From: Methanothrix sp.
Lineage (GTDB): Archaea; Halobacteriota; Methanosarcinia; Methanotrichales; Methanotrichaceae
Assembly: GCF_030055635.1 (NCBI RefSeq)
Contig: NZ_JASFYM010000004.1
Span: forward strand, 42,541-106,540
Direction: 5' to 3'
Length of the DNA stretch: 64,000 nucleotides
Of the stretch, positions 1 through 64,000 are shown in pieces. The notes below the pieces were generated by a model. It was given only the letters and a program-made list of their open reading frames with translations, ran no database searches and was not told where the DNA came from. A program made the position numbers and the translations under genes. The first letter of the stretch is position 1; the number at the start of each line of letters is the position of its first letter.

Positions 1-195
1 TTCGACAGGGAGTGGCTATCGTGCTGTATTGGCAGCACTGCAGAGAATCTCACCGCGGAGAACCGGACACTTGTGCTTCCAGAATCGTACAGCTGCATCG
101 GCATGAACGGGAGCTTCGAGGACTGCGAGGGCGCGATCGATGAGGTATACGATGAGATGGAGAAGAGGGATGACTGCACCAAGGGGTGCATATGA
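1..195 (+). CDS. C-terminal fragment of a secreted Cys-rich protein, unknown
   Basis: An open frame enters from the left edge in frame 1 and ends at a TGA at 193-195. The 64 visible residues hold eight cysteines, including a CC pair and a terminal CTKGC, and two N-x-S/T sites. Such spacing suits an extracytoplasmic, disulfide-stabilised protein, but no family is recognisable and the N-terminus lies outside the window. It is on the same strand as the large surface protein that starts at 529. The function is unknown. Confidence 0.5.
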   Translation, partial: FDREWLSCCIGSTAENLTAENRTLVLPESYSCIGMNGSFEDCEGAIDEVYDEMEKRDDCTKGCI

Positions 196-300
196 AGAGC
201 ATGAACGGCAGCAGTCTACTCACACGGGAAACTGCACGAGATACATGAAAAATCAGCGGACGTCTATGCGTCAAAACATTAAGAATAGCGATAGGTAGAT

Positions 301-363
301 TGCAGGGACGGGATTCGAACCCGCGAACACCTACGTGACATGGCCCTCAATCCTGCGCCTTGG
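301..363 (-). pseudogene. tRNA-Leu(GAG) 3' fragment, degenerate relic
   Basis: Read on the minus strand, this is the 3' two-thirds of an archaeal tRNA-Leu: CCAAGGCGC (end of the D arm), an anticodon arm with TTGAGGG, a variable arm, the T arm GGGTTCGAATCCC, then CCCTGCA. The 5' acceptor strand and the D arm are absent: no TGCAGGG-like partner occurs within 150 nt upstream. The anticodon stem carries two mismatches and the 3' acceptor seems to have lost a C. It is therefore a relic, not a functional tRNA. A 3' tRNA fragment of this kind is what integration into a tRNA gene followed by decay would leave. Confidence 0.7.
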
Positions 364-463
364 AACATGCACGATCAAAAACAGCATTTGTCACGCTGTC
401 CCACAGAAGGACCTCATGCCCAAAAAGTTAAAATAGAATTTGGTTACTAATCATAATTAAGAA

Positions 464-474
464 CCATAAATAAG
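464..474 (+). promoter_or_regulatory. TATA-like box of the surface protein gene
   Basis: CCATAAATAAG is centred about 60 nt before the ATG at 529, which predicts a start of transcription near 494 and a ~35-nt leader. AGGAGGT at 514-520 lies 8 nt before the ATG and fixes that start. Confidence 0.5.
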
Positions 475-528
475 TAACGTAGATATTCGTACATACGTTG
501 CTGTGTATTTTACAGGAGGTGTTGAGGG

Positions 529-3342
529 ATGAATGCACGATGGTGTTTAATTGTGATACTAGCGGTTCTGTCGATATCATCGCCTGCAGCCTCTGTTGCC
601 GTTGGAAACTTCGCGGATCTAGGGAACAAGCTGGTGGTGTCCGAGGAGACTGTGACTCTCAAGGCCCCAGAAGGCGATTACATCTACGACTGGTCCGCCG
701 AAGCTGATGGGAAGATATTCGCCCAGGGGGACTCCCAGGTATTCACATTCAAGGCACCAAAGGTGACACAGGAAGAGGGATCGAAGGTTGTGACCATCAA
801 CCTCCTCATAAGGACCAAGGTTGGCGGATGCGTCAACCAGGCAACTGGCGAGATAACAGTGTATCCGATGCCCGTATGCGGCATGGAGGGTCCGGAGGAG
901 GTTACTGCTGAGGAGACTGCGACGTACAGGTACACAGGCGGAACTGCAGGGAAGCTGACATACGAGTGGAGCGTCGATGGCAATCCAGCAGGTACGAATT
1001 CCGATACGCTCCAGGTCGACTGGTCGAACTACGTCCCCGGAAAGCATACAGTTGGGCTGAAGATAACCAGGGATTACTCTGATGTGGTTCCCAACGAGCG
1101 CGAGCCATACAGATCTGTTAGCTGTGAGCTTCCTGTGAACGTGACGTACACATCAGGTCTCACTGTCACAAAAACCCCATCGGTGAGCACAGCCAGGGTC
1201 GGCACTGAGATAACATACACATACGTGATAACAAACACAGGAACGATACGCATCAATGACATAGTTCTGAAGGACGACAAGCTCGGGGAGATAAAGCCTG
1301 ATAAGAAAATGCTAAAGCCAGGCGAGACCGCGACTGCAACTGCAAAGTACACTGTAAAAGAGACAGACCTTCCAGGGCCACTGACAAACAACGTGACCGC
1401 AAGCGGCACAGAGATGCACACCGGAAAGCAGGTTGTGTCCGAGACCGCGATTGCCACGGTCACACTGGAGTACACAGCATCGATCACCCTGGACAAATCT
1501 GCTTCACCAAATCCGGCAAGGGTCGGAGATACAGTGACATACACCTACACGATAACAAACAGCGGCGAGGTAACACTGAAGAATCTGGCGCTTTCTGATG
1601 ACAGGATAACAGGCATAAAGCTCGGAACAAATGAGCTGAAGCCAGGTGAATCGGCTACAGCAACCGCGACGTACAAAGTTGCAGAGGCAGACCTGCCGGG
1701 TCCGATCACGAACAGCGCGACCGTCAAAGCTGTTGATGTTCTTGGAAGAGAGGTCAGCGCTCAGGACTCCGAATCCGTTGATCTCACATACACTGCGAGC
1801 GTGAGCATTGAGAAGACCGCCACGCCCTCTCCTGCAAACGTCGGCCAGACGATCACGTACACCTACAGGATAAGCAACACAGGGGATGTGACACTGAGCG
1901 AGATCAAAGCCACAGATGATAAGCTCGGAGACCTGACGCTCACCAAGGCTGTGCTGGCTCCTGGAGAGAGCATCACTGCCACAAATACATATCAGGTCAC
2001 ACAGAACGACCTGCCGGGTCCGATCAGAAACAACGCCACAGTAAGCGCGAAGGACGTCCTGGGCAATGATGTCAGCGCAACCACCAGAGCCTTCGTGGAT
2101 CTGACATACAGAGCCGCTATGAGCGTGACCAAGACGCCGACGCCATCGCCGGCCGGGATCGGCCAGACCGTGACTTATGAGTACGTGGTCACAAACACCG
2201 GAGACGTGACGCTCAGCGGCGTCTCGCTTGAGGACAGCGAGCTAGGCAAAGTGGATCTGGACAAAGATGTGCTCGCTCCGGGTGAGAGTGCCAGTGGCAC
2301 AAAGCAGTACACTGTGACTGAGAATGACCTGCCTGGACCCATAACAAACACCGCGACCGCGTACGCGAAAGATGTCATGAACAACCCGGTCTCAGCGTCC
2401 ACAACCGCATCTCTTCCGATCTCATACACCTCATCGATAAGCGTGGAGCAGAGGCCGTCAGCAGACAGAGTCGCCATCGGAGATAGCATCACATACACAT
2501 ACACCGTGACGAACACAGGCTCCACGACGATATCTGGAGTACAGGTCGAAGATGAGAGGTTCGGCTCCATAACACTCGATAAAAAGACGCTCAGACCCGG
2601 AGAGACCGCGACAGGCACTTACACATACACAGCAACTCAGGATATAATCGGCGAGGAGCTGAGCGGAAAGCTACCGAACAGCTGCAAGGCCATCGGGAGA
2701 AACCCTGTCGGCGAGACCGTCACAGCATCAGCCACATCAAGTGTTGAGATTACAAGAGAGACACTGGCGCCGATGGTCGGATGCGTCAACGACAACGGAG
2801 ATGGCACCTACACAGTGACATGGGGGTACAGCAATCCAAACAAGGTGGCTGTTAAGCTTAAAGCCGGCAAGAGGAACATGTTCAGGCCTGGCAATCCGCA
2901 CCAGGGACAGCCGGAGGTGTTCGAGCCGGGCGTGAAGGAGAACGCGTTCGTCACGCGATTCAAGGAGAAGAAGATCGAGTGGCTGCTCGATGAGACCGCT
3001 GCCACAGCAGACGCCGCTGCGACCTGCCCGAGCATCTGCTCGATAGACGGATCCGATACACTCTGCACGAACAAGGAGGAGACATACACCGCGAACGTCC
3101 CGCTGGTCAAGGGCGAGAGGTACGAGTACGAGTGGAAGCTGAACGGAGAGACGATAGGCACAGAGGACGAGGTGACGATATCCGGAGCTGGATACAAAGA
3201 TGGCGATGTTCTGAAGCTGGAGCTGCGTGTGACAGCGTACAGGAAGAACCCGCACATTGCTGAGGAGGTCCCGCTGATCCAGTACTGCACAAAGGAGATA
3301 AAGGTCATACCCGAGCCGGCCGCAGAGATAAAGATCGAGTAG
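529..3342 (+). CDS. Surface protein with five DUF11-like repeats
   Basis: 937 residues with a clear signal peptide (about residues 1-25, hydrophobic core then AAS). Residues ~30-220 form two Ig/PKD-like domains with paired cysteines. Five repeats of ~97 residues follow, from ~220 to ~700, each starting with Y-T-A/S-S and containing V/I-G-x-T/S-I/V-T-Y-T-Y and NTG, with a later LPGP-I-T/R-N block. This is the DUF11/CARDB-like repeat of archaeal and bacterial surface proteins. The C-terminal ~230 residues are Cys-rich with another Ig-like domain. No membrane anchor is visible at the C-terminus. The start is set by AGGAGGT 8 nt upstream. The likely role is in cell envelope or adhesion; the exact function is unknown. 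The end of this gene is duplicated at 8466. Confidence 0.85.
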   Translation: MNARWCLIVILAVLSISSPAASVAVGNFADLGNKLVVSEETVTLKAPEGDYIYDWSAEADGKIFAQGDSQVFTFKAPKVTQEEGSKVVTINLLIRTKVGGCVNQATGEITVYPMPVCGMEGPEEVTAEETATYRYTGGTAGKLTYEWSVDGNPAGTNSDTLQVDWSNYVPGKHTVGLKITRDYSDVVPNEREPYRSVSCELPVNVTYTSGLTVTKTPSVSTARVGTEITYTYVITNTGTIRINDIVLKDDKLGEIKPDKKMLKPGETATATAKYTVKETDLPGPLTNNVTASGTEMHTGKQVVSETAIATVTLEYTASITLDKSASPNPARVGDTVTYTYTITNSGEVTLKNLALSDDRITGIKLGTNELKPGESATATATYKVAEADLPGPITNSATVKAVDVLGREVSAQDSESVDLTYTASVSIEKTATPSPANVGQTITYTYRISNTGDVTLSEIKATDDKLGDLTLTKAVLAPGESITATNTYQVTQNDLPGPIRNNATVSAKDVLGNDVSATTRAFVDLTYRAAMSVTKTPTPSPAGIGQTVTYEYVVTNTGDVTLSGVSLEDSELGKVDLDKDVLAPGESASGTKQYTVTENDLPGPITNTATAYAKDVMNNPVSASTTASLPISYTSSISVEQRPSADRVAIGDSITYTYTVTNTGSTTISGVQVEDERFGSITLDKKTLRPGETATGTYTYTATQDIIGEELSGKLPNSCKAIGRNPVGETVTASATSSVEITRETLAPMVGCVNDNGDGTYTVTWGYSNPNKVAVKLKAGKRNMFRPGNPHQGQPEVFEPGVKENAFVTRFKEKKIEWLLDETAATADAAATCPSICSIDGSDTLCTNKEETYTANVPLVKGERYEYEWKLNGETIGTEDEVTISGAGYKDGDVLKLELRVTAYRKNPHIAEEVPLIQYCTKEIKVIPEPAAEIKIE

Positions 3343-3467
3343 GTGCAGCGTATGGCTGCACAATACTTTTCTTTGAGTCGCATGTATTCGGGCTGCTGAT
3401 CGCTTTCTTTGGACGATGTGAATCCGCTCTTATCGGTTGTGCGCTAGCACCGTTAAAACCCTCAGAG
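3309..3467 (+). repeat. Direct repeat, copy A (gene end plus downstream flank)
   Basis: This spans the last ~10 codons of the surface protein gene and ~125 bp beyond. It matches 8466-8617 in the same orientation at roughly 80% identity by eye, with shared blocks such as GGGCTGCTGATCGCTTTC and ACCCGAGCCGGCCGCA. The two copies bracket engB, tRNA-Arg, rps10, tuf and fusA. Confidence 0.85.
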
Positions 3468-3517
3468 CTGCAGCTATCATTTTGTGAGCCCATGGCGCTT
3501 GCGTGAGATATCCTCGC

Positions 3518-4090
3518 TCAGCATCGCCCCTTGCTGCTCTCCATCCTCGATCTTATAAGACGCCTGAGCGGCTCGATCTCGCCGCGCTTCGCGGATACCG
3601 GGGCGATGCGATCCTCCCATCGAGTCCATGGCGGCTCCATCCCGAGGCGCTCCGCGATCCAGTCCAGGACCTGCTCTCTGTTAGCAATCCTATCCATCTT
3701 GTTCGCAGCCAGTATCGGGTTGAGCTCCAGCTCACAGAGAAACTCCCACATCTCGATCTCCACAGGTACCTCACCCCTGCTCTCCCACCTGTCTGCGATC
3801 TCCAGGAATGAAGCTGCATCTGTGACCTGGATTGCTGTTACTATCCTGTCCGCATGATCCTCGAGGTACCTCACTATGAGATCCTTTACACGCTCCTGCT
3901 CCCGCCAGCTCCGGTACTTCATGAACCCGTAGCCGGGCATATCGACGTACGTCAGGCTGCCGGCTCTGACAGAATACGGCCGCACTGTCACCCCTGGTCT
4001 CCTTCCGATCGGGACCTTCTCACCGGTAAGAGCTCTGAAGAGCGTCGACTTGCCAACATTCGACCTGCCGACCAGAACTATCTCGCACAT
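3518..4090 (-). CDS. engB: GTP-binding protein EngB (YihA family)
   Basis: 190 residues, a TRAFAC-class GTPase of the EngB/YsxC family, which in bacteria acts in assembly of the large ribosomal subunit; the archaeal role is inferred from that. G1 is GRSNVGKST (residues ~8-16), the G2 threonine is in the RPGVT segment, G3 is DMPG (~49-52), G4 is NKMD (~131-134), and G5 is SAK (~162). The length is normal for the family. It lies downstream of tRNA-Arg, rps10, tuf and fusA on the same strand, a setting that suits a ribosome assembly role. The ATG at 4090 follows an A/T-rich stretch, so the gene may be leaderless. Confidence 0.92.
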   Translation of the reverse strand: MCEIVLVGRSNVGKSTLFRALTGEKVPIGRRPGVTVRPYSVRAGSLTYVDMPGYGFMKYRSWREQERVKDLIVRYLEDHADRIVTAIQVTDAASFLEIADRWESRGEVPVEIEMWEFLCELELNPILAANKMDRIANREQVLDWIAERLGMEPPWTRWEDRIAPVSAKRGEIEPLRRLIRSRMESSKGRC

Positions 4091-4130
4091 GACAAGAAAA
4101 GAATTAAGTTAAAAATAAAAATTAAAGCAG

Positions 4131-4218
4131 CGGACCCGCCGGGATTCGAACCCGGGTTTGAGGCTATCCCCGGGGACCTCCGGAGGCCTCTGTTCTATCC
4201 AGACTATACTACGAGTCC
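4131..4218 (-). tRNA. tRNA-Arg(CCG) with 14-nt intron
   Basis: The acceptor strands GGACTCG and CGGGTCC pair (one G-T), followed by discriminator G. The T arm is CCGGGTTCGAATCCCGG. The anticodon stem GAGGC/GCCTC encloses 21 nt, so 14 nt must be removed. The anticodon CCG is at 4181-4183 (complement). The intron is 4166-4179, after position 37, the usual archaeal site, with a GC-rich core able to form a bulge-helix-bulge. It lies 2 nt beyond the rps10 stop on the same strand. Confidence 0.92.
4166..4179 (-). other. Intron of tRNA-Arg(CCG)
   Basis: These are the extra 14 nt between anticodon position 37 and position 38. The placement assumes a 7-nt mature loop; a shift of a base or two is possible. 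Confidence 0.75.
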
Positions 4219-4220
4219 AG

Positions 4221-4529
4221 CTAACTTTCGAGCACTATCTCGATGTTCACGTTCTTGGGAACCTGGATCCGCATGAGCTGCCTCAGGGCCCTCTCATCCG
4301 CATCCAGATCTATCAGCCGCTTGTGAACCCTCATCTCCCAGTGATCCCAGGTCGCAGAGCCCTCTCCATCAGGGCTCTTGCGGCACGGAACCACCAGCCT
4401 CTTGGTCGGGAGCGGAATCGGGCCCGCCATGTGCACTCCAGTCCTCTGGGCGATCCCGCGAACCTGGTTGCATATCTCATCAAGCGTCGCGGGGTTCGTC
4501 CCTGAGAGCCGTATCCTCGCCTTTTGCAT
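4221..4529 (-). CDS. rps10: 30S ribosomal protein uS10
   Basis: 102 residues, full length for archaeal S10, a 30S head protein. Diagnostic segments are [10 protein letters not shown] at the N-terminus, GPIPLPTKR in the middle (residues ~36-44), [13 protein letters not shown], and [10 protein letters not shown] near the end. It lies 15 nt downstream of tuf, as in the canonical archaeal fusA-tuf-rps10 order, and is followed directly by tRNA-Arg. It is probably co-transcribed from the fusA promoter. Confidence 0.97.
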
Positions 4530-4544
4530 GCTAAGACACCGGTT

Positions 4545-5819
4545 TTATCTTGGAGTCACGTTCTGGCACATGCCCGCGGCGATCGTCATGCCCATATCCC
4601 TGATCGCGAACCTGCCGAGCTGCGGGATCTCCTTCACCTTCTCGATCACCATCGGCTTTGTCGGCCTGACAGCGATGATGGCAGCATCACCTGTCTTAAT
4701 GAACGCCGGGTTCTGCTCCTTGACAGAGCCGGTCCTGGGATCGAGCTTGGCCTTGATCTCCGTTATCGTGCACGCCACCTGCGCGGTGTGGCAGTGGAAG
4801 ACAGGCGTGTAGCCGGCGGAGATCGCGCTCGGATGCTGCAGCACCACGATCTGGGCTGTGAACTCCTTCGCCACTGTCGGCGGATTGTCGACGTGGCCGC
4901 AGACATCTCCCCTCTTGATGTCGTTCTTGCTGATGCCCCTGACGTTCCACCCGATGTTGTCTCCGGGGTATGCCTCGGGGATCTCCTGGTGGTGCATCTC
5001 TATGGACTTGACCTCGCCTGTGACGTGTGCGGGCTCGAATATGACCTTGTCGCCCTTCTTGAGCACGCCGGTCTCAACGCGCCCGACGGGCACGGTGCCG
5101 ACGCCTGAGATCGTGTACACATCCTGCACGGGTATGCGGAGCGGGAGGTTCACCGGCTTCTGCGGCTCCTTCAGCGCGTTCAGCGCATCCAGTACGGTCG
5201 GACCTGTGTACCACTTGGTCTTATCGCTGTGCTTAACCACGTTATCTCCGTTGTAAGCAGACACCGGGATGAACGGGATCTCATCGACCTTGTACCCGAC
5301 CATCCTCAGGAGCTTGCCGACCTCCTCCTTGACCTCCTTGAACCTCTTCTCATCGTATGGCGGCTCTGTCGCGTCCATCTTGTTTATGGCCACGATCAGC
5401 TGGTTCACTCCAAGAGTCCTTGCGAGGAAGACGTGCTCCTTCGTCTGGGCCATCACACCATCGGGCGCAGCAACAACCAGCACCGCTGCGTCTGCCTGGC
5501 TGGCGCCTGTGATCATGTTCTTCACGAAATCCCTGTGACCGGGGCAGTCGACCACCGTGAAGTAGTACTTGTCAGTATCGAAGCGCTGGTGAGCGATATC
5601 GATCGTCACGCCCCTCTCGCGCTCCTCCTTCAGGCTGTCCATGACCCAGGCGAACTCGAATGTCGCCTTGCCCTTCGCAGCAGCTTCCTTCCTGTACTCC
5701 TCGATGGTGTGCTCATCGATGGCCCCCATCTCGTACATCATCCTTCCGACAAGCGTTGACTTGCCATGGTCAACGTGTCCGATGAATGCCAGATTAAGGT
5801 GAGGCTTTGTATCTGCCAT
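4545..5819 (-). CDS. tuf: Translation elongation factor EF-1 alpha (aEF1A)
   Basis: GTPase that brings aminoacyl-tRNA to the ribosome A site. From the chosen start it is 424 residues beginning [13 protein letters not shown]1 is GHVDHGKS, G3 DCPGH, G4 NKMD, and domains 2 and 3 follow with RVETG and the C-terminal [10 protein letters not shown]. An upstream ATG at 5828 would add three residues, but that ATG is part of GGAGATG, the SD, which is 9 nt from the ATG at 5819; the shorter form is preferred. It follows fusA and precedes rps10. Confidence 0.96.
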
Positions 5820-5886
5820 TTTATTCATCTCCTTTCAAGTGGTTTCATCCGTATTTTCTTTCTGCCTTTAAATCTTTTCCAGCGAT

Positions 5887-8079
5887 TCACGCCTTGAGAT
5901 AGTCGCTCGGTGTCGGCATCTCAGGCTTCAATCCCTTTCTGGTCCTGATCTGCCGGACTGTATCCAGCAGCAGGTTTGCCGGAATCGGCTCGAATCCTGC
6001 GAACTCTGTGGACCAGAGCGCCCTGCCCTCGGTGGCGGACCGGATCGCGCCTGCGAATCCGAACATCTCTGCGACTGGCATCTTGGCCTTGATCGTGATC
6101 ATGTCACCCTGAGTCTCCATGCTCAGGATCACACCGCGGCGACCCTGGATCTCGGACATGGCTCCGCCCATCTGGTCCTGGGGCACCTGTATAAAGACGT
6201 TCTGCATCGGCTCCAGCAGCGTCGGGTTCGCCATGAGTATTCCGGCCTGGACCGCCTGCCTGACCGCGGGTATCACCTGAGCGGGTCCTCTGTGGACAGC
6301 GTCCTCATGGAGCTTGACATCCACGAGCTTCGCCTTTATGCCCTGCACAGGCTCCCTGCATATCGGACCTGCAGTTATCGCCTCCTCGAAGCCCTCGAGT
6401 ATGAGCTCCATGGTCTCCTTGAGGTACTGGACGCCCTTTGTCATGTTCAGGAACATATTGGTTCCGATGAAGTTCACCATGTTCCTGGCCTCTTCCTTGT
6501 CCATGCCCGCCTCGATCAGGATCCTCCTGCGCTCGACCTCCTCCATCTTCATGTTGATCTTTCCTTCCTTGAGGACCTCGATCACGCCCGGCTCCAGCGG
6601 CTCTATCTCTATGTAGAACCTGTTGTGGTGGTTCGGGGACTTGCCCTCTACAGGTCCTGCCTTGCCGGTCACAGACTCCCTGTAGACCACGATCGGAGGA
6701 GATGTCTTTATCTCGACGCCCTTGTCCCTCTGGATCCTGGTCGCCACGATCTCCAGGTGGAGCTCGCCCATTCCGGCCATGAGATGCTCGCCTGTCTCCT
6801 CATTGATCGTTATCTGCAGCGTCGGATCCTCTTTTGCTGTCTGACGCAGTACCTCTATGAGCTTGGGGAGATCGCGCATGTTCTTCGCCTCGACCGCGAC
6901 CGTCATGACAGGCTCTGAGACGTGCTTTATGACCTCAAACGGCGTCATGTTCGGATCGCTCGAGACGGTCGAGCCCACGATCGCATCTCTCAGACCGGTG
7001 ACTGCTGCGATATTCCCTGCGGGAATCCTCTCGACCTCTATGCGCTCAGCGCCCATCATGATGCCTGTCTGCTGGATCCTGTTGGTGTGAGGCACCCCTG
7101 AGATGTGAAGCTCCATGCCGCGAACAAGCGTGCCTGAGAAGAGCCGTCCGGTTGCGACCTCTCCAGCATGCGGATCCACCTTGATCTTCGTGACCATGAA
7201 GGCCACAGGCCCGTTCGGATCGCACGCTGCCATGGCCTTTCCCACAGGGCTGTTCCAGTCGCCCTTCCATATGACCTTTATCCTGTTCTTCTGGGCCTCG
7301 AGCGGGCTCGGCAGGAAGCGGATTATCATGTCGTTGACCGCAACGTAGAGCGGACACTTCTGCGCCAGCTCCTTCATGCGATCCGAGCGGCAGTACTCGT
7401 AGACCTGATCGAAGCCTATGCCGGTCTTCTTCATCTGCGGAACGCTTATGGCCCAGTTGTAGAGGGCTGAGCCGAACGCCACGCTGCCGTTTGCAGCGTC
7501 CAGCCTCCAGCCTGCCTTGTAGTGCTCCTCGTCCATGCTCCTGATGAGCTTGTTTATGCTATCGATGACCTTTCCGAGACGAACTGCCATCTCCTTCTTC
7601 TCGACCTTGAGCTCGTTGATCATCCTGTCGACCTTGTTCACGAAAAGAACAGGTCGAACACCCTCGCGAAGCGCCTGCCTCAGAACAGTCTCGGTCTGCG
7701 GCATCGCGCCCTCAACAGCATCCACAACAACGACAGCGCCATCAACAGCACGCATCGCTCGTGTGACGTCGCCGCCGAAATCCACGTGCCCCGGAGTATC
7801 GATCATGTTGATCAGATACTCCTTTCCCTCATACTCATGGACCATGGAGACGTTTGCAGCATCTATCGTTATGCCCCTCGCCTGCTCGAGAGGGTCGAAG
7901 TCCATGAAGAGCTGCTTCCCGGCGAGCTCCATGGAGATCATCCCCGCGCCTGCCAGGAGGTTGTCTGATAGAGTCGTCTTGCCATGATCTATATGCGCGA
8001 CTATCCCGATATTTCTGATCATCTCGGGCTTGTCCATCAGAGCTATCACTCGCTCTGCAATCTTCTTTCTCTTGCCCAT
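5887..8079 (-). CDS. fusA: Translation elongation factor EF-2
   Basis: 730 residues beginning [11 protein letters not shown], the usual archaeal EF-2 N-terminus. It is the ribosomal translocase GTPase. G1 is [10 protein letters not shown]3 DTPGH, G4 NKVD. The domain IV tip reads [12 protein letters not shown], so the histidine that is converted to diphthamide is present. The frame stays open upstream to 8241, but that extension does not look like EF-2 and crosses the promoter. GGTG precedes the ATG. It is first of the fusA-tuf-rps10 cluster; normally rps7 would lie directly upstream, but here rps7 is at 48.8-49.4 kb. Confidence 0.96.
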
Positions 8080-8139
8080 AACACGCACCACTGAACTTGT
8101 GTAAGCATTAACTCGGACCCAAAAACTTCTGATTCCACC

Positions 8140-8147
8140 TATATAAG
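8140..8147 (-). promoter_or_regulatory. TATA box of the fusA cluster
   Basis: On the minus strand the sequence reads CTTATATA. The expected transcript start is near 8118, leaving a ~40-nt leader before the fusA ATG at 8079. This gives fusA-tuf-rps10 its own promoter, as needed if the cluster is detached from rps12-rps7. Confidence 0.6.
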
Positions 8148-8465
8148 CCTTAGTTAGGTTTGAACGGACCTGTCCGGATAAGATAAGAACTGAGTATAAA
8201 ATTAGTTCGCTGAAATTTAGAGAGGTGATGCCTGATGACATATTGCTCTCTGATTTCTGCGTTATCCAGCTTACCGGTAGTCTACCTTCATTGAGTTGAT
8301 CTTGATGGGCCGGCTCCCTCAGATGTGTTTATTCTGAACAACGTCGGCATGGAAATCGACATCATTGGACCTGCAAATAATTGTCCGGCGCCCTAAAGCG
8401 TGGTTGAAGGCTGCGAATTGCCTGAAGCTATTGCTTTGCACTTATCCACACGTCGTAGGTAGACT

Positions 8466-8617
8466 ACCCGAGCCGGCCGCATAGACAAGATCGAGTAGGC
8501 GCAGCATACGCTGCACAGTACTTTTTTGAGACTTGTGTATTGGGCTGCTGATCGCTTTCTTGGAGACTCTGAGTACTCTTTTATCGGGTGTGCTAGCCAT
8601 CGTTAAAAACCTCAGCG
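8466..8617 (+). pseudogene. Direct repeat, copy B: relic of surface-gene 3' end
   Basis: Same orientation as copy A at 3309. The part matching the last codons now reads through GCATAGACAAGATCGAGTAG: a single-base change creates an early TAG and a deletion shifts the frame, so this is not a functional gene end. The downstream flank is also copied, including the GGGCTGCTGATCGCTTTC block. The rest of the paralogous gene is not present upstream. Confidence 0.8.
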
Positions 8618-8666
8618 ATCAACCCCTAAAGTGGCTAGATACCACGACCCGGCAGCTTATCTGCCA

Positions 8667-8714
8667 GTGACCTTCTCTCCGGCCTGAAGACCGGGTTTGC
8701 GCCTGTTATTCTCT
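8667..8714 (+). repeat. Hairpin repeat element, copy 1
   Basis: GTGAC, a C/T run, then CTCCGGCCTGAAGACCGGG, TTTGCGCC and TGTTATTCTCT. It closely matches 16265-16314 (reverse) and 48378-48430, and less closely 30993-31038 and 13501-13545. The core forms a short palindrome. It resembles the subterminal hairpins of IS200/IS605-family elements, but no transposase or TnpB gene is adjacent. Confidence 0.7.
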
Positions 8715-8807
8715 AGCAAATTTTGGCAGATGCAAGCGAGAAGCTGCGACCTCCTCCTCGCCCAGACCAAAATGCTATTATCATATGAGGGCAGCTCTGA
8801 GTCTCCG

Positions 8808-9227
8808 ATGGCCAAGCAGAAGAAAAAGGCGAAGAGCAGGGAGACCGACCGGAAGGAGACCCCCCAGAAAACACCGGAAGCGGAGAGGGAAGCCAGGAAG
8901 GTTTTGAAAAAGAAAACACCTGAGGAGCGAAGGAGGGCGCAGATAGAGGGAATAAAGAAAACACTCGTCCCCTCGATCCTCGGGATAATATCCGGTATTC
9001 TGTGCTACCATCTTCTCGGCACCGGAACCGATATGATGCTCGGTGGGGTCAGGGTTGAGTGGCACTTCATCCTTCTGAACCTGATACTCATCACAACGAT
9101 AGTGCAGAGATTTATATACCCGCTCATAGGGATAGACGTCCTCGCTTTCAAGGGGAAGGACTGGTTCTACGTAGAGTTTATTGTGGTCGATCTGTGGGCT
9201 GTGACCTGGACCATACTCCTGAACTGA
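8808..9227 (+). CDS. Small membrane protein, possibly EMC6-like
   Basis: 139 residues from the ATG at 8808 (MAKQKKKAK). The N-terminal ~55 residues are highly basic and charged; three hydrophobic segments follow at about 58-75, 85-105 and 120-138. The frame is open upstream to 8697, but that part overlaps the hairpin repeat and looks non-coding. The segment order and the neighbouring ABCE1 gene fit a conserved euryarchaeal membrane protein; similarity to EMC6-type insertase subunits is possible but is a guess. Its stop lies 9 nt before the ABCE1 start, so the two are probably co-transcribed. Confidence 0.75.
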   Translation: MAKQKKKAKSRETDRKETPQKTPEAEREARKVLKKKTPEERRRAQIEGIKKTLVPSILGIISGILCYHLLGTGTDMMLGGVRVEWHFILLNLILITTIVQRFIYPLIGIDVLAFKGKDWFYVEFIVVDLWAVTWTILLN

Positions 9228-9236
9228 GGTGCCTTC

Positions 9237-10991
9237 ATGAGGATAGCGGTTGTCAACAGAGATCGGTGCCAGCCGAGGAAGTGCGCCAGGGAGTGCGAGT
9301 ACTTCTGCCCGCCTGTGCGCACAGGAGATGAGACGATAGTCTTCGTTGATGACAAGCCTGTGATAACAGAGAACCTCTGCGTGGGCTGCGGGATATGTGT
9401 TAGGAAGTGCCCGTTCGGCGCGATAACGATTACGAACCTGCCTGAGGAGATCGGAGCGCCGGTGCACCGCTACGGCAGCAACGGCTTCGCGCTCTACGGC
9501 CTGCCCATACCGGTCGAGGGAAAGGTCACAGGCCTCCTGGGGCCTAACGGCATAGGAAAGTCGACGGCTGTTGCGATACTCTCCGGGCTCCTGAGACCTA
9601 ATCTAGGCAGAGATGCCTCCTGGGACGATGTTCTTGAGAGGTTCGCAGGCTCGGCGATCGGAGATTACCTCAAGAGGGTCGCTGAGAAGGGCGTCAGGAC
9701 AGCATACAAGCCGCAGTATGTCGACAGGATACCAAAGAGCTACAAGGGATCCGTTAGAGAGCTCTTGAGGAGAACAGATGAGCGGGGGGAGCTCGACGCT
9801 CTCGTGGATCGTCTCGGCTTGAGACCTCTGCTGGACCGCGATATAGACAGCCTCAGCGGCGGCGAGCTGCAGAGAGTGGCCATCGCAGCAACTGCCGCAC
9901 GTGACGCCGATTTCTACTTCTTCGACGAGATTAGCCCGTATCTTGATATCAACCAGAGGATCCTGGCCGCGAGGATGCTCCAGGAGCTTGCCTCGGATAA
10001 AGCGGTGATGGTCGTCGAGCACGACCTGGCGCTTCTGGATCTGCTCGCGGAAAGCGTGCATCTCGCCTACGGAACTCCCGGCGCATACGGCGTCATAACC
10101 AGGCCGAAGGGCATAAGGGTCGGGATAAACCAGTATCTGAGAGGCTTCCTGCCCGAGGAGAACGTCCGTATACGCTCGGAGAGCATAGAGTTCGAGGTAC
10201 ATGCTCCGAGGGATGAGAAGGATGTTCCGGTCCTTGTTGAGTACGGGGAGTTCTCCAAGAGCTACGATAGATTTGAACTCCTGGCCATGCCTGGTGTCAT
10301 AAGAAGAAGCGAGGTTGTGGGAATCCTGGGGCCTAACGGCATAGGAAAATCAACTTACATAAAGATCCTGGGGGGGATCGAGAAGCCCACAAAGGGCAGT
10401 ATCGATGCGAAGCTCAGGATCTCCTACAAGCCTCAGTATCTTAAAGCCGAATCAGATGTCACCGTGGAGGCGCTCCTCAGGGGCATAACCCACGACTTCG
10501 ACAGCAGCTACTACCAGTCTGAGTTCGTAAAGCCGATGGGGCTCGAGCGGCTTCTGGATCAACGCCTGACAGAGCTGAGCGGCGGAGAGCTCCAGAGGGT
10601 CGCCATAATAGCATGCCTGAGCATGGACGCGGATCTGTATCTCCTGGATGAGCCATCGGCGCATCTCGATGTGGAGCAGAGGATGATGGCCGCCAAGGTC
10701 ATGAGACGGTTTGCTGAGTCGACAGAGCGATCTGTCGTGGTCGTGGATCATGATATCTACCTGATAGACATGCTCTCAGAGCGGCTGATAGTCTTTGAGG
10801 GCCAGCCTGGGGTGAGAGGAATAGCAAACCCGCCATGCGATATGCGCGAGGGGATGAATAGATTCCTCTCAGCGATCGGTATAACATTCAGGCGCGATGA
10901 GGACACGAAGAGGCCGAGGGTGAACAAGCCGGGATCGAAGCTCGACAGGGCCCAGAGAGAGATGGGCGAGTACTACTACGCTCTGAGCTGA
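9237..10991 (+). CDS. rli: Ribosome recycling ATPase ABCE1 (RNase L inhibitor homologue)
   Basis: 584 residues. It splits post-termination ribosomes, with aPelota and aRF1 as partners. An N-terminal iron-sulfur region carries two cysteine sets (CQPRKCARECEYFC, then CVGCGICVRKCP). Two ABC ATPase domains follow: Walker A is GPNGIGKST in both, signature LSGGELQRVAI in both, and Walker B is FFDEIS and LLDEPS. A hinge lies between the domains and after the second. The ATG at 9237 has GAGGTG upstream. No key residue is missing. Confidence 0.97.
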   Translation: MRIAVVNRDRCQPRKCARECEYFCPPVRTGDETIVFVDDKPVITENLCVGCGICVRKCPFGAITITNLPEEIGAPVHRYGSNGFALYGLPIPVEGKVTGLLGPNGIGKSTAVAILSGLLRPNLGRDASWDDVLERFAGSAIGDYLKRVAEKGVRTAYKPQYVDRIPKSYKGSVRELLRRTDERGELDALVDRLGLRPLLDRDIDSLSGGELQRVAIAATAARDADFYFFDEISPYLDINQRILAARMLQELASDKAVMVVEHDLALLDLLAESVHLAYGTPGAYGVITRPKGIRVGINQYLRGFLPEENVRIRSESIEFEVHAPRDEKDVPVLVEYGEFSKSYDRFELLAMPGVIRRSEVVGILGPNGIGKSTYIKILGGIEKPTKGSIDAKLRISYKPQYLKAESDVTVEALLRGITHDFDSSYYQSEFVKPMGLERLLDQRLTELSGGELQRVAIIACLSMDADLYLLDEPSAHLDVEQRMMAAKVMRRFAESTERSVVVVDHDIYLIDMLSERLIVFEGQPGVRGIANPPCDMREGMNRFLSAIGITFRRDEDTKRPRVNKPGSKLDRAQREMGEYYYALS

Positions 10992-11204
10992 TAACATAGA
11001 AGTGTGGGGCGACTGGCTGCGATGGAATCACCCGACCAAAATGGGCAGCCGATCAGTGCCCAGGCACTCAGACGATATGGCAGCAGGAGATTGAGAGCAA
11101 GCCCTCTGAGCGGCATAAGCAATCCGATAGCTTCAGCGCATCTGGTTCTCAGGAGACCGATGTCAGCACCGATGGCATCCGGGCTTTTTCAGACAGGCCA
11201 TCAG

Positions 11205-11759
11205 CTAGAGCAGGAGAATCACCGCGCCCATGACCATGAAGATCAGCCCCGCTGCCAGTGTGATGGTCCTCCGCTTTACATATCTCAGTATGAACCTTCC
11301 AAGGTATATGGCGCTCAGTGAGAGCATGAACAGCGCAAGCATGGTGCCGCCGAGAACCATCCACGGGTTGTACTGCGTCGCGAATATCGCGGATGCGATC
11401 TGTGTCTTATCCCCCCACTCGGCCAGGAAAATCACCAGAAAGCCTGAAAGAAATGGGCTGTCATCAAATGTCCTGCTCTCATCCTCATCCCCATCCAGAT
11501 CCCTCAGCGTGGTTATCCCGAAGAGCAGAAAGATCGCCCCTGAGATGATCTTAAGGACGTTCGCAGGAACGACATCTGTTATCCACGCGCCGAGAAGTAT
11601 TGCAAATCCGTCGACAATAAGAAATGCGGACATAACGCCTGTGAGCAGCATCAGATGTCTGCCAGTTCTTGTGGAGAGCAGGAGAACGGAGAGCTGTGTT
11701 TTATCGCCGAACTCCGCGATGGCGATGGTGATAAAGGGTATGAGCAGATCTGCAAGCAT
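11205..11759 (-). CDS. GDT1/TMEM165-family membrane cation transporter
   Basis: 184 residues and six hydrophobic segments in two homologous halves. Each half carries the family motif E-x-G-D-K-T: EFGDKTQLS at about residue 16 and EWGDKTQIA at about residue 113. This is the UPF0016 family, known in other organisms to move Mn2+ or Ca2+. An acidic Asp/Glu-rich linker of ~15 residues separates the halves. Transcription is away from rli. The CDF exporter next door suggests a local metal-ion theme, but the spacing (182 nt) does not show an operon. Confidence 0.9.
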   Translation of the reverse strand: MLADLLIPFITIAIAEFGDKTQLSVLLLSTRTGRHLMLLTGVMSAFLIVDGFAILLGAWITDVVPANVLKIISGAIFLLFGITTLRDLDGDEDESRTFDDSPFLSGFLVIFLAEWGDKTQIASAIFATQYNPWMVLGGTMLALFMLSLSAIYLGRFILRYVKRRTITLAAGLIFMVMGAVILLL

Positions 11760-11941
11760 CCATCAGCGGTCGTTCACAGTGTTTATAGCGCTTTCTCTCA
11801 GATCCGACGCTTTCTAACATCCATGACAGCCATGACATTAGAGAGAACGTTAATCCAGCGGGGATCGTTGCAGAGAACTGGTTCGTGAAGGATGCCAGGT
11901 ATTCAAAGGTTCATCTGATTCGATGATGTGCAGCTATGCTG

Positions 11942-12838
11942 TCAGTTCACATGCTTCTGTGAGACAATCCTGCCCTGCCCGCAGTACTCCTCCTCGAGCT
12001 GTATCGTAGCGTGCTCTATCCCGAATACGGACCTGAGCCGGTGCCGTATCTCGTTGAGGGTCCTCTGATAATCTGACTCCGGAGACACTACAACATGTGC
12101 GCTTAGCACTATGTTTGAGGAGCAGACGCCCCATATGTGCAGATCGTGAACCTGAATTACCCCGGGCGCTGTGGAGATCTGGTTCACGACCTCATCTGTT
12201 CTTATGCACTCCGGCACTCCCTCCATTATCAGGCGGAAGGAATCCTTGAGGAGCCTGTACGAGCCGGCAAATATGAGAACAGAAATGAATACGCTGATGA
12301 TCGAATCCGCAGGGTACCAGCCTGTCCTCCAGATCACAAGCCCCGCTGCAATCACGCCAAGTGATGCTGCTGCATCTCCAAGGACGTGAAGGATTGCGGA
12401 TCTGAGGTTAAGATCCTCCCCGTGGCCGCCCCTGCTCAGAACAAAGGCGACGAAGAGGTTCACGATGAGGCCGAAGCTCGCGATGAGCAGCAGTTCCATC
12501 CCCTTCACAGGCGCAGGCTCCAGGAATCTCCTGTATGCCTCGATGAGAATGACCAGGGCCACAAACCCGAGGGTGAGCCCGTTAGCCAGCGCCGCAACCA
12601 CCTCGAAACGGTGGAATCCGTAGCTGTACCGCTCGCTTGCAGGAAGCGCTGAGATCCTGATCGCGAACCAGCTCAGACCAAGAGCGAAGAGGTCGAGGAA
12701 TACGTGTGCTGCGTCAGAGAGCAGCGCCAGGCTGCCGGTCCACCAGCTCCCGATGAGCTCAGCTATCAGTATGGATATCGTGAGGATCATGGCCAGCGCA
12801 AAGCGCCGCTCGATAACTCTGACCTCGTGTGCTCTCAT
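11942..12838 (-). CDS. Cation diffusion facilitator (CDF) metal exporter
   Basis: 298 residues, an inner-membrane zinc or other divalent metal/H+ antiporter of the CzcD/ZitB type. Six hydrophobic segments lie in residues ~15-205. TM2 has LLSDAAHVFLD and TM5 has HVLGDAAASLG, the paired H/D metal sites of Zn-transporting CDF proteins. The His-rich loop between TM4 and TM5 is short (RGGHGED). The cytoplasmic C-terminal domain shows VHDLHIWGVCSS, typical of the family. Which metal it carries cannot be read with certainty. Confidence 0.92.
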   Translation of the reverse strand: MRAHEVRVIERRFALAMILTISILIAELIGSWWTGSLALLSDAAHVFLDLFALGLSWFAIRISALPASERYSYGFHRFEVVAALANGLTLGFVALVILIEAYRRFLEPAPVKGMELLLIASFGLIVNLFVAFVLSRGGHGEDLNLRSAILHVLGDAAASLGVIAAGLVIWRTGWYPADSIISVFISVLIFAGSYRLLKDSFRLIMEGVPECIRTDEVVNQISTAPGVIQVHDLHIWGVCSSNIVLSAHVVVSPESDYQRTLNEIRHRLRSVFGIEHATIQLEEEYCGQGRIVSQKHVN

Positions 12839-12937
12839 CGGGATTGTGGAAGCTCAGAGCTCCATCTCTGTGCCTTGTTGATCACCATATGCGCCTGCAT
12901 GCGGTATTGACAATTCGCATGAGGCGCTCGAGATGAA

Positions 12938-13399
12938 TCACGAATAACGCAGATCTATGTAAACCCCCCTCAGATACCCGTCCCTGTCCACCATGGCGAT
13001 CACAGGATACGCACCTCTCCTTGTGTGAATCTTGACTACACCAATCGGGTTCTGGGTGTCCGCATCGAGCACACTAAGCATGCCGCTGTCGACGGTGACA
13101 TATCCCAGAACTGTTCCCTCTCTTAGAGAGATGCTTTTCAGAGAGCTGTACCTCCTGTCGCGGTACTCTGCGGCCAGACCACCAAATGGATCGTAGAACC
13201 TGTAGCTGAAGCCGCGAGCAGGCATCGTTGTGCAGCCGTAGAGCCACGGGGCGTGCTCACTTATGAGCCAGGGTCGTCCAATGCCCATGTTGAAGAGAGC
13301 CTCCGCTCGCCTCTCGCCGGGTGCGTACTCAACCTGCGCATTTACCGAAGCGACAAAGAGCAGCGCAAGGAACAGAAGACAGATTCCCAATCTTCTCAT
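12938..13399 (-). CDS. Secreted protein of unknown function
   Basis: 153 residues starting with a signal peptide (MRRLGICLLFLALLFVASVNA, cleavage expected after residue 21). The mature part contains one cysteine, several aromatic clusters (HAPWLYG, YRFYDPFGG), and a beta-rich C-terminal half. No family was recognised. It stands alone, with a hairpin-rich intergenic region upstream. The codon use looks like that of its neighbours. Confidence 0.7.
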   Translation of the reverse strand: MRRLGICLLFLALLFVASVNAQVEYAPGERRAEALFNMGIGRPWLISEHAPWLYGCTTMPARGFSYRFYDPFGGLAAEYRDRRYSSLKSISLREGTVLGYVTVDSGMLSVLDADTQNPIGVVKIHTRRGAYPVIAMVDRDGYLRGVYIDLRYS

Positions 13400-13500
13400 G
13401 AAATCTACTTTGGTGTGATTGTAGTTATCTCTTTGCCCGGTACAACGCTCGCTCGATAATATCCCAAAGATTAAATAACATCATCAGGTAGTGAGGGCTG

Positions 13501-13545
13501 AGTCAACTACTCCGGCCTGAAGACCGGAGCTTGTCCCTGGCGCCA
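13501..13545 (+). repeat. Hairpin repeat element, copy 2
   Basis: The core CTCCGGCCTGAAGACCGGAG forms a 6-bp perfect palindrome stem, followed by CTTG and GGCGCCATG. It is a family member with a slightly different right side from the 8667 copy. Confidence 0.65.
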
Positions 13546-13801
13546 TGCGGAGAATCCGAAATGTACGAGACAATAGGCCGGTTGACATCACAGGATAGAG
13601 CTCCGAAGAGCAGCGGCCCTGGAGACGCTCCTGGCCTCAAATGCAGGTTTCAGCTTCCGCATTGCTGCGGATTCGGAGCGTTCCAAAATGCCTGTCGTCC
13701 CGTGTTGCAACCGTTTCTCCGCTACGGAGTGTCTTGTAGGTCTGAGAGGCATCTCAGGAGAAAGTGGTAGGAACAGAGATATATCTGTTTCTGGGTGGGG
13801 T

Positions 13802-13850
13802 ATGCTCCTCCCCGCTCTGAAGGGCGGGGTTCCGCTGCCCCTACACCCCA
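13802..13850 (+). repeat. Hairpin of related type in a gene leader
   Basis: CCCCGCTCTGAAGGGCGGGG is a strong stem-loop followed by TTCCGCTGCCCC. The architecture (GC stem, TGAA loop, then GTTCCG) is like the end hairpins of IS200/IS605 elements. It is only 30 nt before the ATG at 13860. Confidence 0.6.
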
Positions 13851-13859
13851 GGAGGTTCT

Positions 13860-14735
13860 ATGAACCAGAAGGAGTTTGCCAAGGCATTTGCGATATTCGT
13901 GGGGGCTGTGATGGTGCTCTCCGCCTTTGCAGGGTTTGTTCTGCGGAGCGGGGATGTGGAGACCCGGTCCGGGCCGGAATCGGTTGAGACTGCACCGCTC
14001 TCAGCCTTCGGAGTGAGGGGAAATCTGATCGATATGAGCTTCTCAGGCATGCAGGACCTGCTTGAGATGTGTCCAGAAAACACAACATTCGCATACTGGA
14101 TCGATCTCGGGGCATCGCAGAATATAACAGAGGCTGCAGCCGCTGTTATCCCGGAGATGTATCCACCTGCTGCAGGGCTGATGTACAGGGAGAAGATGTA
14201 CCCCACAGAGATCAGGCGGGGGGCATCGGTATTCTTCAACAACACCTGGGCTGAGTTCCACTGGGTCATGCCGTTCAGCTACAACTACCAGGGGCTTGTG
14301 ATACCCTACAGCGATTTCATGATCGTACCGGCGACGGGGGATCTCGGAAGGATTTTCGGGAGGCCGATACTGTTCGGCCCTGAGAGCGCGCTGAAGCAGA
14401 TCATCGATGTGATTCTTGGCGGATTCCCGACAGATCGGCTGACCCTGGCGTATGACGAGGTCGCGGACCTCCAGATCGCAGGAGTCGGTGGCGTCGAGAA
14501 TGCACCGCTCGGCGGCGGGTACGATGAGTTCTACGCGGGGATCTCCCAGAGGGAGAACGGCATCTCTGTGAGATGCAGCTACATGTCGCCCTACGGGAGC
14601 ACACTGACAAGAATACAGACGCTCGCCTCCAAGTACAAGATGAGCATCTCGCGCGATGGGAGTATCCTGCGCCTCGAAGGGACTGTGCCCCCGGAGGAGC
14701 TGAGGGGCGTGATCGCAGATCTGCTCGCGCCCTGA
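13860..14735 (+). CDS. Membrane-anchored extracytoplasmic protein, unknown
   Basis: 291 residues. A single N-terminal hydrophobic helix (about residues 8-28) acts as signal anchor, with the rest outside the cell. The body has few cysteines, five potential N-glycosylation sites, and a C-terminal region with repeated charged helices (LTRIQTLASKYKMSISRDGS). AGGAGGT lies 5-6 nt before the ATG and fixes the start. No family was recognised. The leader probably contains the hairpin at 13802-13850. Confidence 0.75.
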   Translation: MNQKEFAKAFAIFVGAVMVLSAFAGFVLRSGDVETRSGPESVETAPLSAFGVRGNLIDMSFSGMQDLLEMCPENTTFAYWIDLGASQNITEAAAAVIPEMYPPAAGLMYREKMYPTEIRRGASVFFNNTWAEFHWVMPFSYNYQGLVIPYSDFMIVPATGDLGRIFGRPILFGPESALKQIIDVILGGFPTDRLTLAYDEVADLQIAGVGGVENAPLGGGYDEFYAGISQRENGISVRCSYMSPYGSTLTRIQTLASKYKMSISRDGSILRLEGTVPPEELRGVIADLLAP

Positions 14736-14843
14736 TAGCGTAAGCTTTTTAGATACGGAGATGCAGCTGGATCTGTTCATTCGGGTGAGGCAATTTTCCA
14801 CGATGAATGATGATGGGCTGGTGCCCTGAAGGAGATGTGTGAT

Positions 14844-15212
14844 ATGGCGAGACCGATATATGTGAGGTTTGATGTTCCACCTGAGCTGGCAGCCAAGTCG
14901 CTTGAGGCGCTTGAGCTGGCTCGAGATACCGGAAGGATAAAGAAGGGAACGAATGAAGCTACAAAGGCCGTGGAGCGAGGGGTTGCGAAGCTCGTGATAA
15001 TTGGAGAGGACGTGGAGCCGCCCGAGATAGTGGCGCACCTGCCCCCGCTCTGCGAGGAGAAGAACACCCCCTACGTGTATGTGAAGAAACAGAGCGACGT
15101 GGGGGCGGCTGCCGGTCTGAGCGTGAAGAGCGCGGCAGCGGCGATAATTGAGCCGGGAAAGGGAAAGGAGCTGTTGGAGGAGATAATCCAGAAACTCCAG
15201 GCTCTTAAGTAG
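14844..15212 (+). CDS. rpl7ae: Ribosomal protein eL8 / L7Ae
   Basis: 122 residues from [13 protein letters not shown]7Ae binds kink-turns in 23S rRNA, in box C/D and H/ACA guide RNPs, and in RNase P; the RNase P RNA gene of this window is 2 kb away. The hallmark segments [13 protein letters not shown] and [20 protein letters not shown] are intact. An ATG at 14835 is in frame, but it belongs to the SD GGAGATG; the ATG at 14844 has ideal spacing. First gene of rpl7ae-rps28e-rpl24e-ndk, a standard archaeal order. Confidence 0.96.
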
Positions 15213-15222
15213 GTGATAAATA

Positions 15223-15435
15223 GTGGCTGAGGAGAACGGCGTCCCCGCAGAGGTCATAGAGATCATCGGGGTCACCGGAATGCATGGAGAGGCAACCCAG
15301 ATAAAGTGCAGGATACTGGAGGGCTCAAACAAGGGCAGGATCATAACCAGGAACTGCATGGGACCTGTAAGGGTTGGCGATGTCCTGATGCTTCTGGAGA
15401 CCGCGCGCGAGGCCAAGAAGCTGACAGGCAGGTGA
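15223..15435 (+). CDS. rps28e: 30S ribosomal protein eS28
   Basis: 70 residues, an OB-fold small-subunit protein. Diagnostic parts are [21 protein letters not shown] and the C-terminal [18 protein letters not shown]. The start is GTG at 15223, preceded by AGGTGAT, 10 nt after the rpl7ae stop. It is followed by rpl24e 5 nt later. Confidence 0.96.
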
Positions 15436-15440
15436 TCCCG

Positions 15441-15611
15441 ATGGAAGAGAGAAGATGCTCATTCTGCAACAGCAGGATCACTCCTGGCACGGGGAAGCTG
15501 TACGCAAAGAAGGACGGGACTGTGTATTACTTCTGCTCGTCCAAGTGTGAGAAGAACATGAGGCTTGGCCGCGTGCCCAGAAAGATAAAGTGGGCTCGAA
15601 AGGGGGCGTAG
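15441..15611 (+). CDS. rpl24e: 50S ribosomal protein eL24
   Basis: 56 residues starting at the ATG at 15441 with GGTGAT upstream. A treble-clef zinc finger is made by CSFCNSRI and CSSKCEKN (CxxC...CxxxC), followed by the basic tail [13 protein letters not shown]. It is the usual partner of rps28e and ndk. The upstream part of the open frame is only the shadow of rps28e. Confidence 0.95.
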
Positions 15612-15614
15612 AGG

Positions 15615-16064
15615 CTGGAGCGCACATTTGTTATGATCAAGCCGGATGGCGTGCAGAGGGGGCTTGTTGGCAGGATAATCCAGCGGATCGAGGAGAAGGG
15701 CTTCAAGATAGTGGCGATGCGCCTCTCGGTCATGGACAGGGCGCGTGCTGAGAAGCACTACGCAGAGCACGCGGGAAAGCCCTTCTACAAAGATCTCGTC
15801 GATTTCATAACCTCCGGCCCCTCTGTCCAGATGGTAGTTGAGGGGAAGGGGGTCATATCTGCCATAAGGAAGATGAACGGCGCGACAAACCCTGCCGAGG
15901 CGGCTCCAGGCACGATCAGAGGGGACTTCGGAATAGAGACCGGTCGCAACGTGATTCACGGCTCAGACTCTCCGGAGTCTGCAGCCCGCGAGATAGCCCT
16001 CCACTTCAGCGACTCGGAGATATTCGAGTACAGACGTATCGATGAGCCCTGGCTTTACGAGTGA
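15615..16064 (+). CDS. ndk: Nucleoside diphosphate kinase, apparent CTG start
   Basis: Transfers the gamma phosphate between nucleoside triphosphates and diphosphates. Active-site histidine in [12 protein letters not shown], and the signature [10 protein letters not shown]. The first ATG/GTG/TTG in frame is at 15633, but that would remove ERTFV, the first beta strand of the ferredoxin fold found in essentially all NDKs. The codons just upstream encode L-ERTFV, with CTG at 15615 in the place of the normal initiator Met; GGGGG lies 8 nt before it. With CTG the protein has 149 residues, the family length. The stop of rpl24e is 3 nt upstream. Confidence 0.9.
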
Positions 16065-16264
16065 GCAGGGGCTCAGGCTCATCTCTTTTATCTATAGGCG
16101 TGGTGCTTCTGTCTTCCAGGATAATCCGGCCTGTCAAGGGCGTCTGGCTCGTTTGAGGCATTTCCAGTCGCCGGATGGAGCGAGAATTATTTCTGCTCGC
16201 GGAGATGAAATTTATCGGTCATCTCTGACGTAAGACTCTGAGACCATCGTGAGGAGATACTGAT

Positions 16265-16314
16265 AGAGAGTAACATGGCGCAAACTCCGGTTTTCAGGCC
16301 GGAGAGGGAGTCAC
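16265..16314 (-). repeat. Hairpin repeat element, copy 3
   Basis: Minus-strand reading: GTGACTCCCTCTCCGGCCTG, AAAACCGGAGTTTGCGCCAT, GTTACTCTCT. It is the best match to the 8667 copy and defines the ~50-bp unit. It lies between ndk and the DUF99 gene. Confidence 0.75.
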
Positions 16315-16351
16315 GGAACAGGCGATTCGATGGCCACTGTGGGGGAAGCGG

Positions 16352-17068
16352 ATGAGCCAGAAAAACGAGGATCTCGACTGCGATATGCGTAGCATAAAGA
16401 CCTCGACGGATTGTGGGATGGATCTGCATTCTCGATGCATGCCAGAGAGCCGAAGCGATGGGGTTCCATCTCCTCACGGCGGTGATAAGGCCATACGCGT
16501 CAGCAAGCCCGGGATAAGGGTTTTGGGGATAGCAGAGAGCTTTGTGCGCTCGGATCCTGTTTCCACCCTGGCAGGCATCGTCATGCGCGGGGATCTGCGC
16601 ATCGACGGCGTCGCGCTTGCGGAGATCACCGTGGGCGGGATGGACGCGACTGAAGGAGTGCTATCGATATACAGGAAGCTCAACAGAGACGATATCAATA
16701 TTTTAATGCTGAGCGGAAATGTGATCAGCTGGTTCAACATAATAGACCCTGAGAGGGTACACAGGGAGACCCGGCTGCCGGTGATCAGCGTCACCTACGA
16801 GGAGTCCGAGGGTCTTGAGAGGTACTTGGAGGAGTACTTCCCCGGCGATGCTGAGCGGATCAGGAGGTACAGGGCATTGGGGGAGAGGAGCGCCATCAGG
16901 CTGAAAACAGGATATGATCTCTTTGTTAGAGCGCATGGCCTCTCTCTGAAAGAGGCCAGGGCTGTGCTGAACAGGTTCACGCTTGAGGGAAGGATACCCG
17001 AGCCGGTTAGGGTTGCAAGGCTCATCGCAAGAGCTGCAATGAGGATCGGGCGCGAGTCAGGAGAGTAA
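16352..17068 (+). CDS. DUF99 (UPF0215) protein, endonuclease V-like fold
   Basis: 238 residues in the longest form; family members are usually ~190, starting just before RVLGIAESF, so the first ~45 residues may not be translated. An internal ATG at 16439 is the alternative. The core has VLGIAESF, DGVALAEITVGGMDAT, and VISVTYEESEGLE, as in DUF99. Function unproven; the fold is related to endonuclease V. The final eight codons (from 17045) coincide with the 3' stem of the antisense RNase P RNA, so this C-terminus is constrained by an RNA on the other strand. Confidence 0.85.
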   Translation: MSQKNEDLDCDMRSIKTSTDCGMDLHSRCMPESRSDGVPSPHGGDKAIRVSKPGIRVLGIAESFVRSDPVSTLAGIVMRGDLRIDGVALAEITVGGMDATEGVLSIYRKLNRDDINILMLSGNVISWFNIIDPERVHRETRLPVISVTYEESEGLERYLEEYFPGDAERIRRYRALGERSAIRLKTGYDLFVRAHGLSLKEARAVLNRFTLEGRIPEPVRVARLIARAAMRIGRESGE

Positions 17069-17363
17069 GCCCCCTTCTGTTTCGGCGGCATTCAGCTTAG
17101 CGCCATACCCGGGCAAGGGGCTGGACACCCCCAGAGCTGCCCTATTTTGGCTTGCACCCACAGGGTTTCGCCGTTTCATCTGCATTCCGTGAGACCTCAG
17201 CCTTTCGGCATCATCGCATTATCACGGCGCAGTCCCGTTTCTGTGCCAGAGCCGGAGCTCTCGCCCCGCATCATCGCGATGCCTGTGCGTCCAGAGGTGG
17301 GGGGACTTTCCACACCGGCCGATGCCGGCCAGCGGCAGCCGCCCTTCCTCTCTCGCGCCCGTC
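17045..17363 (-). ncRNA. rnpB: RNase P RNA (archaeal type A)
   Basis: The catalytic RNA of tRNA 5' processing. The minus strand shows the conserved parts in order: TGTGGAAAGTCCCCCC (5' side of P4, complement of 17300-17312), GAAACGG, GCAAGCCAAAATAGG (complement of 17141-17155), CCCGGGTA, GAATGCCGCC, and ACAGAAGGGGGCTTAC (3' side of P4, complement of 17065-17080). P1 is formed by GGGCGCGAG (complement of 17352-17360) and CTCGCGCCC (complement of 17048-17056), a perfect 9-bp pairing that fixes the ends to within a few bases. The length of about 320 nt is normal. The last ~24 nt are antisense to the DUF99 gene. Confidence 0.93.
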
Positions 17364-17697
17364 TTCGTGTCCCCTGCTGGAGAAGCCCGGAGGCGGTTCC
17401 ACATTTGAGTGGGCTCCGCATCCAGTCACTCAGCCAGGGGACAGTTGATCTGTGATCGCCACGCCCCTTCAGGCATGAGATCCAGAACTCACACACTGCA
17501 TCCCAAGCTAAATATAGTTTTTCGATCGCTTTTCTCTCTGTTTAGTCCCGGAACCTTTGACTTTATAAAGCCGGCGTTTTGGGGGTTCAACACAGATTCG
17601 TGTACACGTATCACTGAGATCAACAGCATGCAGCCTCGCAGAATTTTGTGATCCGCTATGCCGGAGAATGCCGATTCCTGAAATATTGAATCAAGCG

Positions 17698-17768
17698 CAC
17701 GACCAAAAGTCGTGGATGAGGTGAATACAGCACGGAGCCAACTTTTGCGTGCTGCCGGGCGATGCCCC
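17698..17768 (+). other. Cluster of three hairpins upstream of thrS
   Basis: Consecutive stem-loops: ACGACCAAAAGTCGT; CAGCACG...CGTGCTG; GCCGGGCGATGCCCCGGC. They lie upstream of the likely thrS TATA box, so they are more likely a small RNA or a degenerate element than a thrS leader. The strand is uncertain. Confidence 0.35.
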
Positions 17769-17783
17769 GGCATGGCCATCGAA

Positions 17784-17795
17784 AGGTTTACTTAG
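17784..17795 (+). promoter_or_regulatory. TATA-like box of thrS
   Basis: AGGTTTACTTAG is centred ~43 nt before the TTG start; transcript start is expected near 17815, leaving a short leader with GGGTGAT. Confidence 0.4.
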
Positions 17796-17832
17796 TGACA
17801 GGCCATCCTCCCATCCGTATCGGGTGATACTA

Positions 17833-19695
17833 TTGCAATTACTTCTGATACATTCAGACTTCATAGAGTTTGAGGCTAAGAAGCCAACAAAGTTCGCAGA
17901 GGAGGTGCCCGATGAGGCGAAATCGGGCAGGCTGGAGGAGGCACTCTGCGCGTTCATCGCTGTGGAGAAGTTCGATGAGGATGATCCGGATGCTGTTGTG
18001 GCTCAGGCTGCCGGAGAGATCGAGGATGTTGCAAGGAGGGTCAGTGCTGAGCGGATAATGCTCTATCCCTATGCACACCTGAGCCCGGCCCTCTCCTCTC
18101 CGGAGACCGCTGTGCGTGTACTCAGGGATCTCGAATCCGCGCTGAAAAGCAGCTTCGAGGTCGCACGCGCCCCATTCGGCTGGTACAAATCATTCACGAT
18201 AAGATGCAAGGGCCATCCGCTCTCAGAGCTCTCAAGATCGATAAGGATCGGCGAGGGAGAGGTTGTCTCCCAGGCCCTCAAATCCGAGGCAAAGGCCGTC
18301 TCCCACTGGAGGATCATGAAGAAGGGCGGAGAGATGGTCCCTCCGGAGGAGTTTGACTTCAGCGGGCACGAGCGGCTCGAGAAGTTTGTGAGATACGAGA
18401 TAGAGAAGAGCCGGGCGGTCGACAGGATCCCGCCACACGTTGAGCTCATGCGGCGCCTGGAGCTTGTGGATTATGAGCCCGGCTCTGATCCGGGAAACAT
18501 GAGGTACTACCCTAAGGGGCGGCTCGTGAAATCCCTCCTGGAGAGCTACGTCACCGACAGGGCGCTCGAGATGGGCGCGATGGAGGTCGAGACGCCGGTG
18601 ATGTACGACATGGACCATCCGACGCTGAAGAAGTACCTGGACAGGTTCCCGGCGAGGCAATACACGATAGAGGCTGACAAGAAGCACCTCTTTCTCAGGT
18701 TCGCCGCTTGCTTCGGCCAGTTCCTGATGGGGCATGATATGACGATTTCCTACAGATCACTGCCTCTCAGGATGTTCGAGCTCACACGCTACAGCTTCAG
18801 GCGGGAGCAGCGCGGCGAGCTTGTCGGGCTCCGCAGGCTGAGGGCATTCACAATGCCTGACATGCACACGTTCTGCAGCGACATGAGCTCCGCGATGGAG
18901 GAGTTCAGGAAGCAGTACGAGGCCAGCATATCGGTGCTCAGGGAGGCGGGTTTGGACCTGAAGGATTATGAGGTCGCGATAAGGTTCACGAAGGATTTCT
19001 ACGAGAGCAACAGAGCGTTCATAGAGGGGCTTGTTGATATCGTGGACAAGCCTGTGCTCATAGAGATGTGGGACGAGCGCTTCTTCTACTTCGTGCTCAA
19101 GTTCGAGTTCAACTTCGTGGACGCGCTCGACAAGGCGAGCGCTCTATCCACGGTGCAGATCGATGTCGAGAACGCGGAGAGATACGATATCAGCTATGTC
19201 GATGCCGAGGGGAACAGAGAGAGGCCGATACTGCTTCACTGCTCCCCATCAGGCGCGATAGAGCGTCTGATGTACGCGCTCCTCGAGAAGCAGGCGATGA
19301 TAGCCGCAAACGGTGGCGTCCCCATGCTTCCCACCTGGCTCTCGCCGACGCAGGTGAGGATCATTCCGGTCGCAGAGCGCCATCATGCAAGGGCGATGGA
19401 GGTCGCGGAGCAGCTGAACTTCAGGGTGGATGTGGACGACAGGGATGAGACTGTGGGGAAGAAGATCCGAGATGCGGGAAGGGAGTGGATACCCTACGTT
19501 GCTGTCATAGGAGACGATGAGCTCTCCACAGGGCTTCTGACCGTGACTGTCAGATCTGGATCAACATCCGGAAACCAGAAGATCAGGATGAGCGTGGAGG
19601 AGCTCCGCGCCAGGCTCCAGAGCGAGACCGCGGGCAAGCCCTGGAGAAGGCTGCCCCTGCCGGTGAAGCTCTCCGAGAGGCCTAAGTTCGTCTGA
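17833..19695 (+). CDS. thrS: Threonyl-tRNA synthetase, archaeal type
   Basis: 620 residues from a TTG at 17833, giving the usual archaeal N-terminus [15 protein letters not shown], with GGGTGAT 4-5 nt upstream; longer in-frame starts lie in the promoter. Residues ~1-140 are the archaeal D-aminoacyl-tRNA-deacylase-like editing domain that removes mischarged Ser. The class II core follows: motif 1 near [15 protein letters not shown], motif 2 [16 protein letters not shown], motif 3 [12 protein letters not shown]. Then the anticodon-binding domain from ~500. The last 14 nt overlap the convergent S-layer gene. Confidence 0.96.
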
Positions 19696-22300
19696 GGCCT
19701 CCACGCATTTTTATAAGAGCTGATGAGATCACAGCCAAAATAAATGCTGCAGCTCCAGCCCCTGGAGAGGCTGTTTTGCTCCTTTTTGCGTCGCTTTTCT
19801 GCTCAGCCTGAAGATCTGGTGTGTTCCTGCTGTTGTTTGCATAAGAACTGTTGTTCACGTGGGATAACCGGGGAAGAGTGCTGTAAAGCGGAGAGGTGAG
19901 GTTGAATGTTGTCCTCGCCACCGCCTCGCCCATGATGTTCTGGACCCTGAGCTGGAGCGTGTATCTGCCTGGAGCTGCCGGAACACGCTCGATGTGCGGC
20001 TCCAGAGCGTTTATGTCGCCCACGAGCGTCTGGTTTCTCTGACCACTGACGGTGCTGTTGTTCCACAGGAAGAACGCCAGCCTGCTCCCGGAGGCAAATG
20101 ACATGCTCTCTCCCCTCGAATAGTAAACCTTCCCATCGGCTCCGATGATCCTCTCGATCCTGCCTGCCTGGTCGAAGAATACGCCCACATTCGCAGAATA
20201 GGATTCGTTGGTGTAAAGAATGGCGTTCGTCGGGGTGATGTCTGCATCCGGCACCACCATGTCGTTCATCACAGGCACGGTGCCGTTCCATCTCCACTCA
20301 AACCTCCAGGTGTCGCCTGAGCCCATGCCCGTGGAGATCTCCTTGAGCGAGATGGTCCTTCCGAGAGGATCCATGAGCTCAGCGAGCACGCCTCTCATCT
20401 CGCCGGCCTTAACTGTGGCATTGAATGCGACAGGCGGTGCCGCATCAGGCGGAACTCCTAGCTGGAGTATCCTCGGCATGGGAACGACATAAGCCACTGT
20501 GTATGGGAAGTACCTGAGCGTATCGTTGTCCGCGACCGCAAGATAGAGGCCCCTCGTCACTCCGGGATACTCCGGCCAGATCTCAACAGACGATCCCTTA
20601 CCCAGTGACTTCGACTCGTCATTCACCATGTAAACGCCCTTGGGAGTTGTGAAGATCACCATGTCGCCTATCTTGGATCCGCCCTCGATCGGGAGGTAGA
20701 TCTGATCGGAGATCTGGAAGACGCCATCTATGACCGCGATCTGCCTCTCACCGTCCCTGAATATCTCGCCTACATGAACAGCAAGCACCGGAAGATCCTT
20801 GATGTCGAAGACGTCCTTCTTGTAAACATACGTCGAATTGGAGCTGATGGTGCTGTTGTCCACTATCCTGTTGTTCTTTAGAAGGCTAACGAAGATCCTG
20901 TCCTTGCCTACGTCTCTTATGAGCAGCGAGTACCCATCCCTGAAGAAGTATATGTTACCTGATGTCGCTATGTCCTGAGCGTCAGTGTCTATAAGAACCC
21001 TGCCGAGGCGCTCGTACTCGAACATGCTCTTCTCTCCGATCTCGGAGCTTGTGTTTCTTCCGTATCCTGCGAACCAGAGCTCCCCGAAGAGGCTCAGGAC
21101 GTAATACTCTCCCCAGGGCTCGCGCTCGAATCGCTTCGGCTGGATGTACGTGTAGTACAGCATCCCCTGCATGGATCCAACCCTGGATCCGTTCATCTCC
21201 ACAGGCACTATCGGCCCGAACCTCGGGATGACCCGTCTGGAGCTGCCGTTCAGGACGAACGTCTCGCTCCCGATCATATCCTCGTCGTCGAAGTAGAATC
21301 CTGCATAGTTCCTGTAATCCCAGACGGTGCTGACATAAGCAGGTATATCCTCGATAATTTTTTGAACCTGCAGATCGCCCCCGTGGAAGACCGGCCCTCT
21401 TATCATGTACCTGCCGTACTCTGTGTAGATGCCGACCGGATAGTACATCAGAGAGGGTCTGTCCATCACTCTCAGAGCAAGGCCTCCGGCGATGTGGATA
21501 AAGCTGTCAGGGCTCAGAGCGATATCATCGTGGTTTCTGAGCTCTATCCGGTCCCCGGATATGTCGTTCACCTTCAGGAGTCCTACCCTTGTGCTGTCTG
21601 ATAGGATCACAGATGAAGAGGTGCTCACCTGGAAGAGACCATCGATATCCACTCTATCCTCATCTCTGCCGTGCATTCCGGAGCGGACGTGAAGCATTAT
21701 CAGAGGGATATCATTCTCGGGATGCTTCCAGACATAAGTGCTACCCTCCTCGACGACCGCGCGATCCACTGCTGCGCCACCCCTGAGCAGCTCTAGGAAG
21801 GCCTTTTTCCCGTCATCTGAGACGCCGCTCAGCGCCACACTGTATCCATCACCGAGAACCAGAGGCTTCTCAGAGGATATCGTGTAGCGATCATCGGAAT
21901 CGATCAGAACCTCCCGGAGCTCGCCCTTTTCCAGGGAGCTGATCTCCTCTGTGACCGGCCCATCCGGATACCCTGCGAGGTACCGCTTCCCCAGAAACCC
22001 TATCCAGAGGTACTCTCCCCAGCCCTCATACTCGAAGCGCTTCGCCACAGCTTTGCAGAAGTATACCAGCCGCCCCTCCTCGATCGTTCTCCCCGAGGGG
22101 GTGATGGAAAGAGACTCGCTCCCCATACCCTCCTTCAGGTCGTAGACGAACCATCCGAAGTCCTCTGCGCTCCACTCCCCATCCGCGGTTGCAATGTGGC
22201 CCCTGATCTCGGCGATCTCAGATGGAATCTGACCCGCAGATACTCCTACCGTGATGAGCATGATGCTGAGAACAAGGCCGATGTGTCTCGATGATACCAT
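19682..22300 (-). CDS. S-layer protein with two DUF1608-type domains
   Basis: 872 residues. Signal peptide at 1-23 (cleavage expected near SAG-QIP). Two related ~270-residue domains follow, each starting with a WFVYDLKEG- or GFYFDDEDM-like segment and containing W-G-E-Y-L/Y-W/V-I/L and L-x-x-G-Y-S-V/L-x-I/L; this is the S-layer family of Methanosarcinales. A further Ig-like region and a Ser/Asn-rich stretch (~800-840) lead to a C-terminal membrane helix ([16 protein letters not shown]) and a short basic tail. Many N-x-S/T sites. It is likely a main envelope protein anchored in the membrane. Divergent from cfbC. Confidence 0.88.
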
Positions 22301-22320
22301 TTACCAGACCTCTAGATAAC

Positions 22321-22331
22321 TCCTTATATCT
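22321..22331. promoter_or_regulatory. Shared TATA-like box between S-layer gene and cfbC
   Basis: TCCTTATATCT reads CTTATATC towards cfbC and AGATATAAGG towards the S-layer gene. A transcript start 24-26 nt away would fall at ~22302 on the minus strand (S-layer ATG at 22300, leaderless) and at ~22351 on the plus strand (cfbC ATG at 22361). Confidence 0.5.
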
Positions 22332-22360
22332 ACCTCTCCATGAGCTACGCGGAGTCTGTC

Positions 22361-23155
22361 ATGTCACCTATTAAGCATGTTGCCATCTACGGCAAGGGAG
22401 GTATCGGAAAGTCCTGCATAGCATCAAACGTGGCTGCTGCATGCGCCGAACGCGGGGTCAGGGTTCTGGTCGTCGGATGCGATCCCAAGAGCGACTCCTC
22501 GATCAATCTCATCGGCAGAAGAATTCCCACGATGATGGACATGATCAGGGAGGGGAAGGAGATCCGTGAGGAGGATGTCGTCTTCACCGGATACAGAGGG
22601 GTGAGATGCATAGAGGTCGGCGGCCCAGAGCCCGGCGTTGGATGCGCCGGAAGGGGCATAATAGTGGCGATAGACTTCCTGAGAAAGGTCTCCAGGATAA
22701 TGGACGAGGTCGACCTTGTGCTCTACGACGTCCCTGGAGATATTGTGTGCGGTGGATTCTCGGCCCCCATAAGAAAGGGCCTCGTGACGGAGGCGTACAT
22801 AATTACCTCCGGAGAGTACATGCCTGTGTACGCGGCCAACAACATATGCAGGGGCCTGAAGCGGCTGGGAGCAAGGCTGGCGGGTGTTGTCTGCAACTCC
22901 AGAGATGTTGAGGGGGAGAGGGAGATCGTCGATGAGTTCGCCAGGGCGATAGGTAGCAGGATGGTCGCGTTCATACCAAAAGATCCGGTGGTCCAGAGGT
23001 GCGAGCGCCGGGCTGTCACGGTGATCGAGGGCGAGCCTGAGAGCAGCATCGCAGGGGTTTATCGCGCCCTCGCAGAGCATCTTCTCAGCTGCAGCGATGC
23101 ATCGGTGCCAGAGCCGCTCGAAGACGAGAAACTGCGTGAAATAACAAGAATGTAA
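22361..23155 (+). CDS. cfbC: Ni-sirohydrochlorin a,c-diamide reductive cyclase, Fe protein CfbC
   Basis: 264 residues. NifH-like ATPase that passes electrons to CfbD in coenzyme F430 synthesis. P-loop YGKGGIGKS, switch region CDPKSDSS, the cluster cysteines in GVGCAGRG and DIVCGGF. It is a NifH-family member, but the immediate cfbB neighbour marks it as CfbC rather than nitrogenase reductase; nifDK are absent. An ATG at 22340 would add seven residues, but it lies upstream of the predicted transcript start; the ATG at 22361 has GGAG 6 nt before it. CfbD is not in the window. Confidence 0.9.
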
Positions 23156-23203
23156 ACCGCTCCGCCTGATGAAATATGATTCTCTCGATTTCCCCTGGAG
23201 GGT

Positions 23204-24619
23204 ATGGGTATGCGCATTCCGAGAATCGTCATAGCCGGTGACAGAAGCTCCAGTGGCAAGACCACGATAGTTGCAGGGCTCCTCTCAGCTCTCGTTCGCA
23301 TGGGTCTGAAGGTGCAGGCCTTCAAGGTCGCCATGGATTACATAGACCCGAGCTATCACACCTGGATCACGGGGAGGTTCTGCAGGAACCTCGACGGTTA
23401 TCTGATGAGCGAGGGCAGAGTGTTGGAAATATTCGATCATGCAGCCAGGGATGCTGATATCGCTGTGATCGAGGGGGTTCGCGGCCTCTACGAGGGATAC
23501 GAGGGAGACGCTGGCTCCACTGCGCAGATCGCGAAGATGCTCCGCGCGCCCGTGATACTGGTCGTGGATGCGAGATCGATAACGAGAAGCGCAGCTGCCC
23601 TCGTGAAGGGATACATGGACTACGACAGGGATGTCCGGATAAGGGGAGTCATACTGAACAAGCTCGGCGGGGAGAGGCACGCAGACAAGGCGACAAAGGA
23701 GATAGAGCGCTACGCCGGTGTTCCGGTCGTGGGCGCGATACAGAGAAACGATGAGATGCACCTCGCAATGCGTCATCTCGGTCTGGTTCCTGTTACGGAA
23801 GGCAGACTGAGGCATCATGGTTTCGATGAGAGGGTCTCCCGTATACGGGAGATAGTCGAGATGAGCCTGGACATAAAGAGATTGATCGAGATAGCGGGCG
23901 GGGCTGAGGATATCCCTGATGCTGAGCATGATCTGTATTTGAGGAACGATCGCGGCCTCGGCCTGAAGGTGGGCGTTGCGCAGGATGAGGCGTTCAACTT
24001 CTACTACAGAGATAACCTGGAGCTGATCGAGCTTGCGGGCGCTGAGGTCGTGCCGTTCAGCCCCATACACGACTCCAGGATCCCGGAGGTGGACGGCCTG
24101 TACATAGGCGGCGGATACCCGGAGCTGTATGCAGAGGATCTGTCAAGGAACAGCTCCATGATGAAATCCATCAGCGATGCCCAGGCCGATGGCATGCCTG
24201 TGTATGCAGAATGTGGGGGGCTGATGTACATGTGCCGCGAGCTGGAGTGGTCTCAGGAGGGAGAAGTCTCGTCGTGCCAGAACTCATCATACCAGATGGT
24301 CGGAGTGGTTCCGGCGCTTGCGCGGAAGGGCCGGAGGAGGATCGTGAGTTACGTGAACGGGAGTTTCGTCACCGACACCTCCATCGGCAGGAGGGGTGAT
24401 GGGTTCATGGGCCATGAGTTCCATCACTCAGAGCTCGTGGTGGATGGCGATGTGAGATACGCCATCAGGCTCAGCCGCGGCACAGGCATATCAGACGGCA
24501 GGGACGGAATAGTGGATGGAAGAATGATCGCAAGCTACTCGCATATCCATTCCGCATCGTACAGGGGCTTCCCGGACATCTTCCTGGATGCGTGCCGTGA
24601 GTACAGATACAGGTCTTGA
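23204..24619 (+). CDS. cfbB: Ni-sirohydrochlorin a,c-diamide synthase CfbB
   Basis: 471 residues, relative of cobyrinate a,c-diamide synthase (CbiA). It amidates the a and c acetates of Ni-sirohydrochlorin using glutamine and ATP for F430. The N-terminal P-loop is GDRSSSGKTT; DYIDPSYHT and EGVRGLYEG follow. The C-terminal class I glutamine amidotransferase domain has YIGGGYPELYAEDL, catalytic Cys in YAECGGLMYM, and the His of FMGHEFHHSE. It lies 48 nt after cfbC on the same strand. CbiA for cobamides is the other option, but the cfbC link favours CfbB. The track start could be ATG 23204 or 23210. Confidence 0.9.
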   Translation: MGMRIPRIVIAGDRSSSGKTTIVAGLLSALVRMGLKVQAFKVAMDYIDPSYHTWITGRFCRNLDGYLMSEGRVLEIFDHAARDADIAVIEGVRGLYEGYEGDAGSTAQIAKMLRAPVILVVDARSITRSAAALVKGYMDYDRDVRIRGVILNKLGGERHADKATKEIERYAGVPVVGAIQRNDEMHLAMRHLGLVPVTEGRLRHHGFDERVSRIREIVEMSLDIKRLIEIAGGAEDIPDAEHDLYLRNDRGLGLKVGVAQDEAFNFYYRDNLELIELAGAEVVPFSPIHDSRIPEVDGLYIGGGYPELYAEDLSRNSSMMKSISDAQADGMPVYAECGGLMYMCRELEWSQEGEVSSCQNSSYQMVGVVPALARKGRRRIVSYVNGSFVTDTSIGRRGDGFMGHEFHHSELVVDGDVRYAIRLSRGTGISDGRDGIVDGRMIASYSHIHSASYRGFPDIFLDACREYRYRS

Positions 24620-24814
24620 AAACCCGAGAGGCTCTTGCTGTCAATCGCCACATAGGTGAACTCTGGTATATACAACCATTCACAGCCAACTCGCATATTC
24701 TCCAAGTTCATAAATCGCTGGATTACATGGCGAGCCATTCAGTATCGTGTATCATTTCTCATGGTTCTCACCTTGCCGATCCTTCCAGTTTCCCGGGCGC
24801 CGACCAGGAGACAA

Positions 24815-24824
24815 CATTTAAAAA
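24815..24824 (+). promoter_or_regulatory. TATA box of deoxyhypusine synthase gene
   Basis: CATTTAAAAA is centred ~30 nt before the ATG at 24849, which predicts a nearly leaderless transcript. Confidence 0.55.
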
Positions 24825-24848
24825 CGTTCAGCGACCTCCTCTTGCTCC

Positions 24849-25871
24849 ATGAGCTATCCTGAGTCAGAAATGCAGCAGAGAACGACGATTCCGATGGCTG
24901 ACAGGAGCATAGGTGAGTTGGTCGCTGATATGGCCCGGATGGGGTTCCAGGCAGGGCAGCTCGGCCAGTCCCTGCGCGTCTGGGAGAACATGCTGAGCAA
25001 GGATGTGACGATATTTCTGGGACTGGCTGGTGCGATGGTCCCCGCAGGGCTCCAGGAGATGATCGCGTATCTCATATCCAGAAGATACGTGGACTGTCTG
25101 GTGAGCACAGGCGCAAACCTCTTCCACGATCTCTGCGAGGGTCTTGGGATAAGGCACTACAGGGGAAGCGCGTGTGCGGATGATGCTCATCTTAACGAAT
25201 GCAAGATCGACAGGATCTTCGATGTCTTCGTCTCTGAGGTCGAGCTCCACAGGGCGGATAAGCACATCTCGGATCTCGTGATGAGCCTAAGGACCGATGT
25301 CGCATACTCCTCCAGGGAGATAATGGAGCTTCTCGGGAGGGACCTGCCGGAGACAACGATCCTCGGGGCTGCATATCGCGCCGGGGTTCCGGTATTCGTT
25401 CCCGCGCTCTCCGACAGCTCCATAGGGATAGGAATGGTCATAGCCTGGCGCAACGGCCACAGGGTCATTGTGGACCAGATCAGGGATGTGGATGAGATAA
25501 CGCAGATATCTGAGAAGTCTGCGGAGACCGGAGTGGTCTTCATAGGCGGAGGCGTGCCGAAGAACTTCATACAGCAGACGAAGGTCATATCAGAGCTCAT
25601 GGGTACCTACAGAGGAGGTCACTCATATGCGATACAGTACACCACAGACACCCCGCACTTCGGAGGGCTCTCAGGATGCACATTCAGCGAGGCCGTATCT
25701 TGGGGGAAGGTGGATAAAGAGGCGAGGATGGCACAGGTGTTCTCGGATGCCACAATCACCGTGCCTCTTGTGGTCCATGCTCTGAGAGAGCGTGTGAAGA
25801 GAAGATACTCCGTGCCCAGGTTCACATGGAGGGGATCCGAGCTCGAGCTCGTCTACGAGCGATCGCAGTGA
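24849..25871 (+). CDS. dys: Deoxyhypusine synthase
   Basis: 340 residues. Transfers the aminobutyl group of spermidine to a lysine of aIF5A with NAD. NAD and spermidine sites are visible: STGANLFHDLCEGLG (residues ~80-95), ILGAAYRAGVPVFVPALSDSSIG, GGGVPKNFIQQ, and HFGGLSGCTFSEAVSWGK, where the last Lys (about residue 287) is the catalytic lysine. The length is normal. A TATA box 30 nt upstream gives a nearly leaderless mRNA; a second ATG at 24870 is possible. aIF5A is not in the window. Confidence 0.95.
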   Translation: MSYPESEMQQRTTIPMADRSIGELVADMARMGFQAGQLGQSLRVWENMLSKDVTIFLGLAGAMVPAGLQEMIAYLISRRYVDCLVSTGANLFHDLCEGLGIRHYRGSACADDAHLNECKIDRIFDVFVSEVELHRADKHISDLVMSLRTDVAYSSREIMELLGRDLPETTILGAAYRAGVPVFVPALSDSSIGIGMVIAWRNGHRVIVDQIRDVDEITQISEKSAETGVVFIGGGVPKNFIQQTKVISELMGTYRGGHSYAIQYTTDTPHFGGLSGCTFSEAVSWGKVDKEARMAQVFSDATITVPLVVHALRERVKRRYSVPRFTWRGSELELVYERSQ

Positions 25872-26229
25872 AGGGCATCGCCGGATCTCCCCTCGTTCAT
25901 TCCATCGCTCTTGTGTGCTCAGCAACTTAGGTCTGGCAAGCAGGTTGCTGGGATCACACATTCATTTTCCAAGAACGCATAGCAGGACCAGTGCCTCCTC
26001 TGGCAAGTCATCATATGGATAAGAGCGCATTCCATTTTGAGTCGCCTTCATAATCTCCACGTCAGTAGCATCTCCTGATAGACTGTACGCTGGATGTTCT
26101 GATGACCCAGCGCCTCTTGCCATACACAGCGCATGCAAGAGGGTGACAAAAGGATGAAATCGTTTGAGATCGACAGGTTTTGTCCGAGACGATTCATAAC
26201 AGGAGGTTAACCCTCCATCTCATGCTTTC
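25872..26229. other. Intergenic region with several hairpins
   Basis: No gene seen. Stem-loops: CAGCAAC...GTTGCTG (25920-25950), CCTCTTGC...GCAAGAGG (about 26112-26141), and GGAGGTTAACCCTCC (26202-26216) just before the nre start. They could be terminators or a structured leader. No conserved RNA family was recognised. Confidence 0.5.
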
Positions 26230-27426
26230 ATGGCGGTAAGATGCATCACATGCAAGGGGCGCGGCCTCTGCGGCCGGCCAGTCTGTCCGCTGCTGATAAA
26301 GCTCGAGGAGCTCGCAGCCCTGCCGAGAATAGGTAATCGGCTCTCAGGCGAGTCGCCGCCTGAGGTCTTCGTCGGAAGGCACGGGTATCCGGTTGTGAGA
26401 GCTGGCCCCCTGGTGCCGGTCGGTGGTTCGCCGGAGCAGCCAGCGCTTGATATCGCCAGAATAATCTCTCTCAGAACCAGAATGGTCAGATCAGAGCTCG
26501 AGATACACGTTCAGGATGCAAAAAATCCGGGAAGGCTTCTGGAGAGCGCCCAGCAGATAGCGATGTCGAGCAGGCCAGTGGAGACAGAGGTCTCTTTCGT
26601 CAGACCTCCTGAGGGGAGGATGCTCTTCGATGGCGTACTCTCTCCGATGGGCCCAGGCGGCAGGATCGAGGACATCGATGTCACAGGCAATCCATTTGTT
26701 CCCAGGAAGGTCGATCAGATCGTGGGCGATACAGATGTCAGGGCGTCATCTGCAGTCTGCGAGCTCTACAGCTCCTCCATCAGCGTCGACCACATATCAC
26801 GTCTTCTTTCCGTAGGTCTCCTGGGACGCGACCGCAGGCTCGTTCCCACAAGATGGGCGATAACAGCATCCGACGGCATCATTGGAAACGCCCTGCGCGG
26901 CCGCATTCTTGATATGCCTGAGTTTGTGGGATACGAGCTCTACTCGGGGGGCATTCTCGGAAACCACTTCGAGATAATTTTCATGCCCGGGGCATATTCG
27001 TTTGAGCTGATAGAGATCTGGCATCCCGGGTCCGCATGGTCCCCTGAGCACCTCTGGATAGGATCCGATCGGGAGGGGACCACAGGAAGGCGAACTTACA
27101 GCCCGCTCGCCGGAGGGTATTACGCTGCACGCCTGCCGGTTCTCGAGCACCTTCTCCGGATGAAGAGACAGGCTGGGATCCTGGCGCTCAGGGAGATCAC
27201 GGAGGAGTATTGGGCGCCCCTGGGCGTATGGGTCGTGAGAGACGCAGCAAGAGCAGCCCTGGCATCACGCCCCCTCAGGTTCGAGACCCTAGAGGAGGCG
27301 ATCAGATCCGCGGAGAGCAGGATGAGGACGAAGTCGAGCGCGTGGAAGCATCACTCGAAATCCTTCTCTCGCCAGACCACCCTCTCATCCTTCTTCGCCT
27401 CGGATAGCTCGAAAGATCCGCGGTGA
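26230..27426 (+). CDS. nre: DNA repair protein Nre with C-terminal PCNA-binding box
   Basis: 398 residues, Nre family (DUF650 and DUF651 parts), linked in haloarchaea to DNA damage repair with PCNA. The N-terminus is a zinc-binding CxxCxGxGxCGRPxCP. The middle holds FVGRHGYPVVRAGPL, GPGGRIEDIDVTGNPFVPRKVDQIVGD, and SDGIIGNALRG. The last ~15 residues include QTTLSSFF, a textbook PIP box (Q-x-x-L-x-x-F-F), expected to bind the sliding clamp. The start at ATG 26230 is supported by family alignment at MAVRCI. It stands alone. Confidence 0.92.
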   Translation: MAVRCITCKGRGLCGRPVCPLLIKLEELAALPRIGNRLSGESPPEVFVGRHGYPVVRAGPLVPVGGSPEQPALDIARIISLRTRMVRSELEIHVQDAKNPGRLLESAQQIAMSSRPVETEVSFVRPPEGRMLFDGVLSPMGPGGRIEDIDVTGNPFVPRKVDQIVGDTDVRASSAVCELYSSSISVDHISRLLSVGLLGRDRRLVPTRWAITASDGIIGNALRGRILDMPEFVGYELYSGGILGNHFEIIFMPGAYSFELIEIWHPGSAWSPEHLWIGSDREGTTGRRTYSPLAGGYYAARLPVLEHLLRMKRQAGILALREITEEYWAPLGVWVVRDAARAALASRPLRFETLEEAIRSAESRMRTKSSAWKHHSKSFSRQTTLSSFFASDSSKDPR

Positions 27427-27644
27427 TGAAAATCGGTGGTCTATTTTAAGACGTGCGGATACGCGCAAAATAATAAGGCAATCAGTAGATGTCTCATCTC
27501 CGCGAAGTATCGGAGAGATGGACGGGATTTTGGGATCGCTGGATCCCCCAATTCTGTGCTAATCCATTAATTCAGGGGATGAGCCAAAACATATTTGGAG
27601 GGAGCCCGCCCATCCAGATACACTCAATGCAGCTAACCACTCAA

Positions 27645-27938
27645 TTATTTACCACCTAGCTTAAAGGGTTTTGATTTCGCTCTGTAGGCCTGGATGGCTT
27701 CCCAAACGGGTTCGGGATCGATGCCATACTTGTCTATGTAATCCTGACGGCTGAGCTTATTTCCTTTGCCATCCACGTAGAGAACCACGCCGGTCACCAT
27801 ATGAATTTTTCCAGCCGGTACAGCAGCAATTTCTGCCGGTAACGGCAGGCATGCCAGCCAGTCATCTCCTACCTCAGCCTCGTTGATCTCAGAAACCGTG
27901 CCACAGCTCGGGCAAACTACCATGCGTTTCATATACAT
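27645..27938 (-). CDS. Small protein with one zinc-ribbon knuckle, unknown
   Basis: 97 residues from the ATG at 27938 (MYMKRMVVCPSC). One CPSCG knuckle at the N-terminus, a single later Cys (LACLPLP), and a basic C-terminus. The frame is open further upstream to 28151, overlapping the radical-SAM gene by 44 nt; those extra 71 residues (with GVITAVYFPEDDQPVERW) look partly protein-like, so a longer form or a decayed fused gene cannot be excluded. No family was recognised. Same strand as the radical-SAM pair, so possibly in their operon. Confidence 0.6.
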   Translation of the reverse strand: MYMKRMVVCPSCGTVSEINEAEVGDDWLACLPLPAEIAAVPAGKIHMVTGVVLYVDGKGNKLSRQDYIDKYGIDPEPVWEAIQAYRAKSKPFKLGGK

Positions 27939-28107
27939 GACTTCACATTTATCTAAATAAATCTTCGCTATTATAGCAATATGGAGGTCATCTAGGCCGA
28001 TTACTGATACATTCACTCGCCGGGAGCGCTTGGTAGACCATCGCTCTACGGGCTGATCATCCTCTGGAAAATAGACTGCAGTTATAACTCCAGAATGTTT
28101 TGGATCC

Positions 28108-29562
28108 TCACGCCACGCCCTTGCACAGCTCCCCTCGCGAAAGATCCTCAAGAAAGAGATCTCTTCTGCTCTTGATCCTCAGGAGGAGCTCGAGCCTTCT
28201 TCTCGCGTAGATCGGAGCGAGCCGCAGGGCCTCCCTCGCGAACCATCTCGGATAAAGCCTCTTGACCTTGTTGTACCTGAACCACTCCCAGTTGTAGTAC
28301 CTGGCGTTCATCTCCCACGTGATGTACTGGACCTCCTCGGCGCTCAGGTGCTTCGTGCGGACGTTCGCATGTAGTCCATCGTAGAACCTGAAGTCGTTGT
28401 TCGTTATCAATCCCATGCGCTCCAGCTCCTCACGCATAGGGGTCTTGGGGTAGGGTGTGTTGATATAAAATATCGGAAAATCAACTTTGAGCTGCCTTGC
28501 GAGATGGAAGTTCGCCCACATGTCCTCTGCTGTGTCATCCGGATTCCCGCCGATGAGCCCTGTTGAGACTATGATATCGTTCTCGTGGAGATACCTGACG
28601 GCACGCTCTGCATGATCCGACATTCGTCCCTTACCGAAAAACTGGAGGTTCCTCTTGCTGGCGCTCTCAACGCCGAGGAAGACGCCATCAAAACCCGCCT
28701 CGCCCATCTTTTTCACGAGCCTCTCACTCGAGCCGATGCCGTATGCAGATGCCTGCGTCTTGTACCGCAGATGCGTCAGGCCTGCATCAATGATGGCATC
28801 GCAGAGCGCCTCCAGTCTCCTCACATCCAGCGTGATGTTGTCATCAGGGAAGAATATCGAGCCGGCGCCGTGCTCCTCCGCATCCTGTATGTCCTCTATG
28901 ACCCTTTTGATATCGAACTTTCTGAAGCTCCTGCCGTACATGCTGTTTATCGAGCAGAACTTGCACCCCTGGGTGCATCCCCTGCTCGTCTCCACAGAGT
29001 CCACAGGGACATCAAATGCGTAGAAACCATCTGTGATCAGGCGAGCATCCCTGTTGGGCATCTCGATCTCCTCCGGATCGAGCAGCGTCCTTGGAGGGTT
29101 GTGCTTCATCTCAGATCCGGATCTGTATGACAATCCCAGAATACCATCCAATGGGCTATTCCTGATCAGAGCCATCACGAGCTCCCTGAAGGTCCTCTCC
29201 CCCTCACCCCGAACTATGTAATCTATGAGCCCCAGATCACTGCTCGAGCCGATCTCCCTGTAGAAGAGCGTGGGGTGGTAACCGCCGACCACAACCTCTG
29301 CGCCTGCATCCTTTGCGATGCCGGCGAGCTCCAGGGCTTTCGCGTACTGAAAGCTCATCGCTGTGAGCCCTATCAGATCGTATCGGTTCGCATGCCTTCT
29401 CACAAATTCATCAGGATCCCTTATGCCGTGGATGTCAGCGACATGCACATCGCAGAGGTCGTCGACTGCAGCTGCAAGCGATACCAGGCCGAGGTCCGGC
29501 AGCCTGGCGATCCTGTCGAAGTCAGGCTGCACAACAGGGGATGAGAGAAGGAGAACGCGCAT
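28108..29562 (-). CDS. B12-binding radical SAM protein
   Basis: 484 residues from ATG 29562, which has GGTGA 5 nt upstream; a GTG at 29574 is the longer choice. The N-terminal ~130 residues are a cobalamin-binding Rossmann domain (PDLGLVSLAAAV, GGYHPTL, VRGEGE). The radical-SAM core has CTQGCKFC (about residue 197), with FFPDDNIT and GVESASKRNL further on. The C-terminal part is basic and aromatic. Enzymes of this layout do methylations or C-C bond chemistry; the substrate is unknown. It follows the second radical-SAM gene with a 13-nt gap. Confidence 0.88.
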   Translation of the reverse strand: MRVLLLSSPVVQPDFDRIARLPDLGLVSLAAAVDDLCDVHVADIHGIRDPDEFVRRHANRYDLIGLTAMSFQYAKALELAGIAKDAGAEVVVGGYHPTLFYREIGSSSDLGLIDYIVRGEGERTFRELVMALIRNSPLDGILGLSYRSGSEMKHNPPRTLLDPEEIEMPNRDARLITDGFYAFDVPVDSVETSRGCTQGCKFCSINSMYGRSFRKFDIKRVIEDIQDAEEHGAGSIFFPDDNITLDVRRLEALCDAIIDAGLTHLRYKTQASAYGIGSSERLVKKMGEAGFDGVFLGVESASKRNLQFFGKGRMSDHAERAVRYLHENDIIVSTGLIGGNPDDTAEDMWANFHLARQLKVDFPIFYINTPYPKTPMREELERMGLITNNDFRFYDGLHANVRTKHLSAEEVQYITWEMNARYYNWEWFRYNKVKRLYPRWFAREALRLAPIYARRRLELLLRIKSRRDLFLEDLSRGELCKGVA

Positions 29563-29575
29563 CTGATTCACCACA

Positions 29576-30940
29576 TCATACCAGAAGCCTGGGGGTCTTC
29601 GTCTCGAAGTCGAAGCTGTTCGCTCTTGTTATGTATGAGAAGACCTCTTTTAGACCATCTATCCCAGCGTACCGGTACGCATTCCTCCACACCCGCGCGG
29701 ATGTTCTCAGCGGTGCGCTCCAGGGGTAGACGCGCTTGAGGGATCTGTCCAGAACCTCCTCCATCTCCTTCGGGGATATGTGGGGATGGTTCCAGACCAG
29801 ATGCTTTCCGTCGAAGTGATGGTAATCGTGATCGAATATGCCGTAGCGCTCCTGGATCTCGTTCCAGAGCTGAGTCTGCGGCAGAGGCGTGAGAACGCAT
29901 ATCTGAGTTATATCGAGCTTGAGATCCGCAACCCTCTTTATATCCTCGTCTATCGAGCTCACAGTGTCATCCTCGAATCCGATCATGTAGTAGCCAACGG
30001 TTCCCATTCCATATCTCTGAAGGAGCTTTATCGTCTCCACGATCTCATCGACGCCCTCTCGCTTCTTTATATCATCCAGGCGCTCCTGATGGAGGTTCTC
30101 AATACCGATGGCAGCGCCTGCGAAACCGCTCACCATCCTGCGCGCACTGCCATCACGCCTGGCCACGCGCCGCCTCATCGCCACCCACTCATCTATCTTC
30201 TCCCTGAGGTAATCAGCCCTGGCCATGCATCCCCAGACCATGTCGTATTCGTCCAGAAGCTCGACAACCCTGTCCGCATGCTTCCTGTTCGCCCCGAAGT
30301 TCTCATCCTCTATTATCACAACGTTGATGTCGTTCTTCCTGTAGTAGTTTATCACCCTCTCGATGCTCTCGAGGGGTATCGGCGTTGGCTTTGGCGCGAA
30401 GCATGGGGTCTGGCAGAACTTGCACCCCACACCGCATCCCCTTGTTGTGAAGAGGATTCCATAGATGTTAAGCTTCAGCCCGAAGGGTGTGGAGAGGTAC
30501 TCGATGAGCGGCGGGTGTATGACCGTATCGACCCTTCTCCCAAAATACGGAGCCACCTGGTGCTCCGCATATCCAACAAAAACCCTGTCGAACCTGTCCT
30601 GTATCTCAGGCGTCAGGGCGCCGTAGTTGCCGGCCCACAGCTCGTTTATTCCCTTTGCCCTCGCGGCCTCCACCATCTCCAGGATCTCATGCGTCTCGTT
30701 GAGGTAAAACGAGAATCCAACGACATCCCAGCCCTCATCAAGCTTGCGAAGATACTCATCCCATGTCGGGTACTCCAGGATCTCGAGCTCGGGGATGTTC
30801 TGCTTCAGGAACCTGAGCCCGAATGACTGTATCCTGGGCCAGTAGAACCTGAACCATCTGCTCCTCGAGTTGGAGCCTATGTAGTCGTAGGGCTCGTCGT
30901 CGTTCTTGTAGACAGTTGTGAAGAGCACCCTTGGGGCCAT
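29576..30940 (-). CDS. B12-binding-type radical SAM protein
   Basis: 454 residues. The N-terminal ~150 residues form a degenerate cobalamin-type domain (VGFSFYLNETHEILEMVEAA, WAGNYGALTPE, VGYAEHQVAPYF). The radical-SAM motif is CGVGCKFC (about residue 171), followed by a CF and a long core with IIEDENFGANRKHADR and IGIENLHQERL, then VGYYMIGFEDDT. The product and substrate are unknown. First gene of a two-gene (possibly three-gene) operon. A link to archaeal lipid or cofactor modification is possible but nothing in the sequence proves it. Confidence 0.87.
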   Translation of the reverse strand: MAPRVLFTTVYKNDDEPYDYIGSNSRSRWFRFYWPRIQSFGLRFLKQNIPELEILEYPTWDEYLRKLDEGWDVVGFSFYLNETHEILEMVEAARAKGINELWAGNYGALTPEIQDRFDRVFVGYAEHQVAPYFGRRVDTVIHPPLIEYLSTPFGLKLNIYGILFTTRGCGVGCKFCQTPCFAPKPTPIPLESIERVINYYRKNDINVVIIEDENFGANRKHADRVVELLDEYDMVWGCMARADYLREKIDEWVAMRRRVARRDGSARRMVSGFAGAAIGIENLHQERLDDIKKREGVDEIVETIKLLQRYGMGTVGYYMIGFEDDTVSSIDEDIKRVADLKLDITQICVLTPLPQTQLWNEIQERYGIFDHDYHHFDGKHLVWNHPHISPKEMEEVLDRSLKRVYPWSAPLRTSARVWRNAYRYAGIDGLKEVFSYITRANSFDFETKTPRLLV

Positions 30941-30992
30941 GATGGCGAGGTCGCCCTTTCAGGGCTTTAACCTTTACGATGTGCGCGATGAC

Positions 30993-31038
30993 AGAGTAGC
31001 AAGGCGTAGACTACGGTCTTCAGGCCGGAGGAGGTCAC
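30993..31038 (-). repeat. Hairpin repeat element, copy 4
   Basis: Minus reading: GTGACCTCCTCCGGCCTGAA, GACCGTAGTCTACGCCTTG, CTACTCT. Same layout as copies 1 and 3 with several changes in the right arm, so an older copy. It lies between two divergent genes. Confidence 0.65.
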
Positions 31039-31132
31039 TCCCAATCTATGCAAGTATTTCTGAGGATCTCGCAGAAACTTGTTACTGGGCCGGCCCCAGG
31101 ATTCGGGTGTGGTAGCTCATTAATGTCAAAGG

Positions 31133-31141
31133 GATTTATAC
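31133..31141 (+). promoter_or_regulatory. TATA box of the DUF2284 gene
   Basis: GATTTATAC is centred ~27 nt before the ATG at 31164, so the mRNA is predicted to be leaderless. Confidence 0.55.
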
Positions 31142-31163
31142 ATGAAAAACAATAATCAATCAT

Positions 31164-31781
31164 ATGACAGACCGACAGAGCCTCAGGATCGATCTCGATG
31201 AAGTTTTCAGCAAACTAAAAGAGATCCATCAGGACATAAGGCTCATCTCCACGGGAGTTGTGGTCGTGAGCGAGTGGGTCAGGTGGAAGTGCAGGTACGG
31301 GTGCAGGGCGTACGGGAAGCATCTCTGCTGCCCGCCATATGCTCCGGCACCTGAGGAGACGAGGAGGATGCTTGCAGATTATGATGTCGCTGTGCTGGCG
31401 AGGTTCTCGCCCACGCCGACTCAGGGATACGAGCCGAGGAGGCTTCACCACTACCTCTGGGACTCGCTAACAGCGCTCCACAAAACAATCTTCGAGCTCG
31501 AGCGCGAGGCGTTTCTGATGGGATGCTACAAGGCGTTCGGGATGGGCGCGATGCCATGCACATTCTGCGAGACGTGTGTGGCGGAGGAGAAGATCTCCAG
31601 AGGCGAGCCGCCATCGCCCGCGGACGCGTTGCTCTGCAGGCACAAGGACATGATGCGGCCATCGCTTGAGGCCTGCGGCATAGATGTCTTCGCCACACTG
31701 AGAAACGCCGGCTACGATCTCAAGGTCCTGAGATCCTATCAGGAGCGCTTCAGCCTCTTCGGGATGGTGCTCCTGGACTGA
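31164..31781 (+). CDS. DUF2284 metal-binding protein
   Basis: 205 residues, DUF2284 family. Three cysteine groups are seen: CRYGCRAYGKHLCCPP (residues ~43-58), CTFCETC (~133-139), and LCRHKDMMRPSLEACGIDV (~155-173). Such arrangements bind iron-sulfur clusters or zinc in anaerobes. The biochemical role is not established. Leaderless start at 31164. It stands alone, with a hairpin element upstream and another short hairpin downstream. Confidence 0.88.
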   Translation: MTDRQSLRIDLDEVFSKLKEIHQDIRLISTGVVVVSEWVRWKCRYGCRAYGKHLCCPPYAPAPEETRRMLADYDVAVLARFSPTPTQGYEPRRLHHYLWDSLTALHKTIFELEREAFLMGCYKAFGMGAMPCTFCETCVAEEKISRGEPPSPADALLCRHKDMMRPSLEACGIDVFATLRNAGYDLKVLRSYQERFSLFGMVLLD

Positions 31782-31883
31782 AAAAGCAGCGTCCCAGCAC
31801 GTGCATCTGCTGTGTGGCATCGGACCTGTATTGAATGGCTGAAGCCACCGAGCTGTTCATATGGTAACCTCCTGTGCATGGAC

Positions 31884-31913
31884 ATCGGAACTCCGGTCTT
31901 CGGGCCGGAACTG
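31884..31913 (-). repeat. Hairpin repeat element, degenerate copy 5
   Basis: Minus reading includes TTCCGGCCCGAAGACCGGAG. It preserves only the hairpin core of the family. It sits just before the SAM hydroxide adenosyltransferase gene, which argues against a longer N-terminus for that gene. Confidence 0.45.
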
Positions 31914-31931
31914 CTGGCAGGGATGGTATCG

Positions 31932-34137
<2,206 letters not shown>

Positions 34138-34203
34138 GCTGCAGAAGACATCCTAGATTTATGGGAAAACACTCATGACTCAGTGTCGCCCATGTGGCTG
34201 AAA

Positions 34204-34271
34204 AATGGTCTGCATTCAACGACCATTTCCGTACCAAGCAAGCATAAGACCTCCTTAAGGGGAAGGAGGTC
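34204..34271 (+). terminator. Two hairpins between nadM and aconitase-X genes
   Basis: AATGGTC...GACCATT (34204-34227) and a 9-bp perfect stem GACCTCCTT...AAGGAGGTC (34248-34271). They could be a terminator for the mer operon or a leader structure of the downstream gene. No U-tract follows the second. Confidence 0.4.
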
Positions 34272-34384
34272 GCATCGAGCCGTGCCGGATGGACGATTGT
34301 GGAGAAAGAATCTTGCGGCTTCGATCAATCTGGGCGTTCTCACAGAAGATCCGGGATGTCTTCGCGCAAAGCGCGGGGGAGCTG

Positions 34385-35545
34385 ATGCATCTCACCAGGG
34401 ATGAGGAGCTGCTGCTCCAGGGTGAGCGTGGGGATACGCTCAGGCGCGCGATGGAGATCCTAGTTGCGCTTGGGGATATCTACGGAGCTGAGAGGCTCAT
34501 CGAAATAAAAAGCGCGCAGATAGCCGGAGTCTCATACAAGACCATAGGAGACGCGGGGCTTGAGTGGATCTCGGATCTCGAGGGGAGGGTTGCTGTTCCG
34601 AGCATACTGAATCCGGCTGGAATGGATCTTCTTAAGTGGAGGGAGATGTCGATCGATGAGGATTTCGCCAGGAAGCAGCTCGAGATCATCGATGCTTACA
34701 GAAAGCTCGGCGTAACAATAGAATGCACATGCACACCCTATCTGTTATACGAGAGCATAGCCTCCAGAGGAGATCATCTCGCATGGTCGGAGTCGTCGGC
34801 TGTATCCTATGCGAACTCCGTCATCGGCGCGATGACGAACCGTGAGGGCGGGCCCTCTGCGCTGGCAGCTGCGCTTGTCGGGAAGACGCCACTCTACGGC
34901 TACCATCTCGAGGAGAACCGCGTTCCAACGCATGTTATCACCGTGGAGGCTGATGTTAAGGAGTACGGAGCGCTGGGGTTTCTTGCCGGAAAGATCGTCG
35001 GAGATGGGGTGCCGCTGTTCGTGATGCGGTCCAGGCCGGACAGGGACGATCTGAAGGCGCTGGGCGCAGCCATGGCAGCGAGCGGCTCGGTCGCGCTCTA
35101 TTACGTTAAGGATGTAACGCCGGAGCCTCCGCGATACGATCGGGATGCATGCGAGTTCATTGTGATAGAGGAAGAGGATATCACGTCTGTGTATGATACA
35201 CATGCAGATGTGGACATAGTCGCTCTGGGATGCCCGCACTGCTCCCTGCAGGAGCTGGAGAGGATCGCGGATCTGCTGGAGGGGAGAATGGTGAGCAGAG
35301 AGCTCTGGATCTGCACATCCAGGCGGATCGCGGAATCCGCTCCTGAAACTGTCAGGAGAATCGAATCCACGGGAGCCAGGGTGATATGCGACACATGCAT
35401 GGTCGTATCGCCTGCGAGCGAGCGCTTCAGCCACATGATGGTTAACTCGGGGAAGGCGCTCGCGTACATACCAGGCATGTGCGGCATAAAGGCGTCCTTC
35501 GGATCGCTGGAGGACTGCATAAATGCAGCAACCGGAGGATCGTGA
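34385..35545 (+). CDS. Phosphomevalonate dehydratase, large subunit (aconitase X)
   Basis: 386 residues from MHLTRDEELLLQGE at 34385, with GGGGGAG 4 nt upstream. Dehydrates 5-phosphomevalonate to trans-anhydromevalonate 5-phosphate in the archaeal mevalonate pathway. Aconitase-X features: SAQIAGVSYKTIGDAGLEW, CTCTPYL, GCPHCSLQEL, CDTCMVV and GMCGIKASFG; the cysteines include the [4Fe-4S] ligands. The longer frame to 34289 has no family match. The small subunit follows with no gap. Confidence 0.92.
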   Translation: MHLTRDEELLLQGERGDTLRRAMEILVALGDIYGAERLIEIKSAQIAGVSYKTIGDAGLEWISDLEGRVAVPSILNPAGMDLLKWREMSIDEDFARKQLEIIDAYRKLGVTIECTCTPYLLYESIASRGDHLAWSESSAVSYANSVIGAMTNREGGPSALAAALVGKTPLYGYHLEENRVPTHVITVEADVKEYGALGFLAGKIVGDGVPLFVMRSRPDRDDLKALGAAMAASGSVALYYVKDVTPEPPRYDRDACEFIVIEEEDITSVYDTHADVDIVALGCPHCSLQELERIADLLEGRMVSRELWICTSRRIAESAPETVRRIESTGARVICDTCMVVSPASERFSHMMVNSGKALAYIPGMCGIKASFGSLEDCINAATGGS

Positions 35546-35959
35546 GTGGAGATAAAATGCCACAGGGTCTCGGGCGGCTGTGCCGCGGGGCCAGCTCTCG
35601 TCAGCCGGGAGCGCATATCATTCCTGGGCAACGTCAATCCTGAGACAGGCGCGGTCGTCGATCCCTCCCACGAGCTCTATGGAAGATCAATCGCTGGAGC
35701 AGTTCTCATATTTCCGGGCGGCAAGGGATCCACAGTCGGATCCTACGTCATCTACCAGCTCAAGAAGAGGGGCCTGGCTCCTGCTGCGATGATAAATCTT
35801 AAATCAGAGCCGATAGTGGCTGTCGGCGCCATCATCAGCGATATCCCTCTCGTCGACAGGGTGCCTGAGTGGATCCTTGATGTGAAAGACGGAACATGGG
35901 TCGTCGTCGATGCTAAAAGAGAGGTAGTGGTGCTCCCTGACGGATCAGTTAAGGCGTAA
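35546..35959 (+). CDS. Phosphomevalonate dehydratase, small (swivel) subunit
   Basis: 137 residues, DUF126 swivelling domain. It starts at a GTG directly after the TGA of the large subunit. Conserved blocks: GCAAGPALVSRERISFLGNVNPETG, GRSIAGAVLIFPGGKGSTVGSYVIY, and EPIVAVGAIISDIPLVDRV; the active-site serine is in GKGSTVGSY. Partner of the preceding gene, together forming the isoprenoid-precursor enzyme. Confidence 0.92.
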   Translation: MEIKCHRVSGGCAAGPALVSRERISFLGNVNPETGAVVDPSHELYGRSIAGAVLIFPGGKGSTVGSYVIYQLKKRGLAPAAMINLKSEPIVAVGAIISDIPLVDRVPEWILDVKDGTWVVVDAKREVVVLPDGSVKA

Positions 35960-36037
35960 AAGGTGCTCCTGTTCGGTGACCATACAGGAGATCCCTGTCT
36001 GGAAGCGCGATTACCGGCCGAGAGCTCTCAGCAAAAG

Positions 36038-36154
36038 TGCTGTGTTGGATAAGTCATGAAAATCTGCAAGCATAAGACGAGTTCAGGAATGCATGGAGAA
36101 CAGATCGGAAGCGATATCTATAGACGTTATCCCGGGAGGTTATCCATCACAGCA
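36038..36154 (+). mobile_element. 117-bp MITE-like element, copy 1
   Basis: Starts TGCTGTGTTGGATAA and ends TTATCCATCACAGCA (one mismatch in the inverted repeat). Flanks are GCAAAAG on the left and GCAAAATG on the right, consistent with an 8-bp target duplication that lost one T. It is the most diverged of the three copies (others at 44881 and 48573). No coding capacity. Confidence 0.85.
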
Positions 36155-36183
36155 GCAAAATGCTGAAAAGAGGAGGGCCAGCT

Positions 36184-36480
36184 TCATCCGAAGAGCGTGC
36201 CCATCCCTGCCTCTGCCGACTCCTGCTCCTCGCGGAAGGCGTTTATGACAGACTCCGCCTCATCGCCCTCGAGCAGCCTTGCAGGAGTATCCTTGAGCAG
36301 CTTTCTGGCCTCCTCCACCAGATCGTCCCTCGCCTTGATGTAAAGCAGGAAACCCTCCTTATCGAACCCCACAGACCTGGCCTCGCGAACTATCGGCCCG
36401 AGCCTCTTGAAGAAGTCCTGATCCAGAATTTTTTTCATGACAGCATTTCCAGCCATATCGTAGTAGTAAGCAAGCTCCAT
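36184..36480 (-). CDS. Small conserved-looking protein, unknown
   Basis: 98 residues, mostly helical, acidic in the second half. No cysteines and no signal peptide. GGTGG before the ATG at 36480. It lies 13 nt after the stop of the His-ladder protein on the same strand, so the two are probably co-expressed and may work together. No family was recognised. Confidence 0.65.
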   Translation of the reverse strand: MELAYYYDMAGNAVMKKILDQDFFKRLGPIVREARSVGFDKEGFLLYIKARDDLVEEARKLLKDTPARLLEGDEAESVINAFREEQESAEAGMGTLFG

Positions 36481-36493
36481 TCAAACCACCATT

Positions 36494-36685
36494 TTACAGG
36501 GCATCCATCGCCCTCTTGAGGCACTCAGTGCATCTGTCCATGAGAGATGCTGCCTCCTCGATCGCCTTAGCGGCCTCTGGGCTTATCTCATTTATCTGTT
36601 TTGCTCGGTCCCTGAAGCTCCTGCTGTGGCTCTCGTTGTGCTCTATCCAGTGCTCGAGAAGGTGCACCGCCTCGTGTCTCTCCAT
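36494..36685 (-). CDS. Miniprotein with five-His ladder and CxxC, putative metal binder
   Basis: 63 residues, predicted helical hairpin. His4, 8, 12, 16 and 20 are exactly four apart, so all five lie on one helix face. A CTEC pair (Cys52, Cys55) lies in the second helix. This layout suggests binding of Zn, Ni or Co. GGTGGTG precedes the ATG at 36685, a strong SD. It is first of a two-gene unit with the 98-residue protein. Function unknown; not a member of a family I can name. Confidence 0.75.
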   Translation of the reverse strand: MERHEAVHLLEHWIEHNESHSRSFRDRAKQINEISPEAAKAIEEAASLMDRCTECLKRAMDAL

Positions 36686-36947
36686 AACACCACCAACTCA
36701 GGCTCTGAGCAGACAGATTTAAAGGTTTGTGTGAATCTGTAAGCGATGTGATCACAGGTCGTGTACCCGCATCACTGAAATCGCAGCACTTGGTCCAGTG
36801 GGACTCATGGTACCTGCCCATGGCTCTCGAATACAGCAGGATCATTCAGCCATTCGAGTACACAACCTCATCACGTAACAGCGATCAACAGCAGACGAGC
36901 TGGGAGACATGAGCATCTGTGAATCCCGCCCAGGTCATGGGATCGTC

Positions 36948-37742
36948 TCAAGCATACAGCTTCCCGTAGGGCCGGCTCGATCTGGGCGAGAGCTTTGTCC
37001 ATTCGGAATCAAGAATATACTCCAAGTCGAGCGAGAGATCCGGGAAGCGCTCGATGAAGCCGGAGATGTGATCCCGCAGGATCTCCATATCGGTCTCATC
37101 TGGTCGGGATATGAGCACATGACTGTCGACCTGCGCCCCTCTCACAGATCCCCTGAGGTATATCGCACCGCCATGCATTCCGCTCCCTATGAAGCTGGCG
37201 TTGTGTGCTCCGTATAAGCCAAGAAGTATGACGATGCCGCCTGCCATGTACTCCCCGAGGAAGTCCTGGGATGTTCCGCCCACGACGATCACAGGCCTCT
37301 TCTGATCATGCTCCTTCATGTGAAGTGCTGCTCTGTAGCCGACATCACCCTTCACGAATATCCTTCCACCTCGCATCGACATCCCTGTGACGTCTCCAGC
37401 CCGTCCAGCAACCACAATCTCTCCTGACTCCATCGTGTTCCCGACTCCGTCCTGGGCATTGCCGTGGACAATTATCCTGTGGCCGAAGAGAAATGCCCCG
37501 AGGTCGTTTCCGGGGGTGCCATGTATCTCTATGTTCATGACCCGCCGCTGTGGCGAGTAGAGCCTTGTGCCGATGTACCTCTGGCCGCACACGTTTCTGA
37601 GAACAACCCTCTCATAGCCAGCGAGCATCAGCTCCCTGAGAAGGCTGTTCAGTTCCCTGGTATCCATATGTGAAGCATCGATCTCAATCGCGCTTTCATT
37701 GGACGTGCGGCTGCATGAGATCTCCAACTGTAACTCCTCCAT
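36948..37742 (-). CDS. Glutamate synthase GXGXG-domain protein (GltB3-like)
   Basis: 264 residues. A right-handed beta-helix domain like the C-terminal domain of GltB, with repeating G-x-x-G-x-x-x-G units (GTPGNDLGAFLFGHRIIVHGNAQDGVGNTM, GRAGDVTGMSM, GGTSQDFLGEYMAGGIVILLG). In archaea this domain is a separate subunit. It follows GltB2 after 6 nt, and GltB2 follows GltB1. Together they reconstruct the GltB chain as three polypeptides. Confidence 0.9.
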   Translation of the reverse strand: MEELQLEISCSRTSNESAIEIDASHMDTRELNSLLRELMLAGYERVVLRNVCGQRYIGTRLYSPQRRVMNIEIHGTPGNDLGAFLFGHRIIVHGNAQDGVGNTMESGEIVVAGRAGDVTGMSMRGGRIFVKGDVGYRAALHMKEHDQKRPVIVVGGTSQDFLGEYMAGGIVILLGLYGAHNASFIGSGMHGGAIYLRGSVRGAQVDSHVLISRPDETDMEILRDHISGFIERFPDLSLDLEYILDSEWTKLSPRSSRPYGKLYA

Positions 37743-37748
37743 CCGCTC

Positions 37749-39239
37749 TCACTCCCCTGCGCCCCTTATCCCAAGGAGATCGAGCTCCCACTCGTGCAGG
37801 CCTATGCCCCTGAGCTGATCCCTGTTTCCTCTGAGGCTCTCTATTGCGTTGATCCCCATTCCGCCGAGCATCTCCTTGATCTCGTGAGACCAGGCTGAGA
37901 GAAGGTTCACGAGCCTCTGCGAGGCCTCCTCGACATTCAATCTTCTCATCAGTCCCGGATCCTGGGTGCATATGCCCCAGCTGCATCTTCCTGTGTAGCA
38001 TCTCTGGCAGAGGGTGCATCCCATCGCGATTAGCGCGGCTGTGCCTATGTAGACGGCATCAGCTCCGAGCGCGATCGCCTTCACCACATCAGCGCTGGAC
38101 CTGATTCCACCGCCGGCTATTATCGAGCACCGCTCCCTTATCCCCTCGTCTCTGAGGCGACGGTCCACAGCCGATATGGCCAGCTCTATGGGTATCCCGA
38201 CATTGTCCCTTATCACCTTGGGCGCGGCTCCTGTGCCGCCGCGCATGCCATCGATTGCCAGTATGTCAGCGCCTGCTCTCACGATGCCTGATGCAATCGC
38301 GCTGATGTTGTGAACCGCGGCCACCTTCACTATGACCGGCTTCTCGTAGTTCGTAACCTCCTTTATCGCTGAGATCAGCATCTCCAGATCCTCTATGGAG
38401 TATATGTCGTGATGGGGCGCGGGCGATATCGCATCCGTACCCTCAGGAATCATCCTGGTGGCAGCCACGTGTTTGGAGACCTTCTCGCCCGGGAGATGGC
38501 CGCCTATGCCTGGCTTCGCGCCCTGACCTATCTTTATTTCAACCGCAGCGGCGCAGTTCAGGTACTCCGCGTCTATTCCAAATCGGCCAGATGCCACCTG
38601 GACGATCGCGTGTTTTTTGAACAGAGGTCTCATCTCAGCCGGCATCCCCCCCTCGCCGGTGTTGAAGAAGGTGCCGGATCTCGATGCGGCGATCGCGAGC
38701 GCCTGGAATGCATTGTAGCTTATCGCACCGTAGGACATCGCCGAGAAGAGGATCGGCGTCTCCAGCGTCAGGACCGGATCTGTATCTGCATCATCCCTCA
38801 GCAGGATCCTCTCCGGCTTCGATCCCAGAAATGTCCGGAGCTCCATCGGCTCTCTGAGGGGATCTATGGAGGGGTTTGTGACCTGAGAGGCATTGAGAAG
38901 CATGTGATCCCAGTAGATCCTGAACGGCTTATCGCTCCCGCATCCTGTGAGCAGAACGCCTCCCGTCTCGGCCTGCCTCTTGATGTCCTCGATCCTCTCC
39001 CGCGACCATGATGCATTCGGTCTGTAGAATGAGGGTGCGGGGCGTATCTCTATCGCGCCCTTCGGACAGAACACAGCACACCGCTGGCATCCAGCGCATT
39101 TCCGGCTGTCTGATACCATTCTATCATTTGATGCATCATATGTGTGGACCCCGAACGGGCACTGGTGCTCGCACGCCCTGCAGCCATCACACTCTTCGCT
39201 TCTGGATATGGTGAAATCAGGCAGGACCAGCGATCTCAT
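37749..39239 (-). CDS. Glutamate synthase FMN subunit with ferredoxin domain (GltB2-like)
   Basis: 496 residues from MRSLVLPDF at 39239 (GGAGG 7 nt upstream); an upstream GTG would add 10. N-terminal two [4Fe-4S] clusters: CDGCRACEHQCP and CAGCQRCAVFCP. The FMN TIM barrel follows: AMSYGAISYNA, GEGGMPAEM, KIGQGAKPGIGGHLPGEKV, GMRGGTGAAPK and GGGIRSSADV, plus a Cys cluster CTLCQRCYTGRCSWGIC for the 3Fe-4S/4Fe-4S centre. Makes glutamate from 2-oxoglutarate and ammonia delivered by GltB1. Overlaps GltB1 by 23 nt. Confidence 0.93.
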   Translation of the reverse strand: MRSLVLPDFTISRSEECDGCRACEHQCPFGVHTYDASNDRMVSDSRKCAGCQRCAVFCPKGAIEIRPAPSFYRPNASWSRERIEDIKRQAETGGVLLTGCGSDKPFRIYWDHMLLNASQVTNPSIDPLREPMELRTFLGSKPERILLRDDADTDPVLTLETPILFSAMSYGAISYNAFQALAIAASRSGTFFNTGEGGMPAEMRPLFKKHAIVQVASGRFGIDAEYLNCAAAVEIKIGQGAKPGIGGHLPGEKVSKHVAATRMIPEGTDAISPAPHHDIYSIEDLEMLISAIKEVTNYEKPVIVKVAAVHNISAIASGIVRAGADILAIDGMRGGTGAAPKVIRDNVGIPIELAISAVDRRLRDEGIRERCSIIAGGGIRSSADVVKAIALGADAVYIGTAALIAMGCTLCQRCYTGRCSWGICTQDPGLMRRLNVEEASQRLVNLLSAWSHEIKEMLGGMGINAIESLRGNRDQLRGIGLHEWELDLLGIRGAGE

Positions 39240-40365
39240 GCTCCAGCCTCCCCTCAGGCCCACCCTCAAGCTCGCAGACGACCGGCTCCCCGCCTTTGGG
39301 TGACCATACAGAGTCGAGGGATTGAGATATGAGCCTCACAGCCGCCTCCTCTGAGGAGATGTAGAACATATCCCCTCTCGTGGCCACAGTGAGCGGGCGG
39401 AGCCTTATCCTGTCTGTGAGGCCGATCATCCTTCCACTCTGAGCGATTATCACCGCAAACGGGCCATTCATGAGAAGCGGGGCGTAGACCATCCTCAGAG
39501 CTGTTAGCTTCCGTCTCTCACACACATCCATCCTGTCTATGGTGTCCCAGATCGGAGGGGCGAGGATCTTCGCCACAATCTCTACAGGGAGATCATGTCT
39601 TCTCATGAGAAGATCAACGGCGTATGCAATGACCTCTGTGTCGGTGTGGAGCGTGCATCTGTACCCGAACATCTCCAGGTACCAGCGGTTCGTCCCGTAT
39701 GACGAGATCTCTCCGTTGTGGACAACAGTGGTATCGAGCAGCCCGAAGGGGTGCGCCCCTCCCCACCAGGCCTGGCTGTTGGTCGGGAATCTACCGTGAG
39801 CAGTCCAGAGATACCCTCTGTAGAGCCTGTCCAGCATGAAGTACCGCCCTATCTCCTCCGGATACCCAACACCCTTGAAGCAGCCCATGTTCTTTCCTGA
39901 GGAGAAGATGTATGCGTTATCGATTGCTGAGTTGACATGAATCACCTTTCTCACCACATACTCCTCATCTGAGAGATGAACCTCCTCACCGCGCTTCGAT
40001 GGCGCGAGGAAGTACCTCCAGAGTAAGGGCGGATCTCTGACATAGACATCATCGCTGTGTGGAATCTCCTCCTCATGCACCACATCAAAATTTCTGAAGA
40101 GAAAATCCTCAGCTGCTCTCTTCGCGTCCCTCTGAGCACTGGCATCTCCTGTGAACATGAGATGAAATGCATAGTATTCCCCGAACTCCGGGTAGATGCC
40201 ATAGGCTGCGAATCCGCCGCCGAGCCCGTTTCCGCGATGATGCATGCTCGCCATCGCCCGGATAACTCGCTCGCCCGTGAACCTCTCGCCGGCTCTGCTC
40301 ATCGCCCCGAAGATGGAGCAGGCACAGATCTCCTTAGTGTAAAGCTTCTGTCTCCTGACAGGCAT
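39217..40365 (-). CDS. Glutamine amidotransferase subunit of glutamate synthase (GltB1-like)
   Basis: 382 residues from MPVRRQKLY at 40365, where AGAGGTTG is a good SD; an ATG at 40392 near the predicted transcript start is the alternative. Class II Ntn-amidotransferase: catalytic Cys in ACSIFGAMSR, with ~15 residues before it that must be cleaved to free the Cys. MHHRGNGLGGG, AHGRFPTNSQAWWGGAHPFG, VVHNGEISSYG and LHTDTEVIAYAVDLL are intact. First gene of the split glutamate synthase operon. No GltD-type NADPH subunit is adjacent, so ferredoxin may be the donor. Confidence 0.92.
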   Translation of the reverse strand: MPVRRQKLYTKEICACSIFGAMSRAGERFTGERVIRAMASMHHRGNGLGGGFAAYGIYPEFGEYYAFHLMFTGDASAQRDAKRAAEDFLFRNFDVVHEEEIPHSDDVYVRDPPLLWRYFLAPSKRGEEVHLSDEEYVVRKVIHVNSAIDNAYIFSSGKNMGCFKGVGYPEEIGRYFMLDRLYRGYLWTAHGRFPTNSQAWWGGAHPFGLLDTTVVHNGEISSYGTNRWYLEMFGYRCTLHTDTEVIAYAVDLLMRRHDLPVEIVAKILAPPIWDTIDRMDVCERRKLTALRMVYAPLLMNGPFAVIIAQSGRMIGLTDRIRLRPLTVATRGDMFYISSEEAAVRLISQSLDSVWSPKGGEPVVCELEGGPEGRLEHEIAGPA

Positions 40366-40606
40366 GACAACCTCTCGCAACTCAAAATCCATCAATCAAA
40401 TGTGCCTGGCGGAGCTTTATAGCTATTTGAGAATGTTTCATAAAGTTTATGAACAAGATGCAGGGCGGTTTCGGACATGCCACTGACCAGACGAAATCGC
40501 TATCGTCCACACCGATCACTCATCAGATACTCTGATAGGATGCGATTTACCTCAGCGTATTGAGCATGATCGTTCCGCACCCAAGTACCGCAGATGCAGG
40601 GCACAA

Positions 40607-40616
40607 GATTTAATAG
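40607..40616 (+). promoter_or_regulatory. TATA box of tRNA-Gly
   Basis: GATTTAATAG is centred ~30 nt before the tRNA 5' end at 40642. Confidence 0.6.
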
Positions 40617-40641
40617 CTCCGTGTGCATTTCACTTAATCGT

Positions 40642-40713
40642 GCGGCTGTGGTCCAGTGGTTATGACATGAGCTTCCCAAGCTCGTAACCCGGGTTCGAAT
40701 CCCGGCAGCCGCA
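40642..40713 (+). tRNA. tRNA-Gly(CCC)
   Basis: Acceptor GCGGCTG pairs with CAGCCGC, discriminator A. T arm CCGGGTTCGAATCCCGG. Anticodon stem TGAGC/GCTCG with loop TTCCCAA, so the anticodon is CCC. 72 nt, no intron; CCA is not encoded. Confidence 0.95.
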
Positions 40714-40740
40714 CTGAATCATCTGCGATCCACGCATCAC

Positions 40741-40748
40741 TTTTATAT
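40741..40748 (+). promoter_or_regulatory. TATA box of the cyclophilin gene
   Basis: TTTTATAT is centred 27 nt before the ATG at 40772, giving a leaderless mRNA; no SD is present in the gap, which agrees. Confidence 0.6.
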
Positions 40749-40771
40749 TTCACCTCCCCCTACCAGAACCC

Positions 40772-41236
40772 ATGGCCGGTAATCGCAGGGTGCTTTTAAA
40801 GACATCCATGGGGGATGTGGTGGTTGAGCTTTACGATGACATGCCCATAACTGCGGGGAACTTTCTGAAGCTTGTTGAAAGCGGCTTCTACGATGGCGTG
40901 ATCTTCCACAGGGTTATCTCAGGATTCATGATCCAGACAGGAGACCCGACAGGCACGGGCTACGGCGGTCCTGGTTACACCATCCCCGATGAGTTCTCCA
41001 GGCACAACAGGAACGACCGCGGGACAGTGGCCATGGCGAACGCAGGACCGAACACAGGAGGCAGCCAGTTCTTCATCAACCTGGTGAACAACAACTACCT
41101 GGACAGGATGCATCCCGTCTTCGGGAAGGTCGTCGAGGGAATGGATGTGGTTGATAAAATAGGAAACGTGAGGACCGACGCCGAGGACAGGCCCCTCGAG
41201 GACGTGGTTATAGTATCCGCAAGGGCGCTGAGCTGA
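40772..41236 (+). CDS. Peptidyl-prolyl cis-trans isomerase, cyclophilin type
   Basis: 154 residues, cytosolic cyclophilin that speeds proline isomerisation in protein folding. FHRVISGFMIQTGDPTGTGYGGPGY holds the active-site Arg and Phe; AMANAGPNTGGSQFFIN and the HPVFGKVVEGMDVVDKI segment are intact. Length is typical of short prokaryotic cyclophilins. Leaderless start at 40772. Confidence 0.95.
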   Translation: MAGNRRVLLKTSMGDVVVELYDDMPITAGNFLKLVESGFYDGVIFHRVISGFMIQTGDPTGTGYGGPGYTIPDEFSRHNRNDRGTVAMANAGPNTGGSQFFINLVNNNYLDRMHPVFGKVVEGMDVVDKIGNVRTDAEDRPLEDVVIVSARALS

Positions 41237-41345
41237 ATAGCCACTCTGCGTGGAGAGATCGCGTTCTCGGGAGCACCTCCAGCAGGAGAGCTGAGGTTCG
41301 CATCACCAAGATGTATGCGACCTCTAGGAGGGAGCTGCGCCAGAG

Positions 41346-42521
41346 CTACATAACGAGATGCCTCAGCTCCCACAGCATCTTTGGGTTCAGGCGGATAAGC
41401 ACCCTGAGCATTCCTCTCAGATCCATCTTGGAGACGTCCTCCGACTGGATCGAGTGCATGAGGTTGTTCAGGTCCTCATCGCTAAGCCTGATGAAGAACT
41501 CCTTGAGATCGAGATGTCTTGCTATCTGCTTTCCGATGCTCTCCCGCCAGCGCTTCTCATAGGCCATGAGCCCCTCGACTCCGGTATCACCGCTGGATAC
41601 AGCATCCGCTACAACCTCGCCCGCCATTATCCCCGCCTCCATCGCGTTGAGTATGCCACCTCCTGTTATCGGGTCTGACTGGCGCGCAGCATCTCCGACC
41701 AGCAGCACACCATCCGCGACGGTCCTCTCGATCGGACCTGAGACCGGGACGCCGCCGACGACCATCTCCACGATCCTCGCCTCGGGCATCCTCCTCTCAA
41801 CGAATCTTCTTAGAAGCCTCACGGGCGCTCCGGGCTCTGACCTCGAGCCGATCACGCCGAGCCCCACGTTCGCCAGCTTCTCCCCCTTCGGAAACGACCA
41901 GACATAGCCACCGGGAGCCAGCTCATTTCCCAGGAAGAACTCGCAGTACTCGTCGTCGATGCTCTTGTCGTAGAGCAGAAACTGCGCGCAGACCTCGATG
42001 TCTCCGGGTTTTAGCGATGTGTCTATACCGGCCCATCTTCCCACCTTGGACTCGACTCCATCTGCGCCTACGACGACATCAGCCTCTATATCGATGATCT
42101 CTCCGTACCGCATGGCCCTGACGCCCTTCACAGATCCATTCGCTCTGATCAGGTCGAGGGCCCTGGTCTTGACCATCACCTTCGCGCCTGCGCGGGCCGC
42201 ATCCATCGCAAGCGCGCGGTCGAAGATCTTGCGCTCCAGGACGTACCCAACTTCATCTCCGGATTTATCCTCGGACATGACGATGCTCGAGCCGTCTGGG
42301 GCGTAGAGGCGCGCGCCCTTCACCTCTGCTGCTATCCATTTCGGATCGGGTTTGATCATGCTGCTCAGGCGCGCCTTGCTGACACCCTCAGCGCACCTAA
42401 CAGGATCCCCGATCTCCTGCCGCTTCTCCAGGAGAACAACCCTGAGGCCCTTCTCTGCAGCTGTCTTCGCAGCCATCGATCCACCTGGTCCTGCGCCGAC
42501 CACAACGACATCACACCTCAT
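41346..42521 (-). CDS. Digeranylgeranylglycerophospholipid reductase (GGR family)
   Basis: 391 residues from [14 protein letters not shown] at 42521. FAD enzyme that saturates the geranylgeranyl chains of archaeal membrane lipids. FAD-binding [17 protein letters not shown], the family signature of [11 protein letters not shown] with the conserved Cys, [14 protein letters not shown], and [15 protein letters not shown] are present. The ATG overlaps the ferredoxin stop (ATGA). In Methanosarcina an adjacent ferredoxin is the electron donor for this enzyme, so the pairing here is likely functional. The longer frame to 42590 is read through the ferredoxin gene. Confidence 0.94.
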
Positions 42522-42715
42522 CCCTGCGCCTCCTCGAGACTGAGCGCTCCGGTCGGGCAGAGCTTGACGCACCTGCCGCACTCTATGCATCCATCAGAGA
42601 CCTCTATCCAGGTCTCCACGAGCTCCAGGGCGCAGACAGGGCAGACGCCGACACATGCGCCGCAGTATCCGCAAACGTATCTGTTGACAGTGATCAACTG
42701 TCTCCACCCCTGCAT
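42518..42715 (-). CDS. Two-cluster 4Fe-4S ferredoxin
   Basis: 65 residues with two cluster motifs, [14 protein letters not shown] and [12 protein letters not shown]. The small size and lack of extensions fit an electron carrier. The ATG directly follows the TGA of the acylphosphatase gene, and the stop overlaps the geranylgeranyl reductase start. It is the probable donor for the reductase. Confidence 0.94.
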
Positions 42716-42988
42716 TCAGTAGATGATCTTGAAATCATCGTAGCCCCTGCACTCCAGCTCCGCGATCTCCATTCCCGAGACCATCGCGCCAGATGGTCCT
42801 GATTTCATAAGGCCGAGAAGCTCGCCGACGCTCTTCCTCTCCCCCTCGAGCACGGCCTCAACGCCCCCTCCGGGAAGGTTCCTTATCCATCCCTTGACAC
42901 CGAGCGCCCTGGCATGTGTGGTTGTGTAGTACCTGTAGCCGACGCCCTGAACCCTTCCTGAGACCCTGACGCGAACGCATATGGTCAT
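42716..42988 (-). CDS. acyP: Acylphosphatase
   Basis: 90 residues, ferredoxin-like fold enzyme that hydrolyses acyl phosphates. The phosphate loop with catalytic Arg is VSGRVQGVGYRYY, and the Asn in GWIRNLPGGGVEAVLEG is the second catalytic residue. It is translated 4 nt after tpiA and directly before the ferredoxin. Its link with lipid reduction or glycolysis in this operon is not clear. Confidence 0.95.
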   Translation of the reverse strand: MTICVRVRVSGRVQGVGYRYYTTTHARALGVKGWIRNLPGGGVEAVLEGERKSVGELLGLMKSGPSGAMVSGMEIAELECRGYDDFKIIY

Positions 42989-42992
42989 GATC

Positions 42993-43661
42993 TCAAACCC
43001 CTGTCACCAGATCCTCGAGCGCCTTCCTCTGGTCCTTCGCCTTCACGATCCCTGAGGCGAGAAGCACCCCCACAGCGCCGAGCTCGAGAGCGGCTCTGAG
43101 ATCATCGCCGTGCGTGATTCCTGCGCCGCAGAGCACACCAACATCTTTCTCGATGGATCTGACAGCTTCTACAGAGCCCCTGACGACCTCAGGATCTGCC
43201 TTGGAGACAGGTATTCCAGAGCCTATGAGCTCCGGCGGCTCCACGGCGACATAGTCCGGCCGCAGGGCCGCGGCTGCTCTTGTTGTTGCGACGTTGTTGG
43301 TGCATATTATCGACCTGAGCCCCTCTGACCTGCAAGCCCTGAGAGACGCCTCGATGTCTGCAAGCCTGAGCCGGCGCTCCGAGTGATTTATAAGAGATCC
43401 CGATGCCCCTGCCGCCTTCATGGAGGCAGCAGTGATGTGCCCTGTGAAGCTGCCGAAGCCGACGCCATCGACGTGCTGCGCATAAACCGGTATGCTCACA
43501 GCCGATGCGACCGCCCTTATATCGGCGGCCTGCGGCGCAACCGCGATATCAACGCCATACTCAGAGGCTATGCTCTCGCATATCTCCGACAGGGCGACAG
43601 CCGAATCCCCTGTCGCCTCCCTGTAGGTCTTGAAGTTAATAACTATCAGCGTCAAAGCCAT
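42993..43661 (-). CDS. tpiA: Triosephosphate isomerase, archaeal type
   Basis: 222 residues, the short archaeal form. Interconverts glyceraldehyde-3-phosphate and dihydroxyacetone phosphate; the latter feeds glycerol-1-phosphate for lipids. Catalytic Lys in NFKTY, His in INHSERR, Glu in AVEPPELIGSG, and the phosphate loop VLCGAGITHGDD are present. It starts 5 nt after the thioredoxin-like gene. Confidence 0.96.
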   Translation of the reverse strand: MALTLIVINFKTYREATGDSAVALSEICESIASEYGVDIAVAPQAADIRAVASAVSIPVYAQHVDGVGFGSFTGHITAASMKAAGASGSLINHSERRLRLADIEASLRACRSEGLRSIICTNNVATTRAAAALRPDYVAVEPPELIGSGIPVSKADPEVVRGSVEAVRSIEKDVGVLCGAGITHGDDLRAALELGAVGVLLASGIVKAKDQRKALEDLVTGV

Positions 43662-43666
43662 CCCAC

Positions 43667-44158
43667 CTAAACTCTGTGACCACCGGATTTGCCTGGCGCT
43701 CTCACCTCACACAGGCCCTCGCATTTTTCTGAGCGCTCGTACTCCTCGAACGCTCTGGCGCCGCCTGTCTCGAGCATCAACACTGTGCCATCTGATATCA
43801 AGGCGACAAGCGGAAGCCTGCCGCTCTCCTCCTGGTGCAGGATGTGGTAGATGAGACCCTCTGGTTTGGAGTACTCAAGCCTGATGCAGCTGAAATCCGG
43901 GTGGTCTTCCAGGAAACGCTCGAACTCTGGCGCGGCATCCCTGCATACCGGGCACCCCTCCCGCTCAATGAAGAGCGCGACACGGCCGTGCTTCAGGCTC
44001 TCTGCGAGGCTGAGTGCAGGTCCGTAGACCCTGTGAATCATGCGATCAAGTATCTCATCGATCTCATCTGGATCCAGACCGTATTTGGCCTCGAGCTGCG
44101 CTCTGAGGTCGCGCCGGGATCGCACCAGAAAGTCCCTGATCAGGCGCTCCAGCTCCAT
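43667..44158 (-). CDS. Thioredoxin-like protein with CPVC motif
   Basis: 163 residues. The first ~50 are helical; a thioredoxin-like fold follows with CPVC (Cys69, Cys72) after VALFIEREG, then a segment GRLPLVALISDGT with a cis-Pro candidate. A Lys-rich Cys pair (CEGLC) near the end is extra. No signal peptide, so cytoplasmic. First gene of the operon with tpiA, acyP, ferredoxin and geranylgeranyl reductase. Specific substrate unknown. Confidence 0.8.
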   Translation of the reverse strand: MELERLIRDFLVRSRRDLRAQLEAKYGLDPDEIDEILDRMIHRVYGPALSLAESLKHGRVALFIEREGCPVCRDAAPEFERFLEDHPDFSCIRLEYSKPEGLIYHILHQEESGRLPLVALISDGTVLMLETGGARAFEEYERSEKCEGLCEVRAPGKSGGHRV

Positions 44159-44203
44159 GAGCGGGGATTTAACTTCAAGAAATAAAACTATGGTGGTGGC
44201 CCC

Positions 44204-44611
44204 TCAGGCCATCACCTGCTCCTTCAGGAGATAGCGTATGAGATCCTCGGAGAGCTTCGTCTCTCGATGCACCTTTTTAACGGTCTCATCGATGCTGTAG
44301 CCCTCAGCCATGAGCGAGGCTATTCGATCTATGACCTTCTCGCTCACGGAGTAGTACTCGTCTATGTCCTTGCGATGGCCCCAGACGTCTCCCTTGATGA
44401 TCTCTATCCCCTGAAGCTCGAGGAACTGCTGTGCTGCCTTCGACATCGTCTGATAGTAAGATGGAGGAATCTGAACTGCCTTGAGCCGCGGGCACGTCCT
44501 GACCAGGTTCATGACGTCCATGTTGGAGGCCCTGAATGCGAGATGGACGACCTGCTCGTTCCGGTTCAGGTCGGATATCTCCTTCTTAGAGCTCACAACC
44601 CTTAATCTCAT
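44204..44611 (-). CDS. DUF1699 protein
   Basis: 135 residues from the ATG at 44611 (MRLRVVSSKKEIS); the frame also opens at a TTG 12 nt upstream. The TATA box predicts a start next to the ATG, so leaderless. DUF1699 is found in Methanosarcinales and the function is unknown. The C-terminal ~45 residues (SLMAEGYSIDETVKKVHRET) look like a helix-turn-helix, so a DNA-binding role is possible. Confidence 0.82.
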   Translation of the reverse strand: MRLRVVSSKKEISDLNRNEQVVHLAFRASNMDVMNLVRTCPRLKAVQIPPSYYQTMSKAAQQFLELQGIEIIKGDVWGHRKDIDEYYSVSEKVIDRIASLMAEGYSIDETVKKVHRETKLSEDLIRYLLKEQVMA

Positions 44612-44630
44612 GATTAGAAACAATGATGTT

Positions 44631-44643
44631 AAAATATATATAG
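44631..44643 (-). promoter_or_regulatory. TATA box of the DUF1699 gene
   Basis: CTATATATATTTT on the minus strand, centred 27 nt before the ATG at 44611. Confidence 0.6.
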
Positions 44644-44880
44644 ATAATGGTAATTGTAGTAGTCAAGAAACTGATATTCTATAAGTAGAAACTGAATCTG
44701 CATTATATCGCGCGTATTTTTGGCCTGACCAGAATAAGTGAGAATAGATCTTAAGGGTGGTATAACTCCAGATTATGAAGTCGCTGCAGATCGCGCAAAT
44801 GGATCGATAAGACCACCTTCGGATGGCCAGGAGGCCTCTGCGAAGAGAGCAGATCGAAGCTCTGAAACTCCACTTCAGAG

Positions 44881-44997
44881 TGCTGTGTTGGATAATTCAT
44901 GAAAATCCGCAAGCAGAAGACGATTTCAGGAATGCATGGAGAATAGACCGGAATCGATATCTGGAGACGTCATCACGGGAGGTTATCCAACACAGCA
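44881..44997 (+). mobile_element. 117-bp MITE-like element, copy 2
   Basis: Ends are the perfect 15-bp inverted repeat TGCTGTGTTGGATAA. It is flanked by CTTCAGAG on both sides (44873-44880 and 44998-45005), an exact 8-bp target duplication. Same orientation as copy 1. Confidence 0.93.
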
Positions 44998-45234
44998 CTT
45001 CAGAGCGAAGGTCGAAAGATCCGAACAAGCACGCATTAGGCGTCCATTCCTGGGCAGGATCTCCAGGAATCTGTGGCCGTCCCATAGCTGCATAAGCGAT
45101 CGGCTGCAGCAGCCGTGCTCACTTTCGATCGCATAGTCCGCATGCGACCTGTAGAGGGTGGCTGTTTTGAGACAGTCTGCTCTCATCCAGCCAGCTGAGC
45201 TCCTCTACAGAGATCTCCTGCAAAACACTCAAAC

Positions 45235-45249
45235 GATATTAATATATCT
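45235..45249 (+). promoter_or_regulatory. TATA box of the crystallin-like gene
   Basis: GATATTAATATATCT; the expected start is near 45268, leaving a ~57-nt leader that ends with GGAGAGGGGTGAT before the ATG at 45325. Confidence 0.5.
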
Positions 45250-45324
45250 TCGATCGAAATATCTCTCCGGAAAATGTATTACGGAATAAAAAAAGAAATT
45301 CTTTAGGAGAGGGGTGATAATAAT

Positions 45325-45741
45325 ATGAGAAACAAAATATTGCTTGCTTTCTGCGTGGCAGTCCTGATCGGACTTTTGTGCGTCAGCGCGCAGCGGAACA
45401 TAATGATGCCAGGCGGCTTTGGTCCCGGCGTATCCGACCTTCAGAGCGTGGTGGCAGGCGCCGGCGCAGCCGGCACAGGCGGTCCCTCGGAGGCTGTGCT
45501 CTTCGCGGAGGCAAACCAGAGAGGCACACACAAGCACGTATTCGAGGCTGACGCTGATGTGAGAGCAGATGGCGCATTCAATGCCACGCCTCGATCAATT
45601 GTCGTACTGAGCGGCGTCTGGCGTCTTTACAGAGATCCGAACTTCCAGAGACCGTATGACATGGAGTTCGGGCCCGGTATCTATCCATCGATCTTGGACT
45701 ACGGCATAAACGAGATCGGCTCCATGAAGAGGCTCCGCTAA
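45325..45741 (+). CDS. Secreted beta-gamma crystallin-like protein (M-crystallin relative)
   Basis: 138 residues. Signal peptide at 1-22 (LLAFCVAVLIGLLCVSA-Q). After a Gly-rich linker the last ~85 residues match the two Greek-key motifs of M-crystallin from Methanosarcina: EAVLFAEANQRG...SIVVLSG, then WRLYRDPNFQRPYDMEFGPG and YPSILDYGINEIGSMKRL. The Ca2+ signature N/D-N/D-x-x-S/T-S is degenerate in both (NATPRS and INEIGS), so calcium binding may be weak or lost. A strong SD precedes the ATG. Convergent with the ABC permease gene, overlapping by 4 nt. Confidence 0.82.
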   Translation: MRNKILLAFCVAVLIGLLCVSAQRNIMMPGGFGPGVSDLQSVVAGAGAAGTGGPSEAVLFAEANQRGTHKHVFEADADVRADGAFNATPRSIVVLSGVWRLYRDPNFQRPYDMEFGPGIYPSILDYGINEIGSMKRLR

Positions 45742-46505
45742 TCGACATCGCTGGTCTCGAAGAGGTATGCCCCTATCGCCATGGTCGCTGCGCAGCATCC
45801 TGTGAGCACCAGCGCGTCCAGCATTAAGGGGAACGAGTTCGCGCCGACAAGGCAGCCCCTCAGCGCATCGACCCCATAAGTCAGGGGATCGATGTATGAG
45901 AGGATCCTTACCGGCTCAGGCAGGTTCTGCACCGGGAAGAGCGCTCCCGATAGCAGGAACACGGGGAATATCATGAAGTTCATTATAAGGCTGAATCCGG
46001 ACATGTCCTTCATCCTGGATGCGAATGCGAGACCGACCCCTATGAACGTCGCGGATATGAGGACCATGAGCGCCAGCGATAGAAGCAGTCCTGTCAGCCC
46101 TTTTATTTTAACGCCCATCGCTATCCCGGGTATGAGTATTATTATGCCCTGAATCACAGCCTGGGTCACGCCTCCTGCGGTCCTCCCCAGAACTATAGAC
46201 AGCCTCGTCACAGGCGCGACCATTATCTCTCTCAGAAAGCCGAACTCCCTGTCCCAGAGAACCGACATACCTGCGAAGGTCGAGCTGAAGAGCAGCGTCA
46301 TGCCTATTATCCCTGGGGCTAGATAGTTGATGTAGTCCACTCCAGCAGGAACCCTGGACGCCATGCCGCTGAAGCCCGTACCGAGGAACGCCAGGAAGAA
46401 GAACGGCGGGGCTATCGATCCCACAACCCTGGATTTGAGCCTGAAGAACCGGATCATCTCCCTCAGCCAGAGGCTGTATATAGCGTATGGATCGAACGCT
46501 CTCAT
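45738..46505 (-). CDS. ABC-2 type transporter permease (DrrB-like)
   Basis: 255 residues, six hydrophobic segments at about 30-50, 60-85, 108-135, 140-165, 173-195 and 230-250. ABC-2 family features: FLREIMVAPVTRLSIVLGRT in the cytoplasmic coupling loop, and FPVFLLSGALFPVQNLPE before the last helices. It is preceded by its ATPase partner with a 1-nt gap. Exports a lipid, glycan or drug-like compound; the substrate is unknown. Confidence 0.92.
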   Translation of the reverse strand: MRAFDPYAIYSLWLREMIRFFRLKSRVVGSIAPPFFFLAFLGTGFSGMASRVPAGVDYINYLAPGIIGMTLLFSSTFAGMSVLWDREFGFLREIMVAPVTRLSIVLGRTAGGVTQAVIQGIIILIPGIAMGVKIKGLTGLLLSLALMVLISATFIGVGLAFASRMKDMSGFSLIMNFMIFPVFLLSGALFPVQNLPEPVRILSYIDPLTYGVDALRGCLVGANSFPLMLDALVLTGCCAATMAIGAYLFETSDVD

Positions 46506-46506
46506 A

Positions 46507-47487
46507 CTACCTCCTCATCAGTGCTCTCACCAGATCACCCTTTCCGGTCTCGTCCCTCATGCTCCTGCCTGTGTACCTGAGGAAAACATCCTCCAGGGTC
46601 GGCTCGTGGACGCTCACGGATTTTATCCGCACGCCGGCCCGGCACGCGGCCAGCACCACCTCAGGTATCCTCGACTGAGCGGAGTCCACACTCAGGTTCG
46701 CGTACCCGTTGCTGGCGTCGAATGAGCGCACCCAGCCGAACCCCAGCAGGACATCGCGGAGCCGCTCCATACCATCTCTCACCTCCAGAGTCAGGGTATC
46801 GGTGCCGATCATGCCCTTCAGAGCCGTGGGACTATCAAGGGCCACGATCCTGCCGTGGTCGATTATTGCAACCCGGTTGCAGAGGTTGTCTGCCTCCTCC
46901 ATGTAGTGCGTTGTTATCACAACAGTTACATCCTCATCCCTGTTCATGGCTCTGATGTAATCCCATATGTACCGCCTTGTCTGGGTGTCCAGCCCAAGCG
47001 TCGGCTCATCCAGGAAGAGAACATGAGGCCTGTGCATAAGCCCCCTGGCTATCTCGAGCCTTCTCCGCATGCCACCAGAAAAGTCCTCGAGAAGCACATC
47101 CGCCTTGTCTGAGAGCTCCACAAGCTCGAGAACCTCCGCTATCCTTCTCTTCCTCTCAGCCCCTGGCATTCCATACATCCTGCCATGGAAATCCAGGTTC
47201 TCCCTCGCTGTGAGCTTCCCATCGACGCTCGGATCCTGGAAGACCACGCCTATGCAGCTCCTCACCGCATCCCTCTCGCGCACTATGTGATGACCCCAGA
47301 CGTAAGCCTCCCCCTCGGATGGCCTGAGCATCGTGGTCAGCATCTTGATTATCGTGCTCTTTCCCGCGCCGTTCGGGCCAAGCAGGCCGAAGATCTCCCC
47401 CCTTTTCACGGAGAGGTTCACATCATCAACAGCCACCAGACCATCAAACCTCTTGACGAGCCCTTTCGTCTCTATGGCATGCTCCAT
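46507..47487 (-). CDS. ABC transporter ATPase (DrrA-like)
   Basis: 326 residues. Walker A GPNGAGKST, Q-loop VFQDPSVDG, signature FSGGMRRRLEIARG, Walker B VLFLDEPTLGLD, H-switch TTHYMEEADNLCN. The C-terminal ~90 residues are the extra domain of daunorubicin-type (DrrA) ATPases. First gene of the two-gene exporter operon. Confidence 0.93.
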   Translation of the reverse strand: MEHAIETKGLVKRFDGLVAVDDVNLSVKRGEIFGLLGPNGAGKSTIIKMLTTMLRPSEGEAYVWGHHIVRERDAVRSCIGVVFQDPSVDGKLTARENLDFHGRMYGMPGAERKRRIAEVLELVELSDKADVLLEDFSGGMRRRLEIARGLMHRPHVLFLDEPTLGLDTQTRRYIWDYIRAMNRDEDVTVVITTHYMEEADNLCNRVAIIDHGRIVALDSPTALKGMIGTDTLTLEVRDGMERLRDVLLGFGWVRSFDASNGYANLSVDSAQSRIPEVVLAACRAGVRIKSVSVHEPTLEDVFLRYTGRSMRDETGKGDLVRALMRR

Positions 47488-47667
47488 GGAACAGGCGCAC
47501 TCTCAGGACTGCGCCATCATCACCCCTTTCAACCAGTGTGCAGCATGTTTTAAGAATGTGCTCCTCAGGTTTATGATTCCATTCATGCACTCAGTTCATG
47601 CAGTTATGGGTGATGGCTCTAACGTGGCTATATATGAGCATGAAGGTTAAGCCATATTGACGAGAAT

Positions 47668-48381
47668 ATGATAGAGAGGCGTGTGTGCATAAGAGTCGAT
47701 GGCGGGAGTCACTCAGTGGTCCGGGATTCAGTTGCGGAGGAGACCCAGCTCGAGCTGCACATCAATGGATCTCTGCTGCGCAGAGCATCACTGAGCCCAT
47801 GCCATTTCAGAGAGTTCGTCGCCGGCCATCTCCTCTCCGAGGGATACATAGGAGGGCTGGAGGACATCGCTGCGATGCATATTGATGGGCATCTCGCGAA
47901 CGTAACCCTTCGCCCGGCATGCGGGCGGAAACACACAGAGCATTCTGAGAAACCCGGGAGGCTTGCTGTGCGCACTGATGATGTTTTCCGCGCGATGCGC
48001 ATGCTTCTCGACTCAGATGCTCACAGAGCCACAGGCGGCTTCCACCGCGCGGGCGTCTTCTCTGAGGATGGCACGGCGTGGATGGTTGATGATATAGGAA
48101 GACACAACGCGATGGACAAGGCCATAGGCCACTGCCTGCTCGAGCGCATCGATCTCTCGAAGGTGTTCGTCATCATGACAAGCCGCATCTCCTCAGGACT
48201 CGCTCTGAAGTGCTCACGCGCGGGGATCCCGATCCTCGCATCCAGGGGCGCGCCGACAAGCCTTGCTGTTGATATCGCAGATGGTGCGGGGATCACTCTC
48301 ATAGGATTTGTCCGCGGGGAGAGGATGAACATCTACACGCATGAGGAAAGAATAGCGGATCTGGCGCTCACCGGTACGTGA
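47668..48381 (+). CDS. fdhD: FdhD-family sulfurtransferase for formate dehydrogenase
   Basis: 237 residues. FdhD delivers sulfur to the Mo or W cofactor of formate dehydrogenases. Motifs: RATGGFHRAGVF, DDIGRHNAMDKAIG, MTSRISSGLALK, and SRGAPTSLAVDIA. In E. coli FdhD two cysteines in C-x-x-C carry the sulfur; here the matching site reads PACGRKHT, with only one Cys. No formate dehydrogenase gene is in the window. The stop codon overlaps the hairpin repeat at 48378. Confidence 0.9.
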   Translation: MIERRVCIRVDGGSHSVVRDSVAEETQLELHINGSLLRRASLSPCHFREFVAGHLLSEGYIGGLEDIAAMHIDGHLANVTLRPACGRKHTEHSEKPGRLAVRTDDVFRAMRMLLDSDAHRATGGFHRAGVFSEDGTAWMVDDIGRHNAMDKAIGHCLLERIDLSKVFVIMTSRISSGLALKCSRAGIPILASRGAPTSLAVDIADGAGITLIGFVRGERMNIYTHEERIADLALTGT

Positions 48382-48430
48382 CCCCCCCTCTATGGCCTGT
48401 TAAGGCCGGAGCTTGCGCCCTGCGCTCTCT
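48378..48430 (+). repeat. Hairpin repeat element, copy 6, joined to the fdhD stop
   Basis: GTGACCCCCCCTCTATGGCC, TGTTAAGGCCGGAGCTTGCG, CCCTGCGCTCTCT. It shares both outer ends (GTGAC and TCTCT) with copies 1 and 3, with a changed palindrome centre. The GTGAC end supplies the TGA stop of fdhD. Confidence 0.65.
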
Positions 48431-48809
48431 CTATCAAAATGATTCTGATCCTGTCCACCCAGATCATTCAAGGAGATTCTGCGGGGCTCATGCGGTCACA
48501 TCGTCGGAGAGACGAACTCTGATAACACCAATCAACGGCAATGTGCTCCTTTCTGCGAGATCACCGATCCGCTGCTGTGTTGGATAACCTCCCGTGATGA
48601 CGTCTCAAGATATCGATTCTGATCTATTATCCATGCATTCCTGAAATCGTCTTCTGCTTGCGTATTTTCATGACTTATCCAACACAGCACGATCCGCCGG
48701 ATCACCGGGATGAGACTTCCCCGACTAAATGCTCCACTGGAGACTCCAAGACGCTTATCGATCTGCCCAAAGACAGACGCGGCCGGTGGCGTGAGGGTGG
48801 CAGCCAGAT
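48382..48809. other. Intergenic region between fdhD and rps7
   Basis: Two convergent genes end here (fdhD and rps7). It holds hairpin copy 6 and MITE copy 3. Nothing else was recognised in 48431-48564 or 48698-48809. It is the right border of the segment that separates rps7 from fusA. Confidence 0.7.
48573..48689 (-). mobile_element. 117-bp MITE-like element, copy 3
   Basis: Opposite orientation to copies 1 and 2. Perfect TGCTGTGTTGGATAA inverted ends. Flanked by CGATCCGC on both sides (48565-48572 and 48690-48697), an exact 8-bp target duplication. About 120 bp downstream of the rps7 stop. Confidence 0.93.
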
Positions 48810-49367
48810 CTACCTGGCGGCCTTTGCCACACGCTCTATGCTGTCCTTTCTGCTGACAGCGAAGCTCTTCACATCGTAGTTTGCAGCAGCTATTATCTCA
48901 TCCGCCAGGCAGCTCTGTATCGAGCGCCTGCTCTTGAACGATGCCTGCCACGCGCCCTTTGCTATGAGCATAAGCGCGGTATCGACGCGCCTCTGTGGTG
49001 CGGTATCCACGGCCTTTGGAACAGTGATGCCGCCGTACTTGAGCCTGACGACCTCCTCACGCGGTCCTGCGTTTGAGATCGCCCTGACAAGGACAGAGAG
49101 AGGATTCTCCTTCGTCCGAGAATGGATTATATCGAAGGCCTCCTCGACTATCCTGTAGGCGGTCTGCTTCTGGCCCGTGTTCTTCTCCTTCCTCATCATC
49201 TTGTTGATCAGACGCTCGACCACATGAAGCTCGGACTTCTTGAACTGCTGCTTCGCATGCCTGCCGCCGGTGTGCATCACAGCCCTTGGCTTCAGGTTGA
49301 TGTAGCTCTTCACGCTCAGATCCGGGATCTCCACCTCGGATGCATCCCACTTGCCAAATACCTTCAC
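48810..49367 (-). CDS. rps7: 30S ribosomal protein uS7
   Basis: 185 residues, archaeal length. Binds the 3' major domain of 16S rRNA and starts head assembly. [13 protein letters not shown] at the N-terminus, [49 protein letters not shown] and the C-terminal [11 protein letters not shown] are typical. It follows rps12 after 4 nt. The usual next gene, fusA, is missing here and lies 40 kb away. Confidence 0.97.
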
Positions 49368-49371
49368 AGAA

Positions 49372-49800
49372 TCACCTTACCGGCTTCTCCTTGCGGCCCG
49401 AGACCATCTCCTCGAGTGAGACGTTGTTCACCGCGACGACCTTGAACCTCACGCCAGGTATGTCGCCCATCGACCTGCCCATCCTTCCGCCGATCCTCTC
49501 GACGATGACCTCGTCGTGCTCGTCTATGAACCCTATGGCACCATCGCCGGGGCAGAATGCCGTGACCTGCCTTCCGTTCTTTATCAGCTGTATTCTCACA
49601 CACTTGCGTATGGCCGAGTTCGGCTGCTTCGCCTCGACGCCCACCTTCTCCAGAACGATGCCCCTGGCTCTTGGGGCCCCACCCAGAGGATCTGCCTTGA
49701 CCTTGAGGCCGAGAGCCCGCCTGCAGTAATGAGGATCGCTCCACCTCAGCTTCTTCCAGTCATCTTCCATCTTCCTGGCCGCATTGATTCCCATTCCCAT
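49372..49800 (-). CDS. rps12: 30S ribosomal protein uS12
   Basis: 142 residues, decoding-site protein. [42 protein letters not shown] and [18 protein letters not shown] are the conserved core. Two ATGs (49800 and 49794) follow GGTGAT; the second has the more usual spacing, so the protein may be two residues shorter. Upstream is nusA. Confidence 0.97.
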
Positions 49801-49854
49801 TTCATCACCGTTGATCGTGAATTTATGATAGCGCTCTTCAGGGCGTTGTGCCGC

Positions 49855-50278
49855 TCACTGTATGATTATATCATCAACGCCATGATGCCTCTGTGCCAGC
49901 ATCTTGGCTTTAAGTATGTTTCGGCCGTCCCGCCCTATGGCAATACCCTTGTCCTTGTTGGCTACCTCTACATAAGCCAATCGCTTGTTGTTCTTGTTGA
50001 CCACCATGATGTTCTTGACATCCGCTGGCTGGAAGAGGTTCTGCAGGAACTCCTTGACGTCATCGCTGTACTCGACTATCTCTATCTGTTTTCCAATGGA
50101 CTTCTTGACGCGGTTTATATTGCTCCCCTTTCTTCCGATCGCTGCTCCCATGTCTCCCTTCTGTATGACGAAGATTATCCTGTCGTTCTCCTCGTCGACG
50201 ATGCAGTCCCTTGCCATACCGCCAGTGAGGCTCTCAAAGAGCGCTATGTATCTTATCCCCTCTGTGGTGAGCTTGAAC

Positions 50279-50286
<8 letters not shown>
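49855..50286 (-). CDS. nusA: NusA-like KH-domain transcription factor
   Basis: 143 residues from MSEFKLTTEGIRY at 50286; a longer frame overlaps rpl30e and is rejected. The archaeal NusA consists of two KH domains only: GDMGAAIGRKGSNINRVKKSIG (GxxG loop) and NKDKGIAIGRDGRNILKAKML. Expected to bind RNA and affect elongation or termination. The start overlaps the rpl30e stop by 8 nt, with rps12 downstream. Confidence 0.95.
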
Positions 50287-54368
<4,082 letters not shown>

Positions 54369-54376
54369 TCCATCAC

Positions 54377-56194
54377 CTAAACTGCATCCTCCAGCATGAG
54401 GCGCGGTGCCACGCCGAGCGACTTTATCTCATCAAGCAGGAGCTTGAACGCGTAGCTCATCTCCACAGGGTATATGTCAGAGTCCGTGCCGCACACAGGG
54501 CAGAGGTCGACGTTTCTTCTTCGGTCATGAATCGCTATGACTCCGCACTTGCTGCACACGAGCTCCGTTACTTTATCCGATTCCTCGACGAGCCGCTCCT
54601 TCAGCGCGAGAGCGGCGCCGTGAGCTATGAGCACATCGCGCTCCATCTCTCCGAACCTGAGGCCGCCCTCTCTCGCCCTGCCCTCCGTTGGCTGCCTGGT
54701 GAGCACCTGCACGGGGCCGCGAGATCTCGCATGCATCTTTCCGGTGACCATGTGGTACAGCTTCTGGTACAGGATCACCCCCACGAATATGTCGGCCTGT
54801 ATCCTCTCGCCCGTCGCTCCATCGTACAGAACCTCCTTGCCGGTGTGAGCGAAGCCGAGCCTTGTCAGAGCGCTCCTGAGATCATCCTCCTTCTCCCCCA
54901 GGAACGCTGTCGCATCTATGAACCTTCCCTCGAGCGAACCCACCTTTCCGCCGATCATCTCGAGGACGTGCCCAACCGTCATTCTAGATGGGATGGCGTG
55001 GGGGTTGAGGAGAAGATCCGGGACCATCCCGCTCTCGCTGAATGGCATATCCTCCTGTGGGAGAAGGAGACCGATAACTCCCTTCTGGCCGTGGCGTGAT
55101 GCGAACTTGTCTCCCAGCTCGGGGACCCTCTGGTCGCGGGTCTTGACCTTGGCGAGCCTGTTGCCGTTCTGTGACTCGGTGAGGACGACCAGATCGACGA
55201 CGCCCTTCTCGTTGGACCTCATCGTGACAGATGTCTCGCGCCTCTGCTGGGGGCTGATCCCGAACTCGGTCGGCTCCTCCAGGAACCTCGGCGGGCTCGT
55301 CTTGCCTATGAGCACATCGTTGGGACCGACGTCTGCATTGGGATTAACCAGACCATCGGCATCGAGCTGGCCGTATGTCTCGGAGCCTCTTGCGCCCCTG
55401 ACCTCGAGATCCGGAATCTCGAACTTGTCCTCCTGACCGCCGGGGTACTTCCTCTCCTCTGCCTCTGATACCCTGAAGAAGTGCGATCTGGCAAGCCCGC
55501 GCTCGACAGCGCTCCTGTTCATCACCAGAGCGTCCTCTATGTTGTACCCCTCGTATGCGAGAACAGCCACGACGAAGTTCTGGCCTGCGGGCCTCTTATC
55601 GAAGCCGATCGCCCGCGCGGTTCTTGTGCTCACAATTGGCTGCTGCGGGTAATGGAGGTAGTGACCCCTAGTATCAGGCCTCAGGCGGAAGTTCGCCATC
55701 GGTAGGCCGAGACACTGCTTGATCATGCCGGCGCCCATCGTGTTCCTCGGGCTCGCATTGTGCTCCGGATATGGAACGAGGGCTGTGCATATGCCCAGGA
55801 TCAGAGATGGATCGACCTCGAGGTGTGTGTGCTCCTCTGTGAGGTCCTTCTCCCAGATCGCTATGTAGGCGTTCTCCTCCTCCTCGGCATCGAGATACTC
55901 GATCTTTCCCTCCCGAACCAGATCATCGAAGGTCGCCTCTCCCCTCTCAAGCCTCCGGATATCCTCCTCGGTGACGAGGGGCCTTCCGTTCTCCACGATG
56001 ATGAGAGGCCTCCTCGCTCTTCCGGAGTCTGTGTTGATCACAATCTCGTTTGTTCTGTCATAGTATGCGACATTGATCTGGTTGCTTATAACGCCGGATC
56101 TTCTCAGGCGCCTTATCTCGGCCACGAGCTTCTCAGGCTCAGGATGATGCCCGACGATCTCCCCGTTTATGAAAACCCTGGCCTCAGCCACCAT
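54377..56194 (-). CDS. rpoB1: DNA-directed RNA polymerase subunit B' (C-terminal part of second largest subunit)
   Basis: 605 residues from the ATG at 56194 ([17 protein letters not shown] upstream). The active-site segments [46 protein letters not shown], and [12 protein letters not shown], and the zinc site CSKCG...CPVCG near the end are present. Overlaps the end of rpoB2 by 11 nt in another frame. The split of B into B'' and B' is typical of methanogens. Confidence 0.97.
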
Positions 56195-57674
56195 AACCAC
56201 CTACCGGCCTCACACCGAGATTGATCAGCATGGTCTTGACCTCCTCATAATCCTCAACGCCCTTTGAGAGCTCCACGCCCTGGGCGAAGTTCTTGACCAG
56301 ACCGCAGTTTGGGCCCTCCGGCGTCTCGCTCGGGCATATCCTGCCCCACTGAGTCGCATGGAGATCCCTGGCCTCGAAGTGCGGCTGCGATCTCGAGAGC
56401 GGCGATATGACCCTCCTGAGATGGCTCAGTGTCGCCATGTAGTCGGTCCGGTCCAAAAGCTGTGACACGCCGGTCCTGCCACCAACCCAGTTGCCTGTTG
56501 CAAGAGGATGTATCATTCTCTCTGTAAGAACATCGGCTCTCACTGTGGTTATGACATTCAGCTCCCGGTTCCGCATGCTGGCGCGCTCGAGCTGGTACTT
56601 GATATCCCTGGTTAGCCTGTTGAATGCTACCCGGAAGAGATCCTCCATCAGATCTCCTGAGAGCTTCAGCCTCTTGTTTGCGTAGTGATCCTTGTCGTCC
56701 TCCCCTCTCTTTCCGAGCGCGAGCTCGAAGCACGCCTCGGCCATCCTCGAGAGGAAGAGAGCCTTAGCGTACCTGTCCTTCTCCTCGACGCCTATGTGCG
56801 GAAGCAGGTATCTGTCCAGGACATACGCGGCGCGCTTCTTCTGGTACTCCTTCGCCTGGCCGGCCGCGACCCTGTGGCCTATCTTCTCCAGAGCCTCCTC
56901 TGTCGTGGAGACCTCAGCCTCCTCGAGGTTCTCCAGCATGAACTTCATGATCTCCGGATTATCGGATACAGCCTTCACTATATCCATATCAGTCTCGAGT
57001 CCGAGCGCTCTGACAAGGGTCACGAAGTTTATTCTTCCAGCGACAGATGGGAAGGAGACCTCAAGTATCGATCGCTTGCCGCGCTCCACTATGACAAGAG
57101 ACCTGTAGCCCTGCCTCTGGCTGAAGACCTTCGCGACCTCTATGAACTCGTCGTATCTCTGGTTGTACTCGACGAGTATCTTGTTCGGCGCCAGATCCTC
57201 GAGCGTCATTATAACGCGCTCGGATCCGTTCACGATGAAGTATCCTCCGGGATCGAGCGGGTCCTCTCCGTAGGAGATCATCTCCTCCTCGCTCATTCCG
57301 CAGAGGTTGCAGACCTTGGACATCACCATGATCGGGAGCATGCCGATCATCGCCTCGACCGGCTCCTTCTCCTCTCCCCTGTCGACGATTGACATCTCCA
57401 GCTTGATGGGCGATGCGTAGGTCAGGTTTCTGAGACGGGCATCGTTCGGGTAGAGCCTCTCGACAGACCCGTCTGCTTCCATAACTACAGGCCGCTCCAC
57501 CCTGATCTTGCCGAGCTTGACGTAGGTGTTCTCGATGTTCGTCTCTATTATCCTGACCTCATCTATCACCTTCTGCAGACCTCTGTCTATGAATTCATTG
57601 AATGAGTTTATGTGGTGGTGTACCAGCTTGTCCTTGGTAAAATAGGCCCTGTAAAGAACGCTTCTGTCCAGCAA
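56184..57674 (-). CDS. rpoB2: DNA-directed RNA polymerase subunit B'' (N-terminal part of second largest subunit)
   Basis: 496 residues from a TTG at 57674 ([24 protein letters not shown]), with GGGTGAT ~8 nt upstream. Conserved: [28 protein letters not shown], the rifampicin-region equivalent ([19 protein letters not shown]), and [27 protein letters not shown] at the C-terminus. It starts 17 nt after the rpoH stop. Confidence 0.96.
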
Positions 57675-57691
57675 ATCTTAAATCACCCTCT

Positions 57692-57928
57692 TCAATCGAT
57701 AACGAGCCTGTAAAATATCGACTCCTTTGCCGTGGGGCTCTTGCGCTTTATCTTTATTATATCCCCTACCTTGGCGCCTATCTCCCTGGCCACTGGATCC
57801 GTGACGTGGATCTTCGGCAGGTGGCGCGCCTCGACACCGTACTGCATCAGGACCTGCTGTGCCTCCTCTGGAGTGAGGAGGATGTGTTCCGGTACCAGCT
57901 CATGATCCTGTACGGCAAACCTCTTCAT
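57692..57928 (-). CDS. rpoH: DNA-directed RNA polymerase subunit H
   Basis: 78 residues, Rpo5 (C-terminal RPB5-like domain). HELVPEHILLTPEEAQQVLMQY, LPKIHVTDPVAREIGAKVGDIIKIKRKSPTA are typical. A near-perfect SD (GGAGGAGATC) precedes the ATG. First gene of the rpoH-rpoB2-rpoB1-rpoA1-rpoA2-rpl30e-nusA-rps12-rps7 operon; tRNA-Lys is directly upstream on the same strand. Confidence 0.96.
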   Translation of the reverse strand: MKRFAVQDHELVPEHILLTPEEAQQVLMQYGVEARHLPKIHVTDPVAREIGAKVGDIIKIKRKSPTAKESIFYRLVID

Positions 57929-57955
57929 CCGATCTCCTCCCAGAAAAGCTACATA

Positions 57956-58043
57956 CGGGCTCGGGGGGATTTGAACCCTCGGCCACCTGGTGTCTTCATA
58001 AAATTTAAAAGCCAGGCGCTCTGCCTAACTGAGCTACGAGCCC
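57956..58043 (-). tRNA. tRNA-Lys(TTT) with 14-nt intron
   Basis: Acceptor GGGCTCG pairs with CGAGCCC, discriminator G. D arm TAGCTCAGTTAGGCAGAGC; T arm GAGGGTTCAAATCCCCC. Anticodon stem CCTGG/CCAGG encloses 21 nt; the anticodon TTT is at 58007-58009 (complement), with a 14-nt AT-rich intron at 57992-58005 after position 37. Confidence 0.93.
57992..58005 (-). other. Intron of tRNA-Lys(TTT)
   Basis: The 14 extra nt in the anticodon loop after position 37. The exact ends assume a 7-nt mature loop. Confidence 0.75.
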
Positions 58044-58128
58044 CCATGAGCATACGAGCCCACGAACCGCGAATGTTGAGCTGCACTGCTCCCCTGTTTA
58101 AAGAAACATGCATAAAGCTTTTTCCCTT

Positions 58129-59253
58129 TTATACGCTCCTGACAAGCCTGGCTACCTCATCCCCTACATCAGATGTGGTGGAGCTGCCGCCGAGGTCGTA
58201 GGTTCTCACCTTCCCCTCACGCAGGTTGAGCTCTATGGCTTTTACTATGTCTCTGGCCGCCTGCTTCTCGCCCAGGTGTTCAAGGAGCATCGCACCAGCC
58301 CATATCGTTGCGATCGGGTTGATCTTGTTCATGCCCCTGTACTTCGGAGCGCTCCCGTGTATCGGCTCGAACATGCTCGTCCCCTCTGGGTTCAGGTTTG
58401 CTCCGGGCGCGAGCCCTAGGCCGCCCTGTATCATCGCTCCCAGGTCTGTGATGATATCCCCGAACATGTTTGGCGCGACAACAACATCGAACCACTCCGG
58501 ATTCTTGACGAACCACATCGTTATCGCATCGACGAAGTTGAAGTCTGTGGTGACCTCAGGGTATCCCTTTCTGACGTCCTCGAAGATCTCTCGCCAGAAG
58601 CCGTAGATATCGCTCAGAACGTTCGCCTTGTCCACGCTCGAGACATGCTTTCTCCTCTGCATGGCGAGATCGAATGCGTACTTTATCACCCTGGTGCATC
58701 CCTCCCTCGAGACCATGCCTATCTGGTATGCGATCTCATCGCTGTCAGAATCTATATCGAGTCCGAACTTAACGTTGTAGAGCGCTCTCTTCACCTCGAG
58801 ATCTGCGCGGCTCCTGCCGGATCTGGCCCTCCCGCCCTGGCCTATGTAGAAGTCCTCCGTGTTCTCCCTCACCACAACAAAGTCTATGTCCTTCGGGCCC
58901 TTGTCCCTGAGCGGTGTCCATACCCCCTCCAGGAGCTTGACGGGCCTGAGGTTTATGTACTGGTCGAAGTAGAACCTCATCGCCAGGAGGATGCCCTTCT
59001 CAAGAACCCCCGGCTTCACTCGCGGATCGCCTATGGCCCCGAGGTATATCGCTCTGTAACGCCCGAGCTCCTTCAGCGTCTCCTCGCTCACGAGCTCCCC
59101 TGTCCTGAGGTAGTGATCCGCGCCCAGTGGATACTCGATCCACTCGATGCCGAAGCCGTGCTTTTCAGCAGCAGCCTCCAGCACCTTCTTGCCCTCAGCT
59201 ATGATCTCCGGCCCTATGCCGTCGCCTGGTATGACAGGTACCTTGTAAATCAT
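58129..59253 (-). CDS. leuB: 3-isopropylmalate dehydrogenase-like enzyme
   Basis: 374 residues, NAD-dependent beta-decarboxylating dehydrogenase. [43 protein letters not shown], and the metal-site [28 protein letters not shown] plus [10 protein letters not shown] are intact. The LeuD-type small subunit overlaps its start by 4 nt, which supports the leucine pathway. A homologous step of coenzyme B synthesis (AksF) or a tartrate-type dehydrogenase cannot be excluded: the middle ([22 protein letters not shown]) is closer to that subfamily. Confidence 0.88.
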
Positions 59254-59744
59254 GCTCTCACCACCTGTCTCTTCGTGTAGTTCAAAAGGCCTCCCGATCT
59301 TACTATCTCCTGGAGGAACGGGGGCAGCGGTGTTGTCTTATAGGACTCTTTCTTGGAGATGTTGTTAACAACGCCGTTCGAGATATCCACCACCACAGAG
59401 TCGCCGTCATCTATCCTCTCAGCATCCGCGCAGATGAGCAGAGGCAGTCCTATGTTTATCGAGTTCCTGAAGAAGATCCTTGCAAAGGACCTTGCAACGA
59501 CCGCCTCCACCCCGGATGCCTTGATGGCGAGCGGAGCATGCTCTCTGGATGAACCGCACCCGAAGTTTGTTCCAGCGACTATGACGTCTCCAGGTCGAAC
59601 GCTCTCCGCGAACTCCGGCCTGATCCCCTCAAAGAGGTGCTTGGCCAGCTCCTCTGGATCATTTATCACAAGATACCGCCCAGGGATGATCACATCCGTG
59701 TCGATATCGTTTCCGAACTTCCAGGCTCGTGCCAAAATACCCAT
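59250..59744 (-). CDS. leuD: 3-isopropylmalate dehydratase small subunit
   Basis: 164 residues from the ATG at 59744 ([11 protein letters not shown]); a TTG two codons earlier is possible. Swivelling aconitase domain: [61 protein letters not shown]. The specificity loop reads YLVI, like isopropylmalate isomerases (YLV-) rather than homoaconitases (YLRT). The large subunit is not adjacent. It overlaps leuB by 4 nt (ATGA). Confidence 0.9.
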
Positions 59745-59780
59745 CTCCAACAGGTGGACTATCTACCAATAACAAAGCAG

Positions 59781-59788
59781 TATATTAA
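59781..59788 (-). promoter_or_regulatory. TATA box of leuD-leuB
   Basis: TTAATATA on the minus strand, centred ~40 nt before the ATG at 59744; transcript start near 59759. Confidence 0.5.
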
Positions 59789-60211
59789 ACTGATGGAGAC
59801 GGAATGTGTGCGCCTGTACACCGGACGGCATCGATATCTGGTTCGCTTTGCGATACGGCCATCCTTTTTGGGTTGTGTACTCGAATAGCTGAACAGGCTA
59901 TCATGGATCAGTGTGCACCGGCACTAATGCTGCCTGAACTCCGGTTGCATGCCTCTCAGTATCGGCATTCAAACGCCAGAACCAAACAAAGGCCTCTTGC
60001 GTGCCCGTACCAGCAAATAACATAATCTCAAATGCTTTCATCCTTTTGGCACGCCTCTAATGTCGCATGCAGCATTTCTGTAATACAAGTACAAAACCCC
60101 ACATGTGCAGCGTCTGCCTCAGATCGATCGGCAATCCAGACAACGGCATGCCGCAGATGGCGGATGAAAACAAATCTCTTTTGAAAAACGCTTTTAAATT
60201 CCGATGAAAAG

Positions 60212-60219
60212 GTATATAT
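60212..60219 (+). promoter_or_regulatory. TATA box of the histone gene
   Basis: GTATATAT; the expected start is near 60240, leaving a ~60-nt leader before the ATG at 60304, with GAGGAGGG as SD. Confidence 0.55.
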
Positions 60220-60303
60220 GCATCAAAGAGAGCTCGGAATGCGAATAGGGGATCTTTTCGGCAGCATCGAAATAGTTGCCTAGGATCTCGAGGAGGGAGC
60301 AGA

Positions 60304-60531
60304 ATGGCGGTACTTCCTGTCGCCCCGGTTGCCAGGCTGATAAGAATGGCCGGGGCCAAGAGGGTGAGCGAGGACGCAAGCATCGAGCTTGCTGCGATTC
60401 TGGAGAACTACGGCATCGAGATAGCGAAAGAGGCGATAGACTGGGCCAATCATGCGAAGAGGAAGACTGTGAGGGCTGAAGATATAAAAGAAGCCGCAAA
60501 GCGGGTGAGACCTGTAAAGCAGGGAGAATAA
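60304..60531 (+). CDS. Archaeal histone
   Basis: 75 residues, single histone fold: VLPVAPVARLIRMAGAKRVSEDASIELAAILENYGIEIAKEAI and AKRKTVRAEDIKEAAKRV. Key residues for DNA binding and dimerisation (Arg and Lys in RLIRMAGAKRVS, the RxT pair Lys-Arg-Lys-Thr) are present. A short C-terminal tail follows. GAGGAGGG precedes the ATG. Wraps DNA as dimers or larger stacks. gatE begins 25 nt downstream. Confidence 0.96.
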   Translation: MAVLPVAPVARLIRMAGAKRVSEDASIELAAILENYGIEIAKEAIDWANHAKRKTVRAEDIKEAAKRVRPVKQGE

Positions 60532-60556
60532 AAACCCGATTGGAGAGAACACAGAT

Positions 60557-62443
60557 ATGGACTACCGCGCGCTCGGTCTTGTCTGCGGCATAGAGATTCA
60601 TCAGCAGCTTGACACAAGATGCAAGCTCTTCTGCCGCTGCCCCACTCTGCACAGAGAGGTTGAGGACTCGAACTTCGAGTTCTTCAGGTACCTCAGGCCT
60701 GCGAGGAGCGAGCTCGGGGAGATCGACAGGGCGGCCCTTGAGGAGACTCTTGTGTCGAGGAGGTTCATATACAAATCCTACGATACAACCTGTCTGGTGG
60801 AGGCTGATGAGGAGCCCCCAAGGGAGCTCAACCGGGAGGCGCTCGAGATCGCCCTGGTGATCGCACGCCTTCTCAGGATGCGCATAGTCGATGAGATCCA
60901 CACTATGCGCAAGACCGTGATAGATGGCTCGAACACCTCTGGGTTCCAGAGAACCGCATTCATCGCGTCCAGTGGATCCATAGACACATCATGCGGGCCT
61001 GTGGGCATAGGCATACTCTGTCTGGAGGAGGAGGCCGCCAGGATAATCGAGGACCGCGGCGATGAGGTGGTCTACTCCCTCGACAGGCTTGGCATCCCGC
61101 TCGTCGAGATCGGGACAGCTCCTGATATAGTATCCCCACAGCACGCCAGAGAGGTGGCCCAGCACATCGGCATGATACTCCGATCCACAGGGAGGGTCAA
61201 GCGCGGCCTCGGCACGATAAGGCAGGACGTGAATGTATCGATCGCCGGTGGCGCAAGGGTCGAGATCAAGGGCGTTCAGGAGCTGAACCTGATAGAGAGG
61301 ATCGTCGAGCTTGAGGTCCTCCGTCAGGTCAGGCTGCTCGAGATAAGGGATGAGCTCCGGAGGAGGGGCGCCCGGGTATCTGGGGATATCATCGATGCAA
61401 CAGATCTCTTCTCAAACACGCGCTCGAAGGTCATCGCAAAAGCGCTCAAGAGCGGCGGCGTTGTTCTCGCCACAAGGCTTGATGGCTTCAACGAGCTGAT
61501 CGGAAAGGAGGTGCAGCCAGGAAGGCGCCTCGGCACAGAGCTCTCAGACAGGGCGAAGCGCGCAGGCGTCGGTGGCATATTCCACACTGACGAGCTGCCG
61601 GCATATGGAATAACAGAAGAGGAGGTATCATCGCTCAGGAGCCTGCTGAGCTGCGGGGAGAACGATGCTGTGGTGATGGTTGCAGCGCCTCCTGATAGGG
61701 CGAGGAAGGCGATGGATGCTGTGATCGAGCGCGCCCGCGAGGCTCTTGTGTGTGTGCCTGAGGAGACCAGGAGAGCGCTTCCTGATGGCACATCTGAGTA
61801 CATGCGCCCGCTTCCAGGATCGGCGAGGATGTACCCTGAGACGGATGTACCGCCTGTCGTTGTAGATAAAGAGATGGTTGAGCAGCTGAGGCTTCCAGAG
61901 CTTGTTGTGGAGAGGGCTGAGAGGTACCAGAGGGAGTACGGGCTGAGCCCGGAGCAGGCCAGGATAATGGCGGCCTCATCAAACTACCAGCTCTTCGAGG
62001 AGATCGTGCGGGCATACAGCGTGCAGCCATCGCTAGTTGTGAGATCTCTCGAGTCCACGCCTGTTGAGCTAGCGAGGGATGGCGTGCCCGTTTACAGGCT
62101 CAGCGAGAGGCATTTCATTGGCTGCTTCGAGCTGCTCTCGCAGAACAGGATCGCAAAGGAGGGCATACCGGCGCTCCTCAAGGCCATGGCCGAGAACCCT
62201 GATGCTGATCCGGAGGTGGCAGCGCGGGCAGCAGGTCTCATGAGCCTGGGCGCATCAGAGGTCGAGAGGATCGTTCATGAGATCGTCTCCGCAAAGATCG
62301 ATCTCGTCAGGGAGAGGGGCGAGCGTGCGATCGGGCCTCTCATGGGGCTCGCGATGGAGCAGCTGAGGGGCAGGGCTGATGGCGCGGCTGTGAGCGCTCT
62401 TATAAAGAAGGAGATAAACGCGATTCTCGGGAAGTCTGTCTGA
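60557..62443 (+). CDS. gatE: Glu-tRNA(Gln) amidotransferase subunit E
   Basis: 628 residues, archaeal-specific. With GatD it converts Glu-tRNA(Gln) to Gln-tRNA(Gln). GLVCGIEIHQQLDT at the N-terminus, DGSNTSGFQRTAFIA, RLGIPLVEIGTAPDI, and GRVKRGLGTIRQDVNVSIAGGARVEIKGVQEL are the GatB/E core. An inserted GAD-like domain at ~280-410 and a C-terminal YqeY-type tail domain follow. GatD is not adjacent. Confidence 0.96.
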   Translation: MDYRALGLVCGIEIHQQLDTRCKLFCRCPTLHREVEDSNFEFFRYLRPARSELGEIDRAALEETLVSRRFIYKSYDTTCLVEADEEPPRELNREALEIALVIARLLRMRIVDEIHTMRKTVIDGSNTSGFQRTAFIASSGSIDTSCGPVGIGILCLEEEAARIIEDRGDEVVYSLDRLGIPLVEIGTAPDIVSPQHAREVAQHIGMILRSTGRVKRGLGTIRQDVNVSIAGGARVEIKGVQELNLIERIVELEVLRQVRLLEIRDELRRRGARVSGDIIDATDLFSNTRSKVIAKALKSGGVVLATRLDGFNELIGKEVQPGRRLGTELSDRAKRAGVGGIFHTDELPAYGITEEEVSSLRSLLSCGENDAVVMVAAPPDRARKAMDAVIERAREALVCVPEETRRALPDGTSEYMRPLPGSARMYPETDVPPVVVDKEMVEQLRLPELVVERAERYQREYGLSPEQARIMAASSNYQLFEEIVRAYSVQPSLVVRSLESTPVELARDGVPVYRLSERHFIGCFELLSQNRIAKEGIPALLKAMAENPDADPEVAARAAGLMSLGASEVERIVHEIVSAKIDLVRERGERAIGPLMGLAMEQLRGRADGAAVSALIKKEINAILGKSV

Positions 62444-62654
62444 TCCAGGATATCCACAGATCTGTTCAGCGATCCCAGCTGTGCCTTTTTCATGCTCGTG
62501 CCTGAAGGATGAGGAAGTGCACCCAGGAGGTCCCGCTCGTGTGATCGCCACATACAGGTTGAATTCCTCTGGGATACCAGCGGAGAGCATGGTCAGACTG
62601 TCTCACACAAACCCCCATCCTGACCCTGGATTCCCATGCGCACATCTGGCGGTT

Positions 62655-63752
62655 TCATATCATCTCCAAGTATATCAGCGGAGCGAGGGCGATCAGTGTC
62701 ACTCCGGTGATTATCCGGATGGCAACGCGATGCTCGTGCCTGAAGCGCTCGACCATCTCGGGCTGCATGCCGAGGGCGATGGCTCCCCCAAGCAGCATCA
62801 CGGGGAGGACAACGCCGAGGTTGTACAGAATGAGGTACAGGACCGCTGATGATGCGTAGCCCTTTGTGTAGATTATGCTGATGATCGCCACGTAAACCGC
62901 TCCAACGCATGGAGCCTTGACCATGGAGAAGAGCATTCCCAGCAGGAAATATGCTGCGAGGCTCCGAGTGTCAGCTGCGGCCTGGAAGTACCTCAGTATC
63001 CAGTCTGTTCTGAACAGAGAGCGGCCGCTCGAGCCAAGGCGCCTTGCGTCCTCGAGCTGGAGCATCCCGAGGAGGATCAGAAGCGCGCTCAGCACCAGCC
63101 TGAGCATCGAGGCTGTATCGCTGTCCTGCATCATCCTGAAGAGACCCATGCCGAATATCAGGTACACAGAGAGTATGCCCAGGGAGAAGAACAGGATCAT
63201 TGAGAGCAGATCCCTTCTGCGCCCCGAGCTTGACAGAACTGTGGTCGCAAGGAACGCGAGTATGGCGAGGAGGCATGGGTTGAACCCAGCAAGAAGACCG
63301 GCGATCAGGACCGTAAGCGCTGTGGATGGGGTGATGCTCTCAAATAGCTCCGATGGGTATGGGGTCTCAGATGTGCTTGTGGGAGCTCCGCCCTCGAGGG
63401 CTGAGATTATGAGCTCCCTCAGCATGCTCTCATTGCCGTCGTAATCCCTGTATCCTATAACAGAGCTGCCGATTATTATCGACGGTATGTCCTTGACCCT
63501 GAACTCTTTTATGATCCTGCGTCCATCCTCACTGGTGTATGTGTACTCCTGGATCTGGACGTCATTGTGACTGGAGAGCACATCGTTCAGCACCCTGTGG
63601 GCTGCAGCGCATTTTGCGCATCCGGGAGCTGTCAGGATCAGAACGTCCTCGCATGCAGCTGTATGCACGCAGAGGAATATAGCGAGGGCTGGAACCAGCA
63701 TCCTCAAAACGTTGCGAAAGGTGTTACCTGCTGCAGATCTGCTTGAGTGCAT
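62655..63752 (-). CDS. Thioredoxin-CcdA fusion, thiol-redox membrane protein
   Basis: 365 residues. A signal segment (~17-33) is followed by a thioredoxin-like domain with CAKC (about residues 45-48) and a cis-Pro in DIPSIIIG, to ~115. After a Ser/Thr-rich linker, six hydrophobic helices form a CcdA/DsbD-like module with the two conserved cysteines in FNPCLLAI and KAPCVGAV. It is expected to move electrons across the membrane to extracytoplasmic disulfides; the fused thioredoxin would be its partner. An internal ATG at 63701 is another possible start. A permease gene is directly upstream. Confidence 0.85.
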   Translation of the reverse strand: MHSSRSAAGNTFRNVLRMLVPALAIFLCVHTAACEDVLILTAPGCAKCAAAHRVLNDVLSSHNDVQIQEYTYTSEDGRRIIKEFRVKDIPSIIIGSSVIGYRDYDGNESMLRELIISALEGGAPTSTSETPYPSELFESITPSTALTVLIAGLLAGFNPCLLAILAFLATTVLSSSGRRRDLLSMILFFSLGILSVYLIFGMGLFRMMQDSDTASMLRLVLSALLILLGMLQLEDARRLGSSGRSLFRTDWILRYFQAAADTRSLAAYFLLGMLFSMVKAPCVGAVYVAIISIIYTKGYASSAVLYLILYNLGVVLPVMLLGGAIALGMQPEMVERFRHEHRVAIRIITGVTLIALAPLIYLEMI

Positions 63753-63794
63753 GTTCTATTATCCTGTTTATTCGCTGCAGACTGTCACCTTAAT

Positions 63795-64000
63795 TCAGGA
63801 GACCAGCGCCCCATAGAGCATGCCGATGAGCGTCGATATCATCACTACTAGCGTGATGTATGTTCCGGCCCTTCTCGGACCTATGACCCTCGCGATCACT
63901 ATCATGTTCGGGAGGCTCAGCGATGGGCCGGCGAGAAGAAGCGCCAGCGCAGGGCCCGGGGCGGTGACGCCCGAGCTGTAACCGAAGAGCGTTCCGACTA
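63795..64000 (-). CDS. C-terminal end of a permease (PF03773/ArsP-like), cut by window edge
   Basis: About 68 residues read in from the right edge and end at a TGA at 63795-63797. Two hydrophobic helices are seen with LLLAGPSLSLPNMIVIARVIGPRRAGTYITLVVM split between them, which resembles the end of YraQ/ArsP-type permeases (LxGP-LSLP). It is on the same strand as the thioredoxin-CcdA gene, 42 nt upstream of it. In bacteria such permeases are often next to thioredoxin genes, which fits. Confidence 0.7.
   Translation of the reverse strand, partial: VGTLFGYSSGVTAPGPALALLLAGPSLSLPNMIVIARVIGPRRAGTYITLVVMISTLIGMLYGALVS

Follow-up and report, generated by a model that had tools for sequence, protein, structure and literature searches.

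The closest solved relative of the protein described here is found in PDB entry 5HT7, which has three chains and the title 'transition-metal-ion-binding betagamma-crystallin from Methanosaeta thermophila'; this protein, from Methanothrix (Methanosaeta) thermoacetophila, was named Methallin. In the study of 2017, the affinity of Methallin for Fe, Ni, Co or Zn was reportedly nanomolar; each protomer is said to contribute two histidines to an octahedral site of six in the middle of a trimer, which dissociates in the absence of metal. The title of this work, as it appears in the reference list of PMC9425029, is 'A transition metal-binding, trimeric βγ-crystallin...' (Srivastava et al., 2017, Biochemistry 56:1299). 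Another archaeal representative, M-crystallin from Methanosarcina acetivorans (2K1W/3HZ2), is a single domain of two Greek keys that binds two calcium ions with Kd values of about 30 and 200 μM (PMC3984160).

In the window, i.e. the whole stretch of 64,000 nucleotides of Methanothrix sp. DNA analysed here, the ORF at positions 45325..45741 (+ strand, stop codon included) encodes a protein of 138 amino acids. This protein matches the Pfam Crystall family (PF00030) over residues 58-136 (E=6.7e-8; 33 bits for a curated cut-off of 25) and 5HT7 over residues 57-137 (E=1.1e-42), with about 82% identity in the domain and, for the complete Methallin, 83-84% over the full length. The H-x-H motif, the broken calcium sites and the gene neighbourhood (see below) are all common to Methallin and to the window protein, which comes from another species. 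A single copy is present in each of the six genomes of the genus (that of the window included), and the five other orthologs share 84-93% full-length identity with the window protein, the one from G005 being letter-identical to 5HT7 over residues 57-138. The pooled dN/dS is about 0.15 across the six species (0.14 in the crystallin domain), indicating purifying selection. No relative was detected in the viral contigs and phages that we searched.

The conservation extends into a promoter and 5′ leader of about 105 bp (45219..45324, +), which is nearly identical in the six species and beyond which the similarity stops sharply further upstream. This region includes a TATA-like promoter core (AAACGATATTAATATATC; 45231..45248, +), identical in all six species, and, within the leader, a Shine-Dalgarno sequence (GGGGTGAT; 45311-45318, +); a Rfam search of the upstream region detected no RNA element. 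The crystallin gene follows those encoding NusA, rpS12/rpS7 and an ABC exporter and precedes those encoding a DUF1699 protein, TIM and a peptidyl-prolyl isomerase (some of these names were assigned by reading the translations). The same order is present in the four other genomes in which this stretch is complete (G002-G005) and in the comparable part of G001. Purifying selection, the conserved promoter and Shine-Dalgarno sequence and the synteny therefore indicate that the ORF is not due to chance and is a maintained gene. With 5HT7 as its closest solved relative, a single copy and synteny, its product is a Methallin ortholog from a thermophilic Methanothrix. The finding is thus real and largely known, since it adds a new ortholog to an already published and solved protein; what had been a published oddity of one species is now seen in six species of a single thermophilic Methanothrix genus.

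The genomic context gave no indication of a link to metal supply. Allowing up to two mismatches, the promoter element AAACGATATTAATATATC matches only once in the genome, so that no metal regulon could be found, and nothing in the neighbourhood (the DUF1699 gene, the ABC-2 exporter, FdhD and the ribosomal genes) points to metal uptake. We also noticed a MITE-like element of 118 bp with inverted ends (GTGCTGTGTTGGATAA...TTATCCAACACAGCAC), present at window positions 44880-44997 and 48573-48690; these two copies are inverted, 95% alike, and flank the block formed by the Methallin, ABC and FdhD genes. Genome-wide, this element has 27 matches with 81-100% identity.

The βγ-crystallin domain corresponds to residues 56-138 (45490..45738, +). 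AlphaFold2, run on the domain only with 16 diverse relatives as rows, produced a model with a mean pLDDT of 90.0 and a pTM of 0.80, whereas the full-length protein with six near-identical rows only reached a mean pLDDT of 41. The best Foldseek match of the domain model was 5ht7_A (TM 0.92/0.94, rmsd 1.0 Å), followed by vertebrate and Ciona crystallins, and M-crystallin (3hz2) was matched with a TM of 0.81. The predicted structure thus shows a crystallin fold, a single domain with two Greek keys that matches βγ-crystallin domains at TM 0.8-0.94, as anticipated by the original prediction, which had proposed a structure model as a check for the two Greek keys. That prediction had been built on a close match to M-crystallin: the order and spacing of the motifs do agree, but the similarity is weak (E=0.0013, about 29% identity) and the much closer 5HT7 had been missed.

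The first 22 residues of the window protein (MRNKILLAFCVAVLIGLLCVSA followed by Q; 45325..45390, +) form a predicted signal peptide whose cleavage site is putative. Considering the usual traits of Sec signals (a charged n-region, a hydrophobic core and an A-x-A-like end), the hydropathy (3.16 on the Kyte-Doolittle scale over the 15 residues from 5 to 19) and the conservation of this N-terminus in all six orthologs are in keeping with a Sec-type signal peptide, through which the protein would be exported; no lipobox was seen in residues 1-22. The search for similar secreted forms in other Methanothrix, also proposed with the original prediction, found the short secreted form in 6/6 genomes of the genus, that of the window included. 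The supposed contrast with an M-crystallin devoid of signal peptide turned out to be wrong: G200 encodes an M-crystallin with a domain identical to 2K1W/3HZ2, in which MGKEIFGIVRKVLYVLLLIFFAMSATAGTVNA precedes AEVIVYEH; NAAEV, with which the PDB constructs start, lies at the predicted cleavage point of the full-length product. M-crystallin thus resembles the window protein in its single two-Greek-key domain and its signal-peptide-like N-terminus, and differs from it in lacking both the H-x-H motif and the N-terminal segment described below. An extracytoplasmic crystallin cannot be called unusual for a methanogen either, because every stand-alone crystallin that was found in the class (in Methanosarcina, in the genus of the window and in G010) starts with a signal-peptide-like segment. 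Judging from these N-termini, the stand-alone archaeal crystallins of this analysis would as a rule be exported.

The putative metal ligands lie in the motif H69-K70-H71 (45529..45537, +), with the two histidines of each protomer on the same face of strand 2; in the model, they alternate on one strand (model residues 12-19, with histidines at 15 and 17). H69 and H71 are the sole histidines of the window protein and of each ortholog and are invariant in 6/6, and the H-x-H is present at the same position in 5HT7 and in the two crystallins of G010. The predicted mature protein contains no cysteine. Alignments show that both N/D-N/D-x-x-S/T-S calcium motifs are degenerate, in agreement with the original prediction: NATPRS replaces NDKISS at site 1 (45580..45597, +), and NEIGS, two residues shorter, replaces PDNSISS at site 2 (45709..45723, +). 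Both motifs are broken in all six orthologs, with NATPRS, NVTPRS or NATPGS at site 1 and a two-residue deletion leaving NEIGS or similar at site 2. The window protein thus has the H-x-H pair and the lack of canonical calcium sites typical of Methallin, and not the two intact sites of the M-crystallin type. The combination of broken calcium motifs and an invariant H-x-H in six species therefore suggests that the calcium sites were lost in connection with a different metal site and not by simple decay. In the lineage of the window protein, calcium binding was probably replaced by another metal site, and binding of calcium by the protein itself is not expected.

Taken as a whole, these data are very probably best explained by a Methallin of thermophilic Methanothrix that is exported, forms a histidine trimer locked by a metal and has lost its calcium sites. 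Fold, orthology, conservation of the histidines, loss of the calcium motifs, selection and synteny come from the present analysis; trimer and metal binding are taken from the published ortholog, and we infer the export, the identity of the metal in vivo and the role. The 138-aa precursor would be exported through its Sec-type signal peptide, and in the mature protein a flexible Gly/Ala linker would connect a conserved segment at the N-terminus to a single βγ-crystallin domain. Three such domains would assemble around a single transition-metal ion (Ni, Fe, Co or Zn) on their three-fold axis, each contributing H69 and H71 to the six histidines that enclose it, and metal binding would be coupled to trimer formation, as in the ortholog. 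An acetate-splitting methanogen requires large amounts of nickel and iron. By analogy with Methallin, the protein is most likely an extracytoplasmic metal-locked trimer binding nickel, iron or a similar ion; outside the cell it would most likely hold or buffer nickel or iron, or else the metal may serve a surface protein as structural clip. The main text of the Methanothrix DIET transcriptome paper makes no mention of a crystallin.

The second of these roles, in which the metal would be a structural clip only, in a trimeric Methallin associated with the surface or the sheath, with the trimer as assembly unit and residues 23-40 carrying the function, is a possibility to which we give less credit, even if it bears on the role alone and agrees with the fold and the metal site proposed above. 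A proteinaceous sheath surrounds Methanothrix cells (PMC11576556), and the segment of residues 23-40 (QRNIMMPGGFGPGVSDLQ, also given as QRNIMMPGGFGPGVSD; 45391..45444, +) is joined to the domain by a flexible Gly/Ala-rich linker (residues 41-55; 45445..45489, +) in which 8/15 columns vary, with indels, and which the original prediction had already recognized as Gly-rich. Both are encoded, like the signal peptide, by the full gene in both species and are absent from 5HT7, a bare domain of 83 aa, so that the published crystal structure omitted a conserved, presumably exported tail. In the six species, only 2/18 columns vary in residues 23-40 (dN/dS 0.04) versus 25/83 in the crystallin domain. 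The segment is at least as constrained as the domain; the difference is not significant (Fisher p=0.14) and the stronger claim that the segment is more constrained is unsupported, which weakens the case for a functional tail. Likewise, no partner was identified, the segment has no other copy in the genome of the window, and a search of the class outside the genus gave nothing above noise, the matches being the orthologs plus weak noise.

Returning to the metal-binding trimer, the initial idea of a secreted M-crystallin with decayed calcium sites, a stable structural domain devoid of metal function, can draw on the two altered motifs and on the alignment of the domain with M-crystallin, but is very improbable in view of an H-x-H that does not vary within the genus and holds the only histidines of the protein, of an ortholog solved as a transition-metal-binding protein and of the low dN/dS of the domain. 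The term 'decayed' was therefore misleading, and the histidine site had been overlooked.

The crystallins of G010, a member of another genus of the same family, are informative about the order of events. This genome encodes two secreted proteins of 123 aa (L025:2698-3066, -; L060:1501-1869, -) that are 91% alike and, like the window protein, consist of a single domain with GAHKH at the Methallin position. They differ from it by their low identity (36-38%), their two copies, the absence of the N-terminal segment and the retention of an intact calcium site 1 (NDQISS) along with a partial site 2. This coexistence of NDQISS and HKH could suggest that Methallin too binds calcium weakly through site remnants, beside the transition metal, but such residual binding is hardly credible for the window protein, whose site 1 has lost Asp and Ser and whose site 2 has lost two residues. 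In phylogenetic trees from which the HKH columns had been removed, the G010 proteins cluster with Methallin and away from those of Methanosarcina (support 94/97 with all rows and 97/97 without the long fusion proteins; these trees are unrooted, based on 81 columns and contain long branches). The HKH beside an intact calcium motif and this grouping suggest that the histidine site arose before the calcium motifs were lost. One may tentatively extend this to a scenario, rather unlikely to hold in all its parts, in which a secreted calcium-binding crystallin of Methanotrichaceae gained a histidine transition-metal site (the G010 state, possibly with both metals) and then lost its calcium sites in the genus of the window, and in which the trimer, locked by its metal, serves as a nickel or iron store outside the cytoplasm, anchored to the cell surface by an N-terminal segment specific to the lineage. 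With these older-looking relatives from G010, the successive steps by which a crystallin changed its metal can be traced and tested.

In the class as a whole, PF00030 matches are present in 14/238 genomes; the family has the short secreted form in the genus of the window (6/6) and in G010 (two copies). Other architectures were also observed. In G211 (L018:1402-1995, +), M-crystallin is duplicated in tandem in one secreted protein with two nearly identical domains. A large protein with tandem βγ-crystallin repeats in its N-terminal part, and no assignment for the rest of its long sequence, is encoded by a genome of the Methanosarcina family (L031:1-3051, -). Finally, proteins of 822 and 873 aa (L023:927-3392, -; L024:293-2911, -), from two genomes that belong to a different genus in the family of the window, contain RicinB-lectin-like and fascin-like domains together with a βγ-crystallin repeat domain and carry a long tail rich in Cys, Ala and Gly (CGGDACGA repeats).
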